Part shown: one piece after another, positions 1 to 64,000 of the stretch
Position numbering within the stretch: the stretch's first letter is position 1
Layout: each line of letters opens with the position of its first letter
Assembly (NCBI RefSeq): GCF_040451425.1
Contig: NZ_CP144374.1
Coordinates: forward strand, 1,342,501-1,406,500
DNA: 64,000 nucleotides
Reading direction: 5' to 3'
Origin: Thermodesulfovibrio sp. 3462-1
GTDB lineage: Bacteria > Nitrospirota > Thermodesulfovibrionia > Thermodesulfovibrionales > Thermodesulfovibrionaceae
Translations under genes and position numbers: made by a program
The notes under the pieces: model-generated
The model's database searches: none
Told to the model about the DNA's origin: nothing
What the model saw: only the letters and a program-made list of their open reading frames with translations

Positions 1-294
1 CTGGTTCTACAGATATCAACATCTCAAAATCAGGCAAAGGAAGTACTCCGTGCTATAAAGCTTTTTCAGGAGCTCAATGACCCTCCTATGAAGACAATTG
101 TAGGACTTAGTAATCTTTCAAATGGATGTCCCAGAGAGGTAAGACCTATTCTAAACAGATATTTTTTAGCCCTTCTTATGTATGAAGGTCTTTCCGCTGC
201 AATTGTAAATCCATCTGAAGTTATTGATGCGATAAAAACAGTGGATGTCATAATGGGCAAAACCCTTTATGCCCATTCTTATCTTGAAATTTAG
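1..294 (+). CDS. acsE: Methyltetrahydrofolate:corrinoid/iron-sulfur protein methyltransferase, C-terminal part
   Basis: The reading frame is open from the first base of the window and ends at the TAG before acsD, so only the last 97 residues are present. The segment GLSNLSNGCPREVRP and the following LLMYEGLSAAIVNP are typical of the end of the pterin-binding TIM barrel of AcsE/MeTr enzymes. The family moves the methyl group of 5-methyl-tetrahydrofolate onto the cobalt of the corrinoid/iron-sulfur protein, which fits its place directly before acsD, acsC and acsB. The 5' end lies outside the window. Family identity is well supported by context; a related pterin-binding methyltransferase is the only realistic alternative. 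Confidence 0.85.
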   Translation: MVLQISTSQNQAKEVLRAIKLFQELNDPPMKTIVGLSNLSNGCPREVRPILNRYFLALLMYEGLSAAIVNPSEVIDAIKTVDVIMGKTLYAHSYLEI

Positions 295-303
295 AGGTGT
301 TAA

Positions 304-1263
304 ATGAGCTTTTCAATCCCAAAGGAAACATATTCAGGAAAACTTCCTGAAATTACTTTTGGCAGAGAAAAAAAAGCTTTTTTTGGTGGAGAATCTGCAC
401 TGCCCTTTCATTTTTTTGAAGGGGAGTTTCCTCATAAGCCTTTGATCGCATTTGAAATTCAGGATGATGTGCCTGAGGACTATCCAGATGAACTTGCCAG
501 GGTTTACTTTTCAGTATGGGAAGACCCTGTAAGATGGGCAAAATTCTGTGAATCTCTTGGTGCAGAAGCAATTGCTTTAAGGCTTATGAGTACTCATCCA
601 GACAGCAGAGATTCCAAACCTGACAAGGCTGCCCAGACAGTAAAAAAGCTTATATCTGAGATAGACTTGCCAATGATTATTCTTGGAAGCAATCATATAG
701 AAAAAGACGCTGAGGTTTTACCTGTTGTTGCTGAGGCTTCACGGGGATATAACTGCATAGTGGGAAAGGCACAGGAAGGAAATTATAAAACCATTGCTGC
801 ATCTGCAATGGCAGGAGGTCATAGTCTTATTGCCATGTCTGAGCTTGATGTAAATCTTGCAAAGCAGTTAAATATTTTAATTACGCAAATAGGATTTCCA
901 AGAGAAAAGATAATTATAGATCCAATGTGTTCTGCTTTGGGATACGGATTTGAGTATACCTATTCAGTGATGGAAAGAATAAGAATTGCAGGACTTCTTC
1001 AGGGAGACAGTATGCTTTGTGTTCCAATGGTTGCTGATGTTGGCTTTTATGTATGGAAAACAAAAGAAACTCAAGCGACTGAGGAAGAGATTCCTGAATG
1101 GGGAAGCCTTCATGAAAGAGCTATTATGTGGGAAGCTGTAACAGCCTGTTCATTTCTGCTTTCAGGAGCAGAGCTTTTGATAATGAGACATCCTGAGGCA
1201 ATAAAAATTACAAAAAAATTTATTGAGGACTTATATGGCACTTACTGGAATAGAAATATTTAA
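304..1263 (+). CDS. acsD: Corrinoid/iron-sulfur protein small (delta) subunit of the acetyl-CoA synthase complex
   Basis: A 319-residue protein of normal length for AcsD/CdhD. It begins MSFSIPKETYSGKLPEI, the usual opening of bacterial AcsD, and has the TIM-barrel segments PMIILGSNHIEKD and IIIDPMCSALGYGFEY. The small subunit pairs with AcsC and together they hold the cobamide that carries the methyl group between AcsE and acetyl-CoA synthase. The start ATG follows a GAGGTGT ribosome-binding site at 293-299. The gene overlaps acsC by 29 bases, which indicates one operon and probably coupled translation of the two partner subunits. Confidence 0.93.
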   Translation: MSFSIPKETYSGKLPEITFGREKKAFFGGESALPFHFFEGEFPHKPLIAFEIQDDVPEDYPDELARVYFSVWEDPVRWAKFCESLGAEAIALRLMSTHPDSRDSKPDKAAQTVKKLISEIDLPMIILGSNHIEKDAEVLPVVAEASRGYNCIVGKAQEGNYKTIAASAMAGGHSLIAMSELDVNLAKQLNILITQIGFPREKIIIDPMCSALGYGFEYTYSVMERIRIAGLLQGDSMLCVPMVADVGFYVWKTKETQATEEEIPEWGSLHERAIMWEAVTACSFLLSGAELLIMRHPEAIKITKKFIEDLYGTYWNRNI

Positions 1264-2575
1264 GCTTCTTCCAAAGATAAACTGTAAAAAATGCGGATTT
1301 CCCACATGCCTTGCCTTTGCAATGAAGGTTGCCCAGGGTCAGGCAGACATTGAACAATGTCCTGAGGCATCCGAGCAGGTGAAGGCAAAGCTCAAAGAAG
1401 CTGCAACTCCTCCAATAAGGGGATTTGTTTTTGGACCTCAAAATAAATCCATAAAAATCGGCGAAGAACAGTGTCTTTTCAGGCATGAAAAAAAGTTTTT
1501 CAATCCTACAGTGCTTGCATTAAAAATAAAAGACACTGATAGCAACATAGATGAAAAAGTGAATACAGTTTTGAATTCTCAAATAGAAAGAGTTGGCGAA
1601 ATACTTAAAATTGATGCAATTTTTCTTGAAAATGAATCAAATGACCCTTCAAGATTTAAAGAAGCAGCTGAAAAAATTGTAAAAGCTCAGATACCTTTAA
1701 TTCTTGGAACCTTTACCCCTAACTCTGCAGATCTGGTTTTAAATGATTTATCAGAGATAAGAGCAGTTATTTATGGAGCCAATGAATTAAACATTGATGA
1801 AATGGTAAGTATAGCAAAAAAATACAATGTTCCATTAACAGTTACAGCAAAGGGGATAGAAAAAGTTATTCCATTGGTTGAAAAAATTCAGAGCCTTGGA
1901 TTTGAAGAAATACTCATTGATACAAAACCCGAGACAGCCATAGAACTTCTTACTGACAACACATTAATAAGACGAGCGTCATTGAAAAAGAGAGTTAAAT
2001 CTCTGGGATATCCTGTCCTGACACTTATCAGAGAACAAGACCCATTTTATGAAACTGTTCTTGCCTGTCTGGCTATTCTTAAATATTCATCAATAGTTGT
2101 TCTGAATGAAATCACAGGATGGAAAAATCTCGTGCTTTTCACATTAAGACAGAATATATATTCAGACCCTCAAGTCCCGATGCAAGTAAAGCAGGACATA
2201 TACAAGGTTGGAGAGCCTGATGCAAGTAGTCCATTAATAGTTACCACCAACTTTGCATTAACTTATTTTCTTGTAAAGGGCGAGATAGAAAACAGCAAAG
2301 TCCCTGCATGGCTTGCCATAATGGATTGTGATGGTTTGAGCGTTCTTACCGCATGGGCAGCAGGCAAGTTTTCCGCAAGCAAAATTGCACAGTTTATAAA
2401 GGAAAGCGGAATTGAAGAAAAATTAAATCATAGGGAACTCATAATTCCTGGATATGTTGCTATGCTCAAAGGTGCTATAGAGGATAAACTTCCTGGATGG
2501 AGGGTTATTGTAGGAACTAAGGAGGCAAGTGGAATTCCAGCGTTTTTAAGAAATTATATAAGGAGTAAAGGATGA
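1235..2575 (+). CDS. acsC: Corrinoid/iron-sulfur protein large (gamma) subunit
   Basis: A 446-residue protein. The frame could be extended upstream to a TTG at 1223, but ATG 1235 gives the conserved AcsC N-terminus MALTGIEIFKLLPKINC and has a GAGG at 1225-1228. Residues C17, C20, C25 and C42 form the 4Fe-4S motif of the N-terminal domain, which reductively reactivates the cobalt centre. The rest is the TIM-barrel and C-terminal cobamide-binding domain; IPAFLRNYIRSKG is the usual family end. It overlaps acsD upstream, and its TGA overlaps the ATG of acsB (ATGA), so the complex genes are translationally linked. Confidence 0.93.
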   Translation: MALTGIEIFKLLPKINCKKCGFPTCLAFAMKVAQGQADIEQCPEASEQVKAKLKEAATPPIRGFVFGPQNKSIKIGEEQCLFRHEKKFFNPTVLALKIKDTDSNIDEKVNTVLNSQIERVGEILKIDAIFLENESNDPSRFKEAAEKIVKAQIPLILGTFTPNSADLVLNDLSEIRAVIYGANELNIDEMVSIAKKYNVPLTVTAKGIEKVIPLVEKIQSLGFEEILIDTKPETAIELLTDNTLIRRASLKKRVKSLGYPVLTLIREQDPFYETVLACLAILKYSSIVVLNEITGWKNLVLFTLRQNIYSDPQVPMQVKQDIYKVGEPDASSPLIVTTNFALTYFLVKGEIENSKVPAWLAIMDCDGLSVLTAWAAGKFSASKIAQFIKESGIEEKLNHRELIIPGYVAMLKGAIEDKLPGWRVIVGTKEASGIPAFLRNYIRSKG

Positions 2576-4719
2576 TAGATGAATTCATTGAAATAGCAAA
2601 AAAGGCACTGCAAGATTTATTGAAAGAAACTGAAGAGAATCTAAAAAACACCATTTCAGAAAAGATAGAAAACTTTTCCTTTGAACTTCCCGATACAACC
2701 TATGGACTTCCCCTTATCTATGCTCTTGAGGGAATTAAAATCAATAATCTCATTGAACTCAAAAGATTTTTTGAAAGAATAAAGGAAAGCTTCACTCAAT
2801 CCACTGACGCGATAACGCTATCATTGAACTATCTTTATCTTTCTGAGATTGCTCTGTCACTGAATTACATAAATACTGAAAGTATTGATAAATCCTCAGA
2901 ATTTAAGTTTTATGGATTTCTTGGAGATACAATTCAGAGAACGCTTGGAGTTCAGCTTGTTGATGGTAGAATCCCTGCAGTGGCAGTTTTGCTTGGCAGA
3001 CTTGACAGTGACAAACTTCTTTCAATAATTAAAGAACTTCAGGAAAAGAGAATTCTTACTTTTCTAATTGGTGCTGTTGCAGAGGAATTTTTAAAGTCAG
3101 GGCAAAGACATGGCTTTGAAGCTTATATAGTCCCTGTTGGCACAAAAACAGAACACACAGTTTTTGTTATTGACTGGGCAGTAAGAGCATCTTTGATTTT
3201 TGGAGGACAGACAGCAGGAGATAAAGATGCAATAATAGAATATGTGAGAAAAAGAATTAATGCCTTTGCAATCTCTTTTGGAAGTCTTAATGAAAAAGCA
3301 GTTGCTATGGCACTGGGTGCAGCGGTGCTTGCAATTCCTGTGATAACTGATCAGAGCCTTCCTGATGTTTCAATTCCTGAAATAGCTGAATATCCTCTTT
3401 TAACAGCGGAGAAAGACTACTCAAAGATTGTCAGAAAAGCAATTGAAACAAGGGGATTGAAGATAGTTGTTGAAAAACCTTCAATTCCTGTTTCCTATGG
3501 TCCTGCCTTTGAAGGTGAAAGAGTTAGAAAAGAAGATACTTTCATAGAGTTTGGAGGACAGAAAACACCTGCCTTTGAATGGGTTAGAATGATGGATGTT
3601 GCAGAGGTTGAAGATGAAAAAGTTGAGATAATCGGCACAGACTGGCGTAACCGCTATGAACAGGGCGGAAGAATGCCCCTTGGAATTATTGTTAAAGTAG
3701 CAGGAAAAAAGATGCAGAAAGATTTTGAGCCTGTTATTGAACGCCAGATTCATACATTCATAAATGAGGCTGAAGGGCTCTGGCATATTGGTCAGAGGGA
3801 TATAAACTGGATAAGAATAAGTAAAAAAGCAAAACAAGCAGGTATCAGCCTTGAACATCTTGGATTGATAATAATGAGCATGACAAAGGCAAGATTCAAA
3901 AGTATCGTTGACAGAGTTGAAGTTTTGCTTTATGTTGATGAAAAAGATATTCTAACTCTGAGAGAGGAGGCAAGACAAGAATACAGACGAAGAGATTTAA
4001 GACTTGCCAGGCTTACGGATGAGGAAGTTGATAAATTTTATTCATGTCTTCTATGTCAGAGCTTTGCACCAAAACATGTGTGTGTGATTACACCTGAGCG
4101 TCCCGGCTTATGTGGAGCATTCACATGGCTTGATGCAAAAGCAGCCTATGAGATTGAACCAACAGGTGGGAATCAGCCTGTTGAAAAAGGTGAATTAATT
4201 GATCCTATCTATGGAAGATACAGCGGAGTTGATGAGTATGTGAAGAAACACTCTGGGGGACAAATACAGACAATAAATCTTTACTCCATCATGGAAAATC
4301 CCATGACTTCGTGCGGATGCTTTGAATGCATTGTTGCAGTTACACCTGAAGCAAACGGAGTTTTAATTGTAAATCGTGGATACAGTGGTATGACTCCTAT
4401 TGGAATGAAGTTTTCCACAATTGCAGGAATGATTGGTGGAGGAGTGCAAACCCCTGGATTTATGGGAGTTGGTGTTAATTACATTACCTCAAGAAAGTTT
4501 CTAAAAGGCGATGGAGGCATAAGAAGAATTGTATGGATGCCAAAGGAATTGAAAGAAAGAATAAAAGAAAGTTTTCAGAAAGTAGCAGAACAAGAAGGTG
4601 TGCCTGAGCTTTTTCAAAAGATTGCTGATGAAACAGTTTGTGAAGATATTGAATGTCTGATTGATTATCTCACTAAGGTCGGACATCCTGCCCTTGAGAT
4701 GGAACCAATAATAAAATAA
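2572..4719 (+). CDS. acsB: CO-methylating acetyl-CoA synthase, A-cluster subunit
   Basis: A 715-residue protein that makes acetyl-CoA from a methyl group, CO and CoA, or cleaves it. The A-cluster ligands are all present: C492, C495, C504 and C514 for the 4Fe-4S cluster, and the C581-G-C583 motif for the two nickel sites. Their spacing (3, 9, 10, 67, 2) equals that of the well-studied Moorella enzyme (C506, C509, C518, C528, C595, C597). The N-terminal CODH-docking and the Rossmann-like domains precede them. It is the last acs gene before tRNA-Met. The CODH gene (acsA) is not in the window and may lie upstream. Confidence 0.95.
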   Translation: MIDEFIEIAKKALQDLLKETEENLKNTISEKIENFSFELPDTTYGLPLIYALEGIKINNLIELKRFFERIKESFTQSTDAITLSLNYLYLSEIALSLNYINTESIDKSSEFKFYGFLGDTIQRTLGVQLVDGRIPAVAVLLGRLDSDKLLSIIKELQEKRILTFLIGAVAEEFLKSGQRHGFEAYIVPVGTKTEHTVFVIDWAVRASLIFGGQTAGDKDAIIEYVRKRINAFAISFGSLNEKAVAMALGAAVLAIPVITDQSLPDVSIPEIAEYPLLTAEKDYSKIVRKAIETRGLKIVVEKPSIPVSYGPAFEGERVRKEDTFIEFGGQKTPAFEWVRMMDVAEVEDEKVEIIGTDWRNRYEQGGRMPLGIIVKVAGKKMQKDFEPVIERQIHTFINEAEGLWHIGQRDINWIRISKKAKQAGISLEHLGLIIMSMTKARFKSIVDRVEVLLYVDEKDILTLREEARQEYRRRDLRLARLTDEEVDKFYSCLLCQSFAPKHVCVITPERPGLCGAFTWLDAKAAYEIEPTGGNQPVEKGELIDPIYGRYSGVDEYVKKHSGGQIQTINLYSIMENPMTSCGCFECIVAVTPEANGVLIVNRGYSGMTPIGMKFSTIAGMIGGGVQTPGFMGVGVNYITSRKFLKGDGGIRRIVWMPKELKERIKESFQKVAEQEGVPELFQKIADETVCEDIECLIDYLTKVGHPALEMEPIIK

Positions 4720-4723
4720 AAAA

Positions 4724-4797
4724 TGGCGGCGAAGGGATTCGAACCCCTGACACGACGGATATGAGCCGTCTGCTCTGACCAGCTGAGCTACGCCGCC
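4724..4797 (-). tRNA. tRNA-Met (anticodon CAT)
   Basis: The minus strand gives a complete cloverleaf. The acceptor stem GGCGGCG/CGCCGCC is perfect, the D-arm contains AGCTGGTC, the anticodon stem is GACGG/CCGTC with loop CTCATAT, the T-loop is TTCGAAT, and the discriminator base is A. CCA is not encoded. The acceptor and D-arm look like elongator tRNA-Met. A tRNA-Ile2 with lysidine at the same anticodon cannot be excluded. It lies 4 bases beyond the acsB stop, in the opposite direction, next to a decayed region. Confidence 0.93.
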
Positions 4798-4861
4798 GAA
4801 CAGTATTAATATATCAAAATCATCATTTTTTTGGCAAATATCTGAAAGACATTGAAATTGC

Positions 4862-5273
4862 CTACAGAAATAGAAAACCCTTGCTTGTCCTACCATCGAA
4901 AACTACTTTTTTCATCCCCAACCTGCAAAGCATGTGAGTAATCTCTCCAGATTTCAATAAGAAAACCATACTTCTGCTTGCAATAAGTTTCTCGAAATGA
5001 CGAACCTCTGAGGCAAGACCCCTGACACATAGAAGGATATCCACAGTAGTTATAACCTTTTCCTTCTCTGAAATAACAACTTCATAGCCTTTGTTAAGCA
5101 CAATATTTTCTTGACTGTAGCCACACTCAATTAAATAATAAATCATTAACCTTTGAATATATCCAATACTTTGTGCAAAAAGTTCTTCCTGTTGTTTAAT
5201 AATATTGCTAATAAGTTTTTTTCTTTCTTCTGGAGACTCTGGCGTTTTATGAAGAGGTATTCCACTGCTTCCT
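4862..5273 (-). pseudogene. Broken frame resembling an HsdR-N-like restriction/nuclease domain
   Basis: The minus-strand frame is open from a TGA at about 5273 down to 4862. The only ATG, at 5146, would give 94 residues. Upstream of it the frame still reads as protein-like sequence (PESPEERKKLISNIIKQQ, then SIGYIQRL) with no start codon. The stretch YYLIECGYSQENIVLNKGYE followed by VDILL resembles the N-terminal part of type I restriction R-subunit-like (HSDR_N) proteins. After that point the sequence loses similarity, so there may be a second lesion. I read it as a gene whose 5' end was cut off by the adjacent insertion sequence. Family assignment is tentative. Confidence 0.4.
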
Positions 5274-5361
5274 CATTTTATATTTTTAAACAATATGCAT
5301 CAAAAAATCGAATTGCCTCATTAAAAATCTATTTGAAATTCTATTCGTTGCCTCATATAAA
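5269..5361. repeat. Left-end repeat array of the degenerate IS
   Basis: Three related copies occur: TTCCTCATTTTATATTTTTA at 5269-5288, TTGCCTCATTAAAAATCTAT near 5313-5332, and TTGCCTCATATAAA at 5348-5361. They match, inverted, the right-end copies at 5781-5802 and 5816-5838. Repeated transposase-binding sites at both ends are typical of some IS families. Confidence 0.6.
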
Positions 5362-5497
5362 TGGAATATCTTAGTAATCGCTCATATGCTTTCTTTCTTC
5401 TAAGAAAAAAGCTTCTGAAATTACCCCTCTTTAAAAAATTTCCCTCTAAAATCCTTTGGCTTAAAGCTTTACTTCCTCAAATGGTTGCTAAACTTAA

Positions 5498-5785
5498 AGC
5501 CTTTGGATAGCTATCAACTGCTTTTTCCTTTTCGCACCCACAAGGGATGGAAGAACAACGTGGTGTCAAGAAAAAGGTATAGTTTTTACAAGATCAAGAC
5601 CTTACTGGAAAATTGTCATGTGGAACAGAAGAATTGGAGTATTGGATGTAGCACTGGAAATAAAAGAGGAATTAAAGGAGATTTATGAAAAATTAAATCC
5701 TGCAGAGTTAAGAGAAAGGATTTTACAGCTTCAAGACAAACTTTTTAAATTAGCAACTTCTGTAAGAGGGATAAAATATGAATAG
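5498..5785 (+). pseudogene. Remnant of a DDE (rve-type) transposase, C-terminal part
   Basis: One plus-strand frame (ending at TAG 5783-5785) reads GIVFTRSRPYWK and then ELKEIYEKLNPAELRERILQ and LQDKLFKLA, the usual C-terminal part of integrase-core transposases. In the +1 frame the segment ENCHVEQKNWS (5608-5640) matches the catalytic-glutamate motif (xxVEQKN) of the same family. The motif order is right but lies in two frames, so at least two frameshifts have occurred. The N-terminal DNA-binding domain and the first Asp residues are missing. It lies inside the inverted repeats described for 5269-5839. Confidence 0.65.
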
Positions 5786-5839
5786 ATTTTTATATGAGGC
5801 AATGAAATCAATTTCGAATAGATTTTTATGTGAGGCAAT
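5780..5839. repeat. Right-end repeat pair of the degenerate IS
   Basis: Two direct copies, AATAGATTTTTATATGAGGCAA (5781-5802) and the same sequence with TGTGAGGCAA (to 5838), are about 36 bp apart. Both are inverse complements of the left-end motifs. The first overlaps the end of the transposase remnant. Confidence 0.6.
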
Positions 5840-6231
5840 AAGCCTTCTTAATTTGATGGTCGGTGGTTTGCAGAATTGAACCCTTGAACTATTTTATTAT
5901 GTCATTCATTGCTTTCTTTTCAAGTTGGAAAACACTTAGAAATTGCAGCTCTCATCCTCAAAGCTTCGGAAGCCCAGTAACATATAATTAAAAACTGTGA
6001 ATTTCCCAGGCGAAAATATCAGAATTAAATCTGAATTTCCCTCTCACTCAAACCTTTCACTTTTCTTTTAAGGTTTTAACAATGTTAAAATATTTATCAA
6101 GACAATATTATAATGGTTTAATTTGTATGTCAGGGGAAATAATAAAAAAATCTATGGATTTATTTTACGTGGGAAAAGTTAAAAGCTATTTTAAAGGGCT
6201 TAATAAAAACCATGTAGGAGGTGTTGTACAT
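5840..6231. other. Non-coding stretch between IS remnant and exported-protein gene
   Basis: No convincing gene is visible. A short frame upstream of 6232 (from 6082) continues into the next gene but lacks protein-like composition and a ribosome-binding site. The inverted sequence TTTTAACAATGTTAAAA at about 6074-6090 could be a weak operator or chance AT-rich symmetry. Confidence 0.4.
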
Positions 6232-6999
6232 ATGGTTAAAAAATTTTTTCTCAGCTTTTTATCTATTATTTATCTTTTTATTTTCTTGTTTTGTTTATCC
6301 GTTAAATATTCAAGTGCTGAAGAAGTTACCCTAACTGAAGAACAAAAAAAACAGCTACAAGAACAAATTCAAAAGATGAAAGAAAATTTCGAGAAGATTA
6401 AAAATTTATCAGATACACAACAACAAGTAGAAACTTTAAAAGAACAAAAGCAGGCAACTCCAATGTCGCAGTCACAATTATCACAACCGTCTATCAATGA
6501 GCCTGAATGGGATGGTATTTATACTGTTGATAAAACTGGACAATATAGAGATTTAATTTCAATCACCAAAGCCAAAGCAAGTAGGCAAAAGGGGACATTG
6601 ACAGGTAGGCAATATATAAGTGTTATTCTAGATCCTAAAGAAGTAAATTTCACTTCATGGAGTGAATTTAAAGGTTTTTTTATCAAAGGACAAAAATTAA
6701 TAAGTCAGATCATAATGTATAAACTTAGACGGTCTTCTATGTTGGGACTTGATAAAGTTTTTACATTTCTTCAAGGAGCTGCAGGAGGCGAAACATATTC
6801 AGTTGAGGATTTAGATAATAATCTTTTTCCCACTCAACTGCGGTGTAAAACAAAATCTGATTCAGCATACTGTGAGTTCAAAGACCCGGATAGAATAAAA
6901 CGCTATATTCAATCAGACTCTTCAAGTTGTATAATGATTCTTACTGGGGAATCTCTAGAAAAAGGTGCACAAATTTACGCAATATGTTTTAAAGATTAA
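6232..6999 (+). CDS. Exported protein of unknown function with N-terminal coiled coil
   Basis: ATG 6232 is chosen because AGGAGGTG (6216-6223) precedes it at good spacing and because it starts a clean signal peptide: MVKKFF, then a hydrophobic run LSIIYLFIFLFCLSV, then a likely cleavage after SSA. The mature protein begins with a Glu/Gln/Lys-rich helical segment (EEQKKQLQEQIQKMKENFEK), probably a coiled coil, followed by a globular part with several cysteines near the end (C200-C250 region). The protein is 255 residues long. I recognise no family. It stands alone between a decayed IS and hisG. Localisation outside the inner membrane is inferred. Confidence 0.7.
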   Translation: MVKKFFLSFLSIIYLFIFLFCLSVKYSSAEEVTLTEEQKKQLQEQIQKMKENFEKIKNLSDTQQQVETLKEQKQATPMSQSQLSQPSINEPEWDGIYTVDKTGQYRDLISITKAKASRQKGTLTGRQYISVILDPKEVNFTSWSEFKGFFIKGQKLISQIIMYKLRRSSMLGLDKVFTFLQGAAGGETYSVEDLDNNLFPTQLRCKTKSDSAYCEFKDPDRIKRYIQSDSSSCIMILTGESLEKGAQIYAICFKD

Positions 7000-7082
7000 T
7001 AAGTTGAATATTTGAAATGCTTTGGATAGAAATTTATCTGATCTGTTTTTTTCGACTTAGAGACCATTTGAGAGAGTTAACA

Positions 7083-7112
7083 TTGACGAAAACTTCATAA
7101 AAATTTTAAACT
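7083..7112 (+). promoter_or_regulatory. Candidate sigma-70 promoter for hisG
   Basis: TTGACG (7083-7088), an 18-base spacer and TAAACT (7107-7112) precede hisG, which also has a CGGAGG site at 7132-7137. The box similarity is moderate. Confidence 0.45.
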
Positions 7113-7148
7113 AAAATTTCTAAGTTTATTTCGGAGGTCTAAATCAGA

Positions 7149-8027
7149 ATGGAAGAAAAAGTATTAAAACTCGGGCTGCCAAAGGGAAGCCTACAAGAAA
7201 CTACATTGAAGCTATTTAAAAAAGCAGGATACAACATACATGTTTCCCATAGATCCTATTATCCTGTAATTGATGACGAGGAAATCTCAGCCATGCTTCT
7301 CAGGGCTCAGGAAGTGCCAGTTTATGTTGAAAAAGGGTATCTTGATTGCGGACTTACTGGATATGACTGGATTCTTGAACAGAATGTAGATGTAATAGAA
7401 GTCGCAGAACTCAGATATGCAAAAGAAGGATTTAGACCAGTTAGGTGGGTTATAGCAGTGCCAGAAGACTCTTCAATAAAAACTATTGAAGATTTGCAGA
7501 ATAAAAGAATTGCCACTGAACTTGTAGGATATACAAAAAGATACTTAAAATCTAAAGGAATTAAAGCTGAAGTTTATTTTTCATGGGGTGCCACAGAGGT
7601 TAAACCTCCTTATCTTGCTGATGCAATAGTTGATTTAACTGAAACAGGCGCTTCTTTAAAGGCAAATAAACTACGCGTTATTGAAACAATTCTTGAGTCA
7701 ACTACTCGTTTTATTGCAAATAAAAGTGCATGGAAAGATCCGTGGAAGAAGAAAAAAATGCAAGACATAGCAATGCTTCTTCAGGGTGCTCTGCTGGCTG
7801 AAGAAAAGGTAGGACTCAAGATGAATGTTCCAAAGGATTCTCTTAAAAAAGTGCTCAGCCTGCTTAATTCTCTACATTCTCCTACAATTTCCCAGCTTTA
7901 TGATGAAAACTGGTATGCAGTAGAGGTTATAATAAATGAAAAAAGAGTGAGAGAGCTTTTACCCAAGCTTAAAGAGGCAGGTGCTTCAGGATTTGTTGAA
8001 TATCCATTGAATAAAGTAATTCCATGA
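7149..8027 (+). CDS. hisG: ATP phosphoribosyltransferase, long form
   Basis: Catalyses the first step of histidine synthesis, joining ATP and PRPP. The N-terminus [18 protein letters not shown] and the segments DCGLTGYDW and [18 protein letters not shown] are the HisG catalytic signature. At 292 residues it is the long form with an extra C-terminal HisG_C (ACT-like) domain of about 75 residues. That domain gives histidine feedback and removes the need for HisZ. It stands apart from other his genes and is followed after 13 bases by rplU. A candidate promoter lies upstream. Confidence 0.95.
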
Positions 8028-8040
8028 GGAGGTGTTTTTC

Positions 8041-8355
8041 ATGTACGCTATTATAGAAACAGGTGGGAAACAGTTTAAGGTTAAAGTGGGAGATGTATTA
8101 AAAATTGAAAAGATTGATCTTGAACCAGGAAATGAAATAATGTTTGACAGGGTGTTGCTTTTTCAGGGTAATGAAGGGCTTAAAATAGGCTCTCCCTATA
8201 TTGAAGGATTAAAAGTAAAAGCTGAAGTGATTGAAACTGCAAAAGATAAAAAAGTTGTTGTATACAGACCTCCGTCAAAAAAGGCTATTCATAAACTTAA
8301 AGGTCACAAACAATGGTATACTAAAGTAAAGATAAAAGAAATCATGGGAGGATAA
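8041..8355 (+). CDS. rplU: 50S ribosomal protein L21
   Basis: A 104-residue protein. It opens [14 protein letters not shown] and has the L21 signature [15 protein letters not shown] near the C-terminus. ATG 8041 is preferred over a TTG nine bases upstream because GAGGAGGTG (8026-8034) is correctly spaced for it and because the family starts here. L21 is an early assembly protein of the large subunit. It lies in the common order rplU-rpmA-obgE, with one base between its stop and the rpmA start. Confidence 0.97.
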
Positions 8356-8356
8356 A

Positions 8357-8626
8357 ATGGCACATAAAAAAGGTGTTGGAAGCTCAAGAAATGGAAGAGA
8401 CAGCCAAGCTAAAAGACTTGGTGTAAAAAGATTTGGTGGACAGTTTGTAAAAGCTGGCAATATCCTTGTCCGTCAAAGAGGAACGAAGTTTCATCCCGGA
8501 GCTAATGTAGGTGTAGGCTCTGATTATACCCTTTTTGCATTGATTGATGGTATTGTTAAATTCGAAAGAAAAGACAAGCAAAGACTGAAAGTAAGCGTTT
8601 ATCCAGTTACAGAACCTGCCCAGTAA
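8357..8626 (+). CDS. rpmA: 50S ribosomal protein L27
   Basis: An 89-residue protein with the L27 signature [15 protein letters not shown]. Its N-terminus is [15 protein letters not shown], the short flexible tail that reaches the peptidyl-transferase centre. There is no Firmicutes-type cleavable extension before AHKKG. The GGGAGG sequence at the end of rplU serves as its ribosome-binding site. It is co-transcribed with rplU; a stem-loop separates it from obgE. Confidence 0.97.
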
Positions 8627-8631
8627 ACTAA

Positions 8632-8649
8632 GGGTGGCTAATGCCACCC
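8632..8649 (+). terminator. Stem-loop between rpmA and obgE
   Basis: GGGTGGC-TAAT-GCCACCC forms a perfect 7-bp stem followed by TCTTCAATTCT. The tract after it is poor in T, so it is more likely a weak terminator or RNA-processing site than a full stop. It also covers a possible GTG start at 8634. Confidence 0.5.
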
Positions 8650-8660
8650 TCTTCAATTCT

Positions 8661-9659
8661 ATGCAATTCGTTGACTATGTAAAAATTTATGTGAAAGCCG
8701 GTGATGGTGGAAGAGGTTGTATTAGCTTCCGAAGAGAAAAGTATGTTCCCAAAGGAGGACCAGATGGTGGAGATGGTGGTAAAGGAGGAGATGTAATAAT
8801 TCAGGCTTCTGGTGAACTCCATACACTTCTTGATCATAAGTATAAAAAAACATACAAGGCACAAAGGGGACAACATGGTAAAGGAAGTAATATGAAAGGC
8901 AGAGACGGAGAAGATCTGATTATAAAAGTGCCTGTTGGAACAGTTGTTAAAGATGCTCTAACAGAGCAGATAATTGCTGACCTGAATGAAGAAGGCAAAT
9001 ATACAGTAGTGGCAAAAGGCGGCAAAGGAGGATTTGGCAATGCCCATTTTGCAACTCCCACAAATCAAGCTCCGAGATATGCTCAGTTAGGTGAAAAGGG
9101 GGAGGAAAGATGGATAATTCTTGAGCTCAAACTTCTGGCAGATGTGGGACTCATTGGACTTCCAAATGCTGGAAAATCAACCTTAATTTCAGTAATAAGC
9201 TCTGCTCGTCCAAAAATTGCTGATTATCCTTTTACTACCCTTGCTCCTGTGCTTGGAGTTGTAAAGTATGGGGATTATCAAAGCTTTGTTGTTGCTGATA
9301 TCCCAGGCCTGATAGAAGGTGCTCACAAAGGTGCAGGACTGGGGCATCAATTCTTAAGACATGTTGAAAGAACTTCTTTACTTCTTCATCTTGTTGATGT
9401 ATCAGATTTTTTAGATTCTGATCCAGTACAAGATTTTGAAAAAATTCAGAAAGAACTTGAACTATATAACCCTGCCCTAACAGAAAAGCCCTTTGCAGTG
9501 GTTGGGACAAAAATTGATATTTCATATAAAAGACAAAGACTGAACAGGCTTAAAGAATACTGCGAAAAAAGAGGTATTGATTTTTTCACGATAAGTGCAG
9601 TAAAAAAAGAAGGTATTGATGAACTTCTTAAATATCTTTCAGAAAGGTTGAAAAAGTGA
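8661..9659 (+). CDS. obgE: Obg family GTPase (CgtA)
   Basis: A 332-residue GTPase that binds the 50S subunit and acts in its maturation and in stress control. The glycine-rich Obg fold (MQFVDYVKIYVKAGDGGRG, GGPDGGDGGKGGD) comes first. The G domain follows, with P-loop GLPNAGKST, a switch region ending DIPGLIEGAHKG, and GTKID in place of the usual NKxD. Start 8661 is chosen because the family begins M(K/Q)FVD. An upstream GTG at 8634 would add nine residues encoded by a stem-loop. No strong ribosome-binding site is seen. It overlaps proB by four bases (GTGA). Confidence 0.95.
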   Translation: MQFVDYVKIYVKAGDGGRGCISFRREKYVPKGGPDGGDGGKGGDVIIQASGELHTLLDHKYKKTYKAQRGQHGKGSNMKGRDGEDLIIKVPVGTVVKDALTEQIIADLNEEGKYTVVAKGGKGGFGNAHFATPTNQAPRYAQLGEKGEERWIILELKLLADVGLIGLPNAGKSTLISVISSARPKIADYPFTTLAPVLGVVKYGDYQSFVVADIPGLIEGAHKGAGLGHQFLRHVERTSLLLHLVDVSDFLDSDPVQDFEKIQKELELYNPALTEKPFAVVGTKIDISYKRQRLNRLKEYCEKRGIDFFTISAVKKEGIDELLKYLSERLKK

Positions 9660-10753
9660 GAATTGTTGTAAAAGTAGGAAGTAATCTTTTAACAGACAAA
9701 GCAGGAAGGATAAATCAGAAAAGAATTTCTTCGCTTACTCGAGAGATTTCGGAACTTCATAACAAGGCAATAGAAATTGTAATGGTTTCCTCAGGTGCAA
9801 TTGCTTCAGGCTTGAAAAAACTCGGACTTAAAAGCAAACCCAAAGAAATAAGAAAAAAACAGGCAACTGCAGCAGTCGGACAACCACTTTTGATGTGGAT
9901 GTATGAAAAGTATTTCCTAAAATTTAAAAAACACATAGCTCAGATTCTTCTTACAAGAGATGACCTGAGCGATAGAGTTCGTTATGTAAATGCAAAGAAT
10001 ACGATTCTCACACTTCTTGAGATGGGTATAATTCCAATAATTAACGAAAATGACACAGTAGCAACTGATGAGATAAAATTTGGCGATAACGATCAGCTTG
10101 CAGCTCTTGTTTCAGGGCTTGTTGAAGCAAATCATTTAATAATTCTTTCAGATGTTGCAGGTCTTTACACTTCAGATCCTAAAAAAGACCCTAATGCCAG
10201 ATTAATAAAGCATGTAAAAGAGTTTTCAAAAGAACTTACTGAAATAGCAAAACCAACAAGCACGGGATATGGAACTGGAGGAATGTATTCAAAGGTTATT
10301 GCTGCAAAAAAGGCAACTTCCTTTGGAATCCCTGTTCATATTGTAGGTGGCAGAAAATATGGAAATATTAAAGCAGTGATTGAAGGAAAGCAGGTGGGAA
10401 CATTCTTTGAGCCTGTGAAGGAAAAGGTTACCTCAAGAAAAGGATGGATTGCCTATGCAACAAGGTCTAAAGGAAATCTTTACATTGATGAAGGCGCTGT
10501 AAAAGCTTTGCTTAAAAATGGCAAAAGTCTTCTCCCATCAGGAATCAAAAAAGTGGAAGGAGATTTTGATGTAGGAGATGCAGTTTACTGCATTGATGAA
10601 AAAGGTGAAAAAATTGCCAAAGGACTGGTTAATTATTCATCATGTGAGATAAAGCTTATAAAAGGGAAAAAATCCTCGGAAATTGACAAAATTCTCGGCT
10701 ATAAATACTCTGATGAAGTAATTCACAGGGACAATCTTGTTATACTTGTGTAA
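9656..10753 (+). CDS. proB: Glutamate 5-kinase with PUA domain
   Basis: Phosphorylates glutamate in the first step of proline synthesis. The 365-residue protein has the amino-acid kinase fold (IVVKVGSNLL, VSSGAIASG, IPIINENDTV, FGDNDQLAALVS) followed by a C-terminal PUA domain from about residue 270. The GTG start overlaps the obgE stop. No proA follows; the next gene is convergent and overlaps the proB end by 14 bases. A proB directly after obgE is a common arrangement. Confidence 0.95.
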   Translation: MRIVVKVGSNLLTDKAGRINQKRISSLTREISELHNKAIEIVMVSSGAIASGLKKLGLKSKPKEIRKKQATAAVGQPLLMWMYEKYFLKFKKHIAQILLTRDDLSDRVRYVNAKNTILTLLEMGIIPIINENDTVATDEIKFGDNDQLAALVSGLVEANHLIILSDVAGLYTSDPKKDPNARLIKHVKEFSKELTEIAKPTSTGYGTGGMYSKVIAAKKATSFGIPVHIVGGRKYGNIKAVIEGKQVGTFFEPVKEKVTSRKGWIAYATRSKGNLYIDEGAVKALLKNGKSLLPSGIKKVEGDFDVGDAVYCIDEKGEKIAKGLVNYSSCEIKLIKGKKSSEIDKILGYKYSDEVIHRDNLVILV

Positions 10754-11816
10754 TTTTTGCCAGCCTTCTTAATGCGGAAAGCTTTTCTGTTCTTTCGACT
10801 TTTGCTTCTTCAATTGCTTTTTTTAAAATCTCAATCGTTCTGTCATAAAGGGTTCTGTCCACAGGATAAGGAGTTCTGTCCTTTCCTCCATGAGCAAAAC
10901 TGAAACGGGCTGGATCTTTAAAGCTCAAAGGAGTTCCATACAAAAGCTCACAGGTAAGTGCGAGAGCTCTTAAAGTTTTTGCTCCTACTCCCTTTGTCTC
11001 AAGAAGAGATTCAAAATCCTTAGGTTGCTTTTCATAGGTTTTAAGCAAAATTTTATATAAATTTTCTGCTTTTACATCATGAATTGTTACAGAATGTCTT
11101 TGAGGAAGTTTGAGTTCATTGATTTTTTTAATTTCTTTTATTATTTTTTCAGGATTTTCCTGCGAAAGTATCACTGAAGCCTGTCTAAGCTCTGAAGACT
11201 CTTTTGCTGTAAAATTCAATGTTTTTGTTTTTACATTGCAGCAAACTGCCTGATGAGGCTCTTCAACAAAACTCTTAAGAGTAAAACTCAACCAGTGATA
11301 TCTTCTTGCTGTCTGGAGGGTTTCATTCATTCCCTGTTGAATAACACACCAATGCCCTTGTTGGGTAAAAATGATTACATGATGATATAAACTAAATCCA
11401 TCCTGAACTGCCACATTGTCAACTTTTGCTGAAACTCTACTTGCATAGATGAGAGGCTCTGGTGCAAAACCTGACGAGTTAGCATAGTTTATTATTTCCT
11501 GTGGAGTCTGTAAAGCTTTCTTTGCCTTGCCTCCTGCAATGAACAATCCAAATTCATGCTCAACTCCTCTTAATGCTTCTTTCAGTGCTCCAGTAACAGT
11601 AGTGGTAACGCCACTACTGTGCCAGTCAAAGCCAAGAACGCAGCCAAGACATTGAAACCAGTAAGGATCAGAAAGCCTTCGTAGGAGTTCTTCCCTGCCA
11701 AGCTCTATTATCATTAACTCAACTATTGCTCTTGAAAGAGCAACCATTCTTTTAAATAGCCACTGAGGAGCTCTACCACTATGAAGAGGCATATTTGCTA
11801 TTCCTGTTTTTTGCAT
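10740..11816 (-). CDS. DUF763 domain protein
   Basis: A 358-residue protein that begins MQKTGIANMPLHSGRAPQWL, the hallmark of the DUF763 family found mainly in archaea and thermophiles. A helix-hairpin-helix-like piece (LLETKGVGAKTLRALAL, about residue 270) suggests nucleic-acid contact, but the family function is not established. There is no ribosome-binding site. Instead TATAAT (minus strand, 11822-11827) lies five bases before the ATG, so the transcript is probably leaderless. The 3' end overlaps proB convergently. Confidence 0.85.
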   Translation of the reverse strand: MQKTGIANMPLHSGRAPQWLFKRMVALSRAIVELMIIELGREELLRRLSDPYWFQCLGCVLGFDWHSSGVTTTVTGALKEALRGVEHEFGLFIAGGKAKKALQTPQEIINYANSSGFAPEPLIYASRVSAKVDNVAVQDGFSLYHHVIIFTQQGHWCVIQQGMNETLQTARRYHWLSFTLKSFVEEPHQAVCCNVKTKTLNFTAKESSELRQASVILSQENPEKIIKEIKKINELKLPQRHSVTIHDVKAENLYKILLKTYEKQPKDFESLLETKGVGAKTLRALALTCELLYGTPLSFKDPARFSFAHGGKDRTPYPVDRTLYDRTIEILKKAIEEAKVERTEKLSALRRLAKITQV

Positions 11817-11866
11817 AATTTATTATAAAATATAAAACAACTAAAAACTTAAAATTAGAGGCTAAA

Positions 11867-12058
11867 GTGCGAAAAAGAGTTCTGAAAAAAGCTAAATGTA
11901 AATATTGCAAGAGTCAGATTTTGATATTCTTTTATTGAAGTAGAATCGTGCTCTGCTGTAGTGAGTGCGGAGCAGAATTTAAAGTGTCTGAATATCTTGA
12001 TGAAATTGATGAAGAAACATGGGATATTATCTCAAGACGCTCCTGTGATAGATCATAA
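11867..12058 (+). CDS. Small dual-CxxC selenoprotein read through an in-frame UGA
   Basis: A 63-residue protein from GTG 11867 (AGAGG at 11857-11861) to TAA 12056-12058, with TGA at 11936-11938 as codon 24. Before the TGA stands C11-K-Y-C14; after it stands C31-S-E-C34-GAEF, then EYLDEIDEETWDIISRR and CDRS. The continuity of protein-like sequence and the paired zinc-ribbon-like CxxC motifs across one TGA argue for selenocysteine at residue 24. A stem-loop suited to be a SECIS follows. I recall a small family named for dual CxxC motifs and optional selenocysteine, but cannot verify it here. The function is unknown; a redox or zinc role is inferred. A pseudogene with one nonsense mutation is the alternative. 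Confidence 0.75.
11936..11974 (+). promoter_or_regulatory. SECIS-like element downstream of UGA
   Basis: The UGA (11936-11938) is followed after ten bases by the stem TGCTCTGC (11949-11956) / GCGGAGCA (11967-11974). This is eight pairs with one G-U, closing a 10-base loop TGTAGTGAGT. Bacterial SECIS elements lie at this distance and carry a guanine in the first two loop positions, as here (second base). Confidence 0.7.
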
Positions 12059-12128
12059 TTGGCAGTGATTTGCGAATTTTGATAAAATTAAGATTGAAAT
12101 GGCACTTTGAAAACTTCTTGAAAGTTGA

Positions 12129-12395
12129 TTAACCAAGATATTGTTTTGCTGCCTGAATTTTTTTTAATTCTTCAACTAAAAATTGCTTCTTTTCTTCAGA
12201 AAGTTCTTTCAAATAGGCTAAAACTCTACCCACTGCCTGCAATTCTTCAGAAGACAGACCTGCCATGTCCTCTGCATTGATCTCCTGAATAATTGAAAGA
12301 GCTTCTTCATAACGATTTTCCTTGAGGGCGATTTGAGCCTTAATCAGCAGACTTCTTATTTTAGACGGCTCCAGCAGTTGCTCTTCCGGGTTCAT
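12129..12395 (-). CDS. Small helical protein of the flagellar filament operon
   Basis: An 88-residue, acidic, all-helical protein with two likely antiparallel helices (SLLIKAQIALKENRYEEAL and a C-terminal EEKKQFLVEELKKIQAAKQ). It starts 35 bases inside the 3' end of fliS, so it belongs to that operon. Its position after fliS and its size resemble FliT/FlgN-type chaperones, but no family motif is clear. No terminator is obvious after it. Confidence 0.65.
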   Translation of the reverse strand: MNPEEQLLEPSKIRSLLIKAQIALKENRYEEALSIIQEINAEDMAGLSSEELQAVGRVLAYLKELSEEKKQFLVEELKKIQAAKQYLG

Positions 12396-12786
12396 ACTGT
12401 CCTTCCTTTGCCTGTTTTTTTACATCCTCCCATGCTGCCTTAAGATTATTTAAAATTTCTATGCATTTGGAAATTGTTTCAACATCATTAAAAAGATTGG
12501 CTCTTACAAGCTGTTCTACAATGGTTGTGTAAATTATGCTTAGATTTTCTGCAATCTGTCCACCACGCTGTCTGTCAAGAATGTCATTGAGATAATACAT
12601 TATATCTGTTGCTCTGCTTAGTTCAATAGCCTTTTTCTTTACAATTTCAGGATCATCAACCCCTTTAATTATTAACTCCCTTGCAATATTAAGGGAAACA
12701 ATTGCTCTATCATAAAGCATTGTTATAAGTTCAAGAGCATCTGCTCCCATTACCTTGCTTTGCAAATAGGCATCTACATAATTCAT
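12361..12786 (-). CDS. fliS: Flagellin export chaperone FliS
   Basis: A 141-residue protein that opens NYVDAYLQSKVMGADALELI and continues TMLYDRAIVSLNIAREL, the FliS pattern. FliS binds the disordered C-terminus of flagellin and holds it soluble for export. The start overlaps the fliD stop (ATGA). A C-terminal tail beyond the normal four-helix core (about residues 125-141) overlaps the next gene. Confidence 0.93.
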   Translation of the reverse strand: MNYVDAYLQSKVMGADALELITMLYDRAIVSLNIARELIIKGVDDPEIVKKKAIELSRATDIMYYLNDILDRQRGGQIAENLSIIYTTIVEQLVRANLFNDVETISKCIEILNNLKAAWEDVKKQAKEGQYEPGRATAGAV

Positions 12787-14111
12787 TTTTTACCTCCCTT
12801 TGTCATTTCTGAAAGTGTTGTCATAAAGTCTTGAAGTCTGTTACTTATTTGATTCATCTGTGATATAAATGATTCAAGACGGGCATACTCTTGCCTCAGT
12901 CTTTCTTCATATTTTGCAAGATACTCCTGCATGCTGGAGATTTTATCATCAATTGAATTAATCTGGGATTCTTCCATGCCTTCATATGTTTTTATTGAAG
13001 AAGTCCATCCAGTCAGTGCAGTGCTAAAAGAGTTTTTGATTGTAGTTATTATATTTTTTAATTTATCAGGATTTGATGATTGCAAAGACTGTAATGCATC
13101 GGTGTTTATTGAAATTGTTCCATCTTTGTCAGAATAATTAATTAAACCAGCACTTATAAGTGGATTGAGAAGATTTACAAAACCTGTTTTAATTGTTGTA
13201 ACTGCGGCTTCACCCTGAAACTGAGCACCTTTGGCAGTCATTGAGTTTACAAGAGATATTACTGAATTATAATAATTTGCAAAGCTATTAAGAGTGGCTG
13301 TTATCTGAGAGTAATCTTCGCTCACTGTTAATGTGGCTGAACCTGTCTTGTTTACTGTAATATTAAGTCCTGTAAGCAACCCTGAAAATGTATTTGTTGG
13401 GCTTGTTACAGGAGTTGTTGAATTTCCTATTGTTATTGATGCATTCTGAGCATTCTGAATTGGACTGTCCAGGCTACCAAGCTCTACAGGCATTCCTGTT
13501 GCTTCAATAACATAAGAAGAAGTGGCTGTATTTGTTTCCTTTTTTGAGTTTGCAGGGTTTGCTTCAGTGAGCAATAGCCTGTAGTCTGAGCCTGTATAGT
13601 AAACTGAGGCTTTGATGTTGTTTTGAGCTGAATTTATACTATTTACAAGGTCCTGAAGCGTTTGCCCTGCTGAGTAATTTATATTGTAAGTAAGATAATT
13701 TAAGTCATCCGTCCAGTACTTAAGTGTAAGAGTTCCTGAAGATGAAAATGTCCCTGTTAATGAAGACAGTCCTTGTGTGCTTGCACGCATTTCTGTTTGA
13801 GCAAGCTTGTTAACTGTTATATTCATTGTCAGATTTGGAGTATCCGATGTTGCAGTTGCCTCTAAAACCGTTGTATCTGAAGAAGTTGCTTTTTTTGTAT
13901 TAAAAATACTGCTTATGTTGAGATTGCTGAAAAAATTCTGAATGTCATTCAATGCACCATAAAGATTTGTAAGACTTGAAACCTTTGCCTGAAGCAGAGC
14001 TTTCTTCTGAATAAGGGCAGTAAGAGGCTGTTGCTTTATCTGCATTAATTTATCAATTATTGCTCCTGTATCAAGTGTTCCTGTAATACCTGAAAAATAT
14101 AAATCTGCCAC
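12783..14111 (-). CDS. fliD: Flagellar filament capping protein FliD
   Basis: A 442-residue protein. The N-terminal FliD_N domain begins with GITGTLDTGAIIDKLMQIKQ and contains the coiled segment QPLTALIQKKALLQAKVSSL. The C-terminal FliD_C ends with the coiled stretch SQMNQISNRLQDFMTTLSEM. FliD caps the filament and catalyses flagellin folding at the tip. Its ATG is one base after the flaG stop and its end is linked to fliS. The middle is Ser/Thr-rich and variable, as usual. Confidence 0.93.
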   Translation of the reverse strand: MADLYFSGITGTLDTGAIIDKLMQIKQQPLTALIQKKALLQAKVSSLTNLYGALNDIQNFFSNLNISSIFNTKKATSSDTTVLEATATSDTPNLTMNITVNKLAQTEMRASTQGLSSLTGTFSSSGTLTLKYWTDDLNYLTYNINYSAGQTLQDLVNSINSAQNNIKASVYYTGSDYRLLLTEANPANSKKETNTATSSYVIEATGMPVELGSLDSPIQNAQNASITIGNSTTPVTSPTNTFSGLLTGLNITVNKTGSATLTVSEDYSQITATLNSFANYYNSVISLVNSMTAKGAQFQGEAAVTTIKTGFVNLLNPLISAGLINYSDKDGTISINTDALQSLQSSNPDKLKNIITTIKNSFSTALTGWTSSIKTYEGMEESQINSIDDKISSMQEYLAKYEERLRQEYARLESFISQMNQISNRLQDFMTTLSEMTKGGKK

Positions 14112-14501
14112 TTAAACCTCCCTCGAGTAAAATACTCCTTTAAGTTCTTCCATTCTTCTTAAAATCTCAACAATCCATTCTGGTGGAATCTGTCGTATTA
14201 CTTCCTCTGTTGTCATATCAATAATCTTTGAGATAGGCATCTGAAGCTCCTGATCTATATCTATCTGAAGATATTTCTCAAGCATGCTGAATTTGTGTCT
14301 TAGCTCTTCCATCATTTTGTTAAGCTCTTGCTGAGACACTGTTATTTTTTGATTTTTATTTGTTCCACTTAAATTATCATCGTTTTCAGTTTTAATTATG
14401 TCTTTCTGATTTGCATAAATAATTGTTTGAGTATTGTCTGCTTCCGTGTGTCTGTATGGATTTATGATTATTGTTTCCCTTTCTATCCCATCCACCTTCA
14501 T
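14112..14501 (-). CDS. flaG: FlaG family flagellar protein
   Basis: A 129-residue protein. The C-terminal half has the FlaG pattern: LEKYLQIDIDQELQMPISKI, then IDMTTEEVIRQIPPEWIVEI. The N-terminal half is polar and probably disordered. FlaG affects filament length in several bacteria, but its mechanism is not settled. It lies 56 bases after fliC, beyond a terminator, so it is expressed by read-through or from its own promoter. It is directly joined to fliD. Confidence 0.88.
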   Translation of the reverse strand: MKVDGIERETIIINPYRHTEADNTQTIIYANQKDIIKTENDDNLSGTNKNQKITVSQQELNKMMEELRHKFSMLEKYLQIDIDQELQMPISKIIDMTTEEVIRQIPPEWIVEILRRMEELKGVFYSREV

Positions 14502-14513
14502 ATTTGACTCCCT

Positions 14514-14547
14514 TTAAAAAATTAAACAGGGGAGGGAGTCCTCCCCT
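14514..14547 (-). terminator. Intrinsic terminator after flagellin gene
   Basis: On the minus strand AGGGGAGG/CCTCCCCT (plus 14540-14547 and 14528-14535) forms an 8-bp stem with a 4-base loop, followed by GTTTAATTTTTT. It follows the fliC stop by about 10 bases. It would make abundant flagellin mRNA separate from flaG-fliD-fliS. Confidence 0.85.
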
Positions 14548-14557
14548 ACTCATTTTA

Positions 14558-16090
14558 CTATCTCAGAAGCTGAAGCACAAGCTGTGGAAGTGCATTTGCC
14601 TGTGCAAGCATTGCCATACCTGCCTGCATTCTTATCTGCATTGTTGTAAAGTTGCTCATCTCAGCTGCAAAGTCTGTGTTACGAATGACATTTTCAGCTT
14701 CCTTTGTGTTGTCATAGGATGTCTTCTGACCATCCCATATTGCCTGAAGATTGTTAATTACTGAACCAATCTGGGTACGAACTCTGTCAACCTTTTTAAT
14801 TGCAGTATTTGCAATATCAATAGCAAGTTCTGCTCCAGCATTTGTTGTTACATTAATGCTATTTAGGTTATAAAAGCTTCCATTTCCTGTAGCTGCAACA
14901 CCAAGACCTGCATTAGAACTGCTTATTCCAGTGAAATCATAATTATATGAATCTGTTCCAGCAATTGACAGATTTCCAACTTTTACAGCAGAGCCTGTAG
15001 CAGTAGTTGCTGATGATACTGATCCTGAAGCACCCTCAAGAAGTGTAGCAAGGTTAACAGAAAGACCACTAGTAGAAGTTACCTCTACTCCTATTGTTTC
15101 TCCAGTTGTTGTAAGGACAAGCCTACTTCCAGAAGTTGAAGCAGTTATATTTAAGCCTTTAGCTGAAGCTTGAGTATTTATCTGGGAGACAAGCTGATCA
15201 AGAGTAAGAGTTTGTCCAGAACTTACTGTAATAGAAATTGCGTTTGCAGAAGCGGTATTAGAGCCTACATAAAAATTTATAGTAGCAGACTGATTTGTTC
15301 CTGCCTGGATATTGCTGAAATCTGTGCTTGCTGTAGAGCTATTTTTTGCTCTTGCAGAGATTCCTAAAGACTGTAAGGTTGCATTATTGTTTATTGCATC
15401 TGCTATTGCCTTTGCATCAACAGCACCAGTATAGCTAAGATATGATGAATCTTTAAGACTTACGCCTGCTACAGTTACTGTATCAGCAGAAGCGTCATAC
15501 TGCCAGTTTGCTGTAATTAATGAAGTATAAGCTGATGTTGCACTTGATGTAACCTGACCATTTCCCTGGACTACATAAGCACCAATGTTTGATGCCTTTA
15601 CATTTGGAATACTTGTTGTAATTGTCTGATCTGCCCTTGCACCATAGTGGATAACCTTACTTGCAAATGTTCCATCAAGAAGTTTAATTCCATTGTATTC
15701 TGTATCAGTTGCGATTTTCTGAATGGCATCAACAAGATTTGTAATATCATTCTGAAGTGCTGCACGGGCATTCGGGTCATTGATGTCATTTGCTGCAGAC
15801 TGCGCTTTTGTGTAAATTGTCTGAAGTTTTTCAAAAATCTGTCCAACATTTGACTCTGCAATCTGAAGTGCACTTATACCTGTCTGAATATTACGATTAC
15901 CCTGGTCCAAAGCTGCTCCAACTGTTGCAAGCTGGTCTGCAATAAACAGACCTGCTGCATCATCTGCTGCACTTAAGATTCTCTGACCTGTTGAAATTCT
16001 TAAAAGAGATTTGTTCATTGCCCTTTCATTTCTTAAAAGGGCAGTGTGTGTTACTGTTGCCTCTGCATTGAAGTTAATTCTTAATGCCAT
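14558..16090 (-). CDS. fliC: Flagellin
   Basis: A 510-residue filament protein. The N-terminal D0/D1 region (RINFNAEATVTHTALLRNER, LRISTGQRILSAADDAAGL) and the C-terminal D0 (NFTTMQIRMQAGMAMLAQAN, ending LPQLVLQLLR) are strongly conserved. The Ser/Thr/Ala-rich centre is the variable surface domain. The SD GGAGG stands within a hairpin that includes the ATG. A sigma-28 promoter and a structured leader lie upstream, and a terminator downstream. Only one flagellin gene is visible in the window. Confidence 0.96.
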   Translation of the reverse strand: MALRINFNAEATVTHTALLRNERAMNKSLLRISTGQRILSAADDAAGLFIADQLATVGAALDQGNRNIQTGISALQIAESNVGQIFEKLQTIYTKAQSAANDINDPNARAALQNDITNLVDAIQKIATDTEYNGIKLLDGTFASKVIHYGARADQTITTSIPNVKASNIGAYVVQGNGQVTSSATSAYTSLITANWQYDASADTVTVAGVSLKDSSYLSYTGAVDAKAIADAINNNATLQSLGISARAKNSSTASTDFSNIQAGTNQSATINFYVGSNTASANAISITVSSGQTLTLDQLVSQINTQASAKGLNITASTSGSRLVLTTTGETIGVEVTSTSGLSVNLATLLEGASGSVSSATTATGSAVKVGNLSIAGTDSYNYDFTGISSSNAGLGVAATGNGSFYNLNSINVTTNAGAELAIDIANTAIKKVDRVRTQIGSVINNLQAIWDGQKTSYDNTKEAENVIRNTDFAAEMSNFTTMQIRMQAGMAMLAQANALPQLVLQLLR

Positions 16091-16166
16091 GGTTTAAACC
16101 TCCATGTTTTTTATTTAGGATGCCTCCTGCATCCAGACAGCATACGGGTGAATTCGCTCCTTCACC
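16088..16166 (-). promoter_or_regulatory. Structured flagellin mRNA leader with three GGA hairpins
   Basis: Three hairpins occur in the transcript. GGTGAA-GGAGCGAA-TTCACC (plus 16147-16166) and GGATGC-AGGAG-GCATCC (16118-16134) both present GGA in the loop. CATGG-AGGTTTAAA-CCATG (16088-16106) covers the ribosome-binding site and start codon with GGA at the stem-loop edge. GGA in hairpin loops, with one site at the SD, is the arrangement used by CsrA in flagellin leaders of other bacteria. CsrA control here is inferred. Confidence 0.55.
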
Positions 16167-16194
16167 TCCTTTCCACCCTGCTGTCTTAATTTTT

Positions 16195-16221
16195 TAATCG
16201 GTGAATTTTTAAAAAAGTTTA
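16195..16221 (-). promoter_or_regulatory. Sigma-28 (FliA) promoter of flagellin
   Basis: On the minus strand TAAACTTT (plus 16214-16221), an 11-base spacer and ACCGATTA (plus 16195-16202) match the FliA consensus TAAAGTTT-N11-GCCGATAA at 13 of 16 positions with exact spacing. Confidence 0.8.
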
Positions 16222-16239
16222 GCTTCACACCCCTTGAGC

Positions 16240-16270
16240 TTGAGAAAATATTTTGCAAATAGGGTATAAT
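16240..16270 (+). promoter_or_regulatory. Candidate promoter of the nfu-amidase unit
   Basis: A perfect TATAAT at 16265-16270 has TTGAGA at 16240-16245, 19 bases upstream. The next gene starts 27 bases beyond the -10 box with a good ribosome-binding site. Confidence 0.5.
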
Positions 16271-16297
16271 TATTAAAAACAACAGAGGAGGTTTTTC

Positions 16298-16522
16298 ATG
16301 ATTGACAGAACAAAGGTTGAGCAAGTTCTTGGCAAAATAAGAGTGGGACTTATGGCAGACGGAGGTAACATTGATCTTGTTGAGATTAAAGATGATGTAA
16401 TTTATGTGAAGTTAAAAGGAGCATGTGGAACATGTCCAATGGCAACACTTACTCTTAAAAACTGGGTTGAAAAGACTCTTAAAAGTGAGATTCCAGAGGT
16501 TAAAGAAGTTGTAGCTGTTTAA
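16298..16522 (+). CDS. NifU C-terminal-domain (Nfu) iron-sulfur carrier
   Basis: A 74-residue stand-alone Nfu domain. It contains RVGLMADGGNIDLVEI and the cluster-binding C43-G-T-C46-PMA motif. Such proteins bind a 4Fe-4S cluster between two monomers and pass it to target enzymes, many of which are expected in this Fe-S-rich organism. AGAGGAGG precedes the ATG. It lies four bases before the amidase gene and probably shares its promoter. Confidence 0.92.
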   Translation: MIDRTKVEQVLGKIRVGLMADGGNIDLVEIKDDVIYVKLKGACGTCPMATLTLKNWVEKTLKSEIPEVKEVVAV

Positions 16523-16526
16523 TGGG

Positions 16527-17732
16527 ATGTTAAGATTTTTCAGGGTTCTATCCATTTTTGCTTTTGTAGCACTGTCTGCTTTTTCTGCTTTTGCACAGGA
16601 AAAGATTCAAGTTAAGGATATAAGATGTTATGAGCTTTCTGAAAGATTAAGGGTAGTAATTGAAACAACAGGAATTTCTGAGTTTGTAAAGGGAGAGCTT
16701 AAAAATCCTGAAAGACTTTTCTTTGATATAAAAAATGCCTCACTCAATAAAGAGTTAAAAAAAGAGTATTCAGTAAACAGCCCGGTTGTAAGCAAAATTC
16801 GCGTTGGACAGTTTGACGCCAATACAGTAAGAATCGTTTTTGACCTTAAAAAACCTGATTATGAATTCAAAATCATTCAGCTGGAAGATCCTTTCAGAAT
16901 GGTAATTGATATATATCCGAGGGGAAATGCCAAGTCATCAATAAAATCTGATGATGGAGAAGTAAAAAACATACTGAAGCGAAAAATTGTCATTGATCCA
17001 GGGCATGGAGGTAAGGATCCCGGTGCAATTGGACCTTCAGGATTGAAGGAGAAAGATGTTACACTTGATATTGCTCTGAAAGTTAAAGAACTCTTAAAAA
17101 ATGAACCCTCCTTTGAGGTAATCCTAACAAGAGACAGAGATGTTTTTATACCACTCAATGAAAGAACAGAGATTGCAAACAGACTTCAGGCTGATCTTTT
17201 TATTTCCATTCATGCAAATGCCTCTCCAAATTCTTATGCCCGCGGAATAGAAACATATATTCTCAACTGGACTGATGATGAGGAAGCAATAAGAGTTGCA
17301 GCAAGAGAAAACGCCATTTCTATTAAAAAAATGAAACAGTTAAAAAGTGAAGTGGGATTTATGCTGGCTTCTTTAGAAAGAGAAGCAAAGAGAGACAGCT
17401 CTGTTCGGCTTGCAGGATATGTTCATAATTCACTAACTGAAAGCTTAAAGGCTGCATTCTTAAGGCATGACAATGGACTAAAGGGTGCTCTTTTTTATGT
17501 ACTTGTTGGAGCTCAGATGCCTTCCTGTCTTCTTGAAGTATCCTACATCAGCAATCCAGAAGAAGAAAAACTTCTCAGCAGTGATTCATATAGAATGCAA
17601 ATAGCTCAATCAATTGTTGAAGGAATAAAAAATTATTTTATGCACACAGAGCAAATTAAAAAAGTAAAATATACAAGGCATAATTCTTCAAAAACTAAAG
17701 TAAATGGGCAAAAAACAAAAAAGGCAATTTAA
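16527..17732 (+). CDS. Periplasmic N-acetylmuramoyl-L-alanine amidase with AMIN domain
   Basis: A 401-residue AmiC-type enzyme that cleaves the amide bond between muramic acid and the stem peptide. It has a signal peptide (MLRFFRVLSIFAFVALSAFS, cleavage after AFA), then an AMIN targeting domain (about residues 25-135), then an Amidase_3 domain. The zinc-ligand motifs of that domain are VIDPGHGGKDPGA (His and downstream Glu in GLKEKDVT) and FISIHANA, with SCLLEVSYISN near the end. The C-terminal tail is short and basic. It abuts the D-aminoacylase gene without a gap. Confidence 0.93.
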   Translation: MLRFFRVLSIFAFVALSAFSAFAQEKIQVKDIRCYELSERLRVVIETTGISEFVKGELKNPERLFFDIKNASLNKELKKEYSVNSPVVSKIRVGQFDANTVRIVFDLKKPDYEFKIIQLEDPFRMVIDIYPRGNAKSSIKSDDGEVKNILKRKIVIDPGHGGKDPGAIGPSGLKEKDVTLDIALKVKELLKNEPSFEVILTRDRDVFIPLNERTEIANRLQADLFISIHANASPNSYARGIETYILNWTDDEEAIRVAARENAISIKKMKQLKSEVGFMLASLEREAKRDSSVRLAGYVHNSLTESLKAAFLRHDNGLKGALFYVLVGAQMPSCLLEVSYISNPEEEKLLSSDSYRMQIAQSIVEGIKNYFMHTEQIKKVKYTRHNSSKTKVNGQKTKKAI

Positions 17733-19280
17733 ATGGATTTGTTCATAGAAAAAGCCTTAATCTTTAATGGACTTGGCAGTCCTGCCTTTGAAGCTAACAT
17801 AGGAATAAAAAAGGACAGAATAGTTTACATAGGCAAAGAAAAATACTCTGCCAGGGAAACCATAAATGCAAAGGGATTGATTCTTTCACCTGGTTTTATT
17901 GATACACACTCCCATTCTGATTTCACAATCCTTGCAGACCCTGTTGCAGAAGGCAAAATAACGCAGGGAATAACCACTGAAATAAATGGCAACTGCGGAG
18001 TATCAGGATTTCCAATGTTTGGTGAAGTTTTTGAAAGAAGACTTTCGGAAATAAACCTGCTTGGGCTAAAACCATGGAATGACTTTAAGCATTACATTGA
18101 TTTATTGAAAAAAGCAGCTCCTTCAATTAATTTTATCACCTTATGCGGACACGGTAATATTCGCGGCTGTGTAATTGGATACAAAAATGTGAAAGCCCAA
18201 AAAAAAGAGATAAACAAGATGAAAGAAATTTTGAAATCCCATCTTGCTATGGGAGTAAAAGGTCTTTCAACAGGCTTGATATATCCACCTGGAATTTTTT
18301 CTGATACAGAAGAAATCATTGAGCTTGCAAAAACTTTAAAGAAATTTAAAGGTATTTACGCAACTCATATGCGGAGCGAAGGTGAAAAGCTTCTCAGTGC
18401 ATTGGAAGAAACAGTTTTTATTGGAATGAAAACAGGAGTTTCTGTTCATATATCTCATCTTAAGACATCAGGGAAGGAAAACTGGTGGAAGATTGAAGCA
18501 GTTTTTAAAATTATTGAAGAGGCGCATTCTAATGGAATAAAAATAACAGCAGATCGATATCCTTATACTGCCTCTCAAACAGATCTTGATGCCTTCTTAC
18601 CATCATGGATAATTGAAGGAAGCAGGGATGATATTATAAAGAGACTGAAAAACAAAAACATAAGGAATCAAATTAAGAAATATCTTAAACAGCGCGGAAG
18701 AGAGTTTCTAAACAGTCTTTTAATTTCCGATGCTGCTTTTAACAGAACACTTGAGGGCAGGAGACTGGGAGAGATTATTGATTTTGAATGCTCTGCTGAC
18801 TTTATATGTGATTTACTGATTCGTTCAAATCTTCAAGTTGGAGTGATATACTTTGGAATGAGCGAGGAAAATCTTGAAAAAATTCTTTCCAGACCCTATG
18901 TTATGATAGGAACTGACAGCTCTGCAAGAAGTTCAAAGGGGATTACAAGACAGGGGAAACCTCATCCAAGAGGTTTTGGAAGTTTTCCAAGATTTATAAA
19001 AAGATATGTTCTTGATAAAAAGATATTAAGCCTTGAAGAGGCAATAAGAAAAATTACTTTTCTGCCAGCAAAAACTTTCAAAATAGAAAAAAGAGGAGCT
19101 ATAAAGGAAGGCTATTTTGCAGATATTGTTATTTTTGATCCTGCTGAGATTGAAGACAGAGCCACCTTTGAAAATCCTTTTAATACTTCAAAGGGGATCA
19201 AATATGTTATTGTAAATGGAGAAATTGCTGTATTTGAGGGTTCTCTAACAGGAAAAAGAAGTGGAAGAATGCTTTTATGA
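17733..19280 (+). CDS. D-aminoacylase / N-acyl-D-amino-acid amidohydrolase family protein
   Basis: A 515-residue amidohydrolase. The metal motif HSHSD appears in GFIDTHSHSDFTILADP, and ITTEINGNCGVSGFPMFGE is typical of the D-aminoacylase branch. YATHMRSEG and VHISHLKTSGKENWW supply further metal ligands. Family members hydrolyse N-acyl-D-amino acids or D-amino-acyl dipeptides. Substrate specificity cannot be read from the sequence. The start directly follows the amidase stop, and the stop overlaps the start of the next hydrolase (ATGA). A role in recycling wall-derived D-amino acids is inferred from this context. Confidence 0.85.
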   Translation: MDLFIEKALIFNGLGSPAFEANIGIKKDRIVYIGKEKYSARETINAKGLILSPGFIDTHSHSDFTILADPVAEGKITQGITTEINGNCGVSGFPMFGEVFERRLSEINLLGLKPWNDFKHYIDLLKKAAPSINFITLCGHGNIRGCVIGYKNVKAQKKEINKMKEILKSHLAMGVKGLSTGLIYPPGIFSDTEEIIELAKTLKKFKGIYATHMRSEGEKLLSALEETVFIGMKTGVSVHISHLKTSGKENWWKIEAVFKIIEEAHSNGIKITADRYPYTASQTDLDAFLPSWIIEGSRDDIIKRLKNKNIRNQIKKYLKQRGREFLNSLLISDAAFNRTLEGRRLGEIIDFECSADFICDLLIRSNLQVGVIYFGMSEENLEKILSRPYVMIGTDSSARSSKGITRQGKPHPRGFGSFPRFIKRYVLDKKILSLEEAIRKITFLPAKTFKIEKRGAIKEGYFADIVIFDPAEIEDRATFENPFNTSKGIKYVIVNGEIAVFEGSLTGKRSGRMLL

Positions 19281-19918
19281 AAGTTGTTGGAATCACATGT
19301 AGTATTGATGAAAAAAAGATTTATTTAAACAGGGATTATATCCAGAGCATTATCAGAGTCGGTCTTACTCCTTTAATAATTTCACCGGATATGACAGAAA
19401 AAATAATTGATAGTATTGATAAAATTTCAGGACTACTGATCTCAGGAGGTGAAGACATAAATCCAGAATTTTATGGAGAAAAAAATACTGCCTGTAAAAG
19501 TCTTGTTCCTGATGAGAGGGTTATGGCAGAGATGAAGCTTCTTGAGATATTTATTCAAAAAGAAAAACCTGTTCTTGGAATATGCTATGGAATGCAGCTT
19601 ATGAATGTTTTTTTAGGAGGAACTCTCTGGCAGAACATTGAAACTGATATAAATCACACAGAAGGCGATCATGAAATTCAGGTCATTGATGATTTTTTAT
19701 TGAAAAAAGGCATTTATAGAGTAAACAGTTCCCATCATCAGGCAGTTAAAACTCCTGGTAAAGGTCTTGAGATATTTTGCATGGCAAAAGATAAAGTTAT
19801 TGAAGGAGTTTATCTTAAAGGGCATCCTTTTTTTATAGGAGTTCAGTGGCATCCAGAAAGAGATTGCTCTGAAGCCTCATGGAAGATTTGGCAAAGTTTT
19901 TCAAAAAAGATAAAATAA
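19277..19918 (+). CDS. Class I glutamine-amidotransferase-like hydrolase (peptidase C26)
   Basis: A 213-residue protein of the gamma-glutamyl hydrolase/PuuD group. The nucleophile cysteine lies in PVLGICYGMQLMNV, the catalytic His and Glu in VQWHPERD, and SGGEDINPEFYGE is the usual N-terminal loop. SSHHQAVKTPG is a further family motif. It probably cleaves a gamma-glutamyl or related amide. It is somewhat shorter than PuuD. It overlaps the D-aminoacylase gene and precedes the permease gene by three bases, so one operon is likely. Confidence 0.85.
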   Translation: MKVVGITCSIDEKKIYLNRDYIQSIIRVGLTPLIISPDMTEKIIDSIDKISGLLISGGEDINPEFYGEKNTACKSLVPDERVMAEMKLLEIFIQKEKPVLGICYGMQLMNVFLGGTLWQNIETDINHTEGDHEIQVIDDFLLKKGIYRVNSSHHQAVKTPGKGLEIFCMAKDKVIEGVYLKGHPFFIGVQWHPERDCSEASWKIWQSFSKKIK

Positions 19919-19921
19919 AAT

Positions 19922-20995
19922 ATGAGTCCTTCAAAAAAATACAGACTCTCTCTTGAAAGAAGCTTTTATATCTGGATTTTATTGTTTTTTATCGGTATTC
20001 TGGGGTATCTTAACTTTCAGATACTTAAGTCTTTTTTCGCCTCCCTTGGCTGGGCTACAGTTATTGCTCTTGTATTTCACCCTATTTTTGATTTTGTAAA
20101 AAAGTTTTTAAAATATAAAGGATTGTCAGCATTTGTAACAATTCTGCTCATAATACTTCTCTTTCTTCTCCCTTTTGTTTTTATATCATATCAAATAATA
20201 CTTGAAGCAGGAGAGCTTATAAAAAAAGTAAATCTTCCAGAACTTGTAAATAATATAACAACAAATCCTGTACTGGTAAAAATACTTGAAAAGCTAAGCT
20301 TTATTACTGCAGGAGATGTTTCATCTACAGAAAATTTAATTAAAAATGAAATCGGAAATTTAATGAAAGAAAGCGCCTTAAGAATTGCACATGGATTTGG
20401 TGATGTAGTGAATCTGTTTATCAATCTTATCTTAACTTTTTTTATTGCTTTTTTCTTTTTAAAGGACGGAGAGAGCTTTGTAAAAAAAATTGGCGAGTTT
20501 TTACCCTTTGCTGAGACAGATAAAGTATCCATAAGAAAGCAGATAAAAAACATAATTTATACCACATTTTATGGAGGCATTCTTATAGCAATACTTCAGG
20601 GCACAATTCTTGGAATAACCTTTTATCTTCTTAATATTCCTTCAGCAACTTTGTGGGGATTTGCAACTGCTATAGCATCTTTTATCCCTGTCTTAGGAGC
20701 TTTTGCTGTATGGGGTCCTGCCTCTGTTTATTTGCTGGTTAAAGGTTATATTTTAAAAGGATTAATTCTTGCAGTTGTTGGAGCACTGGTAATAAGCTCA
20801 ATTGATAATGTTTTGAAACCTGTAATAATAAAAGGTAGAGTAAAATTACCACTTATTTTTATATTCCTGTCTGTTCTTGGTGGTATCAAGGTTTTTGGAC
20901 TTATTGGATTTATAATTGGTCCGCTTGTTTTTAGCCTTTTTGTTTCCTTCCTGGAGATTTTAAAGAACTTTATAGGAGGTGCTGAAAATGTTTGA
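19922..20995 (+). CDS. AI-2E family transporter (membrane protein)
   Basis: A 357-residue inner-membrane protein of the AI-2E/PerM family (former UPF0118). It has two N-terminal membrane helices (FYIWILLFFIGILGYLNFQI and the next pair at about 45-95), a soluble segment with amphipathic helices, and a C-terminal bundle containing GFATAIASFIPVLGAFAVWG and GFIIGPLVF, the family signatures. Members move small molecules or ions; some are Na+/H+ antiporters and some export autoinducer-2. The substrate is unknown here. The gene overlaps the following one if that starts at a GTG, or adjoins it by ATG 20988. Confidence 0.85.
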   Translation: MSPSKKYRLSLERSFYIWILLFFIGILGYLNFQILKSFFASLGWATVIALVFHPIFDFVKKFLKYKGLSAFVTILLIILLFLLPFVFISYQIILEAGELIKKVNLPELVNNITTNPVLVKILEKLSFITAGDVSSTENLIKNEIGNLMKESALRIAHGFGDVVNLFINLILTFFIAFFFLKDGESFVKKIGEFLPFAETDKVSIRKQIKNIIYTTFYGGILIAILQGTILGITFYLLNIPSATLWGFATAIASFIPVLGAFAVWGPASVYLLVKGYILKGLILAVVGALVISSIDNVLKPVIIKGRVKLPLIFIFLSVLGGIKVFGLIGFIIGPLVFSLFVSFLEILKNFIGGAENV

Positions 20996-22106
20996 GAGAA
21001 AGGATTTAGAAAGACTTGAAAAGTTCAAATTTGAAGATGCTTTCGTCGTAAGTCTTTTTCTTAATGTTTCTCCACAGGAGAGAAAAAAACAGGCTTATCT
21101 GTCAAAATTTAAAAATCTTGTAAAAGCTTTACCAGAAAAAACTCTGAGCTCTGTCAAAGAAGATATAGAAAAGATAGAGAGTTTTCTTCAGAGCGAAAGA
21201 GAATCTTTTAAAAAATCTCTTGTTATTTATAGCTGTATTAAAAAAGAGCTTTGGATAAGGTATGATTTAAATGTGGAACTTAAAGAGGATTTAATAGTTG
21301 ATAAAACTCCTTATACAAGCCCGCTTTTTGATTTAATTGATAATTATCAGAAATATGGCGTTATTCTTGTTGACAAACGCACAGCAAGAGTTTTTTTAGT
21401 TTTCCTCGGAGATATTGAAGAATATGGAATGATTGAGCATGAAGATGTACCGGGCAAACATAAGAAAGGCGGATGGTTTGCTCTGGCAGAGAAGAGATAT
21501 GAGAGACACATTGATTATCATGTAAAAATGCATCTTAAGGATGTTGTGGATAAGTTCGGAGATTTTCTTAAAGACAAAGAGATTAGAAGACTTATTGTTG
21601 CAGGTCCGGACGAAGCAATTTCCCATTTGATGGATATGATTCCTGATGAAGTGAAACTAAAAATAGTAGGAAGAGCAAACATTGAAAAACATGCTTCAAA
21701 GGAAGAAGTTCTGGAAAAAGTTCTTCCAATAATTGAAGAATATGAAAAATCTAAGGAAAAAGAAACAGTTTCCGAACTTATTACAAGGGCATTGAAAAAT
21801 GACAACTCTGTCACTGGAATTGATGATACTCTGAAATATTTAAGAGAAAAAAGAGTAATGAAACTTGTCATAGCCAGAGATTATGAAGTAGAGGGTTACA
21901 TCTGTGAAAACTGCGGTTTTGCAACAACTCAGCCTGTTGAATGCTGTATGGAATGTGGTAACTGCGTAATGAAAGCTGATAACTTACTGGAAAAGGCTAC
22001 AGAAATGGCAATTGAGCAATCTGCCCTCGTTGAGGTTGTAAAGGATGAAAAGGACAGACAGAGACTTATTGAATATGGTGGTATTGGTGCCTTCTTAAGA
22101 TTTTAA
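20988..22106 (+). CDS. Bacterial eRF1-like protein (baeRF type)
   Basis: A 372-residue protein starting at ATG 20988, with AGGAGGTG at 20974-20981. It resembles bacterial/archaeal eRF1-like proteins. A middle domain has VDKRTARVFLVFLGDIEE and HKKGGWFALAEKRYERH, in which GGW stands at the place of the GGQ loop of release factors. The C-terminal domain carries a zinc-ribbon-like set (CENCGF, ECCMECGNC) and ends in the AIEQSALVEVV and GGIGAFLRF pattern of eRF1 domain 3. A role in ribosome rescue or peptidyl-tRNA cleavage is inferred from fold only. It is convergent with uvrA and overlaps it by 12 bases. Confidence 0.75.
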   Translation: MFERKDLERLEKFKFEDAFVVSLFLNVSPQERKKQAYLSKFKNLVKALPEKTLSSVKEDIEKIESFLQSERESFKKSLVIYSCIKKELWIRYDLNVELKEDLIVDKTPYTSPLFDLIDNYQKYGVILVDKRTARVFLVFLGDIEEYGMIEHEDVPGKHKKGGWFALAEKRYERHIDYHVKMHLKDVVDKFGDFLKDKEIRRLIVAGPDEAISHLMDMIPDEVKLKIVGRANIEKHASKEEVLEKVLPIIEEYEKSKEKETVSELITRALKNDNSVTGIDDTLKYLREKRVMKLVIARDYEVEGYICENCGFATTQPVECCMECGNCVMKADNLLEKATEMAIEQSALVEVVKDEKDRQRLIEYGGIGAFLRF

Positions 22107-24842
22107 GTGTTCTCTTAGATATTTTGCAGTGTAGGAATTTTTAACTTTAAGGAAATCATGGAGGTTACCTTCGTAAAGAAGGTAGCCTCCTTCATCTCCG
22201 CCTTCAGGTCCAAGATCAATTATCCAGTGAGCATCTGCTATTACCTGAAGATTGTGTTCAATTATAATTACTGTCGCTGATTTATCAATGAGTCTTTTCA
22301 CAATATGGAGAAATTTCTTTATATCTTCATAATGAAGTCCAACAGTTGGTTCATCAAGAATGTAAATAAAACCTTTAAGATTGGATTTTCTTGATGTGAT
22401 TGAATTAATAATTTCTTCACAGATTTTAATTCTCTGTGCCTCACCACCTGAAAGAGTTGTAGCAGGCTGTCCTAATCTCAGATAACCAAGACCGAGTTCT
22501 CTCACAATATTTATTTTTTCTCTTAATGCAAACTCATCACAAAAAAATTCATAGGCTTCATCAAAGCTCATTGATAAAACTTCATGGATGTTTTTGTCTT
22601 TGTATTTTATTTCCAGCACTTCTTTTTTGAATCTTTTTCCTTCACAGTCCTCGCATGGTAAAAATAAATCTTCAAAAAAATACATCTGAACTCTTATAAA
22701 TCCTTCACCTTTACAGGTTGGGCACTGACCTTCTGAACTGTTTACAGAAAAAGCACCAGAGGACAGTCCTCTTGCTCTTGCCTCTCTTTGAGAGGCAAAT
22801 ATGTCACGAATTTTGCTATAAAGCCCGAGATATGTAACTGGCATAGACTTTGGTGTTTTTCCAATGGGAGATTGATCAATGAGTTTTATTGTTTTAATAT
22901 TTTTTATTCCTTCAATGCCATCAAATGAAAGGGGCTCTTCATTGTCCAAACCGAGCTGGTTTGCCACTGCTTTATAAAAGGTATCAACAACAAGAGAGCT
23001 TTTCCCTGAGCCTGAAACTCCTGTTACCACTGTAAGAGCGTTCAGTGGAAAATGAACTGTGATGCCTTTGAGATTATGTCCCCTGGCATTTTTTAAAGTG
23101 ATAAATTCTTTGTAAAACCTGGAAAATTGGCTAATTAAATACGCATCATTTTCTTTAAGATAATTGGCAGTAGGTGTATTCATTTTTAAAAAATTCTTCA
23201 TTTTTCCAGAGTAAATTACTTTGCCACCAGAACTACCACCTCCAGGACCGAGTTCTATTATCCAGTCTGCCTGTTTTATTACATCTCTGTCATGTTCCAC
23301 AACTATTACTGTATTTCCATAATCTGTAAGCTCTTTCATAACTTTAATAATTCTATCAGTGTCTCTTGGATGAAGTCCCACAGTTGGTTCATCAAGAATA
23401 TAAAGAGTTGCGGTAAGCTTATTTGAAAGCTGATTTGATATATTAAGTCTCTGGTACTCTCCCCCAGAAAGAGTTTTAATCTGCCTGTCAAGAGTTAAAT
23501 ATTTCAGCCCTACTCTTTCAAGAAAATCAAGCTTTTCAGAAATCTGTTTTAAAGGTTCTTCTGCGACCATGGCTTGTTCCGGAGAAAGTTTAAGTAATTG
23601 AATCCATTTTTTAAGCTCAGTTACTGACATAAAGTTTAAATCACCTATGTCAAGTCCATTTATTTTAAACATCAATGCTTCTTCCTTTAATCGCTTTCCT
23701 TTACATACTGGACACAGAGAAGGCTTTCTAATTCTTGAAAGAAAAACTCTTATATGAACCTTGTATCTTTTTCTTTCAAGTTCTTCAAGAAAATCATTCA
23801 CTCCGTAAAAATACTGATTCCCTGTAAAAATAAGATTTTTGTGCGCCTCTGGTAGAGCTCTGTAAGGAATATTTACATTGATTCCTGAAAGCTTTGCTCC
23901 CCTGATAAGCTGCTGTTTCCACCATTTGAGTGATGGTCTTTCCCATATTTCAATAGCGCCTTCAGCAAGGGAAAGCTCTTTATCTGGAATAATAAAACTT
24001 TCATCATATTTGAGTATGTAACCAAATCCTTTGCATTCAGCACAGGCACCCTGTGGATGATTAAAGGAAAAAAGAAGTGGAGAGGCTTCTGGAGCTTTTA
24101 TACCGCATTGAGGGCATATTGCCTCAGAAGGGAAATTGAGCAATATATTGTCTTCAACAATGTAAACTTTAACATTTCCCATCTTGAAAGCTATTTCCAC
24201 TGAATCATTAAGTCTTGAAACATCTGAAATGCGTAGCCTGTCAACAATTATCATTTTCAATTTTTCATGAAATTCTGAAAGCTCTTTTACCACAGCATGA
24301 GTATTTTCATATATGAAAACTCTTGAAAAACCAAGTTTAATAAGTTTTTCAGTAGATTCTTCGCTTTCAAACATTATAAATGCTCTTTTGCCAGAGTAAT
24401 TTTGTAAGAGTTCCTGAACGATCTTTGAAGGGCTCCATGCTTTTATCTCTCTTTTACATTCTGGACATATGGGAATTGCTATTTTGGAAAAAATTATTCT
24501 CAGATAATCATAAATTTCAGTATGAGTTCCAACAGTTGCTCTTGAACCTTTAACAGGATTCCTCTGCTCAAGAGCTATAGAGGGTCTTAAATTGTCAATT
24601 AAGTCAACATCCGGTCTTGGAAGTTTTTCAATAAATACTCTTGCATAACTTGACATGCATTCAATAAATCGCCACTGAGCCTCAGCATATATTGTGTCAA
24701 AGGCAAGAGATGATTTGCCAGAGCCTGAAATCCCCGTAATTACAGTTAATTTATTGTGAGGAATGAGTAACTCTATGTTTTTTAGGTTATTCTGCCTTGC
24801 TCCTTTAATTATGAGATAATCCTCTACTTTGCTCATGGGCAT
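22095..24842 (-). CDS. Excinuclease ABC subunit UvrA (or close paralogue)
   Basis: A 915-residue DNA-damage sensor ATPase with two ABC modules. Walker A motifs are GISGSGKSSL (near residue 39) and GVSGSGKSSL (C-terminal half); signature motifs are TLSGGEYQRLNIS and TLSGGEAQRIKI. Zinc modules include CPECKREI, CPQCG...CAECKGFGY and CPTCKGEGF...CEDCEGKRF. The segment RPDVDLIDNLRPSIALEQRN differs from the most common UvrA wording, so this may be a paralogue beside a canonical uvrA elsewhere. There is no ribosome-binding site; TAGAAT lies five bases before the start, which suggests a leaderless mRNA. An ATG six bases in is an alternative start. Confidence 0.9.
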   Translation of the reverse strand: MPMSKVEDYLIIKGARQNNLKNIELLIPHNKLTVITGISGSGKSSLAFDTIYAEAQWRFIECMSSYARVFIEKLPRPDVDLIDNLRPSIALEQRNPVKGSRATVGTHTEIYDYLRIIFSKIAIPICPECKREIKAWSPSKIVQELLQNYSGKRAFIMFESEESTEKLIKLGFSRVFIYENTHAVVKELSEFHEKLKMIIVDRLRISDVSRLNDSVEIAFKMGNVKVYIVEDNILLNFPSEAICPQCGIKAPEASPLLFSFNHPQGACAECKGFGYILKYDESFIIPDKELSLAEGAIEIWERPSLKWWKQQLIRGAKLSGINVNIPYRALPEAHKNLIFTGNQYFYGVNDFLEELERKRYKVHIRVFLSRIRKPSLCPVCKGKRLKEEALMFKINGLDIGDLNFMSVTELKKWIQLLKLSPEQAMVAEEPLKQISEKLDFLERVGLKYLTLDRQIKTLSGGEYQRLNISNQLSNKLTATLYILDEPTVGLHPRDTDRIIKVMKELTDYGNTVIVVEHDRDVIKQADWIIELGPGGGSSGGKVIYSGKMKNFLKMNTPTANYLKENDAYLISQFSRFYKEFITLKNARGHNLKGITVHFPLNALTVVTGVSGSGKSSLVVDTFYKAVANQLGLDNEEPLSFDGIEGIKNIKTIKLIDQSPIGKTPKSMPVTYLGLYSKIRDIFASQREARARGLSSGAFSVNSSEGQCPTCKGEGFIRVQMYFFEDLFLPCEDCEGKRFKKEVLEIKYKDKNIHEVLSMSFDEAYEFFCDEFALREKINIVRELGLGYLRLGQPATTLSGGEAQRIKICEEIINSITSRKSNLKGFIYILDEPTVGLHYEDIKKFLHIVKRLIDKSATVIIIEHNLQVIADAHWIIDLGPEGGDEGGYLLYEGNLHDFLKVKNSYTAKYLREHLKS

Positions 24843-24901
24843 CTTTTATTCTAACTATATGATAAAATATTTAATCAACATTAACTTTGGGAGGTAAATA
24901 A

Positions 24902-25444
24902 ATGAAGCTTAATCCAGAAAAAGAAGTAATTGAAACTGTAGCAAAAATAATGCTTATCTCAGCAAGAACAGCACCAAAAGCAAAGGGAGAAGATGAAATC
25001 GTTACAGCAATTGTTACTCAGGAAGAAAAAGAAGCAATTGCCAGACAGATGGAAGTAATTGGTGAGCAGGCTACCCATAAATTTTTCAAAAGAGATGCTC
25101 AAAATGTGAGAGATGCTGAAGGATTAATTCTTGTTGGGCTAAACTTTAAAAAACCTGCTGGAGTAAACTGCGGGGCTTGTGGTTATGACTGCAACTCAAT
25201 CATTAAACAAAAGACATATGAGGTTGAATATTCAGGACCTGTATGCACAATCAGGGTAATTGATCTTGGTATTGCAATTGGCTCACTTGTTTCAGTTGCT
25301 AAAGAATTGGGAGTTGACAACAGGGTAATGTATTCTGTAGGTGTTGCCGCAAAAAAACTTGGATTTATGGATTCACAGATTATACTCGGTATTCCATTAA
25401 GTATAAAAGGGAAAAATATTTTCTTTGATAGAAAGCCTGTATAA
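24902..25444 (+). CDS. DUF2148 ferredoxin-like domain protein
   Basis: A 180-residue protein. It has the cysteine motif GVNCGACGYDC (about residues 93-103), an early KAKGEDEI motif and a C-terminal GIPLSIKGKNIFFDRK, the pattern of the DUF2148 family. The cysteines suggest an Fe-S cluster, and the family is common in anaerobes with an unknown role. GGGAGGTAAAT precedes the ATG. It is divergent from uvrA across 59 bases. Its last codons contain the -35 region of the next small transcription unit. Confidence 0.88.
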   Translation: MKLNPEKEVIETVAKIMLISARTAPKAKGEDEIVTAIVTQEEKEAIARQMEVIGEQATHKFFKRDAQNVRDAEGLILVGLNFKKPAGVNCGACGYDCNSIIKQKTYEVEYSGPVCTIRVIDLGIAIGSLVSVAKELGVDNRVMYSVGVAAKKLGFMDSQIILGIPLSIKGKNIFFDRKPV

Positions 25445-25455
25445 AATGGTATAAT
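25425..25455 (+). promoter_or_regulatory. Candidate promoter of the three-hairpin/small-peptide unit
   Basis: A perfect TATAAT (25450-25455) is preceded by TTGATA at 25425-25430, 19 bases away. The expected transcript start, about 25462, coincides with the first base of the first hairpin. Confidence 0.55.
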
Positions 25456-25460
25456 TGATG

Positions 25461-25518
25461 TAGAGCATGAAGCTCTAAAAACCTCATGAAGAGGTTTAAA
25501 ATCCCTATGAAAGGGGGG
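25461..25518 (+). ncRNA. Leader RNA of three tandem hairpins with identical ATGAA loops
   Basis: Hairpin 1 is TAGAGC-ATGAA-GCTCTA (25461-25477). Hairpin 2 is AAACCTC-ATGAA-GAGGTTT (25479-25497). Hairpin 3 is TCCCT-ATGAA-AGGGG (25502-25516). The stems differ in sequence but remain paired, while the 5-base loop is constant, which points to a selected RNA structure. Hairpin 3 covers part of the G-rich ribosome-binding site of the downstream peptide. I know no named RNA family that fits. Confidence 0.65.
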
Positions 25519-25525
25519 TGCCAAG

Positions 25526-25585
25526 ATGATTAAGAAAGTTTCAGGAAAGGCAATGCCTACCTGCAAATGCAAAGGTTCCTGCTAA
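25526..25585 (+). CDS. 19-residue cysteine-rich peptide
   Basis: The peptide is MIKKVSGKAMPTCKCKGSC. ATG 25526 follows AAGGGGGGTG (25511-25520) at eight-base spacing or less, and the TAA is followed six bases later by a strong terminator. The small gene therefore has its own promoter, structured leader, ribosome-binding site and terminator. The C13-K-C15 and C19 pattern with five lysines suggests metal or cluster binding, or a modified peptide, but no such function can be shown. It was not counted among long frames because of its size. That it is translated is an inference. Confidence 0.55.
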   Translation: MIKKVSGKAMPTCKCKGSC

Positions 25586-25590
25586 GTTAA

Positions 25591-25620
25591 AAAGAGGGGG
25601 AAAATCCCCCTCTTTTTTTA
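25591..25620 (+). terminator. Intrinsic terminator of the small-peptide unit
   Basis: AAAGAGGGGG (25591-25600), a short A-rich loop and CCCCCTCTTTTTTTA (from 25606) form a very stable stem with a seven-T tract. It isolates the peptide unit from the TPR gene. Confidence 0.92.
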
Positions 25621-25647
25621 TTGCTTCAGAGTATGCCATAATATTTT

Positions 25648-27306
25648 ATGCGATATGTTTTATTTCTGATTTTTATTTTTTTTCTTTTTATTCCCCTACC
25701 AGCAAATGGAGAAGTTTATTTCAATTTCATGGCTGGATATTATGCCAGCATAAACGGAGATTTAAATAAAGCAATTGACTTTTACAAAGAAGCATTAAAA
25801 GAAGACCCATCATCAAAACTTCTCAAGATACTTTTAGCTGATTCATATTTAAATATTGACGAACTGGAAACAGCAAAGAGCTACATCAATGAAGTATTAA
25901 AGGAAGACCCTGAAAACACAAAGGCTTTACAGGTTCTTGCCTCCATTTATGTAAAGGAAAAGAAAATTAATGAAGCTATTGGAGTGTATGAAAAGATTCT
26001 AAGTCAATCACCAAACAGAATTGAAATGCTTTCAAAAATCGGTAATTTATATCTTATCTCCCAGAAGTATGATAAGGCAATTGAAACCTTTAAGAAAATA
26101 CTGAAAGAAGACCCTGACAATATAATGGCTTTACACTTTCTTGGAGTAATTTACATTGAAAAAAAGGATTTTCAATCAGCTCGGGAGAGTTTTAAAGCAA
26201 TTCTTCAACTTAATCCTGATTATGAGCCTGCATATACAAATTTAGGAGCAGTTGAGGAGATTTCCGGAAACTTTAAAGAAGCTGAGAAATATTTCAAAAA
26301 AGCATTGGAACTTAATCCTGAAAATCTTTTTGCAAGAGAACGCTTGATAAATCTATATCTTTCCCGTAAATCATACGGAGAAGCAATAAAAGAACTTGAA
26401 ACCCTGAAAGAACAAAAATCAGAGGCAGAGCAGATCCATGAAAAACTTGTTATTCTTTATTTACAGACAAAACAGTATGATAAAGCTCAGGAAGAACTTG
26501 AGTATCTCCTACAAAAACATCCAGATGATCTGAATCTTATGTACTATCTTTCCTTAGTTTACATTGAAACAGGAAAACTAACAGAGGCTGAAAAGATACT
26601 GAAAAGAATTATCTCAATCAATCCAAAGCAGATAAATGCCTTTTTAAATCTTGCCACAGTTTATTTAAAACAGAAAAATCTTAAAGAAGCTTTAAATATT
26701 TATGATGAGATTCTTCAGTTTGCAGATAATGTGCCTGAAATTTATATCTATGCCACAGAAACTGCTATGGATTTAAAGGATTATCAAAAAGCAAAGCAAT
26801 ATATTGAAAAAGCGCTCAATAAATTTCCTGATAATGCTGATATTAACTTTACTGCAGGGGTTGTTTTTGACAAACTTGGCAGATTTGAGGAAACAGAAAA
26901 GTTAATGAAAAAAGTTATTTCTCTTAATCCAGAGCATGCCGAAGCTCTTAATTATCTTGGCTACAGCTATGCTGACAGAGGCATTAATCTAAAAGAGTCT
27001 CTATCAATGATAGAAAAAGCAGTAAAACTGAAACCCAACAATGGATATTATCTTGACAGTCTTGGATGGGTTTACTTCAAACTTGGAGACAATAAAAATG
27101 CTTTAAAGTATCTTATTGAAGCAATAAAATATGTAAAAGATGACCCTGTAATTCTTGAACATCTTGGAGATGTTTATAAAGAACTCGGAAATTTTAAAGA
27201 AGCTCTTCAGAGCTGGCAGGAAGCATTAAAACATAATGAAAAAGAAGAAGGTTTAAAAGAAAGAGTAGAAAAAAAGATAAAAGAAATTCAACCTTTAATC
27301 AAATAA
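25648..27306 (+). CDS. Exported tetratricopeptide-repeat protein
   Basis: A 552-residue protein with a signal peptide (MRYVLFLIFIFFLFIPLPAN, cleavage near NGE) and about fourteen TPR units covering almost the whole mature chain (for example DLNKAIDFYKEALKEDPSS, YDKAIETFKKILKEDPDN, FKEAEKYFKKALELNPEN). The unit order around GYSYADRGINLKESLSMIEK and SLGWVYFKLGDNKNALKYL is typical of bacterial BTAD/NrfG-like scaffold proteins. It probably assembles periplasmic or outer-membrane partners. CATAAT lies five bases before the ATG with no ribosome-binding site. It overlaps ispE by one base. Confidence 0.85.
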   Translation: MRYVLFLIFIFFLFIPLPANGEVYFNFMAGYYASINGDLNKAIDFYKEALKEDPSSKLLKILLADSYLNIDELETAKSYINEVLKEDPENTKALQVLASIYVKEKKINEAIGVYEKILSQSPNRIEMLSKIGNLYLISQKYDKAIETFKKILKEDPDNIMALHFLGVIYIEKKDFQSARESFKAILQLNPDYEPAYTNLGAVEEISGNFKEAEKYFKKALELNPENLFARERLINLYLSRKSYGEAIKELETLKEQKSEAEQIHEKLVILYLQTKQYDKAQEELEYLLQKHPDDLNLMYYLSLVYIETGKLTEAEKILKRIISINPKQINAFLNLATVYLKQKNLKEALNIYDEILQFADNVPEIYIYATETAMDLKDYQKAKQYIEKALNKFPDNADINFTAGVVFDKLGRFEETEKLMKKVISLNPEHAEALNYLGYSYADRGINLKESLSMIEKAVKLKPNNGYYLDSLGWVYFKLGDNKNALKYLIEAIKYVKDDPVILEHLGDVYKELGNFKEALQSWQEALKHNEKEEGLKERVEKKIKEIQPLIK

Positions 27307-28151
27307 TGCGCATCTTTAAGGCATTTGCTAAAATAAACTGGTCGCTTTCAGTTTTAAGAAAAAGACAAGATGGTTACCATGACATTATCACATTAATGCA
27401 TGCCATAGATCTGCATGATACCCTGATTTTTAAATCTTCGGAAACAATAGAAATTGAAACAAACCTGCCAGTAAAAAAGGAAAATAATCTGGTATACAAG
27501 GCAATTCAGGCATTACAGGAATACACTAAAATAAAAAAAGGTGTCCATGTTATCCTAAAAAAGGAAATCCCCTGTGGTGCAGGTCTTGGTGGAGGCAGTT
27601 CTGATGCAGCTGTTACTCTTAAAGCTTTAAATGAACTGTGGCAGCTCAATCTTGACATAAAAAAACTCCATGAGTTAGGAAGCTCAATTGGCAGTGATAT
27701 ACCTTTTTTCCTTTATCTTCCACTATGTATTGTGCAGGGAAGGGGTGATATAGTTAAACCTTTAAAAATTCAGAAATCTTATACGCTTTTGCTGGTTAAA
27801 CCTGATTTCAGCATTTCTACAAAGTGGGCTTATGAATCTTTAAATTTTAAAACTCAATTGACAACAGAATATGAAAAAATAAATAATAATATTTGGCAGT
27901 TGTATAATCTACTCTGTAGTGGTGATGTTAATAGTTTTGACTTGTGGAATGATCTTGAAAAGCCTGTTTTGGAAAAGTATCCTGAGATAGATAAAATTAA
28001 AAAAAAATTGATTGAAGCTGGCGCTAAAAAAGCTCTGATGAGTGGAAGTGGCTCAACAGTGTTTGGATTGTTTAACAATGAAGCGGATGCTAAAAAAGCA
28101 TTGAAAAATTTTGAAGGATACTGGTGTAAAGTGGTTCAAACCCTTTGTTGA
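27306..28151 (+). CDS. ispE: 4-diphosphocytidyl-2-C-methyl-D-erythritol kinase
   Basis: A 281-residue GHMP kinase of the non-mevalonate isoprenoid pathway. It begins FKAFAKINWSLSVLRKRQDG and contains GYHDIITLM, the ATP loop PCGAGLGGGSSDAA, SSIGSDIPFF and the C-terminal MSGSGSTVFGLF. The ATG shares its first base with the TPR gene stop. The gene is followed seven bases later by tRNA-Gln, then prs, the frequent ispE-prs neighbourhood. Confidence 0.96.
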   Translation: MRIFKAFAKINWSLSVLRKRQDGYHDIITLMHAIDLHDTLIFKSSETIEIETNLPVKKENNLVYKAIQALQEYTKIKKGVHVILKKEIPCGAGLGGGSSDAAVTLKALNELWQLNLDIKKLHELGSSIGSDIPFFLYLPLCIVQGRGDIVKPLKIQKSYTLLLVKPDFSISTKWAYESLNFKTQLTTEYEKINNNIWQLYNLLCSGDVNSFDLWNDLEKPVLEKYPEIDKIKKKLIEAGAKKALMSGSGSTVFGLFNNEADAKKALKNFEGYWCKVVQTLC

Positions 28152-28157
28152 CATCTT

Positions 28158-28229
28158 TGGGGAGTCGCCAAGCGGCAAGGCAGCGGATTTTGGATCCGCC
28201 ATTCGCAGGTTCGAATCCTGCCTCCCCAG
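28158..28229 (+). tRNA. tRNA-Gln (anticodon TTG)
   Basis: The acceptor TGGGGAG/CTCCCCA has the unusual first T-A pair of bacterial tRNA-Gln. The D-arm contains AGCGGCAAGGC, the anticodon stem-loop is GCGGA-TTTTGGA-TCCGC, the T-loop is TTCGAAT and the discriminator is G. CCA is not encoded. It lies in the ispE-prs interval and is likely co-transcribed. Confidence 0.97.
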
Positions 28230-28235
28230 TAAAAA

Positions 28236-28261
28236 ACCCTCAGAAAGAGGGTAATTTTATT
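28236..28261 (+). terminator. Stem-loop after tRNA-Gln
   Basis: ACCCTC-AGAAA-GAGGGT (28236-28252) is followed by AATTTTATTTT. It may end the tRNA transcript or serve in its processing. The prs ribosome-binding site follows directly. Confidence 0.7.
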
Positions 28262-28275
28262 TTAAGGAGATGGGA

Positions 28276-29220
28276 ATGCCTGATGGTATCAAGTTAATAA
28301 CTGGAAATGCAAATCCTGAACTTGCTAAAAAGGTTAGTGATTATTTGCAAATTCCTTTAACTGAAACCATTGTTAGCACTTTCAGTGATGGTGAAATAAT
28401 GGTTCAAATCAAGGAAAATGTGAGAGGTTCTGATGCCTTTGTTATTCAGCCTACCTGCACACCTGTAAATCACAACATCATGGAGCTACTTTTAATGATT
28501 GATGCATTAAAAAGAGCTTCTGCTGGAAGAATTACAGCAGTTATTCCCTATTATGGCTACGCAAGACAGGACAGAAAAGCTCAGCCAAGAGTTCCCATAT
28601 CAGCAAAACTTGTTGCAAACCTTATTGCAGTTGCTGGAGCAAGCAGAGTTTTATCCATTGATTTACATGCTGGTCAGATTCAGGGATTTTTTGATATTCC
28701 TGTTGATCATCTCTTAGCTGCGCCTGTAATCCTTGATTATTTAAAAAAGAACAACCTTTTAAACAATATCATTGTTGTCTCACCTGATGCAGGTGGAACA
28801 GAAAGAGCAAGAGCCTTTGCTAAAAAAATTAACGCACCTCTGGCAATAATAGACAAAAGGCGTGATGCTCCAAATATTTCAAAGGTAATGCATGTAATAG
28901 GAGAAGTAAAAGATAAAGATGCCTTAATAATTGATGATATGATTGATACAGGTGGAACACTGGTTCAGGCTGCAGAAGCATTAAAAGAAAAAGGTGCAAA
29001 AAGAGTTTTTGCTGCATGCACTCATGCAGTGCTTTCAGGTCCTGCAATAGACAGACTTAATAATTCAGTGCTTGAAGAGATTATAGTTACAGACACTATT
29101 CCGGTTCATGACAAACAAGATAAGTGTCCAAAAATAAAAGTTCTCACTGTTGCTCATCTTTTAGGTGAAGCGATAAAAAGAATACATGAAGAAACTTCTA
29201 TAAGTTCATTATTTGTGTAA
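28276..29220 (+). CDS. prs: Ribose-phosphate pyrophosphokinase
   Basis: Makes PRPP from ribose 5-phosphate and ATP for nucleotide, His and Trp synthesis. The 314-residue protein has [48 protein letters not shown] and the PRPP loop [18 protein letters not shown] 28276 is preferred: the AAGGAG site lies six bases before it, whereas ATG 28270 would touch that site. It begins after the tRNA-Gln terminator and is followed by rplY. Confidence 0.97.
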
Positions 29221-29232
29221 GGAGGAATAGTT

Positions 29233-29877
29233 ATGGAAAGATTTGTTTTAAATGCAGAAAAAAGAGAAAGGACAGGAAAGGCAGTAGCAAGGCAGTTAAG
29301 GAATAAAGGTATAATTCCCTGTATTGTTTATAAAAAAGGGTATTCTGTTCCTGTCCAGATAAGGGCAAAAGAACTTCTTCCATTTATGAACATTGCTACA
29401 AGAGAAAAATTATTCGTTACTCTTAAACTGAATGGAGAAGAAAAACAGGCAATACTTCAGGACTATCAGGTTGATCCAGTTAGCGGAAAACTTTTACATG
29501 TTGATTTTATGGAGGTAAGTGCCACTGAAAAAATCAGGGTTACTGTTCCTGTTGTTCTTGTTGGTGAACCAATAGGAGTTAAACAAGACAAAGGTGTGCT
29601 ACAGCACGGAATTTCAGAAATTGAAATTGAAGCAATTCCTGAAAAGATACCAGGTCATATTGAAGTTGATGTCTCTAACTTAAAAGTCTGGGATGCAATA
29701 CATGTGAGAGATATCAAATTTGAAGAGGGAATAAAAGTTATTTCAGATCCAGATGAAGTTATTGCTACAATTACATTAGAAGAGGAAGAAGTAGAAGCAG
29801 CTGCGCCTGTAGAAGAAACACCTGAACCTGAAGTTATAAAGAAGGGCAAGAAAGCTGAAGAAGAGGAAGAAAAATAA
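29233..29877 (+). CDS. rplY: 50S ribosomal protein L25, Ctc form
   Basis: A 214-residue protein that binds 5S rRNA. The N-terminal L25 domain begins VLNAEKRERTGKAVARQLRN and includes VDFMEV. The C-terminal TL5/Ctc beta domain (about residues 95-180) has VPVVLVGEPIGVKQDKGVLQ and ends in an acidic and then Lys/Glu-rich tail. It has the normal length of the long bacterial form. AGGAGG lies close to the ATG. Gene order prs-rplY-pth is widespread. Confidence 0.95.
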   Translation: MERFVLNAEKRERTGKAVARQLRNKGIIPCIVYKKGYSVPVQIRAKELLPFMNIATREKLFVTLKLNGEEKQAILQDYQVDPVSGKLLHVDFMEVSATEKIRVTVPVVLVGEPIGVKQDKGVLQHGISEIEIEAIPEKIPGHIEVDVSNLKVWDAIHVRDIKFEEGIKVISDPDEVIATITLEEEEVEAAAPVEETPEPEVIKKGKKAEEEEEK

Positions 29878-29882
29878 ATTGA

Positions 29883-30452
29883 ATGATTATAATTGTTGGG
29901 CTGGGAAATCCTGGAAGAAAATATGCAAATACGCGACACAATGTGGGTTTTATGATAGTTGATGAACTTGCCAGAAAGCTTAATGTAAAGTTTAAAGAAA
30001 AAGATGATTATTTAATAGCTGAGGCAAAGATTCAGGATAAAGATATAGCAATTGTAAAACCTCTAACTTACATGAACTTAAGTGGAAGAGCTGTAAAAAA
30101 GCTGGTAAATGAAAAAGTTTTACAGTCTCTTCCTTCTTCCCTGATTGTTGCCCATGATGATGTTGATTTACCCTTAGGCAAAATAAAAATAAAAAGGAAT
30201 GGTTCCTCAGGAGGACATAGAGGGGTGCAATCAATTATTGAAAACATTGGAACGAAAGATTTTATCAGAGTAAAACTGGGAATCAGTAAAGACCCTGATC
30301 AGGATACATCGGATTATGTTCTGAGTCCTTTTAAAAAAGAAGAAAAGGAAACAGTAAAGGAGAAAGTTGCTTTAGCAGCAGACTCAATTATTGCTATAAT
30401 TACTGAAGGTGTTAATAAAGCAATGAATATTTACCATCAGGCTGAAAGATGA
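29883..30452 (+). CDS. pth: Peptidyl-tRNA hydrolase
   Basis: A 189-residue enzyme that frees tRNA from prematurely released peptidyl-tRNA. It has the motifs IIVGLGNPGRKYANTRHNVG (with the catalytic His in TRHNVG), KPLTYMNLSGRAV, VAHDDVDLPLGKIK and GSSGGHRGVQSI. The start is five bases after the rplY stop. The stop overlaps the ATG of the next gene. Confidence 0.97.
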   Translation: MIIIVGLGNPGRKYANTRHNVGFMIVDELARKLNVKFKEKDDYLIAEAKIQDKDIAIVKPLTYMNLSGRAVKKLVNEKVLQSLPSSLIVAHDDVDLPLGKIKIKRNGSSGGHRGVQSIIENIGTKDFIRVKLGISKDPDQDTSDYVLSPFKKEEKETVKEKVALAADSIIAIITEGVNKAMNIYHQAER

Positions 30453-31123
30453 GCTGGCTTTTTTTCATCATTGTTTTTATCTTTTTACCTGAACCTTCCT
30501 ATGCATGGGGACCGCTTACTCATACTTATCTTTCATGGCAGATACTTTCTCTTTCGGGATTGGTAACTACAGAGGTTTTAACAATGATAAAACTTTATAA
30601 AGATTACTTTATTTATGGCAACATTATTCCTGACACAGTAATTGGCAAAAAATATCTCCCCCAAGAAAAAAATCCTCATTCATGGAAAACAGGTTTTATG
30701 CTTTTAAATATGGCAAAGACACCTGAAGAAAAATCTTTTGCCTACGGATTTTTAACTCACTTAGCAGCAGATGCGGTGCTTCACGATAAGATCAGAGAAT
30801 TTAATTCCTTTCAGCATATTATTTTTGAAATAAAAGCAGACAGAATAGTTGACAGATTTTACTGGCTTCAAATAATGAGCATTAACAAAAAAGTTAAAAA
30901 AATAAGTGAAAAATTTTTTGAACAAACCCTGTTAAACTCTGTTGCCATCAAAACCTCAAAAAAAATATACAAATCATTGATTTTTCTGTCAGCGTTCAAT
31001 ACAGGCGAGTTAAGAAATCCGGAAGTATTTAATATTTTTCATTTAAAGTCTTTAACTGCTATGGTAGACATCCTCAATCATGGAGAAAATTCAAAAATAA
31101 TAAGCCTTCCACCTTATAATTAG
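30449..31123 (+). CDS. Exported zinc-dependent phospholipase C-like protein
   Basis: A 224-residue protein. The signal peptide MSWLFFIIVFIFLPEPSYA is followed directly by WGPLTH, so the mature chain would start with the tryptophan that binds zinc in this family. Histidine and aspartate ligands appear in YGNIIPD, FLTHLAADAVLHD and FEIKADRI. The family includes clostridial phospholipase C, but many members in environmental bacteria have unknown substrates. It overlaps the pth stop by four bases and converges on the M48 protease gene. Confidence 0.75.
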   Translation: MSWLFFIIVFIFLPEPSYAWGPLTHTYLSWQILSLSGLVTTEVLTMIKLYKDYFIYGNIIPDTVIGKKYLPQEKNPHSWKTGFMLLNMAKTPEEKSFAYGFLTHLAADAVLHDKIREFNSFQHIIFEIKADRIVDRFYWLQIMSINKKVKKISEKFFEQTLLNSVAIKTSKKIYKSLIFLSAFNTGELRNPEVFNIFHLKSLTAMVDILNHGENSKIISLPPYN

Positions 31124-31974
31124 TTTTTTACAAAAAATCTGAATCTCTGTACTCTTTTCTTAAAGAGATTTAAATCTACACTTACTGAAGGGAGTTTATC
31201 TTTGAGATTATTTATTCTATCATCAGGTTGTGGATGTGTTTTGAAAATCCCTGTGCCATAAGCAGTAGTGGATTTTTTCAATCTCTCAAGAACATTAATT
31301 AATGCACGAGGATCGTATCCTGCTTTTGCAAGATATAACAAAGCAGATTCATCTGCTGAATACTCCTGTGTTCTGCTATAACCATTTACCACAAGGGTTT
31401 TAACTACATCGTCCACTGAGCCTTCAAAGATATTTACAAGCCTTACCAGTTCTTCAGAGCCAAACTGTCTTGCTGCTTTTGTGCCAATAATTGTGAGTGC
31501 CTCTGTCCATCTTGCCTGTTTAATTGAGTTTATTCCATCACGATGATTTATATGGGCAATTTCATGTGCAAGTATTGCAGCAATCTCATCCTCATTCTGT
31601 GCAAGCTTAATCATTCCTTTTGTAATCAATATTATGCCTCCTGGACAGGCAAAAGCATTTATTTCATTACTGTTTAATACTGCAAAGTGATAACCTCCAT
31701 ATGTAAATGGTTTTTCAGAATGCAAAGCAATTGTTTCGCCAATTAAATTTATATATCTCGTTAGTTCTGGATCTTCATAAAGAGGATAGGACTGTAAAAG
31801 TCTTGCTGCAACAGCTCTTCCCACATAGTATTCTTCTTCATCAGATATGGGTCTTGCTGCTTTTTCAGTTACCTGAATGGTGGTAAATGTTATATCCAAA
31901 GCTTTATTTATATCAACATTCTGACATGAACACAGGAAAAGCAGTAAAACTGATACAACGATAAACTTCTTCAT
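31120..31974 (-). CDS. M48-family metalloprotease, lipoprotein
   Basis: A 284-residue protein. A lipoprotein signal (VLLLFLCSC, lipobox cysteine at about residue 17) precedes an M48 domain with the zinc motif HEIAHINHRD and a downstream Glu in YSADESALLYLAKAGYDP. HPQPDDRINNLK is the usual end of this BepA/LoiP-like branch. Members perform quality control of outer-membrane proteins in the periplasm. It is the last gene of a three-gene operon with overlapping ends, after the SH3 and cyclase genes. Confidence 0.9.
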   Translation of the reverse strand: MKKFIVVSVLLLFLCSCQNVDINKALDITFTTIQVTEKAARPISDEEEYYVGRAVAARLLQSYPLYEDPELTRYINLIGETIALHSEKPFTYGGYHFAVLNSNEINAFACPGGIILITKGMIKLAQNEDEIAAILAHEIAHINHRDGINSIKQARWTEALTIIGTKAARQFGSEELVRLVNIFEGSVDDVVKTLVVNGYSRTQEYSADESALLYLAKAGYDPRALINVLERLKKSTTAYGTGIFKTHPQPDDRINNLKDKLPSVSVDLNLFKKRVQRFRFFVKN

Positions 31975-32438
31975 TGTGGTTCTGAGAGTCCTCCGTTTTT
32001 TATGAAAGATATTATTTCCTTTTCAGGAATGCTATATTTTTCAATTCTTTCAACAAGATTATAGCGCATCTGCGGATGATTACTTCTGTATTGCCTTTCA
32101 ACCTGTGGATTAAAGCCTTTTCCAGCAAGAGTTATCTCGCCCTCTGAAGGAGCTGTGGAATTAGTATAATTTCCATAACTTGTAACACTTCTTTTTTCAA
32201 CCGCGGTTTTATGTATGTATCCTGATAGATTTTTAAACTTAACCCTGTACCAGTCCCTTTCTTTTCCGATTACATTGAGTATATCTCCATATTTTACATA
32301 GGCTTTTACAGGTGCAAAAAATCTTGGAGCCTCCCTTATTGCATTTTCCTTTGTTACAACAGTAATTGTGTCAGCCCATAACAGGGTAGTAAATAGAAAG
32401 AATAAAACAGCCACATTGAATATTATTCTTGACTTCAT
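31971..32438 (-). CDS. Exported bacterial SH3-domain protein
   Basis: A 155-residue protein with a signal peptide (MKSRIIFNVAVLFFLFTTLL, cleavage near LWA). One SH3b domain follows (about residues 23-80), with VVTKENAIREAPRFFAPVKA, KYGDILNVIGKERDWYRVKF and SGYIHKTAV. The C-terminal part is unassigned. SH3b domains usually bind peptidoglycan stem peptides or proteins. Its start overlaps the cyclase stop and its stop overlaps the protease start. Confidence 0.85.
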   Translation of the reverse strand: MKSRIIFNVAVLFFLFTTLLWADTITVVTKENAIREAPRFFAPVKAYVKYGDILNVIGKERDWYRVKFKNLSGYIHKTAVEKRSVTSYGNYTNSTAPSEGEITLAGKGFNPQVERQYRSNHPQMRYNLVERIEKYSIPEKEIISFIKNGGLSEPQ

Positions 32439-34525
32439 TTTTCTTCAATTTTAATAATAAACCAATCTTTTGTCAACTGCTGAGAATCGACAACTTCTTC
32501 TATTTTTTTTAAATAAAACCTTGATGGAAAATCTTCAGGAAAGTCTTTTACAAGAGAAAGAAAAATTTCTTTTGCTTCAGCCCATCTCTGTTGAGTGAAA
32601 AGTAAATATCCAGCATTATATTTTTCAACAAATAATATTTTTTCAGAGTCTGACTTTGTTTTTTCGCCTAAAATCTCAAATATGTTTATTGGTTTAGCCC
32701 TTCCTTTAACTGTTATTACTCCGAGTTGCCTTACAAGAAAATTATCCAATGTTTTTAAATATGTTTCCTCGCTGATTACAATATTTGTTTTAAAAAACTT
32801 GTTTACTCCTTCAAGTCTTGATGCTATATTTACTGTGTCTCCAATTACAGTATAGTTAAAAAGTCTATCACTACCTATATTCCCTACGATCGCATCTCCT
32901 GTATGGATTCCTATTCTAATGTTGATTGATGGGAATCCTTTTTCTGAAAACTCTTTATTTAACTCACGAAGAGATTCAATACATTCTAAAGCAGCTCTGC
33001 AGGCATTAATCTCATCTAAATCTGTTTTCAAAGGTGCACCCCAGAAAGCCATAATACAATCACCAATATATTTGTCTACAACTCCTCCATTTTTAATAAC
33101 CACCAAGGTTAATGAATTAAGCACTTTATGAAGCATCATTGCTGTATCTTCTGGTGACAGTCTTTCTGATATAGAAGTAAAGCCTGCTATATCTGCAAAA
33201 AATACAGTAACAGTTTTTTTATTTCCTCCTGGTATTATGGTTTCAGGATGTTCAAGAAGATAATTAACAATTTTTTTATCCATATATTGAGTGAAAGTTC
33301 TTTTTATAAAGCTTTTTTCTCTTCCCTCTGTGGCATAGCTATAAAGAAGTGTCATTATGGAGCTACATAAGAGACATACAAAGGATGGTAAAAGCTGTAG
33401 ATATAAAGAAAATCTGAATAAAATTAAGCTAAGCGAAAATAAAAATGCTGCCACACATAAAAAAACGACAAGATTTATTTTCATAGAATGCTGTTTCAGA
33501 AAAGCGTAAGTAATTATCACAGAGATAAAAAAAATCAGGACAAAAATAAGAAATCTGGGAACAATTTTAATAAAATCCTTATTAACCAGATTTTCAAAGG
33601 CAGTGGCATGAATAAATACACCAGGTGTTTTTGAAGACAGAGGTGTAGGCTTAAGATCAAAAAGCCCTGCGGCTGTAAGTCCTATAAAAACGGTCTTTCC
33701 TTTAAAAAAATCCTTTTTGATGTTTGAGTTTTGATTTTCTGATGTTGATGCATTAAGAAGCTCTACAAATGAAAAAACATGAAATGGATTTTTATCGCTT
33801 GAATATTTTAAGAGTAAATTTCCATCATTCAGAGGAATAACCATGTTGTCTATTGAGATCTCTTTATTTTTAACAGAAATGCTATTTTTTTGAATAAAGT
33901 AACTCATAACAAAACTGGGAATTACATAATCTTTAACCTTAAAAAATAGAGGCATCTGCCTGTAAATTCCGTCTTCATCAGGAAGAATGCTTACATTTCC
34001 AAGACCTTTAGCAAATTTTTTGAACTCCTCTATCGGAAAGATTACAGAATTGTATTCATATTTTACTGGTATCAGATCTTGATAGGCTATTTTTTTCGCA
34101 TATTTTTCATCAAAATTTCTTTTTTCTTTTGATAAAACAATGGGCAGATAAACATTACCTGCTTTCTCAACTGCCTGTGCAAGAATTTTGTCATCTTCAA
34201 CACCATAAGAAGAGTTCTCAGTAAAGAGTATATCAATGAAAACAGCATCAGCCTCTGAAAGATACTCAATAACAGGAGCATAAATCTGTCTTGGCCAGGG
34301 CCAAGTTATTTTTTGTTTGCTTAGTTCATCAATGCTTAATTGATCCACATAGATAAGGCAAATACTGTCAGTTTTTTTTGGAGGATTTAAATACTTTGAA
34401 AATGCATCATAAACTTTAAATTCAAAGGGTTTCAAAATTTCTGAAAGAAAAATCAAGGAGGAAAAGAGGAAAGAAACAATTGAAAGAATAACCACATTTT
34501 TTAATAAATTTTTTCTATTCATCAT
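32435..34525 (-). CDS. CHASE2-domain class III adenylate/guanylate cyclase
   Basis: A 696-residue membrane signalling enzyme. An N-terminal helix (VVILSIVSFLFSSLIFLSEI) is followed by an extracytoplasmic CHASE2 domain (about 35-310). Three membrane helices follow (about 320-400), then the catalytic domain with VFFADIAGFTSISERLSPED, VVDKYIGDCIMAFWGAP and YTVIGDTVNIASRLEGV, and a short TPR-like tail. The lysine in VDKYIGD is the adenine-selecting residue of adenylate cyclases, so cAMP is the likelier product. No ribosome-binding site is visible; the ATG is seven bases beyond the atpE terminator. Confidence 0.9.
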   Translation of the reverse strand: MMNRKNLLKNVVILSIVSFLFSSLIFLSEILKPFEFKVYDAFSKYLNPPKKTDSICLIYVDQLSIDELSKQKITWPWPRQIYAPVIEYLSEADAVFIDILFTENSSYGVEDDKILAQAVEKAGNVYLPIVLSKEKRNFDEKYAKKIAYQDLIPVKYEYNSVIFPIEEFKKFAKGLGNVSILPDEDGIYRQMPLFFKVKDYVIPSFVMSYFIQKNSISVKNKEISIDNMVIPLNDGNLLLKYSSDKNPFHVFSFVELLNASTSENQNSNIKKDFFKGKTVFIGLTAAGLFDLKPTPLSSKTPGVFIHATAFENLVNKDFIKIVPRFLIFVLIFFISVIITYAFLKQHSMKINLVVFLCVAAFLFSLSLILFRFSLYLQLLPSFVCLLCSSIMTLLYSYATEGREKSFIKRTFTQYMDKKIVNYLLEHPETIIPGGNKKTVTVFFADIAGFTSISERLSPEDTAMMLHKVLNSLTLVVIKNGGVVDKYIGDCIMAFWGAPLKTDLDEINACRAALECIESLRELNKEFSEKGFPSINIRIGIHTGDAIVGNIGSDRLFNYTVIGDTVNIASRLEGVNKFFKTNIVISEETYLKTLDNFLVRQLGVITVKGRAKPINIFEILGEKTKSDSEKILFVEKYNAGYLLFTQQRWAEAKEIFLSLVKDFPEDFPSRFYLKKIEEVVDSQQLTKDWFIIKIEEK

Positions 34526-34531
34526 TAAGCT

Positions 34532-34573
34532 TAAAAAAAATAAAGAAGGAGAAGCAAATGCTCCTCCTTCTTT
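34532..34573 (-). terminator. Intrinsic terminator after atpE
   Basis: On the minus strand AAAGAAGGAG (plus 34564-34573) pairs with CTCCTTCTTT (plus 34542-34551), with a 12-base loop, followed by an eight-T run. It ends the atpB-atpE transcript and lies directly before the cyclase gene. Confidence 0.88.
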
Positions 34574-34591
34574 GAAAAAATGAAGGAAAAA

Positions 34592-34927
34592 TTACTTTAC
34601 AAAAGGATTTGCATAGTAAGTTATAAGAACTATTACAAGTGTGTAAATAACAAGAGTTTCAATCAATGCCAATCCAATGATGAAAGTGGTAAGAAGTTTA
34701 CCTGCCACTCCAGGATTTCTCGCAGAGCCTTCCATTATTCCTCTCAATCCATGACCCATTCCAATTCCTCCACCAGCTGCTGCAAGACCAATTCCTACCA
34801 AGGCGCCAAGGCTTGCAAAACCATAGTAATTCAACTTTGCAGCATCAGGGGTAGCTTCTGCAGCAAAGGCTATTCCAGCAGAAAGAAGAAGAGTTAATAA
34901 AACAATTGCTGTTAAAACCTTTTTCAT
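34592..34927 (-). CDS. atpE: ATP synthase F0 subunit c
   Basis: A 111-residue proteolipid, longer than usual because of an N-terminal signal-like segment (MKKVLTAIVLLTLLLSAG, cleavage near AFAA). The hairpin has the glycine-rich helix GALVGIGLAAAGGGIGMGHG and the second helix with the ion-binding Glu90 in GLALIETLVIY. The position that is Gln in sodium-type rings is Met (IGMG), so proton coupling is more likely. It lies 30 bases after atpB with an AGGAGG site, and before a terminator. Confidence 0.95.
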   Translation of the reverse strand: MKKVLTAIVLLTLLLSAGIAFAAEATPDAAKLNYYGFASLGALVGIGLAAAGGGIGMGHGLRGIMEGSARNPGVAGKLLTTFIIGLALIETLVIYTLVIVLITYYANPFVK

Positions 34928-34957
34928 TACCTTACACCTCCTTTCTTTGTTTATTTT

Positions 34958-35635
34958 TTAATGAGACTCTTCTACTGCACCACCAATATAAGCTGCTGTA
35001 AGAATCATAAAAATATATGCTTGAATAAAGCTAACTGCAGTTCCTAAAATTAAAACAAGAGTAGGAACAAGCAAAGGCGTTAAAACTCCAAGAACCATTA
35101 ATAGGAGATGTTTACTCATCATATTACCGAAAAGTCGGACAGAAAGTGTAACAGGTCTTGCAAGATGGCTGATCCATTCTACAATAAACATAAAAGCCAT
35201 GAAAGGAATTGCATAAATGCTTCTAATAGGACCTAAAAAATGTTCAAGATATTTTATTCCGTGAACCTTAAAACCATAAAATTGATAAATAAAAAATACT
35301 GGAACAGCCATTGAAGCATTTGTATTTAGGTTTCCTGTTGGAGATTCAAAACCTGGAATAAGTCCAAATAAGTTACAGGTAAGAATGTAAAGAAATAAAG
35401 TTCCAAGAAGGGGAATAAAAGTTTTCGCATACTTACTCCCAACTGCATCTCGTGCCTGACTTGATAAAAATTCCAGAATAACTTCCATAACATTCTGAAT
35501 TCCCGATGGAATTAAAGATAACTTTCCTCTAACGATTAAAGAAACAATAATAAGAAATATAATTGCTAACCAAGAATAACTAACATACGGCGGAATTGAA
35601 GGTAACAACATTCCCAAAAAGGTTGGTGCTTCCAC
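34958..35635 (-). CDS. atpB: ATP synthase F0 subunit a
   Basis: A 225-residue membrane protein that forms the proton half-channels. The essential arginine lies in VTLSVRLFGNMMSKHLLL, and LFLYILTCNLFGLIPGFE is another family segment. The GTG start at 35635 has AAAGGAGG upstream. The atpBE pair stands alone under its own promoter; the other F0 and the F1 genes are not in the window. No atpI precedes it. Confidence 0.95.
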   Translation of the reverse strand: MEAPTFLGMLLPSIPPYVSYSWLAIIFLIIVSLIVRGKLSLIPSGIQNVMEVILEFLSSQARDAVGSKYAKTFIPLLGTLFLYILTCNLFGLIPGFESPTGNLNTNASMAVPVFFIYQFYGFKVHGIKYLEHFLGPIRSIYAIPFMAFMFIVEWISHLARPVTLSVRLFGNMMSKHLLLMVLGVLTPLLVPTLVLILGTAVSFIQAYIFMILTAAYIGGAVEESH

Positions 35636-35668
35636 TTTATGCCTCCTTTCCTAATTTTTGATTAAGTT

Positions 35669-35697
35669 ATAATACATAAATTTTCTTCAAATGTCAA
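35669..35697 (-). promoter_or_regulatory. Sigma-70 promoter of atpB-atpE
   Basis: On the minus strand TTGACA (plus 35692-35697), a 17-base spacer and TATTAT (plus 35669-35674) form a near-consensus promoter, 34 bases before the atpB start. Confidence 0.85.
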
Positions 35698-35747
35698 GCA
35701 CAAAACAAAACTTCTTTTATTTATTTAATTTTTGTTACAATTTTTTT

Positions 35748-36650
35748 ATGGATCCTGTTACCCATACTCTGTCTGGATTTGTATTGGGAAAAACGCTCAG
35801 TAAAAATAGATTAATTCTTGCTATTATTCTTGTTAGTTCCCTGATGCCTGATATTGATATTCTCACGAGGCTTTACAGCAAAGAGCTTTTTCTTATGTAT
35901 CACAGAGGAATCACTCATGGAATTGGAGCATTGTTTTTGTTCCCTCTTTTACCAGGGATAATTTTTCGCAAAAAATTAGGCTTTTTGAAAGCATACTGCT
36001 GTTCATTCATAGCCTATGCCCTTCATCTTTTTCTTGATCTCACAAATCAATACGGAACAAAAATTTTTTCTCCCTTTGACTGGAATTCTTATAACCTCTC
36101 TTTAACTTTTATAATTGATCCCTATGTTTTAATCCCTCTTTTATTGGCAGTTTTTCTTTCAATAAAATTTAAAAAGCAGGCAAAATTTTTATATATTTTT
36201 TCACTGGCTTTCATTGCCTTATACATTGCAACAAAGGCTTACCTTAAAGCAGAGGCAATAGATTTTCTTAAACAGAAAATTGAAGCCCATCAATACAGAG
36301 TTTATCCCCTTCCCAATGATTTTCTAAGATGGTGGTTTGTGGCAAGGCATTCAGATGAATACATAACTGGATTTGTTGACCTTTTTACAAAGCGTGTATA
36401 TGGTGATGAAAAATACAAAATCAAAAATGACCCTGCCATTATAAAATCAAAAGAAGCTGAAGCTGTCCGAGCATTGCTTTCCTTTGCAAAACATCCTGTG
36501 GCTGAGATTAAACATGAAGGTGATGTCACAGTAGTGGTTTGGAAAGAGCTTTCCTATGGATTTTTACCGAATGATAGATTTACTGCAAAGGTCTGGCTAA
36601 AGGAGACTCCACAGGGCTATAAAATAATAAATGCAAATCTAAAAATATGA
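35748..36650 (+). CDS. Membrane-bound metal-dependent hydrolase (YdjM/DUF457 type)
   Basis: A 300-residue protein starting MDPVTHTLSGFVLGKTLSKN. The motifs VTHTLSG, SSLMPDIDIL and YHRGITHGIGAL are the conserved metal-ligand signatures of this family, carried on four to five membrane helices (to about residue 170). A soluble C-terminal domain follows. Such proteins are thought to be membrane hydrolases induced in stress, with substrate unknown. Upstream frame extension is rejected: TACAAT lies seven bases before ATG 35748 and there is no ribosome-binding site, as for a leaderless gene. Confidence 0.8.
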   Translation: MDPVTHTLSGFVLGKTLSKNRLILAIILVSSLMPDIDILTRLYSKELFLMYHRGITHGIGALFLFPLLPGIIFRKKLGFLKAYCCSFIAYALHLFLDLTNQYGTKIFSPFDWNSYNLSLTFIIDPYVLIPLLLAVFLSIKFKKQAKFLYIFSLAFIALYIATKAYLKAEAIDFLKQKIEAHQYRVYPLPNDFLRWWFVARHSDEYITGFVDLFTKRVYGDEKYKIKNDPAIIKSKEAEAVRALLSFAKHPVAEIKHEGDVTVVVWKELSYGFLPNDRFTAKVWLKETPQGYKIINANLKI

Positions 36651-37273
36651 AAGTCTGTGAAATCTTTGCAAGCATTCAAGGAGAAAGCTCTCTTGCAGGT
36701 ATTCCTATGATTTTTCTGAGACTTACAGGATGTAATCTCAGATGCTCCTACTGTGATACAAAGTATGCTTATTATGAAGGTGAAGAGCTTTCAATTGATA
36801 AAGTTTTAAAAAAAATTCATTCATTTCCATTTAAATATGTTGAGATAACAGGTGGTGAACCTCTCCTCGAGGAGGAAGTTTATGAAATTATGAATCAGCT
36901 TGTCCAAACTCATACAGTCCTTCTTGAAACAAATGGTTCAATTTCTATTGAAAGAGTAAATCCTCAGGTGAAAATAATTATGGATATAAAAACTCCGGGA
37001 AGTGGAATGAGTGAAAGAAACTATATTGAAAATCTTAAATTTCTTAAAAAAATTGATGAACTTAAATTCGTTTTAACTGACAGGGCTGACTATGAGTGGG
37101 CAAAAGATTTTTTAAAAAATCATGAAATAAAAGTTAAAGAAATCCTCTTTTCTCCTGCCTATGGAATTCTTAATCCAGCAGAGCTTGCTAAATGGATAAT
37201 TAGTGATGGTCTTTCAGTAAGGCTAAATCTTCAGATTCACAAGTATATTTTTGGAAACTTAAGAGGAGTTTAA
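36647..37273 (+). CDS. queE: 7-carboxy-7-deazaguanine synthase
   Basis: A 208-residue radical-SAM enzyme of queuosine/7-deazaguanine synthesis. It has the opening MKVCEIFASIQGESSLAGIP, the cluster motif C29-x3-C33-x2-C36 in TGCNLRCSYCDTKYAY, and ITGGEPLLEEE for SAM binding. The length is normal. Its ATG overlaps the stop of the membrane hydrolase gene. It converges on rarA with a four-base overlap. The other que genes are not in the window. Confidence 0.93.
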   Translation: MKVCEIFASIQGESSLAGIPMIFLRLTGCNLRCSYCDTKYAYYEGEELSIDKVLKKIHSFPFKYVEITGGEPLLEEEVYEIMNQLVQTHTVLLETNGSISIERVNPQVKIIMDIKTPGSGMSERNYIENLKFLKKIDELKFVLTDRADYEWAKDFLKNHEIKVKEILFSPAYGILNPAELAKWIISDGLSVRLNLQIHKYIFGNLRGV

Positions 37274-38514
37274 GGCTTATAATACTTCTTCTTCTCGGGA
37301 AGATAATCCTGTTCAACATATCCACCATAATCATGAGGATACTTATAACCTTTTCCATGCCCAAGTCTTTTAGCTCCTTTGTAATGAGAGTCTTTCAGAT
37401 GCTCTGGAACTTGAAAACTACGGTCTGCCTCAATATCATTTAATGCTTCTTCAATTGCTCTGTAACAGGCATTGCTCTTCGGTGCAAGTGCAACATAAAT
37501 AGCTGCCTGAGCAAGAATTATTCTTGCCTCTGGCATCCCTACAAATTCAACTGCCTGTGCTGCTGAGGTTGCAACAACCAAAGCCATTGGATCAGCCAGT
37601 CCAACATCCTCACTTGCTGCAATTACTATTCTACGGGCAATGAAACGAGGGTCTTCACCAGCATAAATCATCTTTGCAAGCCAGTAAACTGCTGCATCAG
37701 GATCACTTCCACGCATGCTTTTAATAAAAGCTGAGGCTGTATCATAATGTTCATCTCCTGCTTTATCATAGACAATGTGTTTTTTCTGAATGCTTTCTTC
37801 AGCGATTTTTGTATCAATTCTTATAATTCCAGCACTGTCAGGTTGTGTAGTTAAAACAGCGATTTCAAGAGCTGAAAGAGCTTTTCTTGCATCACCCTCA
37901 GAAGATTTTGCAAGATGAAGGAGTGCTTCAGGTGTAATTTCAATTTTTAACTCTCCAAAGCCACGTTCTTTATCAGACAGTGCTCTTTTAAGAATTGTTA
38001 TAATCTCTTGTTCAGTCAAAGGTTTTAATTCAAAGACATGACTTCTGGAAACAAGAGCAGAATTAAGATAAAAAAAGGGATTTTCAGTGGTTGCTCCAAT
38101 AAGAATTATGTTTCCCTCTTCAATATCAGGAAGCAAGGCATCCTGAGAAATCCTGCTAAGCCTGTGAATTTCATCAATAAAAAGAATTGTTTTTTCACCT
38201 TTACTCAGTCTTTGCTTTGCTGCAAAAATCTGCTTTCTTATTTCTTCGATGTTTAAAGTTGTTGCATTAAGCCATTGAAAATGAGCCTTTGTTTTGTTTG
38301 CAATTATTCTTGCAAGAGCTGTTTTACCGGTGCCTGGAGGTCCATATAAAATAAGTGAAGCAATTCTGTCTGAATCAATTGCTCTGCGAAGAAGCTTTCC
38401 CTCTGAAAGAATATGATGTTGACCAATATATTCATCAAGATTTCTTGGAGTCATTCTATAAGCAAGAGGTTGTTTTTTTATGCTTTCTAAGGGTTTATCA
38501 AATAAACTGCTCAT
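37270..38514 (-). CDS. rarA: Replication-associated recombination protein A (AAA+ ATPase)
   Basis: A 414-residue MgsA/RarA/WRNIP1-type ATPase acting at stalled replication forks. It has YRMTPRNLDEYIGQHHIL, Walker A LYGPPGTGKTALARIIA, Walker B TILFIDEIHRLS, sensor 1 IGATTENPFF and the C-terminal tetramer region with GSDPDAAVYWLAKMIYAGED and VALAPKSNACYRAI. The ATG overlaps the stop of the HD-GYP gene, so the two are co-transcribed. Confidence 0.95.
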   Translation of the reverse strand: MSSLFDKPLESIKKQPLAYRMTPRNLDEYIGQHHILSEGKLLRRAIDSDRIASLILYGPPGTGKTALARIIANKTKAHFQWLNATTLNIEEIRKQIFAAKQRLSKGEKTILFIDEIHRLSRISQDALLPDIEEGNIILIGATTENPFFYLNSALVSRSHVFELKPLTEQEIITILKRALSDKERGFGELKIEITPEALLHLAKSSEGDARKALSALEIAVLTTQPDSAGIIRIDTKIAEESIQKKHIVYDKAGDEHYDTASAFIKSMRGSDPDAAVYWLAKMIYAGEDPRFIARRIVIAASEDVGLADPMALVVATSAAQAVEFVGMPEARIILAQAAIYVALAPKSNACYRAIEEALNDIEADRSFQVPEHLKDSHYKGAKRLGHGKGYKYPHDYGGYVEQDYLPEKKKYYKP

Positions 38515-39719
38515 TGTATTTTACCGAGCATTTTTATGAAAGCCTTTAAAAGCTCCGTGTCATGATCTCCTTTTTCTTTTACAATTATGGAAAGTGCAAA
38601 ATATGGAGTGAGTGGAGGCTTATACGGTCTTCTGGTTGTTAAAGCATCATAACAGTCTGCAATTGCTGTAATTCTTCCAAAAAGCTTTATTTCTTCTCCC
38701 TTCAAGCCATATGGATATCCCCTTCCTGAGAGTTTTTCATGATGTTGAAGTACTGCTAAAAGAGATTCTTTAGGAACTTCTTTTTTTTCTTTAAGGATTT
38801 CATATCCAAATAAAACATGCTGTTTTATGATATTGTATTCTGTCTCATTGAGCCTTCCTTGTTTATTGAGTATTTCATTGGGAATCTGACTTTTTCCTAA
38901 ATCATGCAAAATTGCACCAATTCCAAGTTTATATATAGTATCTCTGTCAAGTCCTATCTGTATTCCCAATCCTACAGACAAAACTCCCACATTAACAGAG
39001 TGAGTGTAAGTATAGTAATCATAACCTTTTAAATGTAAAAGTTCATAAATTGAGTCAGGCTTATCAAGTATTGTTTCTATGATATTATTGACAACTTTGC
39101 CCACTTTTTTTATTTTTTCTCCACTTCTTGGTTCATTTAAAACTTCAGCTATTAAAACTTTTGCAGATTCTTTTATTATCAGCTCTTTTTCTTCAACTCT
39201 TTTACTCAGAAATTCAATGTACTCTCTAAATAAAGGCAAATCCTTCTTTTCAATTAAAATATCCCCTTCCTCAGGGATAGTATCTCCATAAATCATTGAT
39301 GGTTTTTCCGATGATGCTTCAACAATTTTTTTGAAGTTAAAATCCTTTAAGTGATAAATAGGAAAATCAACTTCAATACCGGGGATTAAAAGATTTCTGT
39401 CAATCTGATAGAATTTTTCTTTCCAAAAAGAATAATTTTTAAAAGCTACTGGAGAGTCTAAAACTGATTCGGGCAATGCTCTTGATTTATAAGTATCCAG
39501 ATCAGATTTTTCAACATAAACATGACTTATTCCTTTTTCCTTCAATACTTCAATAAAACTATTTGAAAGTATCGTTCCTTTATTGAAAATTTTTTTATCT
39601 ATTCCTGAATCACGAATGTAGACATCAAAGGGTAAAGTTTTTTTGATTTTTAATTCTTCAAGAGGGATTTTAATTAGCTCTTTTTCATTGATCTTTTTTA
39701 TTTTTGTTGCATAGCCCAT
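38511..39719 (-). CDS. HD-GYP domain protein, probable c-di-GMP phosphodiesterase
   Basis: A 402-residue protein. The N-terminal half (to about 190) contains a DUF3391-like region (SNSFIEVLKEKGISHVYVEK). The C-terminal HD-GYP domain has YTYTHSVNVGVLSVGLG, AILHDLGKSQIPNEILNK, QHHEKLSGRGYPYGLKGEEI and DCYDALTTRRPYKPPL, with all metal-binding residues. ATG 39719 is chosen; a TTG lies one codon upstream. GATAAT ends six bases before the ATG and there is no ribosome-binding site. It is divergent from the laccase-domain gene across 67 bases. Confidence 0.9.
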   Translation of the reverse strand: MGYATKIKKINEKELIKIPLEELKIKKTLPFDVYIRDSGIDKKIFNKGTILSNSFIEVLKEKGISHVYVEKSDLDTYKSRALPESVLDSPVAFKNYSFWKEKFYQIDRNLLIPGIEVDFPIYHLKDFNFKKIVEASSEKPSMIYGDTIPEEGDILIEKKDLPLFREYIEFLSKRVEEKELIIKESAKVLIAEVLNEPRSGEKIKKVGKVVNNIIETILDKPDSIYELLHLKGYDYYTYTHSVNVGVLSVGLGIQIGLDRDTIYKLGIGAILHDLGKSQIPNEILNKQGRLNETEYNIIKQHVLFGYEILKEKKEVPKESLLAVLQHHEKLSGRGYPYGLKGEEIKLFGRITAIADCYDALTTRRPYKPPLTPYFALSIIVKEKGDHDTELLKAFIKMLGKIQ

Positions 39720-39786
39720 CAATTAATTATCACAAAAAATTCTTAAAAAATGGAACATGCTTTTTTTCGAGATGTATAATAAAATA
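39720..39786. promoter_or_regulatory. Divergent promoter region with two start-proximal -10 boxes
   Basis: GATAAT for the minus strand (plus 39726-39731) and TATAAT for the plus strand (39775-39780) each lie six bases before the facing start codon. Neither gene has room for a ribosome-binding site. Confidence 0.5.
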
Positions 39787-40446
39787 ATGGTCATTTATCC
39801 AGAAATATTTAATGGACTACAGATTGAAGCATTTTTTACAAAAAAGATAGAGAAATTTGAAGATTTTAAAAATTCGCTTCCATTTAAGCTTTACATTCCT
39901 GTTCAAAGACATACAGATTTTATAGCAATTTTGAATTCTTACGCTGAGCCATCCATAGCAGACGCAGTGATTACAGATCAAAAAAATCTTTTTATAGGGA
40001 TAAAAACAGCAGATTGTCTGCCAGCGCTGATATTTGATTCAGAAAAAAAAGTAATTGCCGCAGTTCATGCTGGATGGCGTGGAACAGCTAAAGGAATTTT
40101 AAAAAAGACAATTATAAAAATGAATGAAGTTTATGGATGTAAGCCAGAAAACTTGCTAATTGCCTTTGGTCCATACATTAAAGGATGCTGTTACGAAGTT
40201 GGTGAGGAAGTGGTTGATGCAATGAAGAAGGAAAATCCTGGAGAGGATTATATTTTTAGAGTAAATGGCAAAAACTACATTGATATAGGAGTTGCAAATC
40301 TTCTTCAGGCGATTTCCTTAGGAGTTAAAAGACAAAATATATGGATTTCAGATGACTGCACATACTGCAAAAGCAATGAATATGCTTCTTATAGATTTCA
40401 TGGCAGACAATCTACAAGACAATGCGGAATAATAAGAATGTTATAA
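39787..40446 (+). CDS. pgeF: Laccase-domain protein (YfiH/PgeF, peptidoglycan editing factor family)
   Basis: A 219-residue protein. It has FFTKK near the start, ITDQKNLFIGIKTADCLPAL, AAVHAGWRGTAKGILKKTI and CTYCKSNEYASYRFHGR, which together supply the zinc-binding His and Cys residues of the family. The E. coli homologue removes wrong amino acids from muropeptide precursors; older names call it polyphenol oxidase. Start 39787 is preferred because the family begins shortly before EAFFT and because TATAAT ends six bases before it. Upstream ATGs overlap that box. Confidence 0.88.
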   Translation: MVIYPEIFNGLQIEAFFTKKIEKFEDFKNSLPFKLYIPVQRHTDFIAILNSYAEPSIADAVITDQKNLFIGIKTADCLPALIFDSEKKVIAAVHAGWRGTAKGILKKTIIKMNEVYGCKPENLLIAFGPYIKGCCYEVGEEVVDAMKKENPGEDYIFRVNGKNYIDIGVANLLQAISLGVKRQNIWISDDCTYCKSNEYASYRFHGRQSTRQCGIIRML

Positions 40447-40452
40447 TTTATT

Positions 40453-40637
40453 TGTCATTCCGAAGGGTTCGATGCCCCGAGGAATCTCTCCTTCTTATAT
40501 CAGCCAATAGAGGATTGGATATTGAAAAAGACTTCAGATTGAACAGGATTTATGAGACCGAGTTCAATCCAGTGCTTTTTTATTGATATTGAAGGTAGTC
40601 AGAGATTCCTTACACTATCGAGGTGCTTGGAATGACA
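40453..40637. repeat. MITE-like element with 37-bp imperfect inverted ends
   Basis: The left end begins TGTCATTCC, has 19 bases, then GGAATCTCT. The right end is AGAGATTCC, 19 bases, GGAATGACA. The two ends are inverse complements in their outer and inner nine bases, with TCGAT shared in the middle. The 185-bp element has no coding frame. Right of it a further short piece (CAGAGTGACAGAAAAG) resembles another end fragment. Confidence 0.65.
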
Positions 40638-40688
40638 AAAAAAGAATGAGGATGCTCAGAGTGACAGAAAAGTGTTAATATAAAAAAA

Positions 40689-40762
40689 CGGGGTGTAGCG
40701 CAGTCTGGCAGCGCGCACGGTTCGGGACCGTGGTGTCGGAGGTTCAAATCCTCTCACCCCGA
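40689..40762 (+). tRNA. tRNA-Pro (anticodon CGG)
   Basis: The cloverleaf has acceptor CGGGGTG/CACCCCG, D-arm GCGCAGTCTGGCAGCGC, anticodon stem-loop CACGG-TTCGGGA-CCGTG, T-loop TTCAAAT and discriminator A. CCA is not encoded. It lies 52 bases after the MITE-like repeat. Confidence 0.97.
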
Positions 40763-40771
40763 TAAAATGGT

Positions 40772-40801
40772 TGAAAAGCTCAGGCAGTTTGCCTTGGTAG
40801 C
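40772..40801 (-). terminator. Weak terminator-like hairpin after SemiSWEET gene
   Basis: On the minus strand AGGCA-AAC-TGCCT (plus 40782-40794), extended by GCT/AGC with small bulges, is followed by TTTTC. The T run is short. Confidence 0.35.
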
Positions 40802-40810
40802 AAAAAGACT

Positions 40811-41077
40811 TTAACCATAACGAATTTTCATAAAAATAATTGAAAAAATTAGAATCAATGAGACAGAATTTGCTAAGATAACTGGAATTTCTTTGATTAA
40901 AACTCCGTAGACAAACCATAGCGTTATTCCTACTGCCATAAAAATAAACATTGTCAGTGAAACATCTCTGGCAGATTTTGTTCTGTAGATTTTTAATGCC
41001 TGCGGAACAAGAGCACTTGTTGTTATTATTCCTGCTACAATTCCAATAATGTTATTAAAATTTATTGAAAACTCCAT
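40811..41077 (-). CDS. SemiSWEET family sugar transporter
   Basis: An 88-residue protein with three membrane helices, one MtN3/SWEET repeat. The PQ motif is at P25-Q26 in TTSALVPQALKIYRTKSARD, followed by DVSLTMFIFMAVGITLWFVY. SemiSWEETs dimerise and let sugars cross the membrane down a gradient; the substrate is not known here. TACAAT (plus 41085-41090 reversed) lies seven bases before the ATG and there is no ribosome-binding site. Divergent from the HDOD gene. Confidence 0.9.
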   Translation of the reverse strand: MEFSINFNNIIGIVAGIITTSALVPQALKIYRTKSARDVSLTMFIFMAVGITLWFVYGVLIKEIPVILANSVSLILIFSIIFMKIRYG

Positions 41078-41124
41078 AATTTATATTGTATTATTTAAAA
41101 TAATTTTAAGCAAGAAGGATTTTT

Positions 41125-41964
41125 ATGAACTCCAAAACTGACATAAGAATAGACATTCAAAAACTTAAAAAACTTCCTACGCTTTCATGGACTGCTGAAA
41201 GAATACTTAATTTAACATCAAAAGAGCTTACACATCTTGATGAACTTGTAGATATTATTGAAAGAGACCCGCCAATTATGTCAAAGGTTCTTGGTGTTGC
41301 CAATATAGTTTATTTCGGCATTTATAAACCAATTACAACAGTGAAAGATGCTCTTCTTAAAATAGGATTTAAAGCATTAAAAAACATTGCTTTAAGTATA
41401 TCAATATTCAGCCTTTTTAAATCCTCACAAGAAAAAGAAAAAAGTTATATGAGGCTTTTTAAACATTCTATTGCTACAGGCACAGTATGTCAGATTATTT
41501 CAGAAAAATTTCTGAATGAGCCTTCAGAAGATAATTTCGCAACCGGTGTTCTTCATGATATTGGACTTTTTGCTCTTAATTATGCTTTTTATGAGCAGTT
41601 TCAAAAAATAGAGCAAGCTCTGTCAAGGGAAAACTCTTTAACTCAGGCAGAGAAAAAAATTCTCGGCACAACTCATTCAGAAATGGGAAAATGGCTTGCT
41701 GAGATTTGGGGACTGCCGGAGATATTCTGCGATGTAATTCTTTATCATCACGAGCCTCCTCAAAAATCTGTGAAATATGCAAAAAATGTTGCTCTTGTTC
41801 AACTCTCAAATTCTATTGCTGAAAAGCTTGGTTACCATCCTTTTGAAGTTAAAATAGAGAGTGAATTTTATAGAGAAAAAGTTTATAAACTCTTAGATGT
41901 TCCTGAACCAGAAGAATTAGTTAATGAATTAAAAGAGATTCTCAAAGAGGTGGAAAACTTATGA
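41125..41964 (+). CDS. HDOD domain signalling protein
   Basis: A 279-residue single-domain HDOD protein. KLKKLPTLSWTAERILNLTS and DIIERDPPIMSKVLGVANIV begin the domain, and TGVLHDIGLFALNYAF, with GTTHSEMGKWLAEIWGLP, are further parts. Only part of the HD metal set is kept, as usual for HDOD, so a regulatory rather than hydrolytic role is expected. GAAGGA precedes the ATG. It overlaps the GGDEF gene by four bases; the two probably act together. Confidence 0.88.
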   Translation: MNSKTDIRIDIQKLKKLPTLSWTAERILNLTSKELTHLDELVDIIERDPPIMSKVLGVANIVYFGIYKPITTVKDALLKIGFKALKNIALSISIFSLFKSSQEKEKSYMRLFKHSIATGTVCQIISEKFLNEPSEDNFATGVLHDIGLFALNYAFYEQFQKIEQALSRENSLTQAEKKILGTTHSEMGKWLAEIWGLPEIFCDVILYHHEPPQKSVKYAKNVALVQLSNSIAEKLGYHPFEVKIESEFYREKVYKLLDVPEPEELVNELKEILKEVENL

Positions 41965-43202
41965 GAGAATTTTTATTAGATATTGGAAAAATTTTTAAAG
42001 TCGAAAATCTGGATAAACTAAGCGATGAAGAATTAAAACAAATTATTTTAGAACACATTAAAAAACACTCCTTTATAGAAAAATCTCTTCTTGAACTGAC
42101 CGAAGATTTTGCATGTAGTGCTGAGCTATCCATAAGAGTCATTTCTTCTATTAATAAAATTCTTGACAGGATTTATGCTGAAAAGGATATTTACAAGTTT
42201 ATCTCCTACTGTTTTGATGAATTTATAAAACTACTTCCTGTTGAAAATATATCATTTATGGAGAAACATCCTGAATTGAACTGGCTTGTTCTAAAGGTTG
42301 CTACAGGGAAAATTAAATTTAAAGATTTCAAGAAAAAAATATTTAATATTGACAGTAGCCTGGCAGATGCGGCTTTTAAAAAAGGAAATTTTATTTATGT
42401 GCCTGATGTAACAAAAGATGAGAGATTTGACAAAAAGCTTTCCAGCCTTCCAATAGGTTCGGTTTTATCTGTTGCTGTAAAAGTTGAGAATAAAATAGTC
42501 GGAGTAATCAACTTTTCACATCCTGAGGTTAATGCCTTTGATGAAGACTATATTTTCTTTTTTGTTTCAATGGTTAAGCTTTTCTCTGCAGTATTAACAC
42601 TTTTTAAACTTTACCATGAAAATTTAAAATTTAACGAACAGTTGCAAAAGGAAGTAGATAGAAAAACATCAGAATTACAAAAAATAAATAAAAAACTTTA
42701 TAAAGCTTCAATAACCGATTCTCTCACAGGAATATATAACAGGAGATTCTTTTTTCAGAGGCTTGAAGAAGAATATTCAAGGAGTTTAAGATATGGAAAC
42801 AGTTTCTGTCTCATTCTTTTTGACCTTGACAGTCTAAAAAAAGTCAATGATATGTTTGGACATCCTGAAGGAGACAGACTTATAAAGCTTTTTGCAAAAG
42901 TTTTAAAAAATTTCAAAAGAAAGGAAGATGTTGTTGCAAGAATAGGAGGAGACGAATTTGGATGCATTCTTATTGGATCATCTCAAGAAGGAGCGATAAA
43001 ATTTGCTGAAAGAGTAAAGGAGGAGTTTAAAGCTCGATATAAAAAAACTTCTGTCAGTGCCTCTGGTGCGATAGGCTGCATCGGTAAATGTGAAAGCTTC
43101 AAGTTTTATAAAGACTATAAAAAATTTTTTAAAGAAGTTGATAAAGTCCTTTTTAAAGCCAAAAAAATAAAGGATAAAATGGAGGTAATTGAAAGAAATT
43201 GA
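41961..43202 (+). CDS. Diguanylate cyclase with GAF-like domain
   Basis: A 413-residue cytoplasmic protein. After an N-terminal helical part, residues of about 75-215 look like a GAF domain (DIYKFISYCFDEFIKLLPVE, GSVLSVAVKVENKIVGVINF). A coiled coil follows (about 215-245), then a GGDEF domain with the intact active site RIGGDEFGCIL and DSLTGIYNRRFFFQRLEEE. It would make c-di-GMP in response to a ligand. No inhibitory RxxD is obvious four residues before the GGDEF. It is translationally coupled to the HDOD gene. Confidence 0.9.
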   Translation: MREFLLDIGKIFKVENLDKLSDEELKQIILEHIKKHSFIEKSLLELTEDFACSAELSIRVISSINKILDRIYAEKDIYKFISYCFDEFIKLLPVENISFMEKHPELNWLVLKVATGKIKFKDFKKKIFNIDSSLADAAFKKGNFIYVPDVTKDERFDKKLSSLPIGSVLSVAVKVENKIVGVINFSHPEVNAFDEDYIFFFVSMVKLFSAVLTLFKLYHENLKFNEQLQKEVDRKTSELQKINKKLYKASITDSLTGIYNRRFFFQRLEEEYSRSLRYGNSFCLILFDLDSLKKVNDMFGHPEGDRLIKLFAKVLKNFKRKEDVVARIGGDEFGCILIGSSQEGAIKFAERVKEEFKARYKKTSVSASGAIGCIGKCESFKFYKDYKKFFKEVDKVLFKAKKIKDKMEVIERN

Positions 43203-43338
43203 AAAAATATGATAAATTTTAAATTTAATGTTAAAGAGTCTTTGACTCTTTTAAAAACACACGCCCTGAAATTTCTCCGATGGTCCTTAAAGGTTAAGGA
43301 GAAAGGGCGGAGGTTAAAACCATTTAAGGAGGTTTTTT
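43203..43338 (+). promoter_or_regulatory. Structured leader upstream of rpsB
   Basis: The 136 bases hold no gene. CGCCCT (43262-43267) pairs with AGGGCG (43304-43309). Inside, TTCTCC pairs with GGAGAA, or CCTT with AAGG; the last two choices exclude one another. TTGACT at 43242-43247 could be a -35 box. The layout fits a leader for feedback control by ribosomal protein S2, inferred only. A TAAGGAGG site precedes the rpsB ATG. Confidence 0.45.
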
Positions 43339-44124
43339 ATGTCAGTAGTTACAATGAAAGAGCTTCTTGAAGCAGGTGCTCATTTTGGCCATCAGGTCAA
43401 ACGATGGAATCCAAAAATGAAAAAGTATATCTTTGCAGAAAGAAACGGCATTCATATTATTGATCTTCAGAAAACAGTTAAAGGAATTGAGGAGGCTTAT
43501 GAATTTTTAAAAACAGTTTCAGCAGAAGGAGGAAGCATTCTTTTTGTTGGTACAAAAAAGCAGGCTCAGGAGGCAATCCAGGAAGAGGCAAAAAGAGCAG
43601 GAGTTTTTTATGTAAATCATCGCTGGCTTGGAGGAATGCTTACCAATTTTTCCACAGTCCGAAAAAGTGTTGAAAAGTGGCAAAGAATTGAACAGATGAA
43701 AGAAGATGGCACTCTTTATTTACACACGAAAAAAGAGATTGCAAAATTAGAAAAGGAAAGACAAAAGCTTGAGTTAAATCTAATTGGAATTAAAGATATG
43801 ATGGAACTTCCAAAAGCAATATATATCGTAGACATAAAAAAAGAAAAAATAGCTGTTGAAGAGGCAATAAAGCTTGGAATTCCAATCGTTGCAATTGTTG
43901 ATACAAATTGTGATCCTGACCTTGTTGATTATGTTATACCAGGAAATGATGATGCAATTAGAGCAATTAAACTTATTACATCAAAGATGGCTGATGCTGT
44001 GCTTGAAGGCAAGGAAGTTTTCACAAAACGTCTTGAAGAAGAAGCTGAAAAGGCTGCAATAAAAGAAAAAATACTCCAGGAAGAGGAGTATGAGAAATCA
44101 ATGACAGAATACATTGAACCATAA
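43339..44124 (+). CDS. rpsB: 30S ribosomal protein S2
   Basis: A 261-residue protein. It has the S2 signatures [40 protein letters not shown] and [20 protein letters not shown]. The C-terminal extension (about 225-261) is acidic and helical. It heads the conserved order rpsB-tsf-pyrH-frr, with strong ribosome-binding sites for the first two genes. A structured leader precedes it. Confidence 0.97.
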
Positions 44125-44136
44125 AGGAGGACACAG

Positions 44137-46004
<1,868 letters not shown>

Positions 46005-46397
46005 ATGAAAATAGATCAGGAAAGAAAAGATAGATTAAAAAAAATGCTCAATCAAATGAAAGAGCAGATTCTAAGGGAAGCTCGCGAAGAGATGAAAAAG
46101 TTTCAAACCGTAGAAAAGCGACAGATTGTTGAAGCAGGTATGGATGATGCTGATTTGAGTGTTATTGATCTTTCAGAAGACATAAGCCTGAAACAGTTAA
46201 GCACACATAGAGACATCTTAAAGAAAATTGAAGAAGCCCTAAGAAAACTTGAGGAAGGCACCTATGGAATATGTGAAATGTGCGGTGATGAAATTCCTGA
46301 GGAAAGGCTCAAAATCCTTCCATTTGCCATATACTGCAGAGACTGTCAGGAAAAAATAGAGATGATAGAGAAATTTGAAGGTGAGGAAGGTCAGTAA
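46005..46397 (+). CDS. DksA/TraR-type C4 zinc-finger protein
   Basis: A 130-residue protein with a long N-terminal coiled coil (about 1-75) and a zinc finger CEMCGDEIPEERLKILPFAI followed by YCRDC (about 88-112). The helix before it, LRKLEEGTYGICEMCG, is the family signature. DksA binds RNA polymerase in the secondary channel. Here the acidic tip is not clearly DxxDxA (it reads GMDDADLSVID), so its exact action is uncertain. It is the last gene of the rpsB unit and overlaps truA convergently by seven bases. Confidence 0.85.
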   Translation: MKIDQERKDRLKKMLNQMKEQILREAREEMKKFQTVEKRQIVEAGMDDADLSVIDLSEDISLKQLSTHRDILKKIEEALRKLEEGTYGICEMCGDEIPEERLKILPFAIYCRDCQEKIEMIEKFEGEEGQ

Positions 46398-47155
46398 TAT
46401 ATTTTTTCTAAAAAAAGTCCACGGGAAGGGGCTGTCTGCATTCTGGAAGGCCTCTTCCCTGTGATGAAAGCCTCATTAATTGACTCAATACTGAGTTTCT
46501 CTCTGCCTACTTCTACAATGCATCCAACTATATTTCTTACCATGAATCTTAAAAATCCATCAGCTTCTATCCTGAATTTGATAAAATTACCACTCATGTT
46601 CATGTCCATGAAACAGAAATTGTCAAGCCTCTGCATGGTAAAATCATAAACAGTTCTTACTTTATTCTTTACCTCAGTACTGCCAGAAAAAGCTGTGAAA
46701 TCTCTGGTTCCTTTAAACAAAGATAGGGATTCTTCCATTAAAGATAAATTGAGCTTTCTTGGATAGTGCCATACATATCTTTGAATAAAACAACAACACT
46801 GTTCATCAATACACAAGTAGTAAACATAAGATTTTCTTTTTACTGAGTACTGAGGATGGAACTCAGCAACAACTTCTTCAACTTCAATTACTCTTATATC
46901 AGGAGGCAGCAAAGAATTTAGAGCTTTTTTAAGGCTACTTAAAGGCATTTTAACATTGGCTTTAAAGGTTGCAACCTGTTCAATGGCATGAACTCCTGCA
47001 TCAGTTCTTCCGGCTCCGCGAATTTTTATTTCTGTTTGAAATATCTTTGAAAGAGCTCCTTCAATCACTGCCTGAATAGACAGCTCCTTTTTCTGCCTCT
47101 GCCAGCCAGAATAATTACTGCCATCATACTGAATTGTCATCTTGACATTAACCAT
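46391..47155 (-). CDS. truA: tRNA pseudouridine(38-40) synthase
   Basis: A 254-residue enzyme. The catalytic Asp is in IRGAGRTDAGVHAIEQVATF; other motifs are YDGSNYSGWQRQKKELSIQA and FLRFMVRNIVGCIVEVGR. ATG 47155 has no ribosome-binding site; TATAAT (plus 47164-47169 reversed) ends eight bases before it, which fits a leaderless transcript. It converges on the DksA-type gene. Confidence 0.95.
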   Translation of the reverse strand: MVNVKMTIQYDGSNYSGWQRQKKELSIQAVIEGALSKIFQTEIKIRGAGRTDAGVHAIEQVATFKANVKMPLSSLKKALNSLLPPDIRVIEVEEVVAEFHPQYSVKRKSYVYYLCIDEQCCCFIQRYVWHYPRKLNLSLMEESLSLFKGTRDFTAFSGSTEVKNKVRTVYDFTMQRLDNFCFMDMNMSGNFIKFRIEADGFLRFMVRNIVGCIVEVGREKLSIESINEAFITGKRPSRMQTAPSRGLFLEKIYY

Positions 47156-47395
47156 AATTTAGCATTATAACATCAATAGCTTTGTATCTTGCATGCATTT
47201 GCTCTGAGTCAAAATCAAATAGAAGTTTTCCAAGCCTTACAGTATCCTTTCATCTTTGTAAAGTTTGAGAATTCTGCCCTGAAACCTGAAAATGCTAATA
47301 AAGAAAACTGACAACAATTTCATGATAATAAATTTGATTTGCAAATACAATCGATTTCATAATATTATAAAAATAAAAAATGATGGAGATTAAAT
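47156..47395. other. Intergenic region with a possible gene remnant
   Basis: On the minus strand a short frame of about 33 codons (roughly 47157-47258) reads DTVRLGKLLFDFDSEQMHAR followed by YKAIDVIMLNYG and stops at the truA start. The wording resembles the end of an FtsQ-like protein, but it is too short to be sure. The rest of the region is AT-rich, with the ribosome-binding site GATGGAG for the next gene. Confidence 0.25.
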
Positions 47396-48064
47396 ATGCA
47401 GGAAACTTTATTAGAAAAACGAGTTGATCAACTTGAACAGGCTTTAATGGAGCTTATTTATCAGGCTCGGAAAACTGAAATGGCAATTGAGAGACTTGCA
47501 GAAGAAAATAAAAAACTATCTCTGGAAATGAGAGAGTTCAAAAATGAAATGATAGAGTTCAAAAATGAAATGAAAGACTTCAAAAATGAAATGCTTAAAT
47601 TTAAGAGAGAGCAACAGGAAGAAAACAAGAGAAAAAACAAAGAATGGAGTAATCTTGCAAAGAAAATGGGTACGATAGTGGAAGACCTGATTGCACCTGC
47701 CCTGCGCCCAGTGTTAAGTAAGTATTTTAATTGCGACATTCAGATGCTTGGGCAAAGAATACTTAAGAGAATAAAAGGTGAGGATTATGAGGTAGATGCA
47801 GTGGCAACTTGTGATGATATGGTTTTTATGATAGAAGTTAAATCAACACCATATGTTAAAGATGTTGATGATATAAAGAAAAAAGCAAAGAGATTTTTTG
47901 AGTTTTTCCCTGAATTCAAGGGTAAAAAATTGATAATAATATTTGGTAGTATCACTTCTCCTGAACAGGTTATAAAACATGCCAGTAAAAATAAAATATA
48001 TGTGATGGCATGGAGAGAATGGGAATACATGGATATTTTGAATTTTGATGAGATAAAACAATAA
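47396..48064 (+). CDS. PD-(D/E)XK nuclease-fold protein with repeated coiled coil (DUF3782-like)
   Basis: A 222-residue protein. A coiled coil (about 1-90) contains heptads written as near-identical 21-base units (EFKNEMI, EFKNEMK, DFKNEML). The C-terminal part has DYEVDAVATCDDMVFMIEVK, where Asp and E-x-K fit the PD-(D/E)XK active site. The family is common, often multi-copy, in thermophiles and cyanobacteria; its role is unknown and may concern DNA or mobile elements. AGGAG-like GATGGAG precedes the ATG. Confidence 0.8.
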   Translation: MQETLLEKRVDQLEQALMELIYQARKTEMAIERLAEENKKLSLEMREFKNEMIEFKNEMKDFKNEMLKFKREQQEENKRKNKEWSNLAKKMGTIVEDLIAPALRPVLSKYFNCDIQMLGQRILKRIKGEDYEVDAVATCDDMVFMIEVKSTPYVKDVDDIKKKAKRFFEFFPEFKGKKLIIIFGSITSPEQVIKHASKNKIYVMAWREWEYMDILNFDEIKQ

Positions 48065-48085
48065 AATAAATGGATATCATTTTCT

Positions 48086-49003
48086 ATGGATAAAAAAATT
48101 GCATTTATTTATGACGACATTTTCTTAAAACATGAGACGCCTTCAAATCATCCTGAATCAAAGGATAGACTCATTGCAATTGTTAATCATCTAAAAAAAG
48201 AAGGAATATGGAATAGATTATTTCACATTAAACCAAGAAAAGCAACTGAAGAGGAACTTTCTCTGGTTCATGAACTCCACTATATAGAAAAAATTAAAAA
48301 TTCTCCACCAGGATACATAGATCCAGATACTTATCTCAGCGAAAATTCTTTTGAGGTGGCATGCTATGCAGTGGGTGCTGTGCTGAGTGCTGTGGATGGT
48401 GTGTTAAATAAAGATTTTGATAGTGCCTTTTGTGCGGTAAGACCTCCGGGGCATCATGCTGAAATTGATGCTGCAATGGGATTTTGTATATTTAATAATG
48501 TAGCAGTTGGTGCAGCCTATGCAAAGACAAAGGGAGTTAAAAAAATTTTTATAGTTGATATTGATGTTCATCACGGAAATGGAACCCAGCATATATTTGA
48601 AGATGACTGTTCTGTTTTTTATTTTAGTTCCCATCAATTTCCTTTTTATCCTGGAACAGGTAGAGAGCTTGAAATAGGAAGAGGTGCTGGAGAAGGATGC
48701 ACTTATAATGTACCATTGAGATCTGGCTCAGGCACGAAAGAGTATTTGACAGTTTTTCAAGATATAATGCCTCAGAAAATAAGAGAAGCAAAACCTGAAC
48801 TTATCCTTGTCTCAGCAGGTTATGATATGCATAAAGATGATCCCATGAGCCATATAAATGTCTCAACAGAAGGAGTAAGAAGTATTGTAAAAAGCATTCT
48901 TAGGGCTTCTCATGTTCCTAAGATATTTGTGCTTGAAGGTGGTTATAATCTTCAAGCTCTTTCAGAATGTGTTAAGGTAACTCTTGAAGAGATGTTGAGT
49001 TAA
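48086..49003 (+). CDS. Histone deacetylase-superfamily hydrolase
   Basis: A 305-residue zinc-dependent deacetylase of the class II HDAC/acetylpolyamine amidohydrolase group. It has HETPSNHPESKDRL, AVRPPGHHAEIDAAMGFCIF (catalytic His pair), FIVDIDVHHGNGTQHIFEDD (zinc ligands) and SAGYDMHKDDPMSHINVS. Bacterial members act on acetylated small molecules, polyamines or proteins such as acetyl-CoA synthetase; the substrate here is unknown. The start has no strong ribosome-binding site. It converges on the PPC gene. Confidence 0.9.
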   Translation: MDKKIAFIYDDIFLKHETPSNHPESKDRLIAIVNHLKKEGIWNRLFHIKPRKATEEELSLVHELHYIEKIKNSPPGYIDPDTYLSENSFEVACYAVGAVLSAVDGVLNKDFDSAFCAVRPPGHHAEIDAAMGFCIFNNVAVGAAYAKTKGVKKIFIVDIDVHHGNGTQHIFEDDCSVFYFSSHQFPFYPGTGRELEIGRGAGEGCTYNVPLRSGSGTKEYLTVFQDIMPQKIREAKPELILVSAGYDMHKDDPMSHINVSTEGVRSIVKSILRASHVPKIFVLEGGYNLQALSECVKVTLEEMLS

Positions 49004-49422
49004 TTTTTCCATAAGAATAGCCCAGTTTCCTCATCAAAACCCCTGATGAAAGAATTCCCCTCCAATTCCAGGATTTCAAATTCAAAAGCAAAAACCTCAG
49101 CTTCATAAAGATGTCCACCAATACATGAAAAATCCTTTTTTGAAAGAACAATGTGAATGTGTGCAAAAGGCTCACCATCTTTTATTGAGATATTACCTTT
49201 TAATGAGAGTATTTCCATCGGCTCGTTAAATTCATGAGAGACATATTCCTTTTCACTCTGGTCATAATACCCTACTCTGGCTTTTTTAACAGCTCCTATT
49301 CCACTTATAAGCCCAGAGGTAATTGAATTTTCTTTTAAAAATTTTGTAATTCCTGATACAATTTCCTCTCCTTTAAAAAGCCTGCCCTGTAACACCCTTT
49401 TTACACTGAATTTTTTGAGCAT
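49000..49422 (-). CDS. PPC (DUF296) domain protein
   Basis: A 140-residue single-domain PPC protein of the bacterial type. It has EEIVSGITKFLKENSITSGL, ISGIGAVKKARVGYYDQSEK and PFAHIHIVLS, whose His residues may bind zinc as in known structures. Plant versions carry AT-hooks; this one has none, so DNA binding is not implied. GGAGG precedes the ATG. It lies one base after the chemoreceptor stop and is likely co-transcribed with it. Confidence 0.85.
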   Translation of the reverse strand: MLKKFSVKRVLQGRLFKGEEIVSGITKFLKENSITSGLISGIGAVKKARVGYYDQSEKEYVSHEFNEPMEILSLKGNISIKDGEPFAHIHIVLSKKDFSCIGGHLYEAEVFAFEFEILELEGNSFIRGFDEETGLFLWKN

Positions 49423-49423
49423 T

Positions 49424-50650
49424 CTATTCCTCCTTTATAGCTTTATGAATTCCTATTGCAATATTTAAATCTTTACCAAGTTTTCTGATGTCAGATGCTG
49501 TTTGAGAAGTCTGTTCCACTGAAGTGGCAATCTCTTTTATTCCCTCTGCAATGCTTCCAATGTCCTGTGTTATATGGTCTGTAACTGAGCTCATTTCTTC
49601 TGTTGCACTGGCTATTTGCTGTATCATACTCTGCAGTTCCTGTGCTTTGTTTAATATCTGGCCAAGTATCTGTGCTGCCTTCTGGCTTAACTCAACTCCG
49701 CTTGCCACCTTCTTTGTAGCATCCTCCATAGAACCCTCTGCAACATCTACCTCACTCTGAATGCCTCTTATCATCTCCGCTATCTCATCAGTTGCCTTTG
49801 TTGTTCTCTCTGCAAGCTTACGCACTTCATCGGCAACCACAGCAAAGCCACGACCCTGCTCTCCTGCCCTTGCTGCCTCAATTGCTGCATTCAATGCAAG
49901 CAGGTTTGTCTGATCTGCAATGTCTTTAATTACTGTCACAATCTCTCCAATCTGGCGGGAACGATCTCCAAGAACATTTATTACTTCTGAAAGTTTCTGA
50001 ATTGCTCCTTCTATTACTTTTATTTCATTGGCTGTGTTAAGTGTCATATCTCTTCCATCTTTAGCTACTTTTGCAGTTTCAACACTCACTTCTGCTATGT
50101 TTGAAGCATTTTTTGCTATGTCAACAACTGTCTGGCTCATTTCCTCTGCAGCACTGGCTATCTGACTGGCACGCTCTGTTTGAGATTTGAGATTACGGGA
50201 TATCTCCTCTGTTGTTGCTGAAAGTTCTTCAGAAGATGAAGCAAGAGAATCAGATATCCTTTTTGATTCTGCAAAAAATTTCCTGCGTTTTAGAATAATT
50301 TCTTGTAAAATCTGACAGGCATCACCAAGTTCGTCTCTACAGTAGACATTAATGTCAACTGTGAAATCTCCTTTGTTAAGAGTGCCGAGAACTGATTTAA
50401 GTTCCATCGCTGATCTTCTAATAGATTTTGAAATGGAAATAGCAAGGGGAAATCCAATTAATATCGTAGATAAAGCAACTCCTGTAATTAGAAGGCAAAT
50501 TGTTTTTATCGTAGTTAAGACATTCTCATCCTTCAATGATTGAATTTGAAAAAAAGCAATCACACCTAAAACCGCAATGAAAATAAGAGAAATAATGACA
50601 ATTCCAAATCCTATACCGAGTTTTTTACCAATTGAGAGATTTACGAGCAT
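49424..50650 (-). CDS. Methyl-accepting chemotaxis protein lacking a periplasmic sensor domain
   Basis: A 408-residue receptor. Two membrane helices (about 10-35 and 47-70) are joined by only about a dozen residues. A HAMP-like segment follows, then a full signalling domain with the hairpin tip [20 protein letters not shown], then [20 protein letters not shown], and flanking coiled coils. The sensor must lie in the membrane, in HAMP or in a partner. GGAGG precedes the ATG. It lies 42 bases after the lactate operon's last gene in the same direction. Confidence 0.92.
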
Positions 50651-50691
50651 ATACCTCCTCCGTTTGTTATAAGCGTTCTATTATAACTCTT

Positions 50692-52812
50692 TCATTTAAT
50701 TCTTTCAGCAAGCACCTGGAGTGAATGTTTTACTTCTATCTGAAGTCCTTCTTTATCAATTCCTCCACGAATCTGCATTACACAACCTGGACAGTCTGTG
50801 CAAACAAGCTTTGTTTGTGTTTTTTTAATGTTTTCAAGCTTTCTTCTCAGGATACTAACTGATATTTCAGGAAATTTTAATGAATAACTTCCACCCATGC
50901 CACAGCATGTGTCAGACTCGAACATTTCAACGAGTTTAAGTCCTGCTGAAATAAGACTCTCTCTTGGCTCCTGAAATATATTAAGACTTCTTATAAGATG
51001 GCAGGGATCATGATAGGTGAAGGTAATTTCAGGAAGTTCTTTAAATTTAATTCTGCCATCCTTTATAAGCTTATTAATTAACTCAGAGGCATCAAATACT
51101 TTTTCCGCAAGCCTTTGAGCAGAGCTTATTAATTTTTCATCGTAATTCTGTTCCTTTAAATCTTTAATAAACTGTTTTTTAAGTGCCACAGTGCATGTTG
51201 GACAGGCAGATACAATATAATCTGCATCTACACTTAATAAGGCCTCCACATTCTGTTTTGAATTGTTTGCTGCCACATCCATCACACCTGAATATCTTGC
51301 AGGTGCACCACAGCATGTTTGTTCATCCGGAAACAGAACTTCTATGCCTGCAGCATTAAGAAGCTTAACAAGAGCTTCTCCAATTTCAGGATAAGCAAAA
51401 TCAATAAGGCAACCTGCAAAAAATACAGCCTTGTTTTTACATTCTGGCTGTTTAATTTTTTTGAATCTATCTCTAAAAGGAATATCAGCAATTGCAGGCA
51501 GGCTTCTTTCCTGAGTTAGTTCTGACAGAAAGAAAGGAAGATGTCTTATAAAACCTTTTGATTCAAAGGGTTTTTGAAGTTTTGAAGCTGCTCTTAATAT
51601 TGAATGGAATAGTTTCCTATTGTTTACAATTGAGTAGATTGCCTTTGTTTTGAAGCTCAATCCTTCTTCTTTTGCAAGTCTTTTACGAATCTCCAGAATA
51701 AGCTCAGGAATATTTATTTTACCTGGACATACTCTAACACAGTTTCCACATTGAATACATAATCCTTGAATATCACTTGAAGCTTTAAGTCCTTCTGTCC
51801 ATGCTGTAAGAATTGTTCCAATTCCACCTGTATAAACTTTACCAAAGACATGTCCACCTATAAGTCTGAATACTGGACATACATTGAGACAGGAAGCGCA
51901 GCGAATGCATTGCAGTGTTTGTTTAAAAATAGGATCCTTTGCTATCTCACTCCGTTTGTTGTCAAGCAATATTATATGAAACTCCTTTTGGGAGCCATCT
52001 ATATGAATTTCAGGTTTGGTTACAAAAGATATATAACTTGTTATGAGCTGAGCTGTTGCACTTCTTGGTAAAGCTTTTATGATCGGGAATATATCTTCCA
52101 GCTTTGAAACAAGCTTTTCAACTCCTACAACTGCTACATGAATCTTTGGCAAAACCATTGTAAGACGAGCATTACCCTCATTTGTAAATATGACCAGTGT
52201 GCCTGTCTCTGCCACTGCTATATTTGCTCCTGTAATACCCATGTCTGCTGCAAGAAATTTTCTTCTTAGATGTTTTCTTGCAAATTTTACCATCTGGGCA
52301 ATATCAGGTTCTACAGGCTCAACTTTTTTTGTAAAAACATCAGAAACATCATACCTTGTAAGATGTATTGCAGGAAGTACCATATGTGAAGGCCTCTGCC
52401 CTGCAAGCTGAATGATCCATTCTCCAAGATCTGTTTCATTAACTTCAATGCCATGCTCTTTAAGGTATTTATTTAAATGAATCTCCTCTGTTGCCATTGA
52501 TTTTGATTTAACAATACTTTTTACATTGTTTTTCTTTGCAAGATCAATAATGTAGTTTTTTGCTTCTTCAGGATTTTTTGTATAAAAAACCTTTGCTCCA
52601 TTTGCCTGGGCAGATTTAATAAAAGTTTGAACAAGCTCATCAAGATGTTCTGCCACATAGGCTTTGGCAGAGGCTATTTTTTCTCTTAATTCTTCAAAAT
52701 CAAGTCCTTCATAGGCTTTACGCCTGCTTACAGCATAGGCTTCTGAAAACCTTGTTAGCGCTCCAGAAAGATTAGCATTTTGTAAAGCTTTTTTTATTTC
52801 TTCTTTAATCAA
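50692..52812 (-). CDS. LutB-LutA-type fusion: LUD domain, two 4Fe-4S clusters and CCG domains (lactate oxidation)
   Basis: A 706-residue protein. TTG 52812 is chosen because AGGAGG lies six bases upstream; a longer frame would run into the previous gene. The N-terminal LUD domain (about 30-290) contains ADMGITGANIAVAETGTLVI. The ferredoxin motifs are CIRCASCLNVCPVF and CIQCGNCVRVCPGK. Two CCG heterodisulfide-reductase-like domains follow (FFAGCLIDFAYPE, TCCGAPARYSG; TYHDPCHL, TCCGMGGSYS). Thus LutB and LutA parts are joined in one chain. It probably passes electrons from lactate oxidation. Confidence 0.85.
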   Translation of the reverse strand: MIKEEIKKALQNANLSGALTRFSEAYAVSRRKAYEGLDFEELREKIASAKAYVAEHLDELVQTFIKSAQANGAKVFYTKNPEEAKNYIIDLAKKNNVKSIVKSKSMATEEIHLNKYLKEHGIEVNETDLGEWIIQLAGQRPSHMVLPAIHLTRYDVSDVFTKKVEPVEPDIAQMVKFARKHLRRKFLAADMGITGANIAVAETGTLVIFTNEGNARLTMVLPKIHVAVVGVEKLVSKLEDIFPIIKALPRSATAQLITSYISFVTKPEIHIDGSQKEFHIILLDNKRSEIAKDPIFKQTLQCIRCASCLNVCPVFRLIGGHVFGKVYTGGIGTILTAWTEGLKASSDIQGLCIQCGNCVRVCPGKINIPELILEIRKRLAKEEGLSFKTKAIYSIVNNRKLFHSILRAASKLQKPFESKGFIRHLPFFLSELTQERSLPAIADIPFRDRFKKIKQPECKNKAVFFAGCLIDFAYPEIGEALVKLLNAAGIEVLFPDEQTCCGAPARYSGVMDVAANNSKQNVEALLSVDADYIVSACPTCTVALKKQFIKDLKEQNYDEKLISSAQRLAEKVFDASELINKLIKDGRIKFKELPEITFTYHDPCHLIRSLNIFQEPRESLISAGLKLVEMFESDTCCGMGGSYSLKFPEISVSILRRKLENIKKTQTKLVCTDCPGCVMQIRGGIDKEGLQIEVKHSLQVLAERIK

Positions 52813-52822
52813 TTCTTTCCTC

Positions 52823-53359
52823 CTAAAAATTTTCAATACAAAGAATAACAACCCTTTCAGGTCCATGAACTCCAATTGTAAGAACTCGCTCTATATCAGC
52901 AGTTCTGCTTGGACCACTTATTACTGTCATATATGGAAATTTTTTAATTTCTATCTGTTTAAATACTGACTCCATGTCAGGTAAGATCTTGTTCATTGGA
53001 AGAATTGCTATATGAATTTCAGGCAACGTAGAACAGAGTCTCTTTGAGACATTCTCTGATATTTCAACAAGACTTCCTGTCTCTGCTATACCAAAATCAA
53101 CCTGATTTATCCCTATTTTTGCTGATGTTGCTGAATTAAGATCTATATTGAACTCAATCTGGGGAAGCTCTTCTTGGAAAGCATCTTTGTCAACTCCTTC
53201 AAGAAATTCTGAATCACACCATACCACTGCCTTTGAAATTTTATTTGAAGTATTCTGTTTAATAAAGTCTTTTATGAAATCAAGAGCCTCTGCTTTACTT
53301 TGAAATTTATGCACTTCTGCATTTATTGCTTCTGCTTTTTGCTTGAAAAGTTCAAACAA
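52823..53359 (-). CDS. LutC-like LUD domain protein
   Basis: A 178-residue LUD-domain protein. It has QVDFGIAETGSLVEI, PEIHIAILPMNKILPDMESV and SGPSRTADIERVLTIGVHGP, the last close to the LutC signature. LutC is needed for lactate use in Bacillus with unknown biochemical role. It lies between the GlcF-like and LutBA-like genes, two bases after one and ten before the other, in the same operon. Confidence 0.87.
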   Translation of the reverse strand: MFELFKQKAEAINAEVHKFQSKAEALDFIKDFIKQNTSNKISKAVVWCDSEFLEGVDKDAFQEELPQIEFNIDLNSATSAKIGINQVDFGIAETGSLVEISENVSKRLCSTLPEIHIAILPMNKILPDMESVFKQIEIKKFPYMTVISGPSRTADIERVLTIGVHGPERVVILCIENF

Positions 53360-53361
53360 AT

Positions 53362-54657
53362 TTATTCCTCCTCTTTTTTATATGACTGAGCCAATAAACT
53401 AACTGTATGCAAAACTCTGCAATTTCCATTCCATCTCTGGATTCCTTCAAAGATTTGCATCATGCAGGCAGGACATCCTGTACATACCACATCTGCTTGA
53501 GTTTGTTTTATATCCTCTGTCTTTGCCTGAGTAATTTTTAATGCAGTATCTACATGAGTTAAATGATAACTTCCACCACTTCCACAGCATGCATCAGGCT
53601 TTTTCATTTCAACCAGAGTTATTCCTGGTATCATTTTAATGAGCTGTCTTGGTTCATTAACAACTTTCATTGATTTTTTAAGATGGCAGGGATCATGATA
53701 AGTAACTTTTAGCTCTATTTTTCCTTTTGGTGGCTCAAATTTAATAATCTTTAAAAGAAATGTGGATATATCATAAACTCTTTCAGCCCACTTTTTTGCC
53801 TTTTCTTCATATTCAGAGCCTTCAAGAATTATTGGATATTCATGTTTAAGTGCACTTCCGCAAGAACCACAAACTGTAACAATATATTGAGCATTTGTTT
53901 TTTCAAAAGCATCAAGATTTTTTCTCGCAAGTTCTCTTGCTGTATCAATATCTCCATGAACCATTACTGGCATACCACAGCAGTTCTGGCTTTTGGGAGT
54001 AATTGTTTTAACATTGTTTTTCTTTAAAACATAAAGTAAATCCTCTCCAACATCAGGGTAAAAATAATTAACAGAACAACCTGTAAAAAATATGACCGTT
54101 GTCTGAGAATTTTCCACATCCACAACTTCTGAAACCTTATCTCTAAAGCTCTCTTTGCTGAGTTCTGGCAGAACAAAATCTCTATCAAATCTTTTCCCGA
54201 GATGTTTTAAAAATCCTCTGGGTGCGCGTGTTTTTTCTCCTTCTTTTGTAAGAAAAAATCCCTGCATTGCAGAAAAAGCTTTCATGCCCTTGTCAAAGAG
54301 TTCTGGATTTTTCAATAAGCCAAAAAGTGCCTTTTTCACAAAAGGAATTCCTTTTTTTCTTGCAATTGCTGCTCTCAATCCAAGTATAATTCTGTCAAAC
54401 CTGACTCCAGAAGGACAGGCAAGCATGCAGGATTTGCATACAAGGCAGTTAAAGATGAGCTTTACAAGGGTTTCGTCATCTATGGTAATTTTATCATCAA
54501 GCACAGCCTCTCCAAGTGCAATTTTACCACGGGCAACTGATGATTCCTTTTTTTCTATATTATAAACAGGACAAACGGACATGCAATTTCCGCACTTCAT
54601 GCATCTAAGTAGTTCTTTTTTTAATGTTTCCACATCATCAAAAACTGTCTTTGTCAC
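53362..54657 (-). CDS. Fe-S subunit of a GlcF-type (lactate/glycolate) dehydrogenase
   Basis: A 431-residue protein. GTG 54657 is chosen because GGAGGG lies five bases upstream; a further ATG would overlap the preceding gene. Two 4Fe-4S motifs, CMKCGNCMSVCPVY and CLVCKSCMLACPSG, precede two CCG domains (FFTGCSVNYFYPD, CCGMPVMVHG; TYHDPCHLKKS, CCGSGGSYHLTH). It is the usual electron-accepting partner of a GlcD/DLD flavoprotein, whose gene directly precedes it. Confidence 0.9.
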   Translation of the reverse strand: MTKTVFDDVETLKKELLRCMKCGNCMSVCPVYNIEKKESSVARGKIALGEAVLDDKITIDDETLVKLIFNCLVCKSCMLACPSGVRFDRIILGLRAAIARKKGIPFVKKALFGLLKNPELFDKGMKAFSAMQGFFLTKEGEKTRAPRGFLKHLGKRFDRDFVLPELSKESFRDKVSEVVDVENSQTTVIFFTGCSVNYFYPDVGEDLLYVLKKNNVKTITPKSQNCCGMPVMVHGDIDTARELARKNLDAFEKTNAQYIVTVCGSCGSALKHEYPIILEGSEYEEKAKKWAERVYDISTFLLKIIKFEPPKGKIELKVTYHDPCHLKKSMKVVNEPRQLIKMIPGITLVEMKKPDACCGSGGSYHLTHVDTALKITQAKTEDIKQTQADVVCTGCPACMMQIFEGIQRWNGNCRVLHTVSLLAQSYKKEEE

Positions 54658-54658
54658 T

Positions 54659-56050
54659 TCAGCCCTCCACAGGAACAAGTTTCCCAGGATTTAAAATATT
54701 GTCAGGATCAAGTGCCTGTTTGATTCTACGCATTGTCTCAACTCCAGCGAGACCTATTTCATTTTTGAGATATTTAAGCTTTGCAACACCAATTCCATGC
54801 TCACCAGAAAGAGTTCCACCTAAGGAGAGAGCGATCTCAAAGATTTCATCAACAGCCTTATGGAGCTTTTGCATTTCATCTTTATCTGCTGGATCCACAA
54901 GGATTGTTGGATGAAGATTTCCATCACCTGCATGTCCAAATGTTCCAATCATCAGATTATATTTTTTTGCAATATTCTGAATAGCAACCAGCATCTCAAC
55001 AATTTTTGTTCTCGGTACTGTAGCATCTTCAAGAACTGTCGTAGGCTTTACCTGTGCAAGTGCTGGTAAGGCTGCTCTACGAGCTGCCCACAGGGAGTCT
55101 CTTTCAGCGTCAGTTTCCGCAATTTTATATTTACCATTGTTTTGTTTTATTATTTCCACGCATTTTTCAGCTTCCCATTCAACAGAATCTTTACCCATTC
55201 CATCAACTTCTATAAGAAGCAATGCCTCTACATCAGTAGGAAGTCCTACCTTTGCATAGTTTTCAACGGTCTGTATTGTGACATTGTCCATTATTTCAAG
55301 GGTTGCTGGAATAACATGATTACGAACAATGTCAGTGACTGTTTTACCAGCATCTTCGAGTCTGTCAAAGAAAGCAATCATTGATTTGCGATACTTTGGT
55401 GCAGGGATGAGTTTGCATATTATTTCAGTAATTATTCCCAAGGTTCCCTCTGATCCTACAAAAAGAGCTGTAAAATCGTAGGCTGTAACATTTTTCACGG
55501 TTTTTCCACCGTAACGGAAAATCTCTCCTGTTGGAAGCACTACTTCCATTCCCATGATATAATGTTTTGTTACTCCGTATTTCAATCCACGAAGTCCTCC
55601 AGAGTTTTCAGCCACTGAGCCGCCAACTGTTGCAGTTGCCATTGAGCCAGGGTCTGGTGGATAGAGAAGTCCGTATTTTGCAACTGCATTGTTTAAATCG
55701 GCGATAATAACTCCAGGCTGAACAGTTGCTGTAAGATTGTCTGGATCAATTTCAACTATTTTATTCATTTTTTGAAAGGCGATAACAACTCCTTTGCTAA
55801 GAGGAACAGGACCGCCACTGAGGCATGTTCCAGCGCCTCTTGGATAGATTGGAGTTTTTGTCTGCCTTGCAAGAAAAATTAGTTCCTGAATCTGCCTGGT
55901 ATTTTCAGGAAAAACAACCACCCCCGGAATCTCCCGAGGGATCCCTGGGGTGGCATCATAACTGTATGTGATTAATTCAGCCTTATCAGTAAGAACATTT
56001 TCCGGACCAAAAATGTTTCTACACTTATTTATGAAATTGCTATCAATCAT
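54659..56050 (-). CDS. FAD-linked D-lactate/glycolate oxidase subunit (GlcD/DLD type)
   Basis: A 463-residue flavoprotein. The FAD-binding PCMH domain has PGVVVFPENTRQIQELIFLA, PIYPRGAGTCLSGG and DPGSMATATVGGSVAENSGG. The C-terminal cap ends GGTLSGEHGIGVAKLKYL and PDNILNPGKLVP. With the neighbouring permease and Fe-S genes, D-lactate is the probable substrate; glycolate is possible. Its ATG overlaps the permease stop and its stop lies one base before the Fe-S gene. Confidence 0.92.
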   Translation of the reverse strand: MIDSNFINKCRNIFGPENVLTDKAELITYSYDATPGIPREIPGVVVFPENTRQIQELIFLARQTKTPIYPRGAGTCLSGGPVPLSKGVVIAFQKMNKIVEIDPDNLTATVQPGVIIADLNNAVAKYGLLYPPDPGSMATATVGGSVAENSGGLRGLKYGVTKHYIMGMEVVLPTGEIFRYGGKTVKNVTAYDFTALFVGSEGTLGIITEIICKLIPAPKYRKSMIAFFDRLEDAGKTVTDIVRNHVIPATLEIMDNVTIQTVENYAKVGLPTDVEALLLIEVDGMGKDSVEWEAEKCVEIIKQNNGKYKIAETDAERDSLWAARRAALPALAQVKPTTVLEDATVPRTKIVEMLVAIQNIAKKYNLMIGTFGHAGDGNLHPTILVDPADKDEMQKLHKAVDEIFEIALSLGGTLSGEHGIGVAKLKYLKNEIGLAGVETMRRIKQALDPDNILNPGKLVPVEG

Positions 56051-57810
56051 TTTACAGCTCCTCTTCCAACAACTCTTGAAATTATTACAATTAATATTGA
56101 AACAGCAAAGGTAATAATCAGATAATTAAGTCCTTCAGTAGAAGGAGTAGTTGCTGCAGATTTTGCTGCTGCAGCAGCTGCCTGTACGACCTGCTCCCAG
56201 TGAGGAATCATCCATGTAAATACATATGCCTGAAGCATTGCAAGCACACCCATGAGGAAGGTAAGGATTATGGAATGCTTGAGTGTGAATCTAAATATAT
56301 CACCTTCATGTCCAACATATCCTGTTGCTGCAGTTGCAACAGCAATGGACTGCGGAGAAATCATTTTTCCAAAAACTCCACCAGAGGAATTTGTTGCCAC
56401 TGTGAGAACAGGATCTATACCAATCTGACGGGCTGTAACTTCTTGAAGTTTTCCAAAAAGAGCATTTGATGATGTATCTGAACCTGTCATGAAAACTCCA
56501 AGCCAGCCAAGAAATGCTGCAAAGAATGGGAAAATCACTCCAGTTGACGCAAAGGCATAACCAAGTGTAATAGCCATTCCTGAGAAATTATAAAGATAGG
56601 CAAATCCAAGAATTGTTCCAATTGTCACAATAGGCCACTTAAGCTGATTAAGAGTTCGTCCAGCAACTCTGAGTGCTGTTCCGATTGATGCACCCATTAC
56701 AGGGATTGAAAGAATTCCTGCAAAAAGAATTGCAGTTCCCGCTGCTGAAAGTACATTAAATATATAAACTGCTGGTTTTGGTTTCCCAAGATGGTCTATA
56801 ATCTCTTTATCAAGACCAGTTATCGGAAATTTTATTGTTAAAAGCTGGTCAAGAGCTGCCTTTACTGGTTTAATACCCCATGCAGCAACGAAAATTGAAA
56901 GTAGAATAAAGGGTGCCCATGCTCTAAATACCTGTCCTGCAGTAAATTCAAGCTTTGCTCTTCCTGCTGCTGCTTCATGTTCAAAGGTCCAGGATTCCTT
57001 TGGATGCCATATTTTAGCAAATATTACTGTTGCAATAATAGAAACAATTGATGAAAGGATGTCTGGTAGATAAGGACCAATATAGTTAGATACTAAAAAC
57101 TGTGTTAATGCAAAAGACCCACCACTTACTAAAAGAATAGGCCAGATTTCAACAGCTTTTTTCCATCCAGCCATAACAACTGCCATATAGAATGGAACAA
57201 CGATACTGAAAAATGGAAGCTGTCTTCCAACCATTTTGCTCATTGCCATCATATCAACGCCAGAGACTGCTGAACCGACAACAATAGGAATTCCAATTGC
57301 ACCGAAGGCAACAGGTGCTGTATTTGCAATAAGACAGATACCTGCAGCATAAATTGGATTGAATCCCAATCCTGCAAGCATTGCAGCTGAGATTGCCACA
57401 GGTGTTCCAAATCCTGCAGCACCTTCAAGAAATGCACCAAAAGAGTAAGCAATGATTACTGCCTGAACTCTTCTGTCATCGGAGATTGCAGCAAGTGAGT
57501 TCTTGATTACTTCAAACTGTTTTGTTTCAACAGAAAGATTGTAGATATAAACTGCTGTAACAACGATCCAGCAAACAGGCCAGAGCCCGAAAAGAAAACC
57601 ATTAAAAACTGAAAGCACAGAAAGATTAACAGGCATTCCATAAGCAACTACTGAAATCAACATCGCAATAATAACTGCTGAAATTGCTGCCCAGTGCCCT
57701 TTCATTCTTTTGTAAGCAAGCGCCCAGAAAAGATAAAGAATTGGCACTGCCGCAACCAGAGCACTTAATGCAAGACTACCCAATGGATTGATGTCCATTT
57801 TCCAGGGCAT
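56047..57810 (-). CDS. lldP: L-lactate permease family transporter
   Basis: A 587-residue inner-membrane protein with about 14 helices. It has GAFLEGAAGFGTPVAISAAM, NTAPVAFGAIGIPI, MTGSDTSSNALFGKLQ and GGVFGKMISPQSIAVATAAT, which are strong LctP signatures. It imports lactate or glycolate with protons. The start ATG follows TAAGGAGG. It heads the operon that runs through the dehydrogenase and Lut-like genes, under a good promoter with adjacent half-site repeats. Confidence 0.95.
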   Translation of the reverse strand: MPWKMDINPLGSLALSALVAAVPILYLFWALAYKRMKGHWAAISAVIIAMLISVVAYGMPVNLSVLSVFNGFLFGLWPVCWIVVTAVYIYNLSVETKQFEVIKNSLAAISDDRRVQAVIIAYSFGAFLEGAAGFGTPVAISAAMLAGLGFNPIYAAGICLIANTAPVAFGAIGIPIVVGSAVSGVDMMAMSKMVGRQLPFFSIVVPFYMAVVMAGWKKAVEIWPILLVSGGSFALTQFLVSNYIGPYLPDILSSIVSIIATVIFAKIWHPKESWTFEHEAAAGRAKLEFTAGQVFRAWAPFILLSIFVAAWGIKPVKAALDQLLTIKFPITGLDKEIIDHLGKPKPAVYIFNVLSAAGTAILFAGILSIPVMGASIGTALRVAGRTLNQLKWPIVTIGTILGFAYLYNFSGMAITLGYAFASTGVIFPFFAAFLGWLGVFMTGSDTSSNALFGKLQEVTARQIGIDPVLTVATNSSGGVFGKMISPQSIAVATAATGYVGHEGDIFRFTLKHSIILTFLMGVLAMLQAYVFTWMIPHWEQVVQAAAAAAKSAATTPSTEGLNYLIITFAVSILIVIISRVVGRGAVK

Positions 57811-57842
57811 AGTTTAACCTCCTTATTAAAATTTTTCAATAA

Positions 57843-57871
57843 ATTATCCACAATTTAGAGAAGTTTGTAAA
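57843..57871 (-). promoter_or_regulatory. Sigma-70 promoter of the lactate operon
   Basis: On the minus strand TTTACA (plus 57866-57871), a 17-base spacer and GATAAT (plus 57843-57848) lie 33 bases before the lldP ATG. Each hexamer has one mismatch to consensus. Confidence 0.7.
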
Positions 57872-57880
57872 TCAGCAAAA

Positions 57881-57909
57881 TCCTACATAGTTGTAGGAAA
57901 ATTCCTACA
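57881..57909. promoter_or_regulatory. Array of three alternating 7-bp half-sites (probable operator)
   Basis: TCCTACA at 57881-57887, TGTAGGA at 57892-57898 and TCCTACA at 57903-57909 are placed exactly 11 bp apart in alternating orientation. The last two form the palindrome TGTAGGAAAATTCCTACA. The array lies ten bases upstream of the lactate -35 box, a position typical of an activator, and overlaps the argF stop codon. The regulator is unknown. Confidence 0.6.
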
Positions 57910-58804
57910 TGGTAAGCAGAAATTCAAGAATTGCTTTTGAAGTATGGAGTCTATTTTCTGCTTGATCAAGAACAACGCTCTGAGGTCCGTCAAGAACCTC
58001 ATCGGTGATTTCTTCTCCTCGGTGAGCTGGCAGGCAGTGCATAACTATTGCATCTGGTTTTGCTTTGCTGAGAAGTTTAGTGTTTACCTGAAAATTCTTT
58101 AACTTTTTTTTCTTTTCGATGCTTCCTTCTTCACCCATGCTAAGCCATACATCAGTGTAAATTACATCTGCCTGAAGTACTGCTTGCTCTGGATCGGAAA
58201 ATATTTTTACCTCTGTAAAAGCTTTTGCTTTTTGCACAACCTCTTCTAAGGGCTCACATCCTTGAGGAGTTGCAATATTTATTTTAATACCAGTTAAAGC
58301 ACTTGCCTCAATCAGTGAGTTTGCCACATTGTTTCCATCTCCAACATAGGCAAGTTTAATTCCTTCAAGCTTTCCTTTTTTCTCAAGAATCGTCATCATA
58401 TCTGCCATTGCTTGACAGGGATGATGTTCATCAGTTAAAGCATTTATTACAGGAATTGTTGCCCATTTTGCAAACTCTTCAATTGTTTTATGAGAAAAAG
58501 TTCTGATTACTATACAATCAAGATACCTTGAAAGAACCTGTGCAGTGTCTTTTATTGTTTCTCCTCTTGAAAGCTGAAGCTCTTTTGAACTCAAACACAT
58601 AGGATGCCCACCAAGTTGATAGATTGCAACATCAAAAGAAACCCTTGTTCTTGTAGAAGGCTTTTCAAAAATCATTCCAATACATTTGCCAACAAGAGAA
58701 GATTTTAAAAGATCTTTATTTGATTTAAATTCAATTGCTCTGTTTATCAATGAAAAAAACTCATCTCTTTTTAAATCCAAAACCCTGAGATAATCTCTCT
58801 TCAC
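57905..58804 (-). CDS. argF: Ornithine carbamoyltransferase
   Basis: A 299-residue enzyme of arginine synthesis. It has the carbamoyl-phosphate loop KPSTRTRVSFDVA, NALTDEHHPCQAMADMMTIL and MHCLPAHRGEEITDEV, where HCLP separates it from aspartate transcarbamylase. Its ATG overlaps the argD stop. The stop codon lies inside the half-site array upstream of lldP, and no separate terminator is visible. Confidence 0.96.
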   Translation of the reverse strand: MKRDYLRVLDLKRDEFFSLINRAIEFKSNKDLLKSSLVGKCIGMIFEKPSTRTRVSFDVAIYQLGGHPMCLSSKELQLSRGETIKDTAQVLSRYLDCIVIRTFSHKTIEEFAKWATIPVINALTDEHHPCQAMADMMTILEKKGKLEGIKLAYVGDGNNVANSLIEASALTGIKINIATPQGCEPLEEVVQKAKAFTEVKIFSDPEQAVLQADVIYTDVWLSMGEEGSIEKKKKLKNFQVNTKLLSKAKPDAIVMHCLPAHRGEEITDEVLDGPQSVVLDQAENRLHTSKAILEFLLTM

Positions 58805-60006
58805 TGTGTGACCTCTCTCAGTGCTTTATCAAAAATACAGATTGCTTCATCAATATCATCCTTTTCAATTATCAATGGAGGAGTAAATCTTATTACAGAG
58901 CCGTCTCCTGCCAGTCCTATTAAAAGTCCCTTTTCCATACATTTTTTAACAACTGAAAGAGCATTTTGCTTTAACTGCACACCAATTAAAAGTCCTATTC
59001 CTCTTATTTCTTTAATTGTTTCTGGATATTTTTCCTGTAACGCCTTTAACTTTTTTATAAAATATTTTGAAATTCTTTGACAGTAATCCAGAAGATAGCC
59101 ATCTTCAAGAACTGTCTCAAGAGTGGCCACTGCAGCAGCACAGGCAACTGGATTTCCTCCAAATGTAGAGGCATGGGTTTTCGGAGCAAAAGCCTGAGCA
59201 ATTTCTTCCTTTGCAAGTATTGCTCCAATAGGGATTCCTCCGCCAAGACCTTTCGCAAGAGTCATAATGTCAGGTTGTATTTCAAAGTGTTCATAGGCAA
59301 AAAGTTTGCCTGTTCTACCAATTCCTGTCTGAATTTCATCAAGGATGAGAAGAATCTGATATTTGTCACATACTTGTCTTACTTTTTTAAAATACTCTTC
59401 ATCAGGAACATAAATTCCACCCTCTGCCTGAATGGGTTCAAGAATTACAGCACAAGTTTTCTCTGTTATAGCTCTTTCTATAGCTTCAGCATCATTGAAG
59501 GGAACAAATTTTACTCCAGGAAGTAATGGCTCAAATCCGTGATGATATTTTTCCTGTCCTGTTACACTGAGGCTTCCAAAACTTCTTCCATGAAAAGAAT
59601 TTTCTGCTGCAATAAATTCATAGCGTTGTTCACCAAATTTATTTTTCATGTATATTCTTGCAAGTTTAAGAGCACCCTCATTTGCTTCAGTTCCAGAATT
59701 ACAGAAAAAAACTCTGTCTGCAAAGGAGTTTTCAATTAAAATTTTTGCAAGTTTTGTCTGAGGCTCTGTGTAATAAAGATTTGATACATGTATCAATCTC
59801 TGAACCTGTTTTTGGACTGCAATTACAACTTTTCTCGGACAATGTCCAAGCACATTTACAGCAATTCCAGCGAGACAATCAATATATTCTTTTCCATTGA
59901 CATCCCAGACTCTTACACCCTTGCCCTTTCTCAAAACAACAGGAAATCTTGCATAGGTTGGCATTAGAAATTTTTCAGTGAATTCTATAATTTCTCTGGC
60001 TTCCAT
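58801..60006 (-). CDS. argD: Acetylornithine aminotransferase
   Basis: A 401-residue class III PLP aminotransferase. It has DCLAGIAVNVLGHCPRKVVI, FFCNSGTEANEGALKLARIY, FHGRSFGSLSVTGQ, the PLP aspartate in LLILDEIQTGIGRTGKLFAY, and lysine in MTLAKGLGGGIPIGA. No ribosome-binding site precedes the ATG; TATTAT (plus 60015-60020 reversed) ends eight bases before it. It is divergent from the formyl-THF cyclo-ligase gene and co-transcribed with argF. Confidence 0.95.
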   Translation of the reverse strand: MEAREIIEFTEKFLMPTYARFPVVLRKGKGVRVWDVNGKEYIDCLAGIAVNVLGHCPRKVVIAVQKQVQRLIHVSNLYYTEPQTKLAKILIENSFADRVFFCNSGTEANEGALKLARIYMKNKFGEQRYEFIAAENSFHGRSFGSLSVTGQEKYHHGFEPLLPGVKFVPFNDAEAIERAITEKTCAVILEPIQAEGGIYVPDEEYFKKVRQVCDKYQILLILDEIQTGIGRTGKLFAYEHFEIQPDIMTLAKGLGGGIPIGAILAKEEIAQAFAPKTHASTFGGNPVACAAAVATLETVLEDGYLLDYCQRISKYFIKKLKALQEKYPETIKEIRGIGLLIGVQLKQNALSVVKKCMEKGLLIGLAGDGSVIRFTPPLIIEKDDIDEAICIFDKALREVTQ

Positions 60007-60056
60007 AAAGTTTTATAATACCATAAAAACGCCTGTTAATGGTATAATTTTAAATT
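60007..60056. promoter_or_regulatory. 50-bp divergent promoter region argD / folate operon
   Basis: TATTAT for the minus strand (plus 60015-60020) and TATAAT for the plus strand (60043-60048) each end eight bases before the facing start codon. There is no space for leader RNA or ribosome-binding sites on either side. Confidence 0.55.
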
Positions 60057-60605
60057 GTGAAAAAAGAAATCAGAAAAAAAATGCTTGAACTAAGAAGCAA
60101 AATTCCGCAAGATTTAAAAATCAGAAAGGATGAAAAAATTGCTTTAAATTTTATTAACTTTTTGAAAGAAAGGCACGTAAAATCTGTCCTTCTTTACGCT
60201 TCCTTTGGAAGTGAAGTTGATACATGGAGAATTTTTGAATACTGTAAAAAACTTTCAATAAAAACCGCTTTCCCTAAGGTAAAGGAAAAATTTTTAGAAA
60301 TCTACTGGGTAAAGGAACGCTCTGAACTGGCTAAAGGTTATAAATCAATTCTTGAGCCCTGTAATGCTCAAAAAGCCCAGATTGATGATATTGAAGTTAT
60401 TGCTGTGCCTGGGTTGGCTTTTGACAAAAACTGCTTCAGAATTGGATATGGCGGAGGTTTTTATGATAGACTTCTTTCTAAGAAAAAAGGACTGGCAGCA
60501 GGCTTAGCCTATGAAGAGCAGGTTTTAGATCAATTACCTCTGGAATCGCATGATATAAAAGTTGATTTAATAATAACTGATGAGAGGGTGATAAACTGTG
60601 GTTAA
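60057..60605 (+). CDS. 5-formyltetrahydrofolate cyclo-ligase
   Basis: A 182-residue enzyme that recycles 5-formyl-THF to methenyl-THF with ATP. The N-terminus [20 protein letters not shown] and the C-terminal signature [19 protein letters not shown] are typical. GTG 60057 is the start, with no ribosome-binding site and a TATAAT eight bases before it. It heads the folate/C1 operon and overlaps folE by eight bases. Its presence beside folD and the MTHFR genes fits one-carbon metabolism. Confidence 0.92.
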
Positions 60606-61161
60606 TAGAGAAAAAATTAAAAAAGGCGTAAGACTTATTATTGAAGGAATTGGAGAAGACCCTGAAAGAGATGGGATCAAGGATACTCCTGAGCGTATTG
60701 CAAGAATGTATGAAGAAATCTTTAAAGGTCTTGAACCTCCAGAGGAAGAGTTACTCAAATGCATTGAAGGTGAAACTCATGATGAAATGGTTCTTTTAAA
60801 AAATATACCCTTTTACTCAGTTTGTGAACATCATTTCTTACCATTTTTTGGATATGCCCATATTGCCTATATTCCAGATGGAAGAATTGTAGGATTAAGT
60901 GAACTTCCCAGAGCAGTTGACTATCTTGCAAAGAGACCACAGATTCAGGAAAGGCTTACAAAGGAACTTGCAAATCTCATCATGGAAAAATTAAGACCTA
61001 AAGGATGCATGGTTGTTATTGAAGCAGAGCATCTCTGTATGAGCATGAGAGGAATAAAAAAACCTGGTGCGAAAACGATTACTTCAGCTGTAAGAGGTAT
61101 TTTCAGAAGAAGTCAAAAAACCAGACAGGAAGCCCTGGAATTAATAAATAAGGATAAATAG
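60598..61161 (+). CDS. folE: GTP cyclohydrolase I
   Basis: A 187-residue enzyme of folate synthesis. It has [20 protein letters not shown], the zinc motif [20 protein letters not shown] and [20 protein letters not shown]. The GTG start is near the frame of the cyclo-ligase stop (GTGGTTAATAG). FolD starts immediately after its stop. Making new folate next to folate-dependent C1 genes suggests co-regulation. Confidence 0.95.
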
Positions 61162-62019
61162 ATGAGCACAGAGATTATTAATGGAAAACTTCTTGCTAGT
61201 AAAATCAAAGAAGAATTAAAAAAAGAAGTAGAAAATTTAAAAAACAAAGGAATTAATCCATGTCTTGCTGTGCTGCTTGTTGGTGAAAATAAAGCAAGTC
61301 AAAAATATGTTTCTTTTAAGGAAAAAACCTGTGGGGAATTGGGTATTGAAAGTTTAGTTTTCAGACTACCTGATGATGCAGATGAAGCAAATATAATTAA
61401 ACTCATTAATGAGTTAAATGAAAACTCTCAGGTAAATGGAATACTTGTCCAGCTGCCTCTACCAAAACATTTAAATCAGCAAAAAATTTTAGAAAAAATA
61501 AATCCCTTTAAAGATGTGGACGGCTTTACTCCTTATTGTCTTGGAAGACTATTAGTTGATACTCCTTTATTTATTCCGTGTACACCAAAAGGTGTTTTAA
61601 GAATGCTTGATGAATATAAAATCAAGATCGAAGGTAAGAATGCTGTTGTTATTGGAAGAAGCATAATTGTTGGTAAGCCTCTTTCTTTGCTTTTATTGAA
61701 GAGAAATGCCACTGTCACAGTCTGCCACAGTAAGACAAAAGAGCTTCATGAGATAACAAAGAAAGCTGATATTTTATGTGTTGCCATAGGAAAGGAAAGA
61801 TTTATAAACTCTTGCATGATAAAAGAAGGTGCAGTAGTTATTGACATTGGAATAAATGTTACAGCTGATGGGAAAGTTACAGGAGATGTTGATTTTGATG
61901 AAGTAAAACAAAAGGCTTCCTACATAACACCAGTTCCGGGAGGAGTTGGACCAATGACAATAGCAATGCTTATGGAAAACACAATTTATGCTGTAAAACT
62001 GCAACGAGGCTTGCTATGA
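61162..62019 (+). CDS. folD: Bifunctional methylenetetrahydrofolate dehydrogenase/cyclohydrolase
   Basis: A 285-residue enzyme that links methenyl- and methylene-THF to formyl-THF. It has ASQKYVSFKEKTCGELGIES (catalytic Lys in YVxxK), GILVQLPLPKHL, DVDGFTPYCLGRL, VVIGRSIIVGKPLSLLLL and PVPGGVGPMTIAMLMENT. In this context it serves the methyl branch of the Wood-Ljungdahl pathway. The next gene starts four bases inside its end. Confidence 0.96.
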   Translation: MSTEIINGKLLASKIKEELKKEVENLKNKGINPCLAVLLVGENKASQKYVSFKEKTCGELGIESLVFRLPDDADEANIIKLINELNENSQVNGILVQLPLPKHLNQQKILEKINPFKDVDGFTPYCLGRLLVDTPLFIPCTPKGVLRMLDEYKIKIEGKNAVVIGRSIIVGKPLSLLLLKRNATVTVCHSKTKELHEITKKADILCVAIGKERFINSCMIKEGAVVIDIGINVTADGKVTGDVDFDEVKQKASYITPVPGGVGPMTIAMLMENTIYAVKLQRGLL

Positions 62020-62663
62020 TTACAACTAAAAAGAAAGATTTTAAAGAAATTGAAAGATATATTGAAAATCTTGAAAGCTTTTTTCTTATTGGATGCTCAG
62101 AGTGTGCAACCCTGTGCGGAACAGGTAATGAAGAAGCGATTTTAAATTTAAAGCAATGGCTTGAAAGCAATAATAAAAAAGTAACTGGATGGATGATTGC
62201 AAAAACAGGCTGTCAGATTCTGGGAACAAAAAGACAACTTTCTCAATACAGAAAGAATATTGAGGAAGCTCAATGCATAATGGTTTTATCCTGTGGTGCT
62301 GGAACTCAAACTATTACGGAGCTTTTTGAAGAAAAACCTGTTATTCCTGTAAATGATACGCTTTTTATTGGCAACATGCGAAGATTTAGAGAATTTGAAG
62401 AAAGATGTCGCGCCTGTGGTGAATGTTTTCTTGCTATTACAGGAATTTGCGTTGTCACCCTCTGTCCAAAATCAATGCTCAATGGTCCCTGTGGAGGATA
62501 TAAAGAGGGTAAATGTGAGGTTAATCCTATGAGAAAGTGCGTCTGGACAGTAGCTTACGAAATTCTTGAAAAAAGAGGAGTTGTTGAAAAATTCTATGAA
62601 AATATTTTAGGTCCAAAAGACTGGTCAAAAGCTAATTCACCAAGACAGTTTAAGGAGAAATAA
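62016..62663 (+). CDS. metV: MTHFR C-terminal zinc-finger subunit (MetV)
   Basis: A 215-residue protein of the family that accompanies MetF in acetogens and other Wood-Ljungdahl organisms. Cysteines occur in LIGCSECATLCGTG, AKTGCQILG, MVLSCGAGTQ and CRACGECFLAITGICVVTLC, then LNGPCGGYKEGKCEVNP. They hold zinc and Fe-S sites. MetV is thought to pass electrons to the MetF flavin when NAD(P)H is not used directly. It overlaps folD by four bases and is one base from metF. Confidence 0.9.
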   Translation: MITTKKKDFKEIERYIENLESFFLIGCSECATLCGTGNEEAILNLKQWLESNNKKVTGWMIAKTGCQILGTKRQLSQYRKNIEEAQCIMVLSCGAGTQTITELFEEKPVIPVNDTLFIGNMRRFREFEERCRACGECFLAITGICVVTLCPKSMLNGPCGGYKEGKCEVNPMRKCVWTVAYEILEKRGVVEKFYENILGPKDWSKANSPRQFKEK

Positions 62664-62664
62664 A

Positions 62665-63549
62665 TTGAGCAATCTCAAGAAAAAGCTAATGAATGGAGAT
62701 TTTGTAATCACTGTAGAAATAACTCCACCTAAGGGACCTGAAATATCGCAAATGGTAAATAAATTGCAGGAATTGAAATTATTGGTTGATGCTGTAAATT
62801 TTACAGATAATCCTTCTGGCAAAATGCGAATGTGCTCTTTAGCTGCATGTAAAATTTCACTGGATTTAGGTTTTGAACCAGTGCTTCAGATGACTTGCAG
62901 AGATCGTAACAGAATTGGCATTCAATCAGATCTTCTTGGTGCCCATGCTCTTGGAATTAGAAATCTCCTTGTAATGACAGGAGACCATCCAATTTTGGGA
63001 GACCATAAAGAAGCAAAGCCTGTTTATGATATAGATTCTTCTATTCTTCTTAAAATGGTAAACAATCTTAACAGAGGAATTGCTTTGAATGGGAATGAAT
63101 TAAACGGAAAAACTGATTTTTTTTACGGTGCTGTAGTAAATCCCAATGCAGATCCTCTAATGCCCCAATTGAAAAGATTTGAGCAAAAGCTAAAAATGGG
63201 TGCAGAGTTTTTTCAAACACAGATGATATTTGAGCTCGCATTACTTGAAAAATTTATGGAACATGCAGGAAAATTCAATACAAAGGTTATTGCAGGCATA
63301 GTTATTATAAGAAGTAAAAAAATGTTACACTATCTTGCCAGTAAAGTACCAGGGGTTAATGTGCCAGAGTGGTTAATAGACAGAGTTGAAAAATTAAAAG
63401 AGGATGATGTGGAAAAATTTGGACTGAATTTTTCAGCAAAATTAGTATTGGATATAATTGATAAAAAGCTCTGTCACGGTATTCACATAATGGCATTCTC
63501 AAAGGTTGAAGAAGTGAAAAATTTACTAAATTTTATTAAACTAAAATAA
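62665..63549 (+). CDS. metF: 5,10-methylenetetrahydrofolate reductase
   Basis: A 294-residue TIM-barrel flavoprotein that makes 5-methyl-THF, the substrate of AcsE. It has FVITVEITPPKGPEISQM, DAVNFTDNPSGKMRMCSLAA, QMTCRDRNRIGIQSDLLGAH and LLVMTGDHPILGDH. TTG 62665 is taken as start, since GGAGAAA lies five bases before it and the sequence SNLKKKLMNGDFVITVE follows. The stop overlaps the ATG of the next gene (TAATG). Confidence 0.93.
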   Translation: MSNLKKKLMNGDFVITVEITPPKGPEISQMVNKLQELKLLVDAVNFTDNPSGKMRMCSLAACKISLDLGFEPVLQMTCRDRNRIGIQSDLLGAHALGIRNLLVMTGDHPILGDHKEAKPVYDIDSSILLKMVNNLNRGIALNGNELNGKTDFFYGAVVNPNADPLMPQLKRFEQKLKMGAEFFQTQMIFELALLEKFMEHAGKFNTKVIAGIVIIRSKKMLHYLASKVPGVNVPEWLIDRVEKLKEDDVEKFGLNFSAKLVLDIIDKKLCHGIHIMAFSKVEEVKNLLNFIKLK

Positions 63550-64000
63550 TGGCGCTTGTAGGCATAACTTCCTTAGGAGAATATTTAGTTAAAAAAGCAT
63601 TAATTACAGAGGAACAACTTTTTAATGCTCTAAAATATCAAAAAACAGAAAAAATCAGGCTTGGTGAAGCTCTTGTAAAATTAGGATATACCTCGGAAGA
63701 GCAAATTTTTTATGCATTAAGTGAAATATATGGATATCAGCTTATTCATCTTACTGCACAATCAATAGATAAAAATGTTCTTAAATTAGTTCCTGAAGAG
63801 TTTATAAAAAAATATAACTTTATTCCATTCGCTAAAACAGAAAATACTGTAAAAGTAGCCACTTCTGAACCCACGAATATGAATTACATAAAATCCATTT
63901 TAACAGGATTTAACATACAGTTTTATCTCATAAAACACAGTGAATTAACAGAAATTTTAAGCAATTTAATGAAGATAGATATTGCTGAAAAAGACTTCAC
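63549..64000 (+). CDS. PilB/GspE-type ATPase, N-terminal part
   Basis: The frame is open from ATG 63549 to the window end, 150 codons. It begins MALVGITSLGEYLVKKALIT and contains KIRLGEALVKLGYTSEEQIF followed by ALSEIYGYQLIHL, then LKLVPEEFIKKYNFIPFAKT. This is the GspE/PilB N-terminal (T2SSE_N, MshEN-like) domain that comes before the Walker ATPase of type IV pilus or type II secretion motors. The ATPase part lies outside the window, so a stand-alone MshEN protein cannot be excluded. Confidence 0.8.
   Translation, partial: MALVGITSLGEYLVKKALITEEQLFNALKYQKTEKIRLGEALVKLGYTSEEQIFYALSEIYGYQLIHLTAQSIDKNVLKLVPEEFIKKYNFIPFAKTENTVKVATSEPTNMNYIKSILTGFNIQFYLIKHSELTEILSNLMKIDIAEKDF

Follow-up and report, generated by a model that had tools for sequence, protein, structure and literature searches.

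We consider it likely that a 171-bp stretch in the genome of Thermodesulfovibrio sp. 3462-1 is a monocistronic gene for a peptide precursor modified by a radical SAM (rSAM) enzyme, that hairpins with ANGAA loops in its leader are read in pairs by a factor acting in trans, and that the modified product handles a metal. The precursor would belong to an apparently undescribed, clade-wide rSAM-peptide system whose 20-residue precursors are easily missed by gene callers, and an RNA regulatory motif lacking an Rfam family connects the peptide with genes for metal uptake and hydrogenase. In the literature, to which our access was partial, we found no prior description of the sequence or of rSAM RiPPs from this group.

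The locus and its conservation in Thermodesulfovibrio

The locus lies in the window, the whole 64,000-nucleotide stretch of DNA that was analysed. A sequence-only reading of the window had described it as a stand-alone unit in which a promoter, three hairpins with identical loops, a Shine-Dalgarno site, a short open reading frame and a terminator are packed into 171 bp; direct reading and scans confirmed these parts at the following positions:

25447..25455, + strand: extended -10 promoter element TGGTATAAT, by direct reading, with TATAAT at 25450-25455, TG one base upstream and no clear -35
25461..25477, + strand: hairpin 1, TAGAGC-ATGAA-GCTCTA, loop AUGAA, near the predicted RNA 5' end; a genus-level extra copy
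25479..25497, + strand: hairpin 2, AAACCTC-ATGAA-GAGGTTT, loop AUGAA, the first of the two hairpins in the order-wide leader
25502..25516, + strand: hairpin 3, TCCCT-ATGAA-AGGGG, loop AUGAA, with a 3' arm overlapping the Shine-Dalgarno region; part of the covariance-model match described below
25513..25520, + strand: Shine-Dalgarno site GGGGGGTG / GGGGGGUG (GGGAGGUG in relatives), partly paired in prediction
25526..25585, + strand: precursor peptide open reading frame MIKKVSGKAMPTCKCKGSC, stop codon TAA at 25583-25585; present in 16/16 genomes of the genus, with a coding codon-position pattern and matches to an order-level profile
25589..25620, + strand: Rho-independent terminator found by scan, a 13-bp stem at 25589-25617 followed by a T-run; present in relatives with altered stem sequence

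Folding of the whole stretch gave a z of -3.8, to which the terminator contributes a large part, and the Shine-Dalgarno site has a predicted mean pairing of 0.73 at 37 C and 0.61 at 60 C. The two strands of the 64-kb window together contain 329 ATGAA words, of which only 4 are flanked by arms able to pair over 4 bp or more with 2 G-C pairs; 3 of these 4 are the leader hairpins. A sample of 878 kb from the same genome, made up of 40 stretches plus the window and the region around the maturase gene, contains just two loci with tandem ANGAA hairpins, compared with 0-1 for nine control loop words.

Each of the 16 Thermodesulfovibrio genomes has a single copy of the element, 77-93% identical to that in the window. 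TATAAT is unchanged in 16/16 and is preceded by TGN in nearly all, and hairpin 1 is kept in 15/16, its stem being lost in the remaining genome (L023). Variable columns of the open reading frame are distributed over codon positions 1, 2 and 3 as 6/3/19 among the 16 genomes, which bears out the proposal of a real, translated peptide; judged by this pattern, the peptide is under purifying selection, with nearly all codon variation synonymous. Hairpins and loops are nearly invariant across the genus, with 2 compensatory cells only, and pairing is therefore weakly tested at this level. With stems that hardly vary within the genus, the earlier statement that stems change around a constant loop has its basis in the order-level relatives, among which it holds strongly.

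The upstream DUF2148 gene adjoins the element in some genomes of the genus and lies on another contig or is missing in others. Since the upstream gene differs between genomes, the element is independent of it, and linkage to DUF2148 was rejected on the persistence of the element where that gene is missing or on another contig. The description of the unit as stand-alone is accurate for Thermodesulfovibrio and some other genera and needs correction in one respect, namely that a partner enzyme gene resides elsewhere in the genome. Immediately downstream, a TPR gene starts directly after TGCCATAAT (window 25633-25650), an extended -10 that is kept in the genus, and has no Shine-Dalgarno site; its mRNA is probably leaderless.

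An RNA leader shared with metal genes

Among relatives within the order, the distal hairpin retains its ANGAA loop on very different stems: 30 cells are changed on both sides, all six pairs covary, 0/500 shuffles reach this level, and the signal collapses when the partners are slid. For the two-hairpin leader the corresponding values are 38 cells changed on both sides and 0/500 shuffles, again with collapse on sliding. Rows for these counts were picked by loop word (for the two-hairpin set also by a nearby GAAAGG) and not by pairing, with far-upstream matches and one promoterless locus removed manually; in an initial count made without selection, the paired fraction was 0.78, as opposed to 0.55 with permuted partners. 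Order-level covariation of this extent upholds the earlier suggestion of selection at the RNA level. A DNA operator was rejected on the grounds that half-sites vary freely while pairing is kept, and AUG loops as starts of mini-ORFs were rejected since neither frame nor length is conserved. An RNA thermometer was likewise rejected, the hairpins being predicted to be folded at 60-70 C with Shine-Dalgarno pairing easing slightly from 0.73 to 0.58.

R2, a covariance model of the two-hairpin leader, gave matches in 81/176 genomes of the order, mostly at the peptide gene. The match in the window spans 25479-25520 (42.7 bits), which identifies hairpins 2 and 3 as the conserved pair and hairpin 1 as an additional copy. 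Additionally, CCCTAWGAAAGGGAGG has 31 matches in the 176 genomes, 30 of them at the peptide leader and one inside coding sequence. RNA control is not universal, because 23 of the 49 CKCK peptides sampled outside the genus are without a clear ANGAA hairpin. No Rfam covariance model reached its gathering score at the peptide leader or at the ANGAA leaders of the TonB and hydrogenase operons discussed next, in agreement with the earlier remark that no known class fits.

The remaining R2 matches lie, in three genomes (L377-L379), at TonB receptor operons with CbiM, CbiQ, CobN, FecCD and TonB/ExbB-type genes. Clusters of this TonB type carry two to four tandem ANGAA hairpins, some of which share a strand with a U-tailed terminator. 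Another ANGAA leader (L380:6299-6338) is situated ahead of a [NiFe] hydrogenase operon that includes a maturation protease, and in a second genus a leader with the same upstream gene (L381:85-124, minus strand) coincides with the end of its contig; by synteny, it probably precedes a [NiFe] hydrogenase operon as well. The TonB and hydrogenase leaders come from few genomes; what supports them is the recurrence of their gene context together with the pattern of tandem loops.

The sole other tandem ANGAA site in the 878 kb (about half) sampled from the genome of strain 3462-1 is L404:9990-10240 (approximately G000:C1:1044990-1045240, minus strand), where four ANGAA hairpins are combined with an overlapping terminator. 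In order, the hairpins are ACCC-AAGAA-GGGU, GGUC-AUGAA-GGCC, GGCUC-AUGAA-GAGUC and CUCUC-AAGAA-GGGAG, and the terminator begins in the 3' arm of the second, ahead of the third. The leader precedes an operon encoding, in succession, a TonB receptor, a periplasmic binding protein (Peripla_BP_2), FecCD, an ATPase (ABC), CobN and ChlI; its R2 score is weak, at 16.7 bits. In the TonB leaders of L377-L379, one arm of an ANGAA hairpin, CUCCUAAGA, could pair with a second Shine-Dalgarno site, UCUUAGGAG, which immediately precedes the start codon; the arrangement resembles a switch. Cobalamin riboswitches are found in two of these uptake clusters (L377:14509-14683, minus strand, and L378:2068-2277, plus strand) before a different TonB receptor, such that two distinct RNA controls, a cobalamin riboswitch and an ANGAA leader, stand side by side; none was found at the ANGAA leaders themselves.

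Metal genes also accompany paralogues of the peptide with a CKCHxSC tail, of which 13/19 lie near metal P-type ATPase or YHS genes as against 0/50 of the other peptides; an ANGAA leader was found at 0/19 of these paralogues. The His variants (one a Tyr variant) occur in other genomes (L275, L277-L279, L313-L316, L324, L327, L330), mostly just 5' of genes for small secreted Met-rich proteins and YHS/HMBD P-type metal ATPases, and often near a YHS-pyridine-nucleotide oxidoreductase. Taken together, the leaders at uptake and hydrogenase genes and the paralogues linked to metal ATPases point to a role in metal handling, and the interpretation put forward from the sequence is partly supported, its link to metals through gene context. 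From gene content we infer that the regulon concerns nickel or cobalt, and that the His variants may concern copper or another heavy metal.

Such a context could also mean that the leader is itself a riboswitch or RNA sensor that binds nickel or cobalt directly and is not read by a protein, an explanation that would change only the regulatory half of our interpretation. The placement of ANGAA leaders ahead of cobalt/nickel-type uptake, CobN chelatase and [NiFe] hydrogenase genes would suit such a sensor, as would the alternative pairings with terminators and Shine-Dalgarno sites. However, two to four nearly identical small hairpins in which the loop alone is conserved resemble repeated protein-binding sites rather than a ligand pocket, and neither a NiCo nor a cobalamin riboswitch model matches at the leader itself. 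We therefore regard a direct metal sensor as unlikely, and as less likely than an element read by a protein.

The peptide family and its putative maturase

A profile of the 19-residue peptide matches in 101/176 genomes of the order, and an improved profile in 121/396 genomes of the phylum. The family peptide, of 20 residues with the consensus MxI[KR]KVS[KR]KxAxTCKC[KH]xSC, is found throughout the order and phylum, has three Cys in its 19-20 residues and has no NCBIfam match. Conservation covers both its N-terminal half and the Cys tail. A type I toxin was rejected on inspection, the peptide being basic and Cys-rich rather than hydrophobic.

In about 30 of 40 sampled loci of the order, a radical SAM gene, encoding a protein of some 380 residues, is located directly upstream of the peptide, mostly 15-85 bp away, and in other genera the peptide promoter TATGATATAAT is situated inside the 3' end of this gene. 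Downstream, some genera have TPR, ispE and prs in the order seen in the window, and because this order is common to both, the unit in the window is regarded as the same locus minus the enzyme gene. The genes seen near the peptide included no peptidase, exporter or immunity gene. At one locus (L205, G148:C26), the 3' end of the rSAM gene, the leader and the peptide are present in two tandem copies about 1.5 kb apart, with no full-length rSAM gene detected in that genome.

The enzyme, hereafter the maturase, carries CNLRCKHC (CNLxCxHC in the family, with invariant Cys), corresponding to the radical SAM CxxxCxxC motif, and its relatives match PF04055 at E 1e-21 or better. The C-terminal part has seven conserved Cys of the SPASM type, among them those of Gx4C and Cx5Cx3C. 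An AF2 (AlphaFold) model with pLDDT 93 aligns with SuiB at Z 26.5 over residues 5-387 and with SkfB at Z 26.4 over residues 10-367, the fold match to SuiB and CteB extending through residue 385-387. When the N-terminal domain was searched alone with Foldseek, the top matches were RREs (TbiB1, SuiB, PbtF; probability up to 1.00, best E 0.018); this domain has no Pfam match, and the maturase falls below every NCBIfam cut-off. On this modelled fold and these motifs, the maturase is an RRE-radical SAM-SPASM protein, combining an RRE, an rSAM core and a SPASM domain.

Across the 396 phylum genomes, 118 encode the maturase; 115 have both peptide and maturase, 6 the peptide only, 3 the maturase only and 272 neither (Fisher p ~1e-88, a value that ignores relatedness). 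Each near-complete Thermodesulfovibrio genome has exactly one strong orthologue (470-510 bits, the next best match scoring about 80 bits), which in strain 3462-1 lies at C1:691731-692876, 676 kb from the peptide; precursor and maturase are thus unlinked in this genus, and are connected genetically through adjacency in other genera and through co-occurrence. Two of the six peptide-only genomes (G113 and G138) are near-complete and yielded no maturase, and these constitute a real exception. In two genomes (G117:C18:4511-5634 and G121:C74:5769-7004), the maturase frame is broken or holds several in-frame stops, mostly TGA, with the peptide intact; frameshift, assembly error and recoding are all candidate causes. 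Spread of the maturase on plasmids was rejected, as a plasmid search returned no match.

That peptide and maturase co-occur across the phylum, usually in adjacent genes, and that the predicted maturase fold matches SuiB and SkfB make an rSAM-modified (RiPP) precursor the most likely identity of the peptide. The presence of an rSAM-SPASM maturase beside the peptide in most genera also gives substance to the earlier guess of a modified peptide. Alternatively, the peptide could act unmodified as a metallothionein-like metal binder, with the neighbouring rSAM enzyme acting on another substrate and the linkage being historical. Three Cys with lysines or histidine within 8 residues are compatible with such a role, as is the occurrence of CKCH paralogues in metal-ATPase loci without an adjoining rSAM gene. 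This explanation is nevertheless rather improbable, given that both genes are found in 115 of the 124 genomes having either, over numerous loci, including cases in which the two are unlinked, that conservation of the peptide takes in the N-terminal half along with the Cys tail, and that the enzyme is predicted to carry an RRE, a domain that holds the precursor peptide.

Proposed mechanism and comparison with known systems

In the model of a modified, RNA-controlled precursor, the RRE would bind the basic N-terminal half of the peptide (MIKKVSGK type), and the maturase would cross-link or otherwise modify the invariant TCKCKxSC tail, with a thioether as our first guess; the modified product may then handle a metal such as nickel, cobalt or copper. 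A trans-acting, probably dimeric, RNA-binding factor would read the ANGAA hairpins in pairs and stabilise the pair, which would free the Shine-Dalgarno site at the peptide gene and prevent formation of the overlapping terminator in the TonB/CobN operons. More speculatively, and with considerable doubt on our part, tandem ANGAA hairpins might constitute a new post-transcriptional code of the Nitrospirota that co-regulates nickel/cobalt uptake (TonB receptor, ABC transporter, CobN, CbiM), [NiFe] hydrogenase and an rSAM-made Cys metallopeptide, whose product would serve as a housekeeping nickel/cobalt (or copper) chaperone or metallophore, possibly imported by the co-regulated receptor.

The trans-acting factor might be sought in CsrA, with the hairpins acting as CsrA/Rsm sites at which translation is repressed. 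CsrA/RsmA sites are tandem pentaloop hairpins, one of them at the Shine-Dalgarno site. In the ANGAA leader, the pentaloops of the tandem hairpins resemble ANGGA, and one hairpin overlaps the Shine-Dalgarno site; one relative (L180) has AUGGA, CsrA is present in the genome of strain 3462-1, and Rfam gives a weak CsrC match (21.8 bits, where 61 are required). Against this, the GGA core is absent, as all three loops in the window are AUGAA and most relatives have ANGAA; CsrA shows no association with the peptide (p = 0.5); and CsrA is a most improbable reader, since 10 of the 19 loci sampled with hairpins belong to genomes lacking a CsrA match. Finally, a regulatory leader peptide, in which translation of the Cys codons would control the terminator and the downstream TPR gene, would account for a short open reading frame with a terminator immediately after it, but is barely credible when downstream genes vary between genera, the peptide sequence and not the Cys codons alone is conserved, and the TPR gene has an extended -10 of its own just before the start codon.

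Among known regulatory RNAs, the leader recalls the targets of ANTAR antiterminators (EutV, NasR, AmiR), which likewise consist of two small hairpins with conserved loop residues, a short linker and free stems, and in which the second hairpin overlaps a terminator stem, as we also read from the sequences of L404 and L377-L379. The ANGAA leader shares the tandem pair of small hairpins. At the peptide gene, however, the second hairpin overlaps the Shine-Dalgarno site rather than a terminator, and whereas ANTAR target RNAs have hexanucleotide loops with A at position 1 and G at position 4 (PMC3369931), the loop here is a pentaloop, A-N-G-A-A. Given loops of five bases with G at position 3, the leader is not classed among the ANTAR RNAs. 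No ANTAR protein turned up when about half of the strain 3462-1 genome was scanned for a crude motif. The distinction from CsrA/RsmA sites lies in an ANGAA loop without GGA and in hairpins that occur where CsrA does not.

With respect to the product, MNIO-made bufferins and methanobactin are likewise small ribosomal peptides tied to genes for copper or other metals (PMC12452194, PMC3621798). They differ from the present system in that the maturase here is of the rSAM-SPASM type and not an MNIO or methanobactin enzyme, and in that metal binding is proposed here from gene context. The closest parallels are SuiA/SuiB, SkfA/SkfB and above all SCIFF/CteA-CteB (ranthipeptides), in which a short precursor is likewise encoded beside an RRE-rSAM-SPASM enzyme, with a fold match over the whole chain. 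In contrast to SuiA, SkfA and SCIFF, the peptide has 19-20 residues with three Cys, it has no NCBIfam match, its maturase passes no NCBIfam maturase cut-off, no protease or exporter is seen nearby, and in Thermodesulfovibrio the maturase is unlinked; SCIFF and other ranthipeptides, whose products carry a non-alpha thioether, have six Cys in about 45 residues, a feature that three Cys in 19-20 residues do not reproduce. The system nonetheless recalls SCIFF because it is strictly conserved, widespread and without exporter or immunity genes. The near-universality of SCIFF in Clostridia was taken to argue against an antimicrobial role (PMC8326336). By analogy, the peptide gene probably yields a housekeeping product comparable to SCIFF or mycofactocin and not an antibiotic, since SCIFF in Clostridia and the peptide described here are both near-universal in a large clade and not scattered.
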